Origin: Eubacterium sp.
GTDB taxonomy: Bacteria; Bacillota; Clostridia; Lachnospirales; Lachnospiraceae
NCBI GenBank assembly: GCA_024696635.1
Contig: JAILGP010000120.1
Location: 1 to 39,473, forward strand
DNA: 39,473 bases
Reading direction: 5' to 3'
Shown here in pieces: positions 1 to 39,473 of this stretch (position 1 is its first letter; every line of letters begins with the position of its first letter). The position numbers and the translations under genes were made by a program. The notes beneath the pieces are model-generated. The model was not told where the DNA came from. It saw only the letters and a list, made by a program, of their open reading frames with translations, and ran no database searches.

Positions 1-1
1 C

Positions 2-82
2 TCTACATATTTTCCTACAGATGATAATGATTACTTCCAGAAGTCGTTTGATTTCTTTTCAAGTCATGGAATCAAAGTATAA
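2..82 (+). CDS. C-terminal end of an unidentified protein, truncated by the window edge
   Basis: Open frame from base 2 reads ...STYFPTDDNDYFQKSFDFFSSHGIKV* with TAA at 80-82, followed by a terminator hairpin at 173-206. Confidence 0.55.
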   Translation, partial: STYFPTDDNDYFQKSFDFFSSHGIKV

Positions 83-151
83 TAAATATTAATTGATAAA
101 TATTAATTTATAAATATTAATTTATAAATATTAATTTATAAAAATAAATTT
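82..151. repeat. 14-bp tandem repeat (ATAAATATTAATTT), about 4 units plus a degenerate fifth
   Basis: ATAAATATTAATTG at 82-95, ATAAATATTAATTT at 96-109, 110-123 and 124-137, then ATAAAAATAAATTT at 138-151. Confidence 0.9.
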
Positions 152-172
152 AAAAAATATATAAACAATAAA

Positions 173-206
173 AACCGGATTACTTAATTGTAAGCCGGTT
201 TTTTAT
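173..206. terminator. Bidirectional intrinsic terminator
   Basis: AACCGG..TTAC-ttaatt-GTAA..CCGGTTTTTT with A-rich 5' and T-rich 3' flanks, between convergent genes. Confidence 0.8.
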
Positions 207-230
207 ATGTATTATTTATTATTCATATTA

Positions 231-1295
231 TTATAAAGCGACAGAATCGATAATATCAGTAATTGCAGTAACTGCATCCTGTATTTGACTTTGTTCCATA
301 GTCTGAATATATTTATCCTTGTCATCAGATACCTTCTTTACAGCAGCCAGTAGACTGGCATTTGTAACATCCTCTTCCTGAATTACATAGCTGTAGCCAC
401 TTTTTTCAAAGGACTCGGCATTTAATATCTGGTCGCCACGACTAGCCCGTTTTGAAAGAGGTATAAGAATATTAGGTTTTCTGAGAGCAAGTAGCTCGCA
501 AATTGCATTTGCACCTGCACGGGATATTACTATATCTGCAAGGGCGAACATATCTGTGAGCTGGTCCTTGACATATTCGTATTGAACATATCCTTCACGA
601 CCATTTAATGTGGAATCTGTTTTGTCTTTACCACATATATGGATAATATTATATTCCTTAAGAAGAGAGTCCAGGCAATTTCTTACGGCATTATTAACTG
701 CTACGCTGCCTGTGCTTCCTCCAATTACCAGGATGGTTGGACGCTTTTGGGTGAATCCACAGTAGTCAAAGGCTTTTTGGGCATCACCTGAAAAAAGCTC
801 CTTTCTTATAGGACTTCCGGTTACTATTGCGCGGCCCCCTTCAAACATATCTCTGGTTTCAGGAAAATTGCAGCATATCTTTGTTGCCCTTGGAAGAGCA
901 ATTTTATTAGCAAGTCCAGGCGTCATATCGGATTCATGGATAACTATAGGTATATGTTTAGCTGCAGCTGCCATTACTACTGGAACTGTAACAAAACCAC
1001 CCTTTGAGAAGATTACATCAGGTTTGAGTTTTCCCAGCAGGACCCTTGATTCATCAAAACCCTTCATTACTCTGATAGGGTCAGACAAGTTTTTTAAGGA
1101 CATATATCTTCTAAGTTTTCCAGAGGATATTCCATAATAAGGAATACCCAGCTCTTCTATAAGTTTCTTCTCAATACCATTATAGGTTCCTATATAGCTT
1201 ATTTCATAGCCCATTTCCTGTAGTCTTGGCATGATTGCGATATTTGGAGTAACATGACCGGCGGTACCTCCTCCGGTTAATACTATTTTTTTCAT
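231..1295 (-). CDS. murG: UDP-N-acetylglucosamine--N-acetylmuramyl-(pentapeptide) pyrophosphoryl-undecaprenol N-acetylglucosamine transferase
   Basis: 354 aa; N-terminal VLTGGGTAGHVTPN, plus VIHESDMTPGLANKIA, GGSTGSVAVN and SRAGANAICELLALRKPNILIPL, all typical of MurG. Confidence 0.95.
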   Translation of the reverse strand: MKKIVLTGGGTAGHVTPNIAIMPRLQEMGYEISYIGTYNGIEKKLIEELGIPYYGISSGKLRRYMSLKNLSDPIRVMKGFDESRVLLGKLKPDVIFSKGGFVTVPVVMAAAAKHIPIVIHESDMTPGLANKIALPRATKICCNFPETRDMFEGGRAIVTGSPIRKELFSGDAQKAFDYCGFTQKRPTILVIGGSTGSVAVNNAVRNCLDSLLKEYNIIHICGKDKTDSTLNGREGYVQYEYVKDQLTDMFALADIVISRAGANAICELLALRKPNILIPLSKRASRGDQILNAESFEKSGYSYVIQEEDVTNASLLAAVKKVSDDKDKYIQTMEQSQIQDAVTAITDIIDSVAL

Positions 1296-1406
1296 AACTT
1301 TATCCTTAGTTTTTATTTAGAATATATAGTTGCAGATGTCTTTATACCATAAAACCTGCCTGTACTGCAAGTTTTTCTATATAAATATTAATTATCTGAG
1401 GTGAAA

Positions 1407-2879
1407 TCAGACTACAAGACTCTCTTTTATTCCACTATGCATTTCATATATATGAAGAGAACGGCATTCATTTACAATATAGTTATGCTCATTCATTTCA
1501 GGAAATATACGGGAGCTAAAAACCGCATCTCCATCATTTACAAATATCTCAATAGAGGAATTATCTATAAATATTCTGAGGCTGGTAAGACCATGTTCCA
1601 AAATCCTGCTTCTTACTTCGCCTATTTCCTGGTTGAATCTATTGGTCATACCGGAACGGTCCATGGTAAAAACTTGCGTTTTGTCATTATAATCTATTAA
1701 TATTCCGCCGCTTCCATCACCTTTACAACAAAGCCTCATATTAAAGTCCTGAGGGTAGGTGGCAATCAATATTTCTGTAGCTGCAGGAAGTATACCTAAA
1801 CCTGGATTGATACGGTTTCCCCTGAGACTCAGTATTTGGGGAAGGGGTCTTTGTATAAGTCTTTTATGTCTTATGGTGAGTTCCCTTGGAAGAGTCAGGC
1901 ATCCAGACCATTCCTCTTGGTCAGTAGGGTAGGTCCCTCCTGGAAGTCCCATCCATGCTATTAGTATAGCCTTTGAGTCATCATCCAGATTGGCTGCACA
2001 TTGGGCAGCATAGGAATCAAAACCAAAATCCAACAGGCCAAATGTACCTTCTGGTGTAAATGTTAAGGTATTAAAGTCCATGCTTCCTATTAAGTAACCG
2101 TTATGATTTGTTCCCTGTCCATGGTCTTCCAGATGAAGATTCTGTGGACAGAATATAAGTACATCCTGATTACTTATACGCTCCAGAGAAGGACATTCCC
2201 ACATGGAACCAAAATCCTCGTAGCCGGGAACCTTGAGCTGTCCCTTAAAATGCCATCCTGAATTATGCTTTTCTGATTCATATACCAGTATACAACCCTT
2301 TAGGTCCTTGGTTTGTCCACCCATTAATATATAGTATTTGTTTGTATTATGATCAAATAATATTTTAGGATCTCTTTGCTCTCTTGTGTACTCAGGATTG
2401 GGACCAAAGAGTGGAGCGGAGAATTTTTGAGACCTGCCATCCTCCTTTAATTTTGCTATACAGGTGGATGCCATCATATCTGTAGTCTGGTCTCCATGTA
2501 TGCCTGTGTAATATAGATAGATATCATCATCCTTAACTAAAGCAGAGCCTGAGAATACGCCCCTGTTATCGAAATAAGTATTAGGCCTTAAAAAGACACC
2601 CTTATTTTTCCAGGTAATTAGATCATCAGACGAAATCTGATACCAGTGCTTCATTCCGTGAAATGCTCCCCATGGACACCATTGATAAAAGAGATGCCAT
2701 TTGCCCTTTTGGTAAACAAAGCCGTTAGGATCATTTAAAAGTCCAGAAACAGGTTGTATATGATAGGTCTGTCTATAGGCAGAGGATAGGGCTTTTTCAT
2801 GAAGCTTTTTTATTTCCTCAGGAGATTTAAGTATTCTATATTCGCTTTTATATTCCTTTGTATTAATGGATTTCTTCAT
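1407..2879 (-). CDS. GH32 sucrose-6-phosphate hydrolase / beta-fructofuranosidase
   Basis: 490 aa; HIQPVSGLLNDPNGFVYQKGKWHLFYQ (GH32 NDPNG), REQRDPKILF (RDP) and WECPSL (EC) motifs. Confidence 0.93.
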   Translation of the reverse strand: MKKSINTKEYKSEYRILKSPEEIKKLHEKALSSAYRQTYHIQPVSGLLNDPNGFVYQKGKWHLFYQWCPWGAFHGMKHWYQISSDDLITWKNKGVFLRPNTYFDNRGVFSGSALVKDDDIYLYYTGIHGDQTTDMMASTCIAKLKEDGRSQKFSAPLFGPNPEYTREQRDPKILFDHNTNKYYILMGGQTKDLKGCILVYESEKHNSGWHFKGQLKVPGYEDFGSMWECPSLERISNQDVLIFCPQNLHLEDHGQGTNHNGYLIGSMDFNTLTFTPEGTFGLLDFGFDSYAAQCAANLDDDSKAILIAWMGLPGGTYPTDQEEWSGCLTLPRELTIRHKRLIQRPLPQILSLRGNRINPGLGILPAATEILIATYPQDFNMRLCCKGDGSGGILIDYNDKTQVFTMDRSGMTNRFNQEIGEVRSRILEHGLTSLRIFIDNSSIEIFVNDGDAVFSSRIFPEMNEHNYIVNECRSLHIYEMHSGIKESLVV

Positions 2880-3283
2880 AAGAACTGACCTCCCTTTTAT
2901 ACGGGTAAAAGAATTACCATATTTACAAAATTATAATCAGTATAAAACGTAGCTTATATTTTATCATATTTATATATATTCTGATAGATAAAAAGGACAA
3001 AAAGGGTAAGAATAATCAGTGACCTTAAGAAATAATGTCGGCATAATAAAGCTTGATTAAAGTGGTTAAATGGACAAAATTTACCATAAATAACATTTGT
3101 TTTTTAACATAATTATAATGCCAGGATATTATTTTTAACTTTAATAATAACTTGATATATGGTAATATGATTGTATCTGTGCGAATGATTAGGTTCGCTT
3201 GATAAAGGGTGATAAAAACACGAATTTACACCATTATTTTATCTTTAAAATATAATCGTACATGAAAACAGGGAGGTACAACA

Positions 3284-5008
3284 ATGAGTGATTACATGAA
3301 GACTTTTGAAAAATGGCTTACAGACCCTTATTTTGATGCTGATACAAGAGCAGAGCTTGAAGCTATAAAGGGCGATGACAAGGAAATAGAGGATAGATTT
3401 TATAGAAGTCTTGAATTTGGTACTGGTGGACTTAGAGGTGTAAGAGGTGCAGGTACAAACCGCATGAACATTTACACAGTTCGTCAGGCTACACAGGGAC
3501 TCGCTAATTATATTGTAGCTCATAATGGTCAGAATATGGGAGTTGCTATAGCTCATGATTCAAGAATTATGTCTCCAGAGTTTGCCAGAGAGGCAGCAAA
3601 GTGTCTTAATGCCAATGGAATCAAGACATATTTGTTTGAGTCTCTTCGTCCAACTCCTGAGCTTTCTTATGCAGTAAGACAGTTCGGATGTATAGCGGGT
3701 ATTGTTGTAACAGCCAGCCATAACCCAAGAGAGTATAATGGATATAAGGTTTATTGGGAGGATGGAGCACAGGTTACACCTCCTCATGATACAGGTATTA
3801 TGGCTGAGGTTGCTAAGGTTGTTGATTTCTCACAGGTTAAGACTATGGATGAGGATGATGCAAGAGCAGCTGGTCTTTTCCAGGTGATTGGTACAGATTT
3901 TGATGATAAGTATGTTGCTGAGGTTAAGGCTCAGAGTATCCATCCTGAAATCATTCCTGAGATGGCTAAGGATATTAAGATTGTTTATACACCACTTCAT
4001 GGAACTGGAAATGTTAATGTACGCCGTGTTCTTAGAGAACTTGGATTTACACAGGTTTATGTTGAGCCACAGCAGAAGATTCCTGATGGATCATTCCCAA
4101 CTGTTGCATATCCTAACCCGGAAGATCCTAAGGCTTGGGAGCTGGCACTTAAGCTTGCTAAGGACGTTGATGCTGATATAGTTCTTGCAACTGATCCAGA
4201 TGCTGATAGACTTGGTGTTTACGCTAAGGATACAAAGACAGGTGAATATAAGAGTTTTACAGGAAATATGTCAGGTATGCTTATTGCTGACTATATCTTT
4301 AGAGAGAAACAGGCTACAGGAACTCTTCCAGAGAATCCTGCACTTGTAACCACAATCGTTACAACTGATATGACAAAGCCTATAGCAGAGCATTATGGTG
4401 CAAGACTTGTAGAAGTGCTTACAGGCTTCAAATATATTGGTGAGCAGATTAAGATTTTCCAGGCAACAGGCTGCAATAATTATGTATTCGGTCTTGAAGA
4501 GTCCTATGGATGTCTTGCAGGAACATATGCAAGAGATAAGGATTCAATCGTTGCAGTTATGATGCTTTGTGAGGTTGCTGCATTCTGCAAGAAGCAGGGT
4601 AAGACACTTGTTGATGCTATGGAAGATCTTTATCAGAAGTATGGCTACTACAAGGAAGGACTTGCAACACTTGAGCTTAAGGGAATTGATGGAGCAGCTG
4701 AGATTCAGAAGAAGATGGAGAAATTCCGTAATGATCCTCCTAAGACACTTGGTGGCTTCAAGGTTCTTGCATCACGTGACTACAAGGCTGATGAAAGAGT
4801 TGATTTTGTAACAGGAGAGAAGACTGCTACAGGACTTCCTTCTTCAAATGTTCTTTATTATGAGCTTGAGGACAATGCATGGTGCTGTGTAAGACCTTCA
4901 GGTACAGAGCCAAAGATTAAGTTCTACTTTGGTGTTAAGGGTTCAGATATGGCTGATTCAGAGGCTAAGCTTGCTAAGCTTCGTCAGGATATGCTGAGTG
5001 AACAGTAA
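3284..5008 (+). CDS. Phospho-sugar mutase (phosphoglucomutase/phosphomannomutase family)
   Basis: 574 aa; GTGGLRGVRGAGTNRMN, TASHNPREYNGYKVYW (phosphoserine loop), DPDADRLGV, GLEESYG and RPSGTEPKIKFYF; SD ggaggt upstream. Confidence 0.95.
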   Translation: MSDYMKTFEKWLTDPYFDADTRAELEAIKGDDKEIEDRFYRSLEFGTGGLRGVRGAGTNRMNIYTVRQATQGLANYIVAHNGQNMGVAIAHDSRIMSPEFAREAAKCLNANGIKTYLFESLRPTPELSYAVRQFGCIAGIVVTASHNPREYNGYKVYWEDGAQVTPPHDTGIMAEVAKVVDFSQVKTMDEDDARAAGLFQVIGTDFDDKYVAEVKAQSIHPEIIPEMAKDIKIVYTPLHGTGNVNVRRVLRELGFTQVYVEPQQKIPDGSFPTVAYPNPEDPKAWELALKLAKDVDADIVLATDPDADRLGVYAKDTKTGEYKSFTGNMSGMLIADYIFREKQATGTLPENPALVTTIVTTDMTKPIAEHYGARLVEVLTGFKYIGEQIKIFQATGCNNYVFGLEESYGCLAGTYARDKDSIVAVMMLCEVAAFCKKQGKTLVDAMEDLYQKYGYYKEGLATLELKGIDGAAEIQKKMEKFRNDPPKTLGGFKVLASRDYKADERVDFVTGEKTATGLPSSNVLYYELEDNAWCCVRPSGTEPKIKFYFGVKGSDMADSEAKLAKLRQDMLSEQ

Positions 5009-5093
5009 ATATAAAATAAATTTTAAATAGTTTCCTTTAAAGGCTTTGGGTATTACGTATTATTTTTAGTTATTAGATTTTTATTATAGGGTA

Positions 5094-5120
5094 TCCGGTT
5101 ATCTTCAAGAGATAACCGGA
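5094..5120 (+). terminator. Strong hairpin downstream of the phospho-sugar mutase
   Basis: Perfect 11-bp stem TCCGGTTATCT-tcaag-AGATAACCGGA. The 3' side is only moderately T-rich. Confidence 0.6.
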
Positions 5121-5224
5121 CCCTGATTATTTATTTTGAAAATAATGTTTAAAATATTTTGAAAATATTTTTGGGGATTATTATATAATGGGGGATCCTG
5201 ATTTAAATAATTCAGGGAAATATA

Positions 5225-7582
5225 ATGAATTTTCTTAAACAGCTAAGCTTAAAACGTTATTATGAAAATAAGGATGAGGTGGCAGCTAGAAATGTTATCG
5301 CGAGTAGTACATTTCTAATGGTTGGTACCCTTGTTGCGTTTGTAAATCTTATTTCTAACCTTTTTATAAGAAAGACTAATGGATATTTTCAAAGCATACT
5401 TCTTTTGGTCTATTTCATAATAATGATCATTCTCAGGAAAATTCTTATAAAAATCAATAAAAGAAACTCTACTCTTTTTATGTATATAGTTCAGATTCCC
5501 GTTATGATTTTTGGAATATTAATGGGAACATTATGGGATCCTGAATCGGAGACCATAACATTTTTCCTTTTGCTTGTCTGCATGCCTCTTTTTATTCTCG
5601 ACAATCCAGTAAGGCATCTTATATATATACTCAGCATGATGGGGATTTATATTATATGTGGTTTCCTATTTAAGGAACATGACGTATTTTTACTGGATCT
5701 GGTACATGCTCTCAGCTTCCTCATGGGTTCCATGTTTTCATCTCTTTTCGTTCTGGCTGAAAGATTTGATAATATTGAGAACTATACTAGAAGTGAGTAC
5801 AGGGCCCAGCATGATGTTCTTACAGGTCTTAAAAGCAGATACGCCCTTAAATTGGACGTTCAAAAGTATGTTGGTTCCAATGTATATGCTGCTCTTATCG
5901 ATGTAGATTATTTTCAATTATTTAACGATTTATATGGCCATACTATTGGTGAAGAGATAGTTATAAATCTGGCTCACAAAACTCAGGATATATTTGGTAA
6001 GGATATTGTATATCGTTTTGAAAGCGATGAGATACTTATCCTGAATAATACTGATGGTGAGGTACATTTCAGAGATAAACTTTCGGCTTTGATGAAGGAA
6101 TTTAGTCAGGTTACTATAAGAGACAGGGTACTTCATCCTACATGTACTATAGCATATGTCTATGGAACACCTGGGTCCAGGGATGCGATGAGTGACCTGG
6201 TAAGGCATACTGCTGTCAGAATGCTGGAGGCTAGAAATGAAGGCCGTGGTATTATCAGGGGTTACCCTTACGATGCTACAGCAAAGAGACAAACAGATAT
6301 TCTTGCTGAGGTTTCTATGGAAACCGGTGCATCTTTAACAGGAATGGATGAACTTACAGGACTTACTAATATGCAGTTCTTCCGTATAAGGGTTGATGAA
6401 CTCTTGGGAAATATTATAGATATTTCGGAAAAGCCGGTTATTATATATTTCAATATTGGTAATTTCAAAGGCTACAATGAAATAAATGGATTTCTTAAAG
6501 GAGATAAGCTGCTTCAGGATATAGCAGATATACTCAGGGAAGAATTTTCAAATAGAATAATATCCAGATTTGCAGAGGACCATTTTGTTATTCTGGATTA
6601 TAAGAATGAAGTTGAGGATAAATTAAATAGTGTTATTGTCAGAGTAAAACCTCTTTTTGGAAATGTTCAGATGAATCTTAAAGCGGGTATCAATGAATAT
6701 ACAAGAGGAGAGGATATAGGTCTTTCCTGTGATAAGGCAAAGCTTGCCTGTGACAGTATCAAGCATGATTATAATAAAGAATATGTTTTCTATGATGAAA
6801 GCATGGAATTAAAGAATAAGCTTGAACAGTATGTTATATCTCATGTTGATGAGGCTGCCCAGAAGGGTTATCTTAAGGTTTATTACCAGCCTATTATAGA
6901 TGTGAATACTGGTAAGATTATGGAACTTGAAGCTTTGGCAAGATGGGTGGATCCTATACATGGCTTCCTTTCCCCAGGGGATTTTATTCCGGTACTTGAG
7001 TCTGCCAGACTTATTCATAAAATAGACCGTTTTATAGCAGAGCAGGTGTGTAAGGATCAGGAGATACTGAGGCAGAAGGCAGGGCATGATGTACCTGTAT
7101 CAATAAATCTTTCGAGACTTGACTTTATGCTTACTGATATAGTAGGAGAGGTAAAGAGTCTGGTTGAAAGGTATAGGGTTCCAACTAAGAATATCCACAT
7201 AGAGGTAACAGAAAGTGCTCTTGAGGATGATACCCAGGAGCTTCTGGGAAGACTAAGAGAATTCAGAAATTCAGGCTTTGAGATATGGCTTGATGACTTT
7301 GGAAGTGGTTATTCATCACTTAATTCACTTCAGGACTTTAAGTTTGATGTAATCAAGATAGATATGAAGTTTATGAGAACTCTTGAATCAAAGGATGAAA
7401 CAAGTATTATAGTATCTTCGATTGCAGATATGGTCAGATGCCTTGGCCTTAAATCGCTTACTGAAGGAGTTGAGACAGAATATCAATATGAGTTTATTCG
7501 TGTGGCCCATATTAATATGGCTCAGGGCTTCTTATTCAGCAGGCCGGTGACGATAGACGAGCTTGATTTATCAGATAAGTAA
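5225..7582 (+). CDS. Membrane GGDEF-GGDEF-EAL protein; both GGDEF motifs degenerate, EAL motif intact (probable c-di-GMP phosphodiesterase)
   Basis: 785 aa; N-terminal TM helices; YRFESDEILIL and SRFAEDHFVIL at the two GGDEF positions; MELEALARW, EVTESA, LDDFGSGYSSL, IKIDMKFM and EGVETEYQ in the EAL domain. Confidence 0.9.
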   Translation: MNFLKQLSLKRYYENKDEVAARNVIASSTFLMVGTLVAFVNLISNLFIRKTNGYFQSILLLVYFIIMIILRKILIKINKRNSTLFMYIVQIPVMIFGILMGTLWDPESETITFFLLLVCMPLFILDNPVRHLIYILSMMGIYIICGFLFKEHDVFLLDLVHALSFLMGSMFSSLFVLAERFDNIENYTRSEYRAQHDVLTGLKSRYALKLDVQKYVGSNVYAALIDVDYFQLFNDLYGHTIGEEIVINLAHKTQDIFGKDIVYRFESDEILILNNTDGEVHFRDKLSALMKEFSQVTIRDRVLHPTCTIAYVYGTPGSRDAMSDLVRHTAVRMLEARNEGRGIIRGYPYDATAKRQTDILAEVSMETGASLTGMDELTGLTNMQFFRIRVDELLGNIIDISEKPVIIYFNIGNFKGYNEINGFLKGDKLLQDIADILREEFSNRIISRFAEDHFVILDYKNEVEDKLNSVIVRVKPLFGNVQMNLKAGINEYTRGEDIGLSCDKAKLACDSIKHDYNKEYVFYDESMELKNKLEQYVISHVDEAAQKGYLKVYYQPIIDVNTGKIMELEALARWVDPIHGFLSPGDFIPVLESARLIHKIDRFIAEQVCKDQEILRQKAGHDVPVSINLSRLDFMLTDIVGEVKSLVERYRVPTKNIHIEVTESALEDDTQELLGRLREFRNSGFEIWLDDFGSGYSSLNSLQDFKFDVIKIDMKFMRTLESKDETSIIVSSIADMVRCLGLKSLTEGVETEYQYEFIRVAHINMAQGFLFSRPVTIDELDLSDK

Positions 7583-7675
7583 AATTAAAGGCAGAATATG
7601 AATATAGATAGCAATAATTTGGGACTTTTAAGCATATATTATGCTTGAATCACCTTTACAAATGGCGTAGAATGT

Positions 7676-7710
7676 AAAGTCGGGTGTTTTAAACATCCGG
7701 CTTTTATTTT
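7676..7710 (+). terminator. Intrinsic terminator
   Basis: AAGTCGGgTGT-tttaa-ACAtCCGGCTTTTATTTT. Confidence 0.8.
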
Positions 7711-7805
7711 ATTCTAAAAATTTCTTTTAAGGACTAGGTTATAAGCTTTCAAAAATAATGACAAAAAGATATAAAAATATATTAGAAGGATAGCGAGGAA
7801 AAAAT

Positions 7806-10800
7806 ATGATATCCAAGTATAGTGTAAAGAGACCATATACAGTTTTTGTTGCAGTTGTGGCTGTTTTGGTAATCGGAGTTGTAGCTCTTATGAGAATGAC
7901 TGCAGATCTTCTGCCTAATATGAACCTGCCCTACGTTCTTATAATAACTACAGATATGGGTGCCAGCCCGGAAACTGTAGAAAAGGAGGTTACCGCACCT
8001 ATAGAAGCAGGTATGGCAACCACATCAAATCTAAAAAATATTCAATCAACCTCTAACAATTCATATTCCACAGTAATTCTTGAATATGAACAATCGGCTA
8101 ATATGGATGCCACCCTTATAGAAATTCAGCAGAGCCTGGATCAGATTAAGGGTAGTTTCCCTGATTCTGTAGGAACTCCTATAGTTATGCAGCTGGATCC
8201 TGACATGCTTCCAGTTATGGTTGCCGGTGTAAATGTTGAGGAAATGGACAGTATAGAGCTTACTGATTACGTAAATACTGATATCAAGCCTGCCCTTGAA
8301 AGTATAGAGGGTGTTGCATCTGTTTCAGTTTCAGGAGGTATTGAGGAAACTGTAAATGTAACTATGAATCAGGACAAGATAGATAAGCTGAATGACAAGA
8401 TCATGGCCGAGATAGATGAACAGTTTCAGGAGGCAAAGGATAAGCTCGCTGACAGTAAGGCTGATATAGAATCGGGACAGGATGCTGTAGATAGTGGTAA
8501 GACAACCCTTGCTGATACCATTGGTGAGAAGAAGAGTGAACTTCAGACCACACAGATAGAGCTTTATCAGACAGGGGAGGAGCTGAACGAGCAGCTTACT
8601 ACTTATCAGGAATCTTATGATTCATTAGGAACAACAATTGAAACAATGAATACAACCTATGATGGTGCAGTGACAATTGCCGAGTCTATAGCAAGTCTTG
8701 AGTCGGTAATATCTCTTTATGACCAGGGACTTCTGGATGATAATACATTTGCCGCATCAGCAGGTATGGATATAGCAACAGCTAAAGCTCAGAAGGCAAC
8801 TCTTGAAGCGCAGCTTGAGGCAATAAATACACAGCTTAAGGAGAATTCTTCTTCTCTTGCTGAGTACAATATAACAGTTGAAACCTATGAAGACCTTCCA
8901 ACTGCAGTAGCTGCATTAGAAGAAACAAGGGTTCAGCTGGCAACAGGTATAGAAAGTATAGAGGGTGGTATAGAAGAAGTAGAAACAGGTAAGACCACTG
9001 CTAAGGAAGCTATGGAAATCCTGGAGAAAAATGGTATCGAACAGTCAATTACCATGGCAGAAACCTCATCCACCCTTTCTCAGGGACTTGCCCAGATTGA
9101 AAGTGCAGAGGATACCATAGATTCTACAATTAAGACCACAAAGGAGTCGGCTGATCTTAATACGATTCTTTCCCTGGATACTCTGAATAATCTTTTGGTT
9201 GCACAGAATTTTGATATGCCTGCAGGCTATGCAAAGGGGCCGGAAGGCCAGTATCTGGTTAAGGTAGGAGACAGTATAGATGCAGTAGAAAACCTTGGGG
9301 ATACAGTTCTTATTGATCTAAATATGGATTCTGTAGGACTTATAAAGCTTTCTGATGTTGCAGATATAGAGAAAATAGATGATTCAGAATCAGTTTATGC
9401 AAGACTTAACGGAGAACCTGGTATGCTGGTTTCCTTTGAAAAGCAGACAGGTTATTCAACAGGTGATGTTACAGATTCTATTTTGAATAAGTTTGATAGC
9501 CTGGAAAAATCTGAGGAAGAAAATATACATTTTGCAGTTCTTATGAACCAGGGTGTATATATAGATATGATAATTAAGTCAATCCTTCAGAATATGATTC
9601 TGGGTGCGGCTCTTGCAGTACTTGTACTTATTGTATTTCTTCGTGACATAAGACCTACTATCATAATTGCCTGTGCTATACCTTTATCAGTTATATTTGC
9701 TGTAGTTCTTATGTACTTTACAAATATAACTCTGAATATTATTTCTATGTCAGGTCTTACTCTGGGTATAGGTATGTTGGTGGATAACTCCATCGTAGTT
9801 ATTGAAAATATATATCGTCTGAGAAGAGAAGGGGAATCTATAAAGAAGGCTGCAGTATATGGAGCAAGCCAGGTTGCAGGAGCTATTACAGCATCTACAC
9901 TTACAACCATGTGTGTATTCCTTCCTATAGTTTTTACTGATGGACTCACAAGACAGCTCTTTGTAGATATGGGCCTTACAATTGCATTTACTCTTTCAGC
10001 CTCCCTTTTAGTTGCCCTGACACTGGTTCCGGCTATGGCTCAGGGACTTCTGAAGAAGACAAAGGAAACAGAAAAGAAAGAGGAAAGCAGGTTTATGAGA
10101 GGCTATGGAAAGTTCCTTATGGGAGCAATGAAGTTTAAGCCTCTGGTATTCCTTATTATGATTCTTCTTATGGGAGCTTCAATTGCCCTTGCCATGTCCC
10201 GTGGAACTGAGTTTATGCCACAGATGCAGAGTGATCAGCTGACAGTTACCCTTTCTGTTCCAGAGGAGGAAACCAGAACCTTTGAGGAAATGACTTCTTA
10301 TTCAGATCAGCTTACAGAAAATCTTATGGGAATTTCTGAAATAGAAACCATAGGCTCCATGATTGGAAATGGATCAACCATGGGTGCTCTTTCTGGAGGA
10401 AGTGATAATTCAGTTACCATGTATATTCTTCTGGATGAGAACATAAAGGTATCAACTGATGATATAACCTCTAAAATTGAGAAGGCATCTGAAGATATTA
10501 ACTGTGATGTTACTGTAAGTGCCGAGATTATGGATATGCAGGCTATGACTGGAAGCGGCGTATCAGTTATGATAAAGGGTCGTAAGATGGAGACTCTGCA
10601 GAAGCTGGCCGCAGATGTTGCAGGAGTTCTTGAAGCTACAGAGGGAATTTCAGATGTAGATGATGGACTTAGTGATACAACCAAAACACTTAAGATTACT
10701 GTGGATAAGAAGAAGGCGGCTGATTATGGAATGACAGTTGCTCAGGTTTATTCACTGGTTGCTTCAAAGCTTGCTTCTACTAATTCAACGACAGCTATAG

Positions 10801-11714
10801 AAACAGATGTTAAGGATTATGATGTATTTTTAATGACTGATGAGCAGTCAGATATTACAATTGATGATCTTAAAGAGATAACATTTGAATATACAGATAA
10901 AAGTAAAACTGAAGAAGATGATGACGAAGACGACGGGGAAGATGATGAGGAAGATGACGAGGAAGAAGATGTAACTGAGGATATACCAATCACCAGAATC
11001 GCTTCCTTTACAGAGGGTGAGGAGCTTTCTGTAGTAAGAAGAGATAGTCAGAGTCGTTATATAAGCGTCAGCGGAGAGATAGCTGAGGGCTATAACGTTG
11101 GAATAGTAGGAAGTGATATTGAGAGAAGTCTTAATAAGGTGGGAGTTCCTGAAGGCTATACAGTAACACTTCAGGGTGAAAATGAAACCATAAATGATGC
11201 TATGGAGCAGGTTATGCTTATGATGCTTCTGGCTGTCATACTGATTTACCTTATAATGGTAGCACAGTTCCAGAGTCTTAAGTCTCCATTTATAATCATG
11301 TTCACCATACCTCTTGCATTTACAGGTGGATTCTTTGCCCTATTCCTGACAGGAAAGGCAGTATCGGTAATAGCCATGATAGGTTTCGTAATGCTGGCCG
11401 GTATTATAGTTAATAATGGTATTGTACTTGTGGATTATGTAAACCAGCTTAGAAGACAGGGTATGTCCAAGAAGGATGCTATTATTGAATCTGCAAAGAC
11501 AAGACTTAGACCTGTACTTATGACTGCAATAACAACAATCATTTCCATGTCCACCATGGCGCTTGGAATGGGTAAGGGCGTTGAGATGTCCCAGCCTATG
11601 GCTATAGTTGTGGTTGGAGGACTGATTTATGGAACAATTTTAACACTTGTACTTGTACCATGCCTTTACGATGCATTTAATAAAGAAAAGGACATGACAG
11701 AAGAAGAAATATAA
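7806..11714 (+). CDS. RND-superfamily (AcrB/HAE1-like) exporter with a long coiled-coil insertion
   Basis: 1302 aa; N-terminal KYSVKRPYTVFVAVVAVLVIGVVALMRMTADLLPNMNLPYV, GASPETVEKEVTAPIE, GMLVDNSIVVIENIYR, FTIPLAFTGGFFALFL and LAGIIVNNGIVLVDYVNQLR. Confidence 0.92.
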   Translation: MISKYSVKRPYTVFVAVVAVLVIGVVALMRMTADLLPNMNLPYVLIITTDMGASPETVEKEVTAPIEAGMATTSNLKNIQSTSNNSYSTVILEYEQSANMDATLIEIQQSLDQIKGSFPDSVGTPIVMQLDPDMLPVMVAGVNVEEMDSIELTDYVNTDIKPALESIEGVASVSVSGGIEETVNVTMNQDKIDKLNDKIMAEIDEQFQEAKDKLADSKADIESGQDAVDSGKTTLADTIGEKKSELQTTQIELYQTGEELNEQLTTYQESYDSLGTTIETMNTTYDGAVTIAESIASLESVISLYDQGLLDDNTFAASAGMDIATAKAQKATLEAQLEAINTQLKENSSSLAEYNITVETYEDLPTAVAALEETRVQLATGIESIEGGIEEVETGKTTAKEAMEILEKNGIEQSITMAETSSTLSQGLAQIESAEDTIDSTIKTTKESADLNTILSLDTLNNLLVAQNFDMPAGYAKGPEGQYLVKVGDSIDAVENLGDTVLIDLNMDSVGLIKLSDVADIEKIDDSESVYARLNGEPGMLVSFEKQTGYSTGDVTDSILNKFDSLEKSEEENIHFAVLMNQGVYIDMIIKSILQNMILGAALAVLVLIVFLRDIRPTIIIACAIPLSVIFAVVLMYFTNITLNIISMSGLTLGIGMLVDNSIVVIENIYRLRREGESIKKAAVYGASQVAGAITASTLTTMCVFLPIVFTDGLTRQLFVDMGLTIAFTLSASLLVALTLVPAMAQGLLKKTKETEKKEESRFMRGYGKFLMGAMKFKPLVFLIMILLMGASIALAMSRGTEFMPQMQSDQLTVTLSVPEEETRTFEEMTSYSDQLTENLMGISEIETIGSMIGNGSTMGALSGGSDNSVTMYILLDENIKVSTDDITSKIEKASEDINCDVTVSAEIMDMQAMTGSGVSVMIKGRKMETLQKLAADVAGVLEATEGISDVDDGLSDTTKTLKITVDKKKAADYGMTVAQVYSLVASKLASTNSTTAIETDVKDYDVFLMTDEQSDITIDDLKEITFEYTDKSKTEEDDDEDDGEDDEEDDEEEDVTEDIPITRIASFTEGEELSVVRRDSQSRYISVSGEIAEGYNVGIVGSDIERSLNKVGVPEGYTVTLQGENETINDAMEQVMLMMLLAVILIYLIMVAQFQSLKSPFIIMFTIPLAFTGGFFALFLTGKAVSVIAMIGFVMLAGIIVNNGIVLVDYVNQLRRQGMSKKDAIIESAKTRLRPVLMTAITTIISMSTMALGMGKGVEMSQPMAIVVVGGLIYGTILTLVLVPCLYDAFNKEKDMTEEEI

Positions 11715-11731
11715 TGTAATTATAAGCATTT

Positions 11732-11764
11732 TAAAGACCTCATTATCCTTTGATGGGGTCTTTA
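11732..11764 (+). terminator. Intrinsic terminator after the RND gene
   Basis: AAAGACCTCATTATCCTTTGATGGGGTCTTT hairpin. Confidence 0.65.
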
Positions 11765-11979
11765 ATATTGAAAAATGTCATATTTTTATAGAAATCATAT
11801 AAAAAAGAGGTTATAATACAATTTGGGTTAATACGTATGTCTTTTTATTTAATAGCTTTATTGATTAAAATAGACTATGACATATGCATTATTATAATAG
11901 TTATATGATTGTGGGGGGAAAACAATAACAATATAGTGAAAGGGAAGGTAAAGTATCTTTTTAAAGATGCTTATTATGT

Positions 11980-12882
11980 GTGAATATGAAATGTATTGTA
12001 TGCCTTAATAATTTGAAAGAGGACTTCAGATTTTGTCCTTATTGTGGGACTGAAATAAAGACACCACAAGATTCTTCAGATAATAATTCATCTAACGATG
12101 AATCTGATAATAAATCTTCAGGAAATCAGACAAAGAATAATAGCATTGATAAAAATGCTGCTGATAAGTCTGGTGCTTCAGAGAATGATAAAAATAAATC
12201 TGATAAAAATAAATCTGAAAATAATAAATCACAAGATAATAAATCTGAAAATAATAAATCCGAAGATAATAAATCTGGAAATGATTCTGATGATACAGAA
12301 ATAAAGCTGCCATTATTCCTAAATATCATGTATGAAAGTGTAAAGGATGCACCTCTTGATCTAAAGAAAACCATTGAGTGGTATAAGCTGGCGGCTGCTC
12401 AGGGTAATGCTGATGCACAGGTTGATCTGGGAACTATGTATAAAAGTGGCAAAAGAGTATTTCAGGACTACAAAAAAGCTGTTGGTTTATATCAAAGAGC
12501 TGCGGGTCAGGGAAATGCCATTGCCCAGTTCAACCTGGGTTATATGTTTTATTGTGGACTTGGGGTACTAAGAGATTATGAGATAGCCATGGATTGGTAT
12601 ATGAAGGCTGCCGCCCAGGGAAATGCTGAGGCGCAGAATAATATAGGCTATATGTATAAGAATGGCGAAGGGGTAGCTCAGGATTATGATAAAGCCATGG
12701 AATGGTATGAGAAAGCTGCTGCCCAGGGTAATGCCTGTAGTCTATATAATATTGGAGACCTCTATGAAAATGGTTTAGGGGTAGACCAGGATGAGAAAAA
12801 GGCAGAGGATTATTATTGGAAATCTGCTAAGAATGGAAATGAGGGCGCTAAGAATAAAATAAAAGATTTGGGTTCTGAATAA
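11980..12882 (+). CDS. Zinc-ribbon / low-complexity linker / Sel1-repeat protein
   Basis: GTG start at 11980 (or ATG at 11986); CIVCLNNLKEDFRFCPYCG zinc ribbon; Ser/Asn/Lys repeats; Sel1-like repeats (WYKLAAAQGNADAQVDLGTMYKSG..., WYMKAAAQGNAEAQNNIGYMYKNGEGVAQDYDKA...). Confidence 0.85.
   Translation: MNMKCIVCLNNLKEDFRFCPYCGTEIKTPQDSSDNNSSNDESDNKSSGNQTKNNSIDKNAADKSGASENDKNKSDKNKSENNKSQDNKSENNKSEDNKSGNDSDDTEIKLPLFLNIMYESVKDAPLDLKKTIEWYKLAAAQGNADAQVDLGTMYKSGKRVFQDYKKAVGLYQRAAGQGNAIAQFNLGYMFYCGLGVLRDYEIAMDWYMKAAAQGNAEAQNNIGYMYKNGEGVAQDYDKAMEWYEKAAAQGNACSLYNIGDLYENGLGVDQDEKKAEDYYWKSAKNGNEGAKNKIKDLGSE
12187..12276 (+). repeat. 15-bp in-frame tandem repeat, 6 units, in the Sel1-protein linker
   Basis: GATAAAAATAAATCT x2, GAAAATAATAAATCA, CAAGATAATAAATCT, GAAAATAATAAATCC, GAAGATAATAAATCT. 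Confidence 0.9.
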
Positions 12883-12885
12883 AAA

Positions 12886-12952
12886 AACACCTATTGGATA
12901 AGAAATCGATTGAATTACTCTTTCGGTTACATATCCAATAGGTGTTTCTTTT
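12886..12952. terminator. Bidirectional intrinsic terminator between convergent genes
   Basis: AACACCTATTGGATA ... TATCCAATAGGTGTT (15-bp perfect stem), followed by TCTTTTT and preceded by an A-run. Confidence 0.88.
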
Positions 12953-12986
12953 TCTGATTTTTTATCTGATTTTTTGTCTGGATTTT

Positions 12987-14093
12987 TTATGGAAGTTTAT
13001 CAATTATTTCGCCTTTTTCCTTTAATTTCTTTTTTGGTAAAGGAACAAATCTATATGTATTTTCCATATATTCAAGATATTCATTTCCAAAACGCTCTGT
13101 AAGCAGTGGTTCTTCAGTCTTTTTCATCATTATTGTAAGAAGTCCCCAGTAAATCAGTGGGAGTATATACATAAATGTATTTCCTGAAAAGAAAAGCACT
13201 GCAGTACATATGAATATAATACCACCATACATAGGATTTCTTGTTTTAGAGTAGATGCCGGTGGTTATAAGCTTACCCATCATGAGGTTTGTAAATAACT
13301 GACAATCAGATAAGGCCTGAGACAACATTGTTATTCCAATAAATAGAAGTATTACTGAAAAACCAATATATGTATATCTAATCCATGAAATTGTAGGAAT
13401 TCCATAGGTAACAGGTCTTATGTGCCCCAGTATAACACCACATATGGTAAGAATAACTACAACTGGAATAAACATACCACTTCCTCCGAATTTAGGAAGA
13501 GGAGCAAATTTTGTAACAACAACAGGGGCGTCCGTTGTGTTGGCAGGACTGGAGGAAATATAATTATTATTAGACATTTCCTCTGTCTTGGTTTCAGATT
13601 CTTTTACTAAAGATTCTTCGTCTAAAGATTCTTTTGTAACACCACTAGCATCTGTTTTTGTAGTATTTTCTGAAGTAGTATTTTCTGAAGTAGTATCAGA
13701 TGAGGCAGCTTCTGGAGTAGTATCTGACGAGGCAGCTTCTGAAGTAGTATCAGATGAGGCAGCTTCTGGAGTGGTATCTGACGAGGCAGCTTCTGAAGTA
13801 GTATCAGATGAGGCAGCTTCTGGAGTAGTATCAGATGAGGCGGCTTCTGTGGCACCTACTGTCTCCTGACTTATATTTTCTGTGATATCAGCTATAGAAT
13901 TATAAGCCTCAGTACCTATATCTTCACTAGTGCCAGTAACTGGATTACCTGCTACTGCTGAATTTCCAAGAAATTCTTTAAGCAGGTCATCTTTTTCTCT
14001 TTGGATTCGTATTTGTTCCGGACTTAAGGGGTCATCCAGATTTAATGCCCTGGTTTCTCCTTCATTACTAGTCATCTTATCATTACCTAACAT
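12987..14093 (-). CDS. Membrane protein of the isoprenylcysteine carboxyl methyltransferase/PEMT-like family with a repetitive N-terminal region
   Basis: C-terminal KLITTGIYSKTRNPMYGGIIFICTAVLFFSG...EEPLLTERFGNEYLEYMENTYRFVPLP; N-terminal (EAASSDTT[P/S])n. Confidence 0.75.
   Translation of the reverse strand: MLGNDKMTSNEGETRALNLDDPLSPEQIRIQREKDDLLKEFLGNSAVAGNPVTGTSEDIGTEAYNSIADITENISQETVGATEAASSDTTPEAASSDTTSEAASSDTTPEAASSDTTSEAASSDTTPEAASSDTTSENTTSENTTKTDASGVTKESLDEESLVKESETKTEEMSNNNYISSSPANTTDAPVVVTKFAPLPKFGGSGMFIPVVVILTICGVILGHIRPVTYGIPTISWIRYTYIGFSVILLFIGITMLSQALSDCQLFTNLMMGKLITTGIYSKTRNPMYGGIIFICTAVLFFSGNTFMYILPLIYWGLLTIMMKKTEEPLLTERFGNEYLEYMENTYRFVPLPKKKLKEKGEIIDKLP
13684..13845 (-). 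repeat. 27-bp in-frame tandem repeat, 6 units with 54-bp higher-order alternation
   Basis: Plus-strand units TCTGAAGTAGTATCAGATGAGGCAGCT / TCTGGAGTAGTATCTGACGAGGCAGCT; encode EAASSDTTP/EAASSDTTS on the minus strand. Confidence 0.9.
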
Positions 14094-14345
14094 AATTTTG
14101 TTGCTCCTTAATATTTAGACAATATATGTATTATAATCTTACTTTCTTTTAAACGCAAGAATTCCTATGGTCATGCATTTTTTTTGAAAGTATTATTCAC
14201 ATTTTCTTCAAAAAATAACCTATTGATTTTGCATGATTTTGTAAAAATTACATTTAAATCTTCTACAAATCTTCTTAATATATATCCTTTTCCATGAATA
14301 TAATTTGTGATAAAATAGCCATGTATGTTTTTATAAGGAGAGGCT

Positions 14346-16142
14346 ATGTCATATTTAGCATTATATAGAAAATTTAGGCCCACTAGCTTTGATGAGGTTA
14401 AGGGTCAGGATCATATAGTTACAACATTAAAGAATCAGCTGGCAGGTGACCGTATAGGACACGCATATCTTTTCTGCGGTACAAGAGGAACAGGTAAAAC
14501 TTCTGTTGCAAAGCTTCTTGCAAGAACTCTTAACTGCGATAATCCGACGGAAAATGGGCCTTGTGGAGAGTGCCCTAGCTGTAAAGCCAACCTGAATGGA
14601 ACAGATATGAATGTCCATGAAATAGATGCTGCAACCAATAATGGTGTTGACAATATGCGTCAGTTGAATGAGAATATTAGAAATATTCCTATGAATAATA
14701 AGCATCTCATTTATATTATAGATGAGGCTCATATGCTTACAGGAGCAGCTTTCAATGCTATGCTTAAAACTCTGGAGGAACCGCCTGAATATGCGGTATT
14801 TATACTGGCAACAACGGACGACTACACAATTCCAATAACAGTTAAGTCCAGATGTCAGCGATTTGATTTTCATAGGATTTCTGTAGAAACCATAACAGAC
14901 AGACTTGAAGAAGTAGTGGCTATGGAGGGGGAGAAGGCAACAAGGGACGCCCTAAGCTATATAGCCAGAGCGGCAGATGGTTCTCTTAGAGATGCTCTTT
15001 CAATTCTGGATGAATGTATGGCAGCCAGTATGGGTAAGGAACTGGACAGAGATTCGGTTCTTAATACAGTTGGAGCCGTAAAGGTTGATATATATTTTGA
15101 CCTTTTAGGTGCGATTACGGAAAATGATCCTGAAAGGGTTCTCAATATAATAAATGATGCGGTTTGGGATGGTAAGGACCTTACTAAATTTGCAGATGAT
15201 TTTACATGGTTTGTCAGAAATATGCTTTTCATGAAGCTTTCGCCTAATATAGGTTCAGAGCTTGATATGACAAGTGAAAATGTAAACAGGATGAAGAGTG
15301 TGGGAGCCGATATAAGTACTTCAGTTCTTTCCAGATATTTGGGAATACTTCAGGAATTATGCAGCTCCATAAGGAAGTCCTCTATCCAAAGAGTTACATT
15401 TGAGATGGCAATGATTAAGCTTATGCATCCGGAAACAGATGTGGATGTAGAAAGTCTTATAAGAAGGATAGATGCCCTGGAGAATAGGAGCGGTGGACCT
15501 GCCTATGATCCAGAAACCAATCAGGAAATATCCAGAATAGAAAGCCGTGAAGTGGAAGCCCTTGTGGATGCAAGACTGGAGAAAAAGCTTCCTAAGCTGC
15601 TTAAGGAAATGGGGCCTGTGGCTTCAGCTCCGACAAGTGTGGAGGAAAGCAATACGGCTCATAAATATGGTATTAATTTGAGAGATCCAGCTGCAGTAAA
15701 TCAGAAGCAGGGTGAGATTATAGATAATAACCTGAGAAAAAGTTTTCCTCCTGCTGAATATGAGGATCTCCAAAAGGTGTCCAATATTTTTAGGGCAAAG
15801 ATACTTCCCCAGCTTAAGAATCCCCTTAAATTATATTTGCGTGAGGATGAAGTGCCTCTTGATGTAGATAAGAATTATAGGATTGGTTCTACTTTAAAGC
15901 TTCTTATGATTTTCTATGATGTTGATCTGGAAGAAAACCATGTTCATTATACCTATTATAGAAAAGAAGAAAATAAGGCTTATCTGGAAAATACTATAAG
16001 CAACTACATACAGAAAAATGTTGAAATAGAGTATGTGGTAAGAAAGGGTAAAAAACCTATTATTGATGAAGATTCACTGGCTATAAATAAAATAGCTGGT
16101 AAAATAAATACATATGAAAATGAGGAGGAAAGAAATGGCTAA
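14346..16142 (+). CDS. dnaX: DNA polymerase III subunit gamma/tau
   Basis: 598 aa; [68 protein letters not shown] aaggag. Confidence 0.96.
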
Positions 16143-16497
16143 GAGAGGCGGTTATCCAGGAGGAATGATGCCTGGTAATATGAATAATCTTATGAAGCAG
16201 GCTCAGAAAATGCAGAAACAGATGGAGGAAACTCAGGCTGAGCTTGAAGCTAAGGAATATGAGATAAGCTCCGGTGGTGGAGTTGTTAAGGTTAAGATTA
16301 ATGGTCAGAAGGAGATAACAGAGCTTACAATTGATCCAGAGGTTGTAGACCCTGATGATATTGAGATGCTTCAAGACCTTATAATGGCGGCTGTTAATGA
16401 GGCAATCCGTACACAGGTTGATGATGAAAAGGAACAGCTTGGTAAGATTACCGGCGGACTTGGAGGCATGGGAGGCGGACTTGGAGGTCTCTTCTAA
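16135..16497 (+). CDS. YbaB/EbfC family nucleoid-associated protein
   Basis: [43 protein letters not shown]...GGLF. The start at 16135 is preferred over the ORF start 16114 because GAGGAGG lies just upstream; it overlaps the dnaX stop by 8 nt. Confidence 0.93.
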
Positions 16498-17094
16498 ATG
16501 AATATATATGGTGGAGAGGTCAGCAGACTGATCGAAGAACTGGGACATCTGCCTGGTATAGGTACAAGAACTGCCCAGAGACTTGCATTTTATATTATAG
16601 GGATGCCAGAGGATCGTGCCCTGGCCCTGTCTAATGCAATTGTAAATGCAAAAAAGAATATAAAATATTGTAAAGAATGCTATACTATGACAGATAGTGA
16701 AATCTGCCCAATATGCTCTAATCCTAACAGGGATAAGAAAACTATCATGGTAGTGGAGTCTCCTAGAGATATGGCTGCCTATGAAAGAACTGGTAAATTT
16801 GAAGGTGTTTATCATGTCCTTCATGGGGTTATTAATCCAAGTCAGGGTATTGGCCCACAGGAGATAAAACTAAAGGAGCTTATGGTAAGACTCAGGGGAG
16901 ATGTTGATGAGCTTATAATAGCAACAAATTCCAGCGTAGAAGGGGAGGCAACAGCCATGTATATATCAAAGATGGTAAAGCCTGCTGGAATAAAGGTTAC
17001 ACGTATAGCCAGCGGAGTGCCTGTAGGTGGTGATCTTGAGGTAACTGATGAGGTTACACTTATGAGGGCCTTACAGGGAAGGGTCGAAATCTAA
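16498..17094 (+). CDS. recR: Recombination mediator protein RecR
   Basis: 198 aa; LIEELGHLPGIGTRTAQRLAFYI, CKECYTMTDSEICPICSN zinc finger, and a TOPRIM region (VVESPRDMAAYE). The start codon directly follows the ybaB stop. Confidence 0.96.
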   Translation: MNIYGGEVSRLIEELGHLPGIGTRTAQRLAFYIIGMPEDRALALSNAIVNAKKNIKYCKECYTMTDSEICPICSNPNRDKKTIMVVESPRDMAAYERTGKFEGVYHVLHGVINPSQGIGPQEIKLKELMVRLRGDVDELIIATNSSVEGEATAMYISKMVKPAGIKVTRIASGVPVGGDLEVTDEVTLMRALQGRVEI

Positions 17095-17159
17095 GTTATA
17101 ATTAAGAAATTTAGATTTAAAGCATTATATTAAAATAACAATATAAGGAGGGGTTACTA

Positions 17160-18236
17160 ATGAAGAGGATAGGAATACTCACAAGTGGTGGCGATTGTCA
17201 GGCATTGAATCCTACTATGAGAGGTGTTGTAAAGGGCCTGGAGAATCTTTTTGGTGATGTAGAAATTTATGGTTTCCTTGAGGGTTACAAGGGACTTATT
17301 TATGGTAATTATAAAAAGATGGAACCTATGGAATTTTCCGGCCTTCTTGCTAAGGGTGGAACAGTTCTTGGTACATCAAGAGTTCCGTTTAAATACCTGG
17401 ACACTCCTACTGAGGATGGAGTTGACAAGGTTCCTGCTATGATCAAGACTTATAAGAAGCTTGAATTGGATGGACTTTTTGTACTTGGAGGAAATGGTTC
17501 ACAGAAGACAGCTAACAGACTTTTCCAGGAAGGATTAAATGTTATCGGTCTCCCTAAGACTATTGATAATGATATATGGGGAACTGACGTAACATTTGGC
17601 TTCCAGTCTGCTATAGATGTTGCAACCCATGCCATTGACTGTATCTATACAACAGCTGAGTCCCATAACAGAGTATTTGTCATTGAGACAATGGGTCATA
17701 AGGTTGGCTGGATCACACTTTATGCTGGTGTTGCCGGTGGTGCTGATGTTATTCTTCTTCCTGAGATTCCTTATGACATGAAGAAGGTTTATAAGGCTAT
17801 TGATAAGAGAAAGAAGATGGGCAAGAAGTTTGCCATAATTGTTGTAGCAGAAGGGGCAATATCTAAGGAAATCGATGCTCTTCCTAAGAAGGAGAAGAAG
17901 GCTAAGCTTGCTGAAAGACCATATCCTTCAATTGCTTATGAGATAGCACATGATATACAGCAGAAGTATCCTGCTTCAGAGGTCAGGGTTGCTGTTCCGG
18001 GCCACACTCAGAGAGGTGGAAATCCTGATGCTTATGACAGAGTTCTTTCCAGTCGCTTTGGTGCCAAGGCAGCTGAGCTTTTCAAGGCAAAGGATTTTGG
18101 TAAGCTTGTTGTATTTAAAAATAATGAAGTTACAGCTATACCTATGGAGGAATCTGCAGGTAAGCTTAAGTATGTAGAGCCTGATAATCAGCTTATTCAG
18201 GAAGCTAAAACACTAGGAATATCATTTGGAGATTAA
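17160..18236 (+). CDS. 6-phosphofructokinase
   Basis: 358 aa; RIGILTSGGDCQALNPTMRG, GGNGSQKTANRL, GLPKTIDNDIWGTDVTFG, ETMGHKVGWITLYAGVAGGADVILLPE, PGHTQRGGNPDAYDR; SD ggagggg. Confidence 0.94.
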   Translation: MKRIGILTSGGDCQALNPTMRGVVKGLENLFGDVEIYGFLEGYKGLIYGNYKKMEPMEFSGLLAKGGTVLGTSRVPFKYLDTPTEDGVDKVPAMIKTYKKLELDGLFVLGGNGSQKTANRLFQEGLNVIGLPKTIDNDIWGTDVTFGFQSAIDVATHAIDCIYTTAESHNRVFVIETMGHKVGWITLYAGVAGGADVILLPEIPYDMKKVYKAIDKRKKMGKKFAIIVVAEGAISKEIDALPKKEKKAKLAERPYPSIAYEIAHDIQQKYPASEVRVAVPGHTQRGGNPDAYDRVLSSRFGAKAAELFKAKDFGKLVVFKNNEVTAIPMEESAGKLKYVEPDNQLIQEAKTLGISFGD

Positions 18237-18243
18237 GTAACAA

Positions 18244-20961
18244 TTGATTAAGAAAATACTTTTTGAGCTGCTTCTATTTATTATCATATTTATAGGGGCA
18301 GCTTTGTCCTTTAATTACATACAGAATAGAAATCATGGAACAAGGGCTGTTGAGGGCTTTAATCCAACCATGGGTTGTGCATATATCTGGTATGATGGAG
18401 AAATCATCAATAGTATGCAGGGATATAAGCAAAGTCTTTATACCGGACTCTATAGGGATAGCATAGTTTCTGTAGGAGCTGATAAAAAGATTAATATAAT
18501 GCTCCCTGAATCAGTGGATACTGGTGGAGAGCTGACCTATGAGTTAAGAAGCTTCAGTGGAGATAATCTGATAGAAGATGGAGATTTCAGATTTGAAGAA
18601 ACTGAAGGAAGTATGACCCGATACAGTGCTGTTCTTCGCATGGATATGACTGAGGGAACTGAATATAGTTTTATCATAAGGGTTAAAAGAAGTGATGAAA
18701 CCGTTCGCTACTACACAAGAGTAGTGAGACTAAGTGATTCCAAGCTGGCGGATTTTGTAAGATATGCAAAGGGCTTCAGTGACAGTGCTTATGCTGGAAA
18801 TGCAGCTGCCAATGCATATGCTACTAATACAGATGCTATAACTACCTATAATATATCTGGTCAGGCTGTAGATTCCATGAAGGAAGAATCAGAGGAAGTT
18901 GATGATAAGCCAGTTGCAACAACTACAGATGCAATGGAGGGAGTAAGGGTTCCTGATATTACTACAGTCTTTTCCAGTGCAGATGCTTCCAGTGCCATGT
19001 ATGATGCTGTCGCAGCAGCTAAGGTTTCATCAAGTGGAAATCCTGGTTATGTAACTCTTAAGTCTTCCTATGAGGATGTTATATTTAATGGGATGAGGAT
19101 AGACAGACTTAGTACTCCTGAAGCAAAGGTTAAGGAAATAACAAATGAGGGTGCTATAGTAGAGCTTAGATATAAAGCCATAGAAGAAGCCGAGGACAGT
19201 ATATCTACCTATGCAGTTATTGAATATTTCAAGCTGGAATACAATAATGGTCAGGCCTCTATTGATATACAGGATTATCAGAGAAAGGTTTACCAGGACT
19301 TCAATGCTTCTGGGTTTGATTCCTCAAATAATAGTATAAATCTTGGTATATCAGCTGAGAGAGATACGGATTTTCTTACGGATGATGAAAGCAAAAAGCT
19401 TGCCTTTGTGGCTGATAACAGTTTGTGGTTTTTAGATCTTAAAAGCAAAACCTATACCAGCGTTTATGGAACTTCACTGGATGAAGCGGAGAAGGAGCGT
19501 ACTCCTCAGGAAGGCTATGCTATAAGACTTCTTTCGATAAATGAAGAGGTTTTGAATTTTGTTGTATATGGAAGGATAAATGAAGGAGTCCGTGAAGGTC
19601 AGACGGGTATAGCCCTTTATGAATATACCATGGCTGATTCAATGCTTAGAGAGCTTCAATTTATAAAAACTGATAAGAGTGTTGATGCTCTTAAGCTGTC
19701 AGTTGGACGCTTTTGTTATTATGATAAGGAAAAAAGATTATTCTATACACTTTTGGGTGACAAGCTTCTGAATATAAATATATATTCTGGAGATGTAACA
19801 GAGATGATGGATGGCATGTATTATACAAAGATGCTTGTTTCCAAAGATATGAAGAGAATAGCATTTCCTAATAATAGTGATCTTACTCAGGTTACTGGTA
19901 TAACTCTTATAGATTTTGAAAAGGGAACCAATGTAGATATAAGTAAAGATGGTAAGAGGATGGCTTTACTTGGCTTTGTTGGTAATGATCTTATGTATGG
20001 AGTGGCTGATCCTGAATATGTAAGTCATTCTGTAGATGGAACACCACTCTTTAAGTTTGATGAGCTTTTCATAGTCCATACTAATGGAGTTGTTGTAAAG
20101 GATTATAAGAGGGAAAATGTCCTTATATCAGGAATAGAATTCCAGGATAATAATATATACCTAACCAGGCTTATGAAATCTGAGGAAACAGGTGGCCTGG
20201 AAGAAATAGATGGTGACTATATATCCTACAAGCCTGTTTCAAGTTCTGGAGATGCACAAATCTCTATTATTAAAAATGAATTGGGAAATCAGGAAACTCA
20301 TATTAAATTCCCTGATACTGTATATGTGAATTCATCAAATGAGGAGCTGCTTACTAAGGTAATCTCTGGTGATGACGGTAATGACCTTGATATTGAGGAT
20401 ATTGTGATCGATCCTACCGCAGCTTATATATATGATTCTACTGGACTTATGGGAATATCCTATAGTGTAGGAAAGGCAGTTCAGCAGGTTCATGATAATG
20501 GAGGCTTTGTGGTTAATGCCTCAGGAAGAATGCTTTATAGTGAAAAAACCTCCAGACCATATCTAACTGTGGCCGGTACATTTGATTATAAATCTGTAGA
20601 AAGCGAGGCTGATACATTTGCCGCTTGTAACTATATGTGTATATTGGCAAGTGGACTTTATGCAGATTATGAAGAGGTGAAGGCTGCGGCTTCCTGGTCT
20701 GAAAGCTTCAAGCTCTATAGTGATGAGGTTATGGGCATAAATCTGACAGGTGTATCTCTAGATACGGCAATAGGATATCTTAGTGATGGCTGTCCTTTTG
20801 CTGCAAAGCTTGAGGATAAGTATGTTCTGGTGGTCAGCTATAATTCGGACTTTATAAGATACTATAATCCGGTGTCTGGAGAAGAGGAGCGTGTTAACAG
20901 AAACACATTCCAGCGTAAATGCCAGGATGCTGGAAATGAATTTTATACATATGTGAAATAA
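18244..20961 (+). CDS. Large membrane-anchored extracytoplasmic protein of unknown function; possible propeller-like middle and C39-peptidase-like C-terminus
   Basis: 905 aa from TTG, 5 nt after the pfk stop; N-terminal TM (KKILFELLLFIIIFIGAALSFNYI); C-terminal SDGCPFAAKLEDKYVLVVSYNSDFIRYYNPVSGEEERVNRNTFQRKCQDAGNEFYTYV. Confidence 0.75.
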   Translation: MIKKILFELLLFIIIFIGAALSFNYIQNRNHGTRAVEGFNPTMGCAYIWYDGEIINSMQGYKQSLYTGLYRDSIVSVGADKKINIMLPESVDTGGELTYELRSFSGDNLIEDGDFRFEETEGSMTRYSAVLRMDMTEGTEYSFIIRVKRSDETVRYYTRVVRLSDSKLADFVRYAKGFSDSAYAGNAAANAYATNTDAITTYNISGQAVDSMKEESEEVDDKPVATTTDAMEGVRVPDITTVFSSADASSAMYDAVAAAKVSSSGNPGYVTLKSSYEDVIFNGMRIDRLSTPEAKVKEITNEGAIVELRYKAIEEAEDSISTYAVIEYFKLEYNNGQASIDIQDYQRKVYQDFNASGFDSSNNSINLGISAERDTDFLTDDESKKLAFVADNSLWFLDLKSKTYTSVYGTSLDEAEKERTPQEGYAIRLLSINEEVLNFVVYGRINEGVREGQTGIALYEYTMADSMLRELQFIKTDKSVDALKLSVGRFCYYDKEKRLFYTLLGDKLLNINIYSGDVTEMMDGMYYTKMLVSKDMKRIAFPNNSDLTQVTGITLIDFEKGTNVDISKDGKRMALLGFVGNDLMYGVADPEYVSHSVDGTPLFKFDELFIVHTNGVVVKDYKRENVLISGIEFQDNNIYLTRLMKSEETGGLEEIDGDYISYKPVSSSGDAQISIIKNELGNQETHIKFPDTVYVNSSNEELLTKVISGDDGNDLDIEDIVIDPTAAYIYDSTGLMGISYSVGKAVQQVHDNGGFVVNASGRMLYSEKTSRPYLTVAGTFDYKSVESEADTFAACNYMCILASGLYADYEEVKAAASWSESFKLYSDEVMGINLTGVSLDTAIGYLSDGCPFAAKLEDKYVLVVSYNSDFIRYYNPVSGEEERVNRNTFQRKCQDAGNEFYTYVK

Positions 20962-21040
20962 AAAAGAAAGAGTCGCTTTGGCATGCGACTCTTCTTTTTA
21001 GTATGAAAAAATGTGGGGGAAGGTATAGAATCCTTCGTTT
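20961..21040 (-). ncRNA. Candidate small RNA, copy 1 of a tandem pair
   Basis: Minus strand: 5' hairpin GAAGG-ATTCTATA-CCTTC (21036-21019), linker CCCCACATTTTTTCATACTAAAAAG, terminator AGAGTCGC-atgccaaa-GCGACTCT plus T-rich tail. Promoter-like AGGACA-N16-TATAAT upstream. Closely matched by a second copy at 21241-21319. Confidence 0.6.
20968..20999. terminator. Bidirectional intrinsic terminator (ends the 18244-20961 gene and sRNA candidate copy 1)
   Basis: AGAGTCGC-tttggcat-GCGACTCT with an A-rich 5' side and TTCTTTTT 3' side. Confidence 0.85.
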
Positions 21041-21046
21041 GGAATA

Positions 21047-21074
21047 ATTATAATATAAACTTCTTTTTTGTCCT
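21047..21074 (-). promoter_or_regulatory. Putative sigma-A-type promoter of sRNA candidate copy 1
   Basis: Minus strand AGGACA (21074-21069), 16-nt spacer, TATAAT (21052-21047). Confidence 0.5.
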
Positions 21075-21240
21075 TTATTAGACGATTGTGTGAACAGTGT
21101 GTTAAATCTTTTAAATCTTTTATATGAGTATTTTTATATAAGGCTTATCAAAGAGTTGATATAATTCTTTATCGCAAAATCATTTTAAACATATATAATT
21201 TTAATGAAAATTTTTTACTATTAAGTTTTAAATAGATAAT

Positions 21241-21319
21241 AAAAAAAGAGCCGCTTTGGCGTGCGACTCTTTTTTTTTAGTATGAAAAAATGTGGGGGAA
21301 GGTATAGAATCCTTCATTT
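21241..21319 (-). ncRNA. Candidate small RNA, copy 2 of a tandem pair
   Basis: Same architecture as copy 1. Shares GAAGGATTCTATACCTTCCCCCACATTTTTTCATACTAAAAA exactly; terminator stem AGAGTCGC/GCGGCTCT keeps pairing on the minus strand through a U-G wobble. Confidence 0.6.
21247..21278 (-). terminator. Terminator of sRNA candidate copy 2
   Basis: Minus strand AGAGTCGC-acgccaaa-GCGGCTCTTTTTTT. Confidence 0.75.
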
Positions 21320-21325
21320 GGAACA

Positions 21326-21353
21326 ATTACAGTATAACAAGATATTTTGTCTT
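21326..21353 (-). promoter_or_regulatory. Putative promoter of sRNA candidate copy 2
   Basis: Minus strand AAGACA (21353-21348), 16-nt spacer, TGTAAT (21331-21326); same geometry as copy 1. Confidence 0.45.
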
Positions 21354-21413
21354 TAATTAGACCGTTGTGTGAAAAGTCTGTGAATTAATATGATTTTATT
21401 TAAAATAATATTC

Positions 21414-22673
21414 TTAGCTTGAGGTAAGAATAGAAGTAGGAATACTTCTGTCCCACTCCTTATTGGCAAATACATGATCCATATTAAGGAGTATGCTGTT
21501 ATCTATTTTCCCTTCTATTACCATTCCACGCATAATTTCAATTGCCTTTTCATGACTGAATCCGGCTTTATATGCTCTTTCTTCTGTAAGAGCCTGATAT
21601 ATATCACAGCATGTCATAAGACGTTCTTCCATAGAAAGATCATCCTTTGTAAGTCCGAAAGGATATCCGGAACCATCTAATTTTTCATGATGGTGTGCTG
21701 CCCAAATTAGTATATCATTCATACCCTTTATATTCTTAAGTATCTCATAGGTATATACAACGTGCTGTTTCATTATTTCATATTCTCTGTCATCAAGCTT
21801 TCCAGGCTTTTGAAGAATCTCGTTAGGAATCATAAGCTTTCCAACATCATGAAGTGCACCTGCCAGATAGAATTTTGTAAGCTTTTCTGGTGGGAATTTA
21901 TAGAATTCGGCCATTTTCTTACAATTTACGGCAACACCTGATGAATGCTTACAAGTGTAATGAGACTTAAAATCAATAATCATGGCAAGCAGGGTAGCAA
22001 GATTATATACCTCCTGAGGTGTATATTCGTCATTGAAATGCTTGGTTGCTTTACTAAGGAAATTATCAATATTTGTAAAAGTAAGATTATTAAGGTGCTT
22101 TACCTTAAAAAACTTAGTGAAGCAGTCAACTATTTCTTTTGAAAACATGGAACCGGAATTGGATTTTACATAATAAATAATAGCTCCATAGTTATCTCTA
22201 TTTACAGCTGTTAAATCAAAGTTGTTATCCAAACAGTCAGAAAGATGAATAATCTGGGCCTTGATAGGTGTTCTATCATAGGTACGTCCCTGAGGACCTG
22301 AACCATCAGCATTTTCATGATGAAGGAGTATAACGTCTCTGTTATTAGTCCTGAAAGGCATATATTTTGTATTCTGTTCACCAATAACACATCTTCTGAA
22401 GTTGAAATCTCTTACTGAATATCCTCCAGCTGCATTATACTTTCTAAGTCCTATTTCTTCCTGATTTACCTGTGTAAGAGCATTATCATGAAGTATAGAA
22501 AAAGCTGCCAGGTCAACAAGATCATCAGGAGATAACCCGATTGCCTTGCCTAGCATAATAGACATAGCTGCTATCCTTTTACAATGGCCTTTACGAATGC
22601 CAATGAGCTCATGCTCTACAGCATCCAGTCCGGCGGATACAGCATATAAAATTTCATTAAGATCTATCTTCAC
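21414..22673 (-). CDS. HD-GYP domain protein with two HD-type modules
   Basis: 419 aa; N-terminal ILHDNAL...LLHHENADGSGPQG; C-terminal LAGALHDVGKLMIPNEIL...AAHHHEKLDGSGYPFGL. Confidence 0.9.
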   Translation of the reverse strand: MKIDLNEILYAVSAGLDAVEHELIGIRKGHCKRIAAMSIMLGKAIGLSPDDLVDLAAFSILHDNALTQVNQEEIGLRKYNAAGGYSVRDFNFRRCVIGEQNTKYMPFRTNNRDVILLHHENADGSGPQGRTYDRTPIKAQIIHLSDCLDNNFDLTAVNRDNYGAIIYYVKSNSGSMFSKEIVDCFTKFFKVKHLNNLTFTNIDNFLSKATKHFNDEYTPQEVYNLATLLAMIIDFKSHYTCKHSSGVAVNCKKMAEFYKFPPEKLTKFYLAGALHDVGKLMIPNEILQKPGKLDDREYEIMKQHVVYTYEILKNIKGMNDILIWAAHHHEKLDGSGYPFGLTKDDLSMEERLMTCCDIYQALTEERAYKAGFSHEKAIEIMRGMVIEGKIDNSILLNMDHVFANKEWDRSIPTSILTSS

Positions 22674-22816
22674 TTATTCTCATCCTCATCAAATAATATC
22701 TAATCAAAAATATGACTTTAATACACACTTTTCTAACACTATATAATACATTAAAATCCACTTATTCGCCACCTTTTTTTCTTGCTTTTTAAATTATTTA
22801 TAGTATCATATAGTCA

Positions 22817-22843
22817 TTAGCACTCATTTATTTAAAGTGCTAA
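22817..22843 (+). promoter_or_regulatory. CIRCE element (HrcA operator)
   Basis: TTAGCACTC-ATTTATTTA-AAGTGCTAA against consensus TTAGCACTC-N9-GAGTGCTAA: 17 of 18 arm positions; 22 bp upstream of the lon ATG. Confidence 0.9.
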
Positions 22844-22865
22844 TAATAAGTTAGAGGAGAATGTT

Positions 22866-25151
22866 ATGATTACAATACCTATTTATGATACTATATTACT
22901 CCCTGAGGTTACCTTTTTCTTTAGGAATGATGTAATTGATGATTGGAACATTTCTAATTTGAGTGTTTCTAATCTTAAGGCAGGCGATGAGCTTTGTTTT
23001 GTAATGCTTAAGGAGGATATGGATCCTAATAAGACAGAGTTTAAGGATATATACCCGATTGGTGTTTTTTCAAAGGTTGAGTCTATTGATGCGGATGGAA
23101 ATGTAAAGGTTAAGGCTATAAGCCGTGTAAATATTCTGGATTTTAAGAGAAACAGGAAGGGCGAGATTAAGGTTGAGATAGAGTTTAGGCCTGAGATAGA
23201 AGATATGGATGCAGAGGAAGAAAAGGCTAGATTTGAACAGCTGAGGAATAGCTTCCTTTCCTTTGTACAGAATTATCAGTGGGGACTTTGGGCAAGGGCA
23301 TTTATGCTTCAGTGGAAAAACGTATATGATATTGCCTGCTCTATGATGGGTTACTTTATGATGGACATGGCTGAAAAGTATGAGATTCTGGCTGTGGATA
23401 GTAAAAAAGAAAGATTTGATCTTATAGAATATGCTTCCATGTCCTTTATGGAGCTTACTGATGTGGCAGAAACTGCTGAGCAGGAGCAGCAGCAGAGAAA
23501 TGAAAATCTTTATCGTGAGGATGCTATTAAGAAGCAGATTGATATTCTTCAGAGAGAACTGGATGAGATGCACCCTGAGAATATCTCGGATGTAAGAAGA
23601 TTCGAAAAGAGTATTGCAGAAGCTGGCATGAATGAAGATGCCGAGAGGGAAGCAAAGAAGGTTCTCAATCGTATGAAGCAGGAGGGACAGGACAGTCATG
23701 AATATGGAATGCTTTATGATTACCTTGACTTTGTTACCACCCTTTCATGGAAAAATGAGGAATATCATCCTATTGATTTAAATAAGGCAGAAGAGGTTCT
23801 GGATAGGGAACACTACGGGCTAAAGAAGGTTAAGGAAAGAATTATTCAGCAGCTGGCTGTTATGGCACTTAATAAAAAACAGTCTGGTTCCATACTTCTT
23901 TTTGTAGGTGCGCCTGGTACAGGAAAAACCAGTATTGGTCAGAGTATTGCTGAGGCTCTTGACCGTAAATATGTAAGAATTTCCCTTGGTGGAGTAAGAG
24001 ATGAGGCCGAGATAAGAGGTCATAGAAGAACCTATATAGGTGCTATGCCTGGACGAATCATGGAAGGTCTTAAAAGGAGCGGGGCTTCTAATCCTGTTAT
24101 GGTTCTTGATGAGGTGGACAAGCTTGTAAGGGATTATGGTGGAGATCCTTCATCTGCTCTTCTTGAGGTTCTTGATCCGGAGCAGAATGGTACATTTACA
24201 GATCATTACATGAATGTTCCATATGATCTTTCAAATGTTCTCTTTGTTTGTACCGCAAATACCACAGATACTATCCCTGAGCCATTACTTAACAGAATGG
24301 AGATAATAGAGTTCCCGGGCTACACTGCTACGGAAAAGTTTTATATTGCCAAGAAGCATCTTATTCCTAAGGCTATGAAGGCATCTGGACTTAAACGTAA
24401 GAACATGACCATAACAGATGCGGCCATAAGAAAAATTATTTCTGATTATACAATGGAGTCTGGAGTAAGAGGACTTAAGAAGCAGATTGATACTATTATG
24501 AGAACTGCGGCAGTCAAGATGGTTAAGGGGCAGAGTGAAAAGCTTTCTGTTAAACCAAATGACCTTAGGGACTTTATTGGTCATAGGGGGATACCTCATG
24601 ATTTAATAGATAAGAAGTCGGCGCCTGGAGTTGTTACTGGACTTGCCTGGACCATGGCGGGCGGTGAGATTCTCTTTATAGAGACAAAGCTGGTCCGTGG
24701 AAGTGGAAAGACCATAATAACAGGTCAGCTGGGTGATGTTATGAAGGAATCAGTTTCCATAGCCATAAGTCTGGTAAAGGATATATATCCAGAGGAGTCT
24801 AAGTGCTTAGATGATCAGGATCTTCATATTCATGTTCCAGAGGGTGCTGTTCCAAAGGATGGTCCTTCAGCCGGAATCACACTTATAACAGCGCTTAGTT
24901 CCCTTGTTACAGGAAAGGCCGTTGATCCTACAGTTGCCATGACAGGTGAGATATCTCTTCGTGGAAATGTTATGCCTATCGGTGGTCTTCCAGAAAAGCT
25001 TATGGCAGCAGTCAGAGCTGGAGTGAAGACAGTCTATATTCCAGAAAAGAATGTGGAAGATCTTGAGGATGTGGCGGAAGAGGTTAAAAATGAGCTGAAC
25101 ATTGTTCCTGTAAAGAAAATTAAGGATGTTCTTAGCAAAGTTTTAAAATAA
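22866..25151 (+). CDS. lon: ATP-dependent protease Lon
   Basis: 761 aa; GAPGTGKTSIGQSIAEAL, SLGGVRDEAEIRGHRRTYIGAMPGRIM, DEVDKL, VPKDGPSAGIT catalytic region, GNVMPIGGLPEKLMAA. Confidence 0.96.
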   Translation: MITIPIYDTILLPEVTFFFRNDVIDDWNISNLSVSNLKAGDELCFVMLKEDMDPNKTEFKDIYPIGVFSKVESIDADGNVKVKAISRVNILDFKRNRKGEIKVEIEFRPEIEDMDAEEEKARFEQLRNSFLSFVQNYQWGLWARAFMLQWKNVYDIACSMMGYFMMDMAEKYEILAVDSKKERFDLIEYASMSFMELTDVAETAEQEQQQRNENLYREDAIKKQIDILQRELDEMHPENISDVRRFEKSIAEAGMNEDAEREAKKVLNRMKQEGQDSHEYGMLYDYLDFVTTLSWKNEEYHPIDLNKAEEVLDREHYGLKKVKERIIQQLAVMALNKKQSGSILLFVGAPGTGKTSIGQSIAEALDRKYVRISLGGVRDEAEIRGHRRTYIGAMPGRIMEGLKRSGASNPVMVLDEVDKLVRDYGGDPSSALLEVLDPEQNGTFTDHYMNVPYDLSNVLFVCTANTTDTIPEPLLNRMEIIEFPGYTATEKFYIAKKHLIPKAMKASGLKRKNMTITDAAIRKIISDYTMESGVRGLKKQIDTIMRTAAVKMVKGQSEKLSVKPNDLRDFIGHRGIPHDLIDKKSAPGVVTGLAWTMAGGEILFIETKLVRGSGKTIITGQLGDVMKESVSIAISLVKDIYPEESKCLDDQDLHIHVPEGAVPKDGPSAGITLITALSSLVTGKAVDPTVAMTGEISLRGNVMPIGGLPEKLMAAVRAGVKTVYIPEKNVEDLEDVAEEVKNELNIVPVKKIKDVLSKVLK

Positions 25152-25271
25152 TGCTTGCAAAGTAAGCTGATAGCCTGTATGTTTGTCATATAAAGTTATA
25201 AATGTTTGATTCCTATATTTATATATAATGAATAACATTTTTAATGTTTGTTTTAAATAGTCGTTTCAGGG

Positions 25272-25330
25272 CGGGCAGATTGCAGAAACCCCCATAATCG
25301 TGGCAGTCTGCCTGTCTTCTTTTTTGTTTT
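25272..25330 (+). terminator. Intrinsic terminator downstream of lon
   Basis: CGGGCAGATTGC ... GCAGTCTGCCTG followed by TCTTCTTTTTTG. Confidence 0.8.
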
Positions 25331-25380
25331 TATTTTTCATTTTATTTTTCATTTCATTTTCATTTTTTGACAAATAAAAA

Positions 25381-25451
25381 AGCAGGCAACGGGAATCGAA
25401 CCCGCCTATCCAGCTTGGGAAGCTGGTGTTCTACCAATGAACTATGCCTGC
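25381..25451 (-). tRNA. tRNA-Gly (anticodon CCC)
   Basis: Minus strand GCAGGCATAGTTCATTGGTAGAACACCAGCTTCCCAAGCTGGATAGGCGGGTTCGATTCCCGTTGCCTGCT; cloverleaf arms pair, anticodon loop TTCCCAA, T arm GCGGGTTCGATTCCCGT, discriminator U, CCA not encoded. Confidence 0.95.
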
Positions 25452-25768
25452 GATTGATATGCATTAAATAAAATATTCTTCATATTATTTATTGTACGCT
25501 TCTTTATATTATTCCAAAAATTATTAATTTTCAAGATAAGTTGTTTGAAAATAAATAAATTTCTTTTATGCCGGGAAATGAAACATTTTCATATATATTT
25601 GTTAAATTTCTGCACTCTATGTCTCCAAACCTTTAAAAATGGCTAAAATCAGCTAAAGGATTTGTTATTATTTGGTGATTTTTTAGTTGTTTTGGAATTA
25701 TGTTTTTGCTACAATATAAGATGTTTTGTCAAAAATAAAAGACTTTTGGAATTTTTTAACTTAGGGAA

Positions 25769-25789
25769 CAAATGGCATGGTGCCATTTG
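25769..25789. promoter_or_regulatory. Perfect 9+3+9 palindrome in the leader of the por operon
   Basis: CAAATGGCA-TGG-TGCCATTTG, about 25 bp before the porG ATG. Confidence 0.6.
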
Positions 25790-25814
25790 ATACATAGATG
25801 ATAAGGAGTAAATC

Positions 25815-26387
25815 ATGGATAAGACAGTAGAAATCAGATGGCACGGCCGTGGAGGACAGGGTGCCAAAACAGCAGCATTACTGCTGGCGGATGTTGCATT
25901 TAACACCGGAATGTATGTTCAGGGTTTTCCAGAGTATGGTCCGGAAAGAATGGGTGCACCAATTACAGCTTATAACCGTATTAGTGAAAATGAAATCAGA
26001 AACCATGCATTTATTTATAACCCCGATTATGTAGTGGTTGTTGATGAAACCCTTATTCATAGTGTTGATGTAACAGCAGGACTTAATAAGGATGGAGCTA
26101 TTGTTATTAATACAGCTAGACCTAAGGAAGAGATAATTCCTATGCTTAAGGGTTATGAAGGGGATGTTTATACAATAGATGCCCGCACTATCTCAATGGA
26201 GACACTTGGAAAGTATTTCCCTAACTCACCTATGCTTGCAGCTATAGTTAAGGTTTCAGGAATTATGTCCAAGCAGGATTTTCTGGAGCAGATGAGAGGT
26301 TCTTATCAGCATAAGTTTGCTAAGAAACCTGAAGTTATTGATGGAAATATGAAAGCTCTTGAAAGAGCATTTGAGGAGGTGCAGTAA
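25815..26387 (+). CDS. 2-oxoacid:ferredoxin oxidoreductase, gamma subunit
   Basis: 190 aa; VEIRWHGRGGQGAKTAALLLADVAF...GFPEYGPERMGAPITAYNRIS. Confidence 0.93.
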   Translation: MDKTVEIRWHGRGGQGAKTAALLLADVAFNTGMYVQGFPEYGPERMGAPITAYNRISENEIRNHAFIYNPDYVVVVDETLIHSVDVTAGLNKDGAIVINTARPKEEIIPMLKGYEGDVYTIDARTISMETLGKYFPNSPMLAAIVKVSGIMSKQDFLEQMRGSYQHKFAKKPEVIDGNMKALERAFEEVQ

Positions 26388-26701
26388 TGGCAAATAAGGT
26401 TAGAACAGATATAACAATTCTTACAGATACTGCTCCTTATCAGGATATTACACCAGGTAACGTTGTTTACGGTGGTGGCGGAGCAGCTACATTTAACACA
26501 GGAGAGTGGAGAACTAAGACTCCTGTAATTGATTGGGATAAATGTGTACAGTGTCTTCTCTGTGCACCTATGTGTCCAGATTCATCTATTCCAGTAGTAG
26601 ATGGAAAGAGACAGGATTTTGATTATGACCATTGTAAGGGCTGCGGTATATGCGTAGGCTGCTGCTCCTTCGGTGCAATTACTATGAAGGAGGGGCTGTA
26701 A
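26387..26701 (+). CDS. 2-oxoacid:ferredoxin oxidoreductase, delta subunit (2x[4Fe-4S] ferredoxin)
   Basis: 104 aa; CVQCLLCAPMCPDSSI and CKGCGICVGCCSFGAI; ATG overlaps the upstream stop region. Confidence 0.93.
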   Translation: MANKVRTDITILTDTAPYQDITPGNVVYGGGGAATFNTGEWRTKTPVIDWDKCVQCLLCAPMCPDSSIPVVDGKRQDFDYDHCKGCGICVGCCSFGAITMKEGL

Positions 26702-26702
26702 A

Positions 26703-28139
26703 ATGGCAAACGATAAGAAGATAAATACTCCTGAAGCTACTGCAAAGTCAGCAATTCAGGCGGTAAATGCTAATCAGACTTCTAAGGTAGAAAGTCCTTA
26801 TGAGACAGAGTATCAGGAGACTAAGAAACAGAAGGCTGTAAGTAAGATTAAGGGTACAGCTGTTAAGAAGAGAGACAGAATGTCTGGAAATGAAGCAGTT
26901 GCCCTTGCTATAAAGCAGGTAAATCCTGACGTAATGCCAGCATTTCCTATTACACCTTCAACTGAGCTTCCTCAGATGGTTTCTACTTATATATCAAATG
27001 GTGAAATAGATACAGAGTTTATACCTGTAGAGTCAGAGCACAGTTCAATGAGTGCCGCAATCGGTGCTTCAGCAGCAGGTGCAAGAGCTCTTACAGCCAC
27101 ATCTTCAGCAGGACTTGCATTTATGTGGGAAGAGCTTTATATAGCAGCATCAGACAGACTTCCACTTGTTCTTTGTCTGGTAAACAGAACTCTTACAGGA
27201 CCTCTTAACATTAACTGTGACCATTCAGATTCAATGGGTGCAAGAGACAGTGGATGGCTTCAGGTTTATGCTGAGACTAATGAAGAAGCTTATGATAACT
27301 TCATAATGGCTTATCGTGTTACAGAGCATCCTGATGTAATGCTTCCTATGATGGTATGTTATGACGGATTCATAACAAGCCATGCAGTAATGAATATTGA
27401 AACAATAGATACAGAATCTGTAAGAAATTTTGTAGGCGAATATAATCCTGACAACTTCCTTCTTAATAAGGATATGCCTATGGCTGCTGGTCCTTATGCT
27501 AATTCTCCATTTTATATGGAGACAAAGTATAGTCAGCGTGCAGGTATGAAGAATGCAAAGAAGGTAATCATGGATGTATGTGCTGAATATGAACAGCTTA
27601 CAGGCCGTAAGTACGGACTTATTGAGGAGTACCGTATGGAGGATGCCAAGTATGCAATCGTTATTATGGGATCCGCTGCAGGCCAGACAAAGGATGCTGT
27701 TGATAAGCTTCGCGAGTATGGAATTCATGTTGGTATGATAAAGGTTCGTGTATTCAGACCATTCCCTGGTGAAGAGTTAGTTGAAGCACTTAAGAATTGT
27801 CAGTCAGTTGCTATACTTGATAGAGCAGAGAGCTTTTCAGGTATGGGTGGTCCTCTTGGATCAGAGCTTAAGGCTGCAATGTATGATGCCGGTCTTAATA
27901 TTCCGACAGTAAATTATTTCTATGGACTTGGTGGACGTGACTATACAGTTATTGAAGCAAGAGATATCTTCAGAGATATTCGTGAGATAGTACGTCGTGG
28001 TAAAGAGCCAGAACAGTTCAAATATGTAGGTCTTCGTGATCGCGATGCTGATAACTCAAATGAGTTCAGAGATTTCAATGGAGATGACAAGATGGATATT
28101 CGTATGTCTGGTGATGGAGTAAAGCTTTCTGATAAATAA
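26703..28139 (+). CDS. 2-oxoacid:ferredoxin oxidoreductase, alpha subunit
   Basis: 478 aa; SGNEAVALAIKQVNPDVMPAFPITPSTELPQ, ESEHSSMSAAIGASAAGARALTATSSAGLAFMWE, DRAESFSGMGGPLG; extra N-terminal segment of about 60 aa. Confidence 0.93.
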   Translation: MANDKKINTPEATAKSAIQAVNANQTSKVESPYETEYQETKKQKAVSKIKGTAVKKRDRMSGNEAVALAIKQVNPDVMPAFPITPSTELPQMVSTYISNGEIDTEFIPVESEHSSMSAAIGASAAGARALTATSSAGLAFMWEELYIAASDRLPLVLCLVNRTLTGPLNINCDHSDSMGARDSGWLQVYAETNEEAYDNFIMAYRVTEHPDVMLPMMVCYDGFITSHAVMNIETIDTESVRNFVGEYNPDNFLLNKDMPMAAGPYANSPFYMETKYSQRAGMKNAKKVIMDVCAEYEQLTGRKYGLIEEYRMEDAKYAIVIMGSAAGQTKDAVDKLREYGIHVGMIKVRVFRPFPGEELVEALKNCQSVAILDRAESFSGMGGPLGSELKAAMYDAGLNIPTVNYFYGLGGRDYTVIEARDIFRDIREIVRRGKEPEQFKYVGLRDRDADNSNEFRDFNGDDKMDIRMSGDGVKLSDK

Positions 28140-28202
28140 ATCAGATGGAGCGGATTTAGAACCTATAGTTGATAATTAGATGGAATATTAGGAGATATCG
28201 AA

Positions 28203-29141
28203 ATGGCATATAATTTGAAAGAAGTCATGAGTAAGCCTGAGAGACTTACTCCGGGACATAGACTCTGTGCTGGTTGTGGAGCTGCCATCACAGTAAGAAC
28301 AGTACTTAGAGCTCTTAAGGAAGAGGATAAGGCAGTAATTGGAAATGCTACTGGATGTCTGGAGGTTTCAACCTACCTCTATCCATATACAGCATATCAG
28401 GATAGCTACATTCATAATGCATTTGCTTGTGCAGGAGCTACACTTTCAGGTGTTGAAACTGCTTATAATGCACTTAAGAAGCGTGGAAGGATAGATGAAG
28501 ACACAACCTATAAGTTCATCACCTTTGGTGGTGACGGTGGTACTTATGATATAGGTTTCCAGTCACTTTCAGGTGCTATGGAGCGTGGTCATGATATGGT
28601 TTATGTTTGCTACGATAACGGTGCATACATGAATACAGGTATACAGAGATCTTCAGCTACACCAAGATTTGCTGATACAACTACAACACCTGTTGGACGA
28701 GTAAGTTCAGGTAAGGTTCAGTCACGTAAGGATCTTGCTTCTATTATGGCAGCACATAACATTCCTTATGTTGGACAGTCAACCTTTACATCAGGTATGA
28801 AGGATCTTTATGAGAAGGCTGAAAGAGCTATCTATACAGAAGGAGCTGCATTTTTAAATGTTATGGCTCCATGTTCAAGAGGATGGAGATTTGATGCAGC
28901 TGATATGGCTAAAATCTGTAAGCTTGCAGTTGATACCTGCTATTGGCCACTTTTCGAGGTTATTGATGGAAAGTGGATACTTAGCTATAAGCCAAAGAAC
29001 AAGCTTCCTATTGAGGATTTCCTTAAGGAGCAGGGAAGATTCAAGCATCTCTTTAAGCCAGGAAATGAAGGCCTTATTGAGGAATTCCAGGCGGAAATCG
29101 ATAAGAGATGGGAAGAATTACAGAAGAAGTGCGAGGCCTAA
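28203..29141 (+). CDS. 2-oxoacid:ferredoxin oxidoreductase, beta subunit (TPP-binding)
   Basis: 312 aa; LTPGHRLCAGCGAAITVRTVLRAL, FGGDGGTYDIGFQSLSGAMERGHDMVYVCYDNGAYMNTGIQRS. Confidence 0.94.
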   Translation: MAYNLKEVMSKPERLTPGHRLCAGCGAAITVRTVLRALKEEDKAVIGNATGCLEVSTYLYPYTAYQDSYIHNAFACAGATLSGVETAYNALKKRGRIDEDTTYKFITFGGDGGTYDIGFQSLSGAMERGHDMVYVCYDNGAYMNTGIQRSSATPRFADTTTTPVGRVSSGKVQSRKDLASIMAAHNIPYVGQSTFTSGMKDLYEKAERAIYTEGAAFLNVMAPCSRGWRFDAADMAKICKLAVDTCYWPLFEVIDGKWILSYKPKNKLPIEDFLKEQGRFKHLFKPGNEGLIEEFQAEIDKRWEELQKKCEA

Positions 29142-29191
29142 TTTGTTATTTAAGCTGATATAAAATTATTCTTAAAATTTAAAAAATTATG

Positions 29192-29230
29192 ATGCAGCAG
29201 ATAAATTTTCTTAATCTGCTGCATTTTACT
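29192..29230 (+). terminator. Intrinsic terminator downstream of the por genes
   Basis: ATGCAGCAGAT-aaattttctta-ATCTGCTGCATTTTA, 11-bp perfect stem. Confidence 0.85.
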
Positions 29231-29382
29231 TATTTTACAATATGTATATTATGATATAATACGTCATGGACTTCTTCGGATTTATATATGTAAATAGAGT
29301 TTATATATAGGTCTGGAGGTCTGGAGTATGTAGGTTAAAGTGTTTTCTAGTATCAAATATGGATATCAATGGAGATGGGAAA

Positions 29383-32130
29383 ATGAAGTATTATCTTGAA
29401 GGTATTGAGGAAGTCCTAAGGGAAAAGGATTCGACCCGAGTGGGACTTAAAGAGGAAGAGGCAGCCAAAAGAATAAAGGAATTTGGTCCTAATAAGCTGG
29501 TAGAGAAGGAAAAGGAAAGTATATTTAAGAAGTTCCTTAGAGAAATCTGCGAGCCTATGACCATAGTTCTTATCATAGCTGCAGTTATATCTGCTATTAC
29601 AGCTATCTTTTCAGGGGAAGGCTTTGCAGATGTATTTATTATTTTAACAGTAGTAATTGTAAATGCAATTTTAGGTGTTTATCAGGAGTCTAAGGCTGAG
29701 TCGGCTATAGCTGCTCTTCAGGAAATAGCTGCTGCTACGTCAAAGGTTGTTCGTGGAGGAGAGGTTAAAATCATCCCTTCATCAGAGCTTGTCCCTGGCG
29801 ATATCATAACTCTTGAAGCAGGTGATGCTGTACCGGCAGACGCCCGTATTATAGAAGCTGCATCCCTCAAGGTAGAAGAGGCAGCCCTTACAGGAGAGTC
29901 TGTTCCTTCAGAGAAAACATCAGATACTCTTTCAACTGGTGGCTCTACAGATGTTCCTCTTGGAGACAGAGCAAACATGATCTACATGGGTTCATCAGTA
30001 CAGTATGGTCGTTGTAAGGCTGTTGTCACCGATACAGGTATGGGAACTGAGATGGGTAAGATTGCTGATCAGCTGTCTCAGGCATCAGAAGAAGAAACTC
30101 CTCTTCAGATTAAGCTGAATGAGCTTTCAAAGATTCTTTCTATAATGGTTCTTGTAATCTGTGCGATTATCTTTGCCATTAACATAATAAGAAATCTTGT
30201 AACAGGTCAGGGCCTGGGTGGAGAGTTCTTTATTAATACATTTATGATTGCAATATCTCTTGCAGTTGCTGCTATTCCTGAAGGCCTGGCTGCAGTTGTT
30301 ACAGTTCTTCTTTCAATTGGTGTAACTCATATGTCTAAGAATAATGCCATAATAAGAAAGCTTACAGCTGTTGAGACACTGGGTTGTACAGAGATAATCT
30401 GTTCAGATAAAACAGGTACACTTACACAGAATAAGATGACTGTTGTTGAGCATGTTACAGTCACAGATGGAAATGTAGAAGTCGAAAAGGATTCAGATGG
30501 AAAGCTGCTTCCTGATGATAAGCTTTCAGATGATGGTCGTATTCTGATCCTTGGTATGGCTCTTTGCTCAGATGCTGAGTGGGAGACAGATAAGGCTGTG
30601 GGTGAGGCTACAGAGTGTGCTCTTGTAACTGATGCAGCTAAGAATTCTATGGAGAAGCCAAAGCTTAAGGAAGCCTATAATAGAGTTGGTGAAGCTCCAT
30701 TTGATTCACTTAGAAAGATGATGACAACAATCCACGAGGATCCATCAGGTGGATTTATACAGTTTACAAAGGGTGCTCCTGATTGTGTACTCAGCTGCTG
30801 TTCATATTATCTTATGGATGGAAATGTACATGAGATGACACCTGAAGTAATGAATAGAATCAAGACAGCAAATAAGGGAATGGCTGACAGGGCTCTCAGA
30901 GTGCTTGCCCTTGGATACCGTAAATATGATAGTCTTGATGATGATAAGGTTGGAAGCGTAGATCCTGCTGCTGTTGAGAAGGACCTTATATATGTTGGTC
31001 TTTCAGGTATGATTGATCCAATAAGACCTGAGGTTAAGGTTGCTATAGGTGAATGTCGTAAGGCTGGTATCAGACCAGTAATGATAACAGGTGACCATAG
31101 AGATACAGCCGTTGCCATTGCCAAGGAGCTGGGTATTCTTGAAGGCTTTGATGCAGATGGAAAACCCGTAACATTTGAAGCTATAACAGGTTCTGAATTA
31201 GAAGAGCTTTCAGATGAATATTTCAATGAGCATGTTGGAGATTACTCTGTATATGCCAGAGTTCAGCCTGAACACAAGGTTCGTATAGTAAATGCATGGA
31301 AGAATAAGGGCAAGGTTACAGCCATGACTGGTGATGGAGTAAATGATGCTCCTTCGATTAAGTCAGCGGATATAGGTGTTGGTATGGGTATTACCGGTAC
31401 TGATGTAACTAAAAATGTTGCTGATATGATTCTTACAGATGATAACTTTGCTACAATAGTCGCAGCAGTTGCTGAAGGACGTCGTATCTATGATAATATT
31501 AGAAAGTCAATACAGTTCCTGCTTTCATCCAATCTTGCAGAGGTTATAGCAATATTTATAGCAACAATAATGAACTTTACAATACTTAAGCCTGCACATC
31601 TTCTCTGGATTAACCTTATAACTGACTGCTTCCCAGCAATCGGACTTGGTATGGAAGAGGCAGAAGCTGATACCATGACACAGGCTCCTCGTAAGAAGAC
31701 AGATGGTATATTCTCAGGAGGACTTGGATTTGACGTAGTATTCCAGGGAGCAATCATTGCGGTACTTACCGTTGTTTCATACATTTTAGGACATCATATT
31801 GAAACTGGAACATGGGCTATAGAAACATCAGCAGATGGAATGACAATGGCATTTCTCACCTTATCTCTTATGGAGGTATTCCATAGCTTCAATATGCGTT
31901 CAAGAAGAGCATCAATCTTCACACTTACAAAGCAGAACAAGACCCTTTGGGGAACACTTGTATTATCATTGGTACTCACAGTAGCGATACTTTACATACC
32001 ACCACTTAGAGACCTCTTCTCATTTAGCTTCATAAGCCTTAAGGAATTTTTACTTGCAGTAGGAATAGCAATACTTATCATTCCTATTATAGAGATCACT
32101 AAGTTTATACAAAGAAAAACAGCAAAATAA
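29383..32130 (+). CDS. P-type ATPase, Ca2+-transporting (SERCA/PMCA-like)
   Basis: ORF opens at 29359, but ATG 29383 has GGAG at 29371-29374 and begins MKYYLEGIEEVL. Motifs: TGESVPSEK, CSDKTGTLTQNKMTVVE, MITGDHRDTA, MTGDGVNDAPSIKSADIGVGMGITGTDV. Confidence 0.95.
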   Translation: MKYYLEGIEEVLREKDSTRVGLKEEEAAKRIKEFGPNKLVEKEKESIFKKFLREICEPMTIVLIIAAVISAITAIFSGEGFADVFIILTVVIVNAILGVYQESKAESAIAALQEIAAATSKVVRGGEVKIIPSSELVPGDIITLEAGDAVPADARIIEAASLKVEEAALTGESVPSEKTSDTLSTGGSTDVPLGDRANMIYMGSSVQYGRCKAVVTDTGMGTEMGKIADQLSQASEEETPLQIKLNELSKILSIMVLVICAIIFAINIIRNLVTGQGLGGEFFINTFMIAISLAVAAIPEGLAAVVTVLLSIGVTHMSKNNAIIRKLTAVETLGCTEIICSDKTGTLTQNKMTVVEHVTVTDGNVEVEKDSDGKLLPDDKLSDDGRILILGMALCSDAEWETDKAVGEATECALVTDAAKNSMEKPKLKEAYNRVGEAPFDSLRKMMTTIHEDPSGGFIQFTKGAPDCVLSCCSYYLMDGNVHEMTPEVMNRIKTANKGMADRALRVLALGYRKYDSLDDDKVGSVDPAAVEKDLIYVGLSGMIDPIRPEVKVAIGECRKAGIRPVMITGDHRDTAVAIAKELGILEGFDADGKPVTFEAITGSELEELSDEYFNEHVGDYSVYARVQPEHKVRIVNAWKNKGKVTAMTGDGVNDAPSIKSADIGVGMGITGTDVTKNVADMILTDDNFATIVAAVAEGRRIYDNIRKSIQFLLSSNLAEVIAIFIATIMNFTILKPAHLLWINLITDCFPAIGLGMEEAEADTMTQAPRKKTDGIFSGGLGFDVVFQGAIIAVLTVVSYILGHHIETGTWAIETSADGMTMAFLTLSLMEVFHSFNMRSRRASIFTLTKQNKTLWGTLVLSLVLTVAILYIPPLRDLFSFSFISLKEFLLAVGIAILIIPIIEITKFIQRKTAK

Positions 32131-32134
32131 TTTA

Positions 32135-32197
32135 CCAAAAGGGTCAGACCCCTTTGGCAAAAAAAGGCGAGCCTTTCAAATCGAGCCCGCCTTTTTT
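32135..32197. terminator. Two consecutive hairpins between convergent genes (bidirectional terminator)
   Basis: CCAAAAGGGTC-A-GACCCCTTTGG, then AAAAAGGCG...CGCCTTTTTT. Confidence 0.8.
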
Positions 32198-32912
32198 ATT
32201 TGATATTATTAACTAAACTTATGGATATATAGTTATCCAGTATTGCCTGCATATCGCTTCCCTCCTCGGCGAAGGGGGTGTATGTGCCATCTACCTTTAC
32301 TATGGAACCACCATCTGATAGTTTTTCAAGGGTTTTATATCTATCCTTGTAAAACATGCCGTGGGACACTTTTCGGTTTCCCAGTATTCCATTAAAGTCC
32401 TTTAAGGAGCATTCGGGGAAGTTTACATTCCAGATCTGTCCGAAACCTATATTTGTTTCAAGTATCTTGGAAAGTATTTCTGGCAGATATTTATCTGTTA
32501 TGACATGACTTCCGTTATATCCTTCTGAAAATGCTACGGAAAGGCAGCCCTGAAATGCTCCTTCAAATGCAGCTCCCGCCGTTCCTGAATATTGAAGGTC
32601 AGTAGCCACATTATAGCCATTATTTATTCCGGAAAGAACCACATCAGGTTTAACGGGCATGATGGAAACCGCTCCTACACGGATACAGTCTGCAGGGGTT
32701 CCTGAACAGGAATAGGCAGCCGCTCCCTTTATTGGATAATTATATGGATGTATCTCAAATTCTGAGTGAAGTGTGATGGAGTGGGAGGATGCGCTCCGCT
32801 CTCCATCTGGAGCTACAATCCATATTTTTCCATATTCAGCTGCAACCCTGGCGAGTCTCAGGAGTCCATCAGACTCAATTCCATCATCATTTGTAATAAG
32901 TATATTTTTCAT
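32196..32912 (-). CDS. surE: 5'-nucleotidase SurE
   Basis: MKNILITNDDGIESDGLLRLARV...APDGERSASSHSITL...CSGTPADCIRVG...VVLSGINNGYNVATDLQYSGTAGAAFEGA. ATG at 32912 with TTTGGAG upstream; the ORF extension to 32990 is repeat-encoded. Confidence 0.94.
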   Translation of the reverse strand: MKNILITNDDGIESDGLLRLARVAAEYGKIWIVAPDGERSASSHSITLHSEFEIHPYNYPIKGAAAYSCSGTPADCIRVGAVSIMPVKPDVVLSGINNGYNVATDLQYSGTAGAAFEGAFQGCLSVAFSEGYNGSHVITDKYLPEILSKILETNIGFGQIWNVNFPECSLKDFNGILGNRKVSHGMFYKDRYKTLEKLSDGGSIVKVDGTYTPFAEEGSDMQAILDNYISISLVNNIK

Positions 32913-32915
32913 GTT

Positions 32916-32975
32916 ATAAATCTCCAAATTATAAATCTCCAAATTATAAATCTTCAAATTATAAATTTTCAAATT
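32916..32975 (-). repeat. 15-bp tandem repeat directly upstream of the surE start, 4 units
   Basis: Plus strand ATAAATCTCCAAATT x2, ATAAATCTTCAAATT, ATAAATTTTCAAATT; minus-strand units read AATTTGGAGATTTAT. Confidence 0.92.
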
Positions 32976-33361
32976 AAAATCTAAATCCATATGTAAATCA
33001 TAATCAGATTTTCTATCTGAATATAAAGAATAACCAAGGTTATAACAAGTTATGAAAGTTGTATTCTCGCTAATGGATAGAATAACAAGAATTAAAGTTT
33101 AACATAAAAAAATAAGATGGGCTATACAAAAGCGCATGGAACCTGAATGTACTGGATATAAAAGAGAATATGGGTAAAATATAAGCTTTGCCAATACAAA
33201 TATTTATTGATATGGTGAGTATGTTTTAATAGTCAAATTGTGTATTTAATGTTAGAATAAAAATATTATAACAAATATTATAAAAATAATATAAATGTCA
33301 AAGTAGAGATTTTTTATGGCAAGTCTTATGCCCAGGCTTTAGAGTAACAGGAGGGAAAAGC

Positions 33362-35062
33362 TTGAGTACTAAAATTGGAAAATCTAAATCCAGTCTTTTG
33401 CTTCATAAGATTATTATTGTTGTTCTTGCATTTATTTATGTGGTAGCAACTTTTTTTAATTATGAAATCATATATAATATCATATCTCCATTTCTGACTC
33501 TGGCAATTACAATTTTATTATTTAGAACTGTGGGGAACATGGGAAAATATCATAATGTAGGAATTTGCTTTATGATATCTCTTTTTTCATGGTTTTTAGG
33601 TGACTTAGCATGGGATATTTATAAATACATATTACCTAAGGTTGAAATATTTGGAAAAATGGCAGAAAATTTTTATCTTCTGACAGACCTTATAATTGTA
33701 GGTGGTCTTCTCATGTATGCCAGAGATACCTTTAAAAAGAGCGATTATCATTTGATGTTTGTAAATATATTCATTCTCTCGGTTATCTCGGTTATATTTG
33801 GATATGGAACGGCTGATTATTATCATCAGTTTGAGGAAGGTTTTAACCTTGAGGTTCTGCAGCTGATATTATACTTCTTTGCATCAATGTTCCTTATCAT
33901 AACAGAAATAGCGATATTGGTAAGAACTGGATTTAGAGGTCATAATAAGGCATTTTATACAGTTTTCTTCACAGTGATGATATACTGCCTATTTGAAATC
34001 CGTTACACAATAATGATTATTATTAATAAAGATCCTGAGAATGCATATATAGATATTGTATACATGATATGCTTTATACTTATTGCATTTTCCTTTACAA
34101 GAGATGATATAAAGGATGCGGATATTAAATTAAAGGAAGGAAATTCTATAAGAAACAGGTATTTATGCTGGATAAATGCAATTGTTATTCTTATAATCAC
34201 AATAGTATTTCAAAGGGTTGGTTACCTGAATTATGTATTGGCGGTAGGAATGGTAATTTCCATGCTGGCATATCTTATTATGTATAAGACTGTCCAGGCC
34301 AATTCCCTGGCGGAAGAACTCCTGATCATACAGAAAAATGAAACCACAAGACTTGAAAAAATGGTTGAGGAGAAAACCAAGGAACTAAGGGAAATGAATA
34401 AGTACCTGGAACATATTTCAAGCACAGATGCTCTTACAGGCTTATATAATCGTAGATATGGTATGGATTATCTGGCAAGGCTTGTAAAGGATGGCTCCAC
34501 CTATCCAATAGCCCTTTATTCACTGGACCTTAATTTCTTTAAGCCTATAAATGATAATTATGGTCATGATATGGGAGATGTGGTTCTTAAGGAGGTTGGA
34601 AAAAGACTTAATAATCTTAAGGATAAAAGGTGCACAGCTATAAGAATAGGCGGAGATGAGTTTATTGTTATATTTGCAAATGCTACTAATGACCTTGCTG
34701 TGAATGGCATGGGGGATCTTATATGTAAAGAGATGGACAGGCCTATAGATGCAGTGCTTGTAACGGAGGAATTTGGAGAAAGGAGAGAAACCTTCCAGAT
34801 TTCCACAAGTATAGGAATAGCAAGAATTCCAAATGATACACTGGATATTGATGAGCTTCTTAAAATGGCTGATGACGCCCTTTATACCATTAAGCATACC
34901 CATGAAGCAAGTGCATATCTGGAATATAGAAATATAAAAGAATTCCTGCGTGAAAGAGCCAGAAAGAAAAAAGAAGAAAAAAAGGAAAAAGAGACAGAAA
35001 CAAATACCGATAATAAATCAGAAATTAAAGCTGATACTAATACCGATAAAAAAACAGGTTGA
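33362..35062 (+). CDS. Multi-TM membrane diguanylate cyclase (GGDEF)
   Basis: 566 aa from TTG with SD AGGAGGG; many TM segments; SSTDALTGLYNRRYGMDYL and AIRIGGDEFIVIF intact; Lys/Glu-rich C-terminal tail. Confidence 0.9.
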   Translation: MSTKIGKSKSSLLLHKIIIVVLAFIYVVATFFNYEIIYNIISPFLTLAITILLFRTVGNMGKYHNVGICFMISLFSWFLGDLAWDIYKYILPKVEIFGKMAENFYLLTDLIIVGGLLMYARDTFKKSDYHLMFVNIFILSVISVIFGYGTADYYHQFEEGFNLEVLQLILYFFASMFLIITEIAILVRTGFRGHNKAFYTVFFTVMIYCLFEIRYTIMIIINKDPENAYIDIVYMICFILIAFSFTRDDIKDADIKLKEGNSIRNRYLCWINAIVILIITIVFQRVGYLNYVLAVGMVISMLAYLIMYKTVQANSLAEELLIIQKNETTRLEKMVEEKTKELREMNKYLEHISSTDALTGLYNRRYGMDYLARLVKDGSTYPIALYSLDLNFFKPINDNYGHDMGDVVLKEVGKRLNNLKDKRCTAIRIGGDEFIVIFANATNDLAVNGMGDLICKEMDRPIDAVLVTEEFGERRETFQISTSIGIARIPNDTLDIDELLKMADDALYTIKHTHEASAYLEYRNIKEFLRERARKKKEEKKEKETETNTDNKSEIKADTNTDKKTG

Positions 35063-35080
35063 TAAAAGTAAGATATAATA

Positions 35081-35119
35081 AAAAGCCGGATTTATTCATA
35101 AGATAGATACGGCTTTTTT
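35081..35119. terminator. Bidirectional intrinsic terminator
   Basis: AAAAGCCG ... CGGCTTTTTT between convergent genes. Confidence 0.8.
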
Positions 35120-35150
35120 GATTATAAATCATACTTAATATTTAATTAAA

Positions 35151-36269
35151 TTATTCAAACTTATCAGCTACCAGCTTAAGGTTTTCTATAATAGGCAGGT
35201 GCTGTGGACAAACCCCTTCGCACTGACCACAGGCTATACATTCACTGGCCTTACCGAATTCCTTTGTAAGGTTTTCATAGTATTCTCCCTGTGGGGTCCA
35301 GTCCTTACCTTCAATCTCCTGCATCTCAGCATTATAAAGAGAAAAATATCTAGGAATATTAATATTCATAGGACAGCCAGGTGCACAGTAGGCACAGCCT
35401 GTACATGGAATAGCGATATTTCCATTGATTATATCAGTAGCATTTTTAATAAGGATTTTTTCCTCTTCATTGATAGGCTTAAAGTCCATCATATATGAAG
35501 TGTTGTCTTCCATCTGGGCTATGTTGCTCATACCACTGAGAACCATATATACATTATCGAGACTTGCTGCGAATCTTATGGCCCAGGAAGGTATGGAAGC
35601 CTTTGAATCATAGGATTTGAAGAGAGTTTCAACCTCTTCTGGTACATTTGCCAGGGTACCACCCTTAACAGGTTCCATAACAATTACAGGCTTTTTATGT
35701 TTTGTAGCTACCTCGTAGCATTCGCGGGATCTTACTCCCTTGCTGTCCCAGTCCAGATAATTTATCTGAAGCTGTACATATTCAAATTCAGGATGGTCAG
35801 TAAGAACCTTGTCCAGAAGCTCAGGTCCATCGTGGAAGGAGAAGCCTATATGCTTTACATCTCCGGCAGCCTTTTTAGCCTGTATCCAGGACCAGCAATC
35901 CAGCTTGTCATAGGTCTGAACAGAATGTGAATTAATATCATGGAGCCAATAATAATCAAAGTAATCAAGACCTGTCTTCCTAAGCTGGGTATTAAATATC
36001 TTGTCCCTGTCCTCTTTTGTGGAAATAAAGCCTGAGTGAAGCTTTGTGGTAAGAGTGTAGCTGTCACGGCTGTGTCTTGTTGTAAGAAAATCCTTTACAG
36101 CATCCTCGCTTTTGAAATTACAATACATCCATGCAGTATCGAAATAAGTAAATCCCCTGTCCAGAAAAATATCTACCATTCTGCTGGTCTGTTCAATATC
36201 TATCTTACCTGGATCAGAAGGGTCTAAAGAGGGAAGCCTCATGAGACCAAATCCTAATTTCTTTCCCAT
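35151..36269 (-). CDS. Aldo/keto reductase with C-terminal 4Fe-4S ferredoxin-like motifs
   Basis: 372 aa; [43 protein letters not shown]-terminal [18 protein letters not shown] and [17 protein letters not shown]. Confidence 0.93.
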
Positions 36270-36608
36270 ATGATACCTCCTTTGAAAAACAGAAAAGTTA
36301 AAACAAAATCAGAAATATAAATCAATGAATTAAGCCTATGGTTAAATCCTAGAAATAAAATCTGAATAATAACTAATGATAAAACATAGCTTGAGTTTAT
36401 CATAAAAAACTTAGTGGTACTATCCTTAATTGTATTTTGAGTACAAATTTTGAATAATATTTTCCTTAAATATGTCAGATATTTTAATGGTAATACTTAG
36501 AGAAAAATGTTAGAATGTCTCCTGGATGTTTTAAATTTCAATAAACTTACAAATTACATATTGGATAAAATTAAGAATTTAAATTTTTATATAGGAGGAA
36601 TTTATCAT

Positions 36609-38918
36609 ATGGTAAAGCTTTATGAGACAGGCGCATATCTTGTAAATGGTACTGAAATCGTAGCTGATAATGAAAATGCAGCTGCTGAGCTTAGTGCTAA
36701 GGGTATAAGCCAGAGCAAGGAGGAAGCAAAGAAGGGTACAATAGCTTATGGTATCCTTAATTCTCACAATACATCAGGAGATAGTGAGAATCTTAAAATC
36801 AAGTTTGATAAGCTGACTTCCCATGACATTACATTTGTCGGTATTATTCAGACAGCCAGAGCTTCTGGACTTGAGAAGTTCCCAATACCTTATGTTCTTA
36901 CAAACTGCCATAACTCACTTTGTGCAGTTGGTGGAACTATAAATGAAGATGATCACGTATTTGGTCTTTCTGCAGCTAAGAAATATGGTGGAATCTATGT
37001 TCCTCCTCATCAGGCAGTTATTCACCAGTATGCTCGTGAAGAGCTTGCAGAGTGTGGAGCCATGATCCTTGGTTCTGACAGCCACACCAGATATGGTGCC
37101 CTTGGTACAATGGCAATCGGTGAAGGTGGTGGAGAACTTGCTAAGCAGCTTCTTGGAAGAACCTATGATGTAAAGGCACCAAAGGTTATAGCTATATATC
37201 TTGATGGCCAGCCAGTAAAGGGAGTTGGACCTCAGGACGTGGCTCTTGCAATAATCGGCGCTACATTTAAGAATGGATACGTAAAGAATTCTGTAATGGA
37301 ATTCGTAGGACCTGGTGTGGATAAGCTTTCCAGCGATTTCCGTATCGGTATAGACGTAATGACTACAGAAACAACCTGTCTTTCTTCAATCTGGAAGACA
37401 GATACTAATACTAAGGACTGGTTCGAGACTCATTATAGACCTGATGCTTATAAGGAGCTTAGTCCTGCAAATGTTGCTTATTATGATGGAGTAGTATATG
37501 TGGATCTTTCAAAGGTACGTCCTATGATAGCCCTTCCATTCCACCCATCTAATACATTTACAATTGAAGAATTAAATGCAAATCTTGAGGATATTCTTCA
37601 CGATTGCGAGATTCAGGGACGTAAGCAGCTTACAGGAGACGTTGAGTTCAAGCTTACAGACAAGATTCGTGATGGAAAGCTTTATGTAGAGCAGGGAATC
37701 ATTGCCGGATGTGCCGGTGGTGGATTTGAAAATATCTGTGATGCAGCCGATATTCTTAAGGGACATTATATTGGAAATGATGAGTTTACCCTTGATGTAT
37801 ATCCTGCAAGTATGCCTGTAATGATGGAGCTTGTTAATAATGGACGTGCAGCAGATATCATGAAGACAGGTGCAATAGTCAAGACTGCATTCTGCGGACC
37901 TTGCTTTGGTGCCGGAGATACACCTGCTAACAATGCACTTTCAATCAGACATTCAACACGTAACTTCCCTAACAGAGAAGGTTCAAAGATTCAGAATGGA
38001 CAGATTTCTTCAGTAGCACTTATGGATGCTCGTTCTATTGCTGCAACAGCAGTAAATAAGGGTTTCCTTACACCTGCTACAGATATAGATGTTGAATACA
38101 CAGGACCAAAGTATTTCTTCGATAAGTCTATTTATGAAAACAGAGTATATAATGGATGGGGAAATGCAAAGCCTGAGGAAGAACTTAAGCAGGGACCAAA
38201 TATCAAGCCTTGGCCAGCTATGCCAGAGCTTACAGACCATCTCCTTCTTAAGGTCTGCTCTGTTATAACAGACCCTGTTACAACAACTGATGAGCTTATT
38301 CCTTCTGGAGAAACATCATCCTTCAGATCTAATCCTATCGGACTTGCTGAGTTCACACTTTCCCGTAAGGATCCCGAGTATGTTGGAAGAGCTAAGGAAT
38401 TCCATAAGCTTGAGGTTGAAAGAGAAGAAGGCGGACATCCTTGCGAGGTATATCCTGAGATTAAGGAAGTTATGCCTGTGATTAAGGAGAAGTTCAATTC
38501 AGTAAATCATAAGAATACAGGCTTCGGAAGTACTATATATGCTGTAAAGCCAGGTGATGGTTCAGCCCGTGAGCAGGCTGCTTCCTGCCAGAAGGTACTT
38601 GGTGGATGGGCAAATATAGCTCGTGAATATGCAACAAAGAGATATAGATCAAACCTTATAAACTGGGGTATGCTTCCATTTATCATGGACGAAAGCTCAG
38701 TAGATCCAAATTCAGAGAATCCATATGGATTTGAAAATGGAGATTATGTATTTGTTCCTGATGTAAGAAAGGCCGTTGAAGATAAGGCTGAAGTAATAAA
38801 GGCCTACATAGTAAACAAGGGAATGAAGGAAATATCTCTTAAGCTTGGTGAGCTTACAGATGATGAGAGAACTATTATAACCAGCGGATGCCTTATCAAT
38901 TATTATAAGGAAAACTAA
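36609..38918 (+). CDS. Aconitase-family hydratase
   Basis: Start at ATG 36609 ([14 protein letters not shown]) with TAGGAGGA just upstream, preferred over ORF start 36507, which has no [33 protein letters not shown] and [14 protein letters not shown]. Confidence 0.88.
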
Positions 38919-39034
38919 TCAGCTCTGTAAAAGTGTAAGATATAAGATTCTTAAAGTTGATAGATTATTTAAAACTTTAAGTCTTAGATAATTGGCTTTC
39001 ATATTTGATTAAGTCTAATCAGTGTTAAAAATTT

Positions 39035-39086
39035 AAATGCAATGCATGAATTTATTTATACAAATAAAGTCTGCATTGCATTTTTT
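39035..39086 (+). terminator. Intrinsic terminator downstream of the hydratase
   Basis: AAATGCAATGCA ... TGCATTGCATTTTTT, 12-bp perfect stem. Confidence 0.85.
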
Positions 39087-39118
39087 GTTGCGTTTTTGTT
39101 GTTGTTAATAGTGTATTT

Positions 39119-39283
39119 TTAAATAAGAATAGGAATCTGGTTAAGGCTATAGCAGCTGGTCAGTTTAAGGAAGAAGATGTACAAATGGCCTGCACTAAAT
39201 ATTTCAGAAATAAGAAGATATTTAGTAATCTAACTGATGAAGCGACATTTGTTTTTAATCAGATATTTGTTCTTAAGACTTAA
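39119..39283 (+). pseudogene. Possible remnant of a coding region without a start codon
   Basis: Open frame LNKNRNLVKAIAAGQFKEEDVQMACTKYFRNKKIFSNLTDEATFVFNQIFVLKT* with no upstream ATG/SD, sitting between two terminators. Confidence 0.35.
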
Positions 39284-39327
39284 TATTACAGGATAGATAT
39301 TTTAATAAGATTATTATCAGAATAAAG

Positions 39328-39374
39328 AATAAGCCGAATTGTGTTGGAAAACATTGGTTCGGCTTATTTTTATT
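39328..39374. terminator. Intrinsic terminator
   Basis: AATAAGCCGAA ... TTCGGCTTATTTTTATT, 11-bp stem. Confidence 0.75.
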
Positions 39375-39473
39375 ATGGATAAATTGATATGAATTACCAG
39401 GACCATAACAAGTGATTTTCTGGCACTTGGGTTAAATTATTGAATTTATAATAGTTTGTAATTATACTTTATA

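Follow-up and report, generated by a model that had tools for sequence, protein, structure and literature searches.

A tandemly duplicated candidate small RNA gene of Lachnospiraceae with an 11-bp-repeat promoter of a class that also precedes htrA

The window analysed here, a stretch of 39,473 nucleotides from a Eubacterium sp. of the Lachnospiraceae, contains on its minus strand two tandem units at an offset of 279 bp, each composed of a promoter, a 5' hairpin, a C-rich single strand and a terminator, which we predict to be a small RNA (sRNA) gene that is duplicated here. Our analysis places the promoter of this gene in a class that is shared with further sRNA-like units and with sites upstream of htrA, and the occurrence of one promoter class before both sRNAs and htrA points to a secretion-stress response that has an RNA arm. 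We consider it probable that the units belong to an sRNA regulon resembling the CiaR-csRNA system, with a CssR-like secretion-stress regulator and antisense action at ribosome-binding sites. The features of the two copies, together with the convergent gene beside copy 1, are as follows.

21331..21386, minus strand: promoter of copy 2 (profile of 54 homologues; promoter model match)
21384-21379, 21373-21368, 21362-21357 and 21351-21346, minus strand: 11-bp-spaced repeats of copy 2, TTCACA, TTCACA, GTCTAA and GACAAA (promoter profile)
21336-21331, minus strand: -10 element of copy 2, TATACT (profile of 54 promoters)
21241..21324, minus strand: predicted sRNA of copy 2, about 84 nt, start near 21324 (model R1, fold)
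21298..21315, minus strand: 5' hairpin of copy 2, GAAGG-AUUCUAUA-CCUUC (fold; pairing probabilities)
21281..21298, minus strand: single-stranded core of copy 2, CCCCCACAUUUUUUCAUA (near-invariance in 45 sequences; C-run predicted unpaired)
21241..21276, minus strand: intrinsic terminator of copy 2 (fold, terminator search, stem covariation in homologues)
21052..21107, minus strand: promoter of copy 1 (promoter profile; promoter model match)
21105-21100, 21094-21089, 21083-21078 and 21072-21067, minus strand: repeats of copy 1, TTAACA, TTCACA, GTCTAA and GACAAA (promoter profile)
21057-21052, minus strand: -10 element of copy 1, TATATT (profile of 54 promoters)
20961..21045, minus strand: predicted sRNA of copy 1, about 85 nt, start near 21045 (model R1, fold)
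21019..21036, minus strand: 5' hairpin of copy 1, GAAGG-AUUCUAUA-CCUUC (fold)
21002..21019, minus strand: single-stranded core of copy 1, CCCCCACAUUUUUUCAUA (sequence comparison; predicted unpaired)
20961..20998, minus strand: terminator of copy 1 (fold, terminator search)
18244..20961, plus strand: 905-aa protein gene (open reading frame; syntenic neighbour of the sRNA)

The duplication had been described originally as two copies about 280 bp apart sharing an identical run of 42 nt, and both points are borne out, with 84% identity over ungapped units of 114 nt (20992-21105 and 21271-21384, minus strand) and an exact 42-nt run common to both copies. The terminator units (20958-20999 and 21236-21277) are offset by 278 and share 88% identity. 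Gene and promoter appear to have been duplicated together in tandem in this genome, the rest of which holds no further match above chance level. Model R1 recovered copy 1 at 3.4e-20 and copy 2 at 1.6e-20, both sequences having been included in its training. The promoter model matched copy 1, which lay outside its training set, with E=0.005 at 21052-21106, and copy 2, which lay within it, with E=2.1e-5 at 21332-21385.

Both copies fold as had been proposed, with a GAAGG/CCUUC hairpin, an open linker and a terminator, at folding energies well below those of shuffled sequences (z=-6.3 for copy 1 and z=-5.9 for copy 2), and four terminator-like sites were observed where 0.3 were expected. The convergent 905-aa gene has its stop codon directly at the terminator of copy 1, which is terminator-like on the plus strand too. 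In the alignment of homologues all nine pairs of the terminator stem covary, each with double changes, the number of double-change cells being 79 as compared with 22 in shuffles, and the stem is 95% paired as compared with 38-66% when it is slid. Conservation of the hairpins and linker among relatives was thus found for the terminator and for the core, in which the exposed stretch UAUACCUUCCCCCACAUUUUUUCAUA is nearly invariant across 45 sequences while flanks and terminator diverge, but less fully for the 5' hairpin. The latter has a mean pairing probability of 0.77 and is predicted in most of the 45 homologues, yet it showed no covariation when tested among them, and seven of the 45 prefer an alternative UUCC/GGAA hairpin or neither. 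The predicted unpaired probability across homologues is 0.99 for the C-run and 0.86 for UUUUUUCAU.

A DNA query of 120 nt found matches in all 61 genomes of the same genus, mostly in single copy, and the public records that have the exact core are Lachnospiraceae (AC2031 and NE2001, with one copy each, and 'Eubacterium' MAGs). The unit adjoins the 905-aa gene throughout the genus and in three genera besides (L107, L108 and L110). That gene is located after recR and a phosphofructokinase gene, and its product has no match in Pfam or NCBIfam. The orientation of the unit and its outer neighbour vary among genomes, with promoter, core and terminator remaining together. There is a single candidate reading frame; 22 of the 45 homologues have ATG at its start, and indels of 1 and 2 nt shift it. 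A comparison with Rfam, which had been suggested as a check, matched no family; at gathering and loose thresholds the unit returned chance matches only, and the RsaE/RoxS and LhrC covariance models neither matched at the gathering threshold nor appeared among the weak matches. A scan of viral contigs with CCTTCCCCCACATTTT gave 18 matches, in all of which the surrounding unit was absent. Because of the conservation in 61 of 61 genomes, the covarying terminator, the frames broken by indels and the missing Rfam match we assign the units to an sRNA gene, and the earlier proposal of a regulatory RNA of the base-pairing type is further strengthened by the invariant core and a promoter of its own. 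Own promoter, terminator, absence of a conserved frame and covarying structure are together, as predicted features, those of an intrinsically terminated sRNA gene. As far as the sources consulted reach, the predicted sRNA is new and lies outside every Rfam family.

In order to describe the promoter we aligned 54 upstream regions, which share four blocks with an 11-bp period (TTCAC, TTCACA, AACnnA and TTCATA) followed by 9 nt and TATATT. The repeats lie at -61, -50, -39 and -28, with near-invariant C and A, and the profile shows no -35 element. The -35 elements of the original prediction, AGGACA and AAGACA, correspond instead to the degenerate fourth repeat, and its -10 elements, TATAAT and TGTAAT, are displaced by five bases from TATATT/TATACT, which lie just upstream and are better conserved over the 54 promoters. 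As the -10 is reassigned to these, the predicted starts shift from 21040 and 21319 to about 21045 and 21324, and the predicted RNAs are about 84 nt long. Direct repeats of 11 bp before a -10 element have the layout that is typical of activator sites for response regulators of the OmpR family, which we would expect to act here.

Searching with a pattern of two repeat blocks and a -10 brought out a second sRNA-like unit that is present in most of the genus and has the same promoter layout with a different sequence (CAUAGAUUUUUCAUAACUCUCUCACCCUAUG, UUUUUCAUAACUCUCUCACC); it was unmatched in Rfam. It carries a core UUUUUCAUAACUCUCUCACCCUAUGAAUAGUGUAU and a terminator (L155-L169, L177 and L184-L198, for example G004:C1:671057-671111). 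With a promoter-only model (A2/R2) built from the promoters of both units, additional sRNA-like units were found within the genus and in other genera. Of 149 Lachnospiraceae genera that were sampled, 63 have sites at E<=0.001, for the most part in front of further sRNA-like units. Among 66 out-of-genus sites that were examined, UUUUCAUA or UUUUUCAU lies no more than 150 nt away in 42, the figure for shuffles being 2.3 and that for control windows 2%; by hand count these 42 span about 35 genera, and 20 of them have UUUUUCAUAAU-hairpin-CUCCUC in common. From these counts the element shared across the units would be UUUUUUCAUA with a pyrimidine-rich partner, and not the C-run alone. Units of the form UUUUUCAUAAUA-hairpin-CACUCCUCAUUUU stand behind the same promoter type across Lachnospiraceae (L250-L270 and L308-L341). 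Two other sRNA-like units are likewise duplicated in tandem with their promoters (L233 on G221:C88 and L235 on G189:C29, 329 and 239 bp apart), and therefore tandem duplication recurs in this promoter class. We regard the family-wide set defined by this promoter as a putative new form of sRNAs under two-component control.

The same class of site is found before protein genes. In other genera it lies upstream of genes identified with Pfam as Trypsin_2 (HtrA-type) protease, VTC, Cthe_2159 and HSP20, and the proteins at L309 and L334 are HtrA-like by eye, their fragments being unmatched in Pfam. By automatic scoring the best site of the locus lies just upstream of htrA in 10 of 18 genomes; among 120 control genes the count is 17 (Fisher p=2.6e-4). 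At L355 this scoring misplaced the htrA start and the site, AACACA-N5-AACACA, was then judged by eye, which brings the count to 11 of 18, the p value covering the 10. Repeats resembling TTTTCACA, of the sRNA promoter class, thus occur upstream of htrA orthologues as expected for a CssR-type regulator; before the htrA of the window's own genome there is only a weak site, of rank 9 (L361). Promoter-like sites of the class were also seen before a PilC-like type IV pilus gene in three species (L167, L170 and L239) and before a CstA-like gene in one (L243), all named by eye. In B. subtilis TTTTCACA is the box of CssR, which controls htrA and htrB (PMC6749698), and in streptococci CiaR drives the csRNAs from promoters of the form TTTAAG-N5-TTTAAG-N10-TATAAT (PMC3091779) and controls htrA too (PMC8317062). 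Given the promoter type and the company of htrA, the CssR box and the control of htrA and csRNAs by CiaR, a CssR/CiaR-like secretion-stress regulator is the most likely candidate.

We propose that each copy is an independent sRNA gene of about 84 nt, at which an OmpR-family response regulator, most likely CssR/CiaR-like, would bind the 11-bp direct repeats and recruit RNA polymerase to a promoter that has a -10 and lacks a -35. The RNA so made would present the near-invariant UAUACCUUCCCCCACAUUUUUUCAUA between its 5' hairpin and terminator hairpin, and this strand would act as antisense to ribosome-binding sites of mRNAs, the C-run facing the G-rich Shine-Dalgarno sequence and CAU possibly facing AUG, thereby reducing translation of the targets. 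The sRNA of the window would then be one of several Lachnospiraceae sRNAs with the same promoter, which together form the RNA side of a response that has HtrA on its protein side. More tentatively, and with rather less confidence than we place in the regulon itself, this can be extended to a secretion-stress regulon across the whole family, in which one CssR-like regulator would drive HtrA-type quality control together with several sRNAs, fast-evolving in sequence and conserved in architecture, that have UUUUUUCAUA and a C-rich anti-Shine-Dalgarno element in common. Such a regulon would correspond, in Gram-positive bacteria, to the sigma-E sRNA logic.

For an RNA of this architecture, antisense pairing at ribosome-binding sites would be the mode of action to assume by default, and translation starts resembling GUGGGGGAAGGUAUG could be covered by the exposed strand. 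Its predicted pairing is stronger at translation starts than in coding sequence, but shuffled strands do equally well (z = 0.87), so that the strength of pairing at starts reflects the composition of the strand. The pattern TGGGGGAA-N1-6-ATG has 96 matches as compared with 34 for its reverse, an excess that is not evidence of targeting since any Shine-Dalgarno-like pattern is enriched before ATG. Starts with ATGAAAAAA or AUGAAAAAA are not enriched among signal-peptide genes (2/84 as compared with 7/287), and antisense action at AUGAAAAAA starts of signal-peptide proteins was rejected on this ground and because pairing was no better than with shuffles.

This unspecific target prediction would also fit an exposed core whose partner is a protein, or another RNA in the manner of a sponge, rather than the ribosome-binding sites of mRNAs, and UUUUUUCAUA, which is common to units with different C-rich parts, fits a protein-binding element and an anti-start motif equally. 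We nevertheless think such a role unlikely, as the seeds of csRNAs and RsaE/RoxS usually have this layout of an unpaired, near-invariant, pyrimidine-rich strand between two hairpins. It is possible, if still rather doubtful, that the same sRNA gene answers to another member of the OmpR family, PhoP/PhoB-, ResD- or WalR-like, and so to a phosphate, redox or cell-wall signal. The PhoP-, ResD- and WalR-type boxes look alike, and the 11-bp repeat layout and -10 spacing would suit any activator of the family. A C-rich Firmicutes sRNA, RoxS, is indeed controlled by ResD (PMC4409812). Against such a regulator the site is at htrA in most cases and elsewhere at hsp20, VTC and Cthe_2159, and against phosphate in particular PstS (TIGR02136) was found in just one of the 14 genomes of the genus that were searched. 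The single PstS gene is that of the window's own genome (L118, G000:C118), the other 13 being without one or having one too diverged.

Readings without an sRNA gene fare worse. An HD-GYP gene precedes the units on the same strand, and the terminator search gave none in the interval from this gene to copy 2, as would suit a 3'-UTR element of that gene or an array of its terminators, but we judge this very improbable because in other genomes neighbour and orientation change and promoter, core and terminator stay linked. A repeat or mobile element of the MITE type might account for the two copies, and a small protein gene for the frame that opens with ATG in roughly half of the homologues; both are contradicted and have next to no probability. 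There are no MITE-like features, the unit is mostly present once per genome at a syntenic place and the window's genome has no other copy, and the frame is broken by indels of 1 and 2 nt and by changes in the terminator.

Lachnospiraceae are among the dominant commensals of gut and rumen, yet our literature search yielded little about sRNAs in them. With a conserved promoter code by which sRNA genes can be recognised from their sequence alone, dozens of sRNAs would become testable in many genera at once, and they would be connected, as they are in streptococci, with the quality control of envelope proteins. If the favoured secretion-stress reading is true, the pairing of several sRNAs with a two-component system that controls HtrA arose, or persisted, well outside the streptococci.

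Among known systems the LhrC sRNAs of Listeria are tandem and multicopy, with pyrimidine-rich seeds and control by a two-component system. The tandem copies are as in the window, and no relation to LhrC was found in sequence or in Rfam. RsaE/RoxS resemble the predicted sRNA in having single-stranded, C-rich seeds, which in their case pair with Shine-Dalgarno regions, and a regulator of the OmpR family, ResD/SrrA (PMC4409812); they differ in promoter and structure, in having several C-rich regions rather than one C-run, and the sRNA does not match them in Rfam. The CssR box TTTTCACA (PMC6749698) agrees with the TTCACA core found here and the promoter class likewise precedes htrA, and no sRNA arm came up in the literature that we searched on CssRS. 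The closest likeness is to the CiaR csRNAs. The sRNA promoter does not carry the CiaR box (TTTAAG/NTTAAG-N5-TTTAAG-N10-TATAAT), having instead up to four repeats of the TTCACA/TTCATA/TTTACA type, and the RNA differs in sequence, belongs to the Lachnospiraceae and is predicted from genomic data. It agrees with the csRNAs in the direct repeats with an 11-bp period placed just upstream of the -10 (PMC3091779), and CCCCCACAUUUUUUCAUA is, in prediction, an unpaired strand with a C-rich anti-Shine-Dalgarno part and CAU, flanked by two hairpins, as is the pyrimidine-rich strand of the csRNAs. Several sibling sRNAs belong to the CiaR regulon and would do so in the regulon proposed here, and as CiaR controls htrA (PMC8317062) so the promoter class here precedes htrA. 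The resemblance to csRNAs noted in the original prediction is therefore apt beyond layout, extending to regulator-type repeats at the -10, to a set of sRNAs and to a promoter class shared with htrA.
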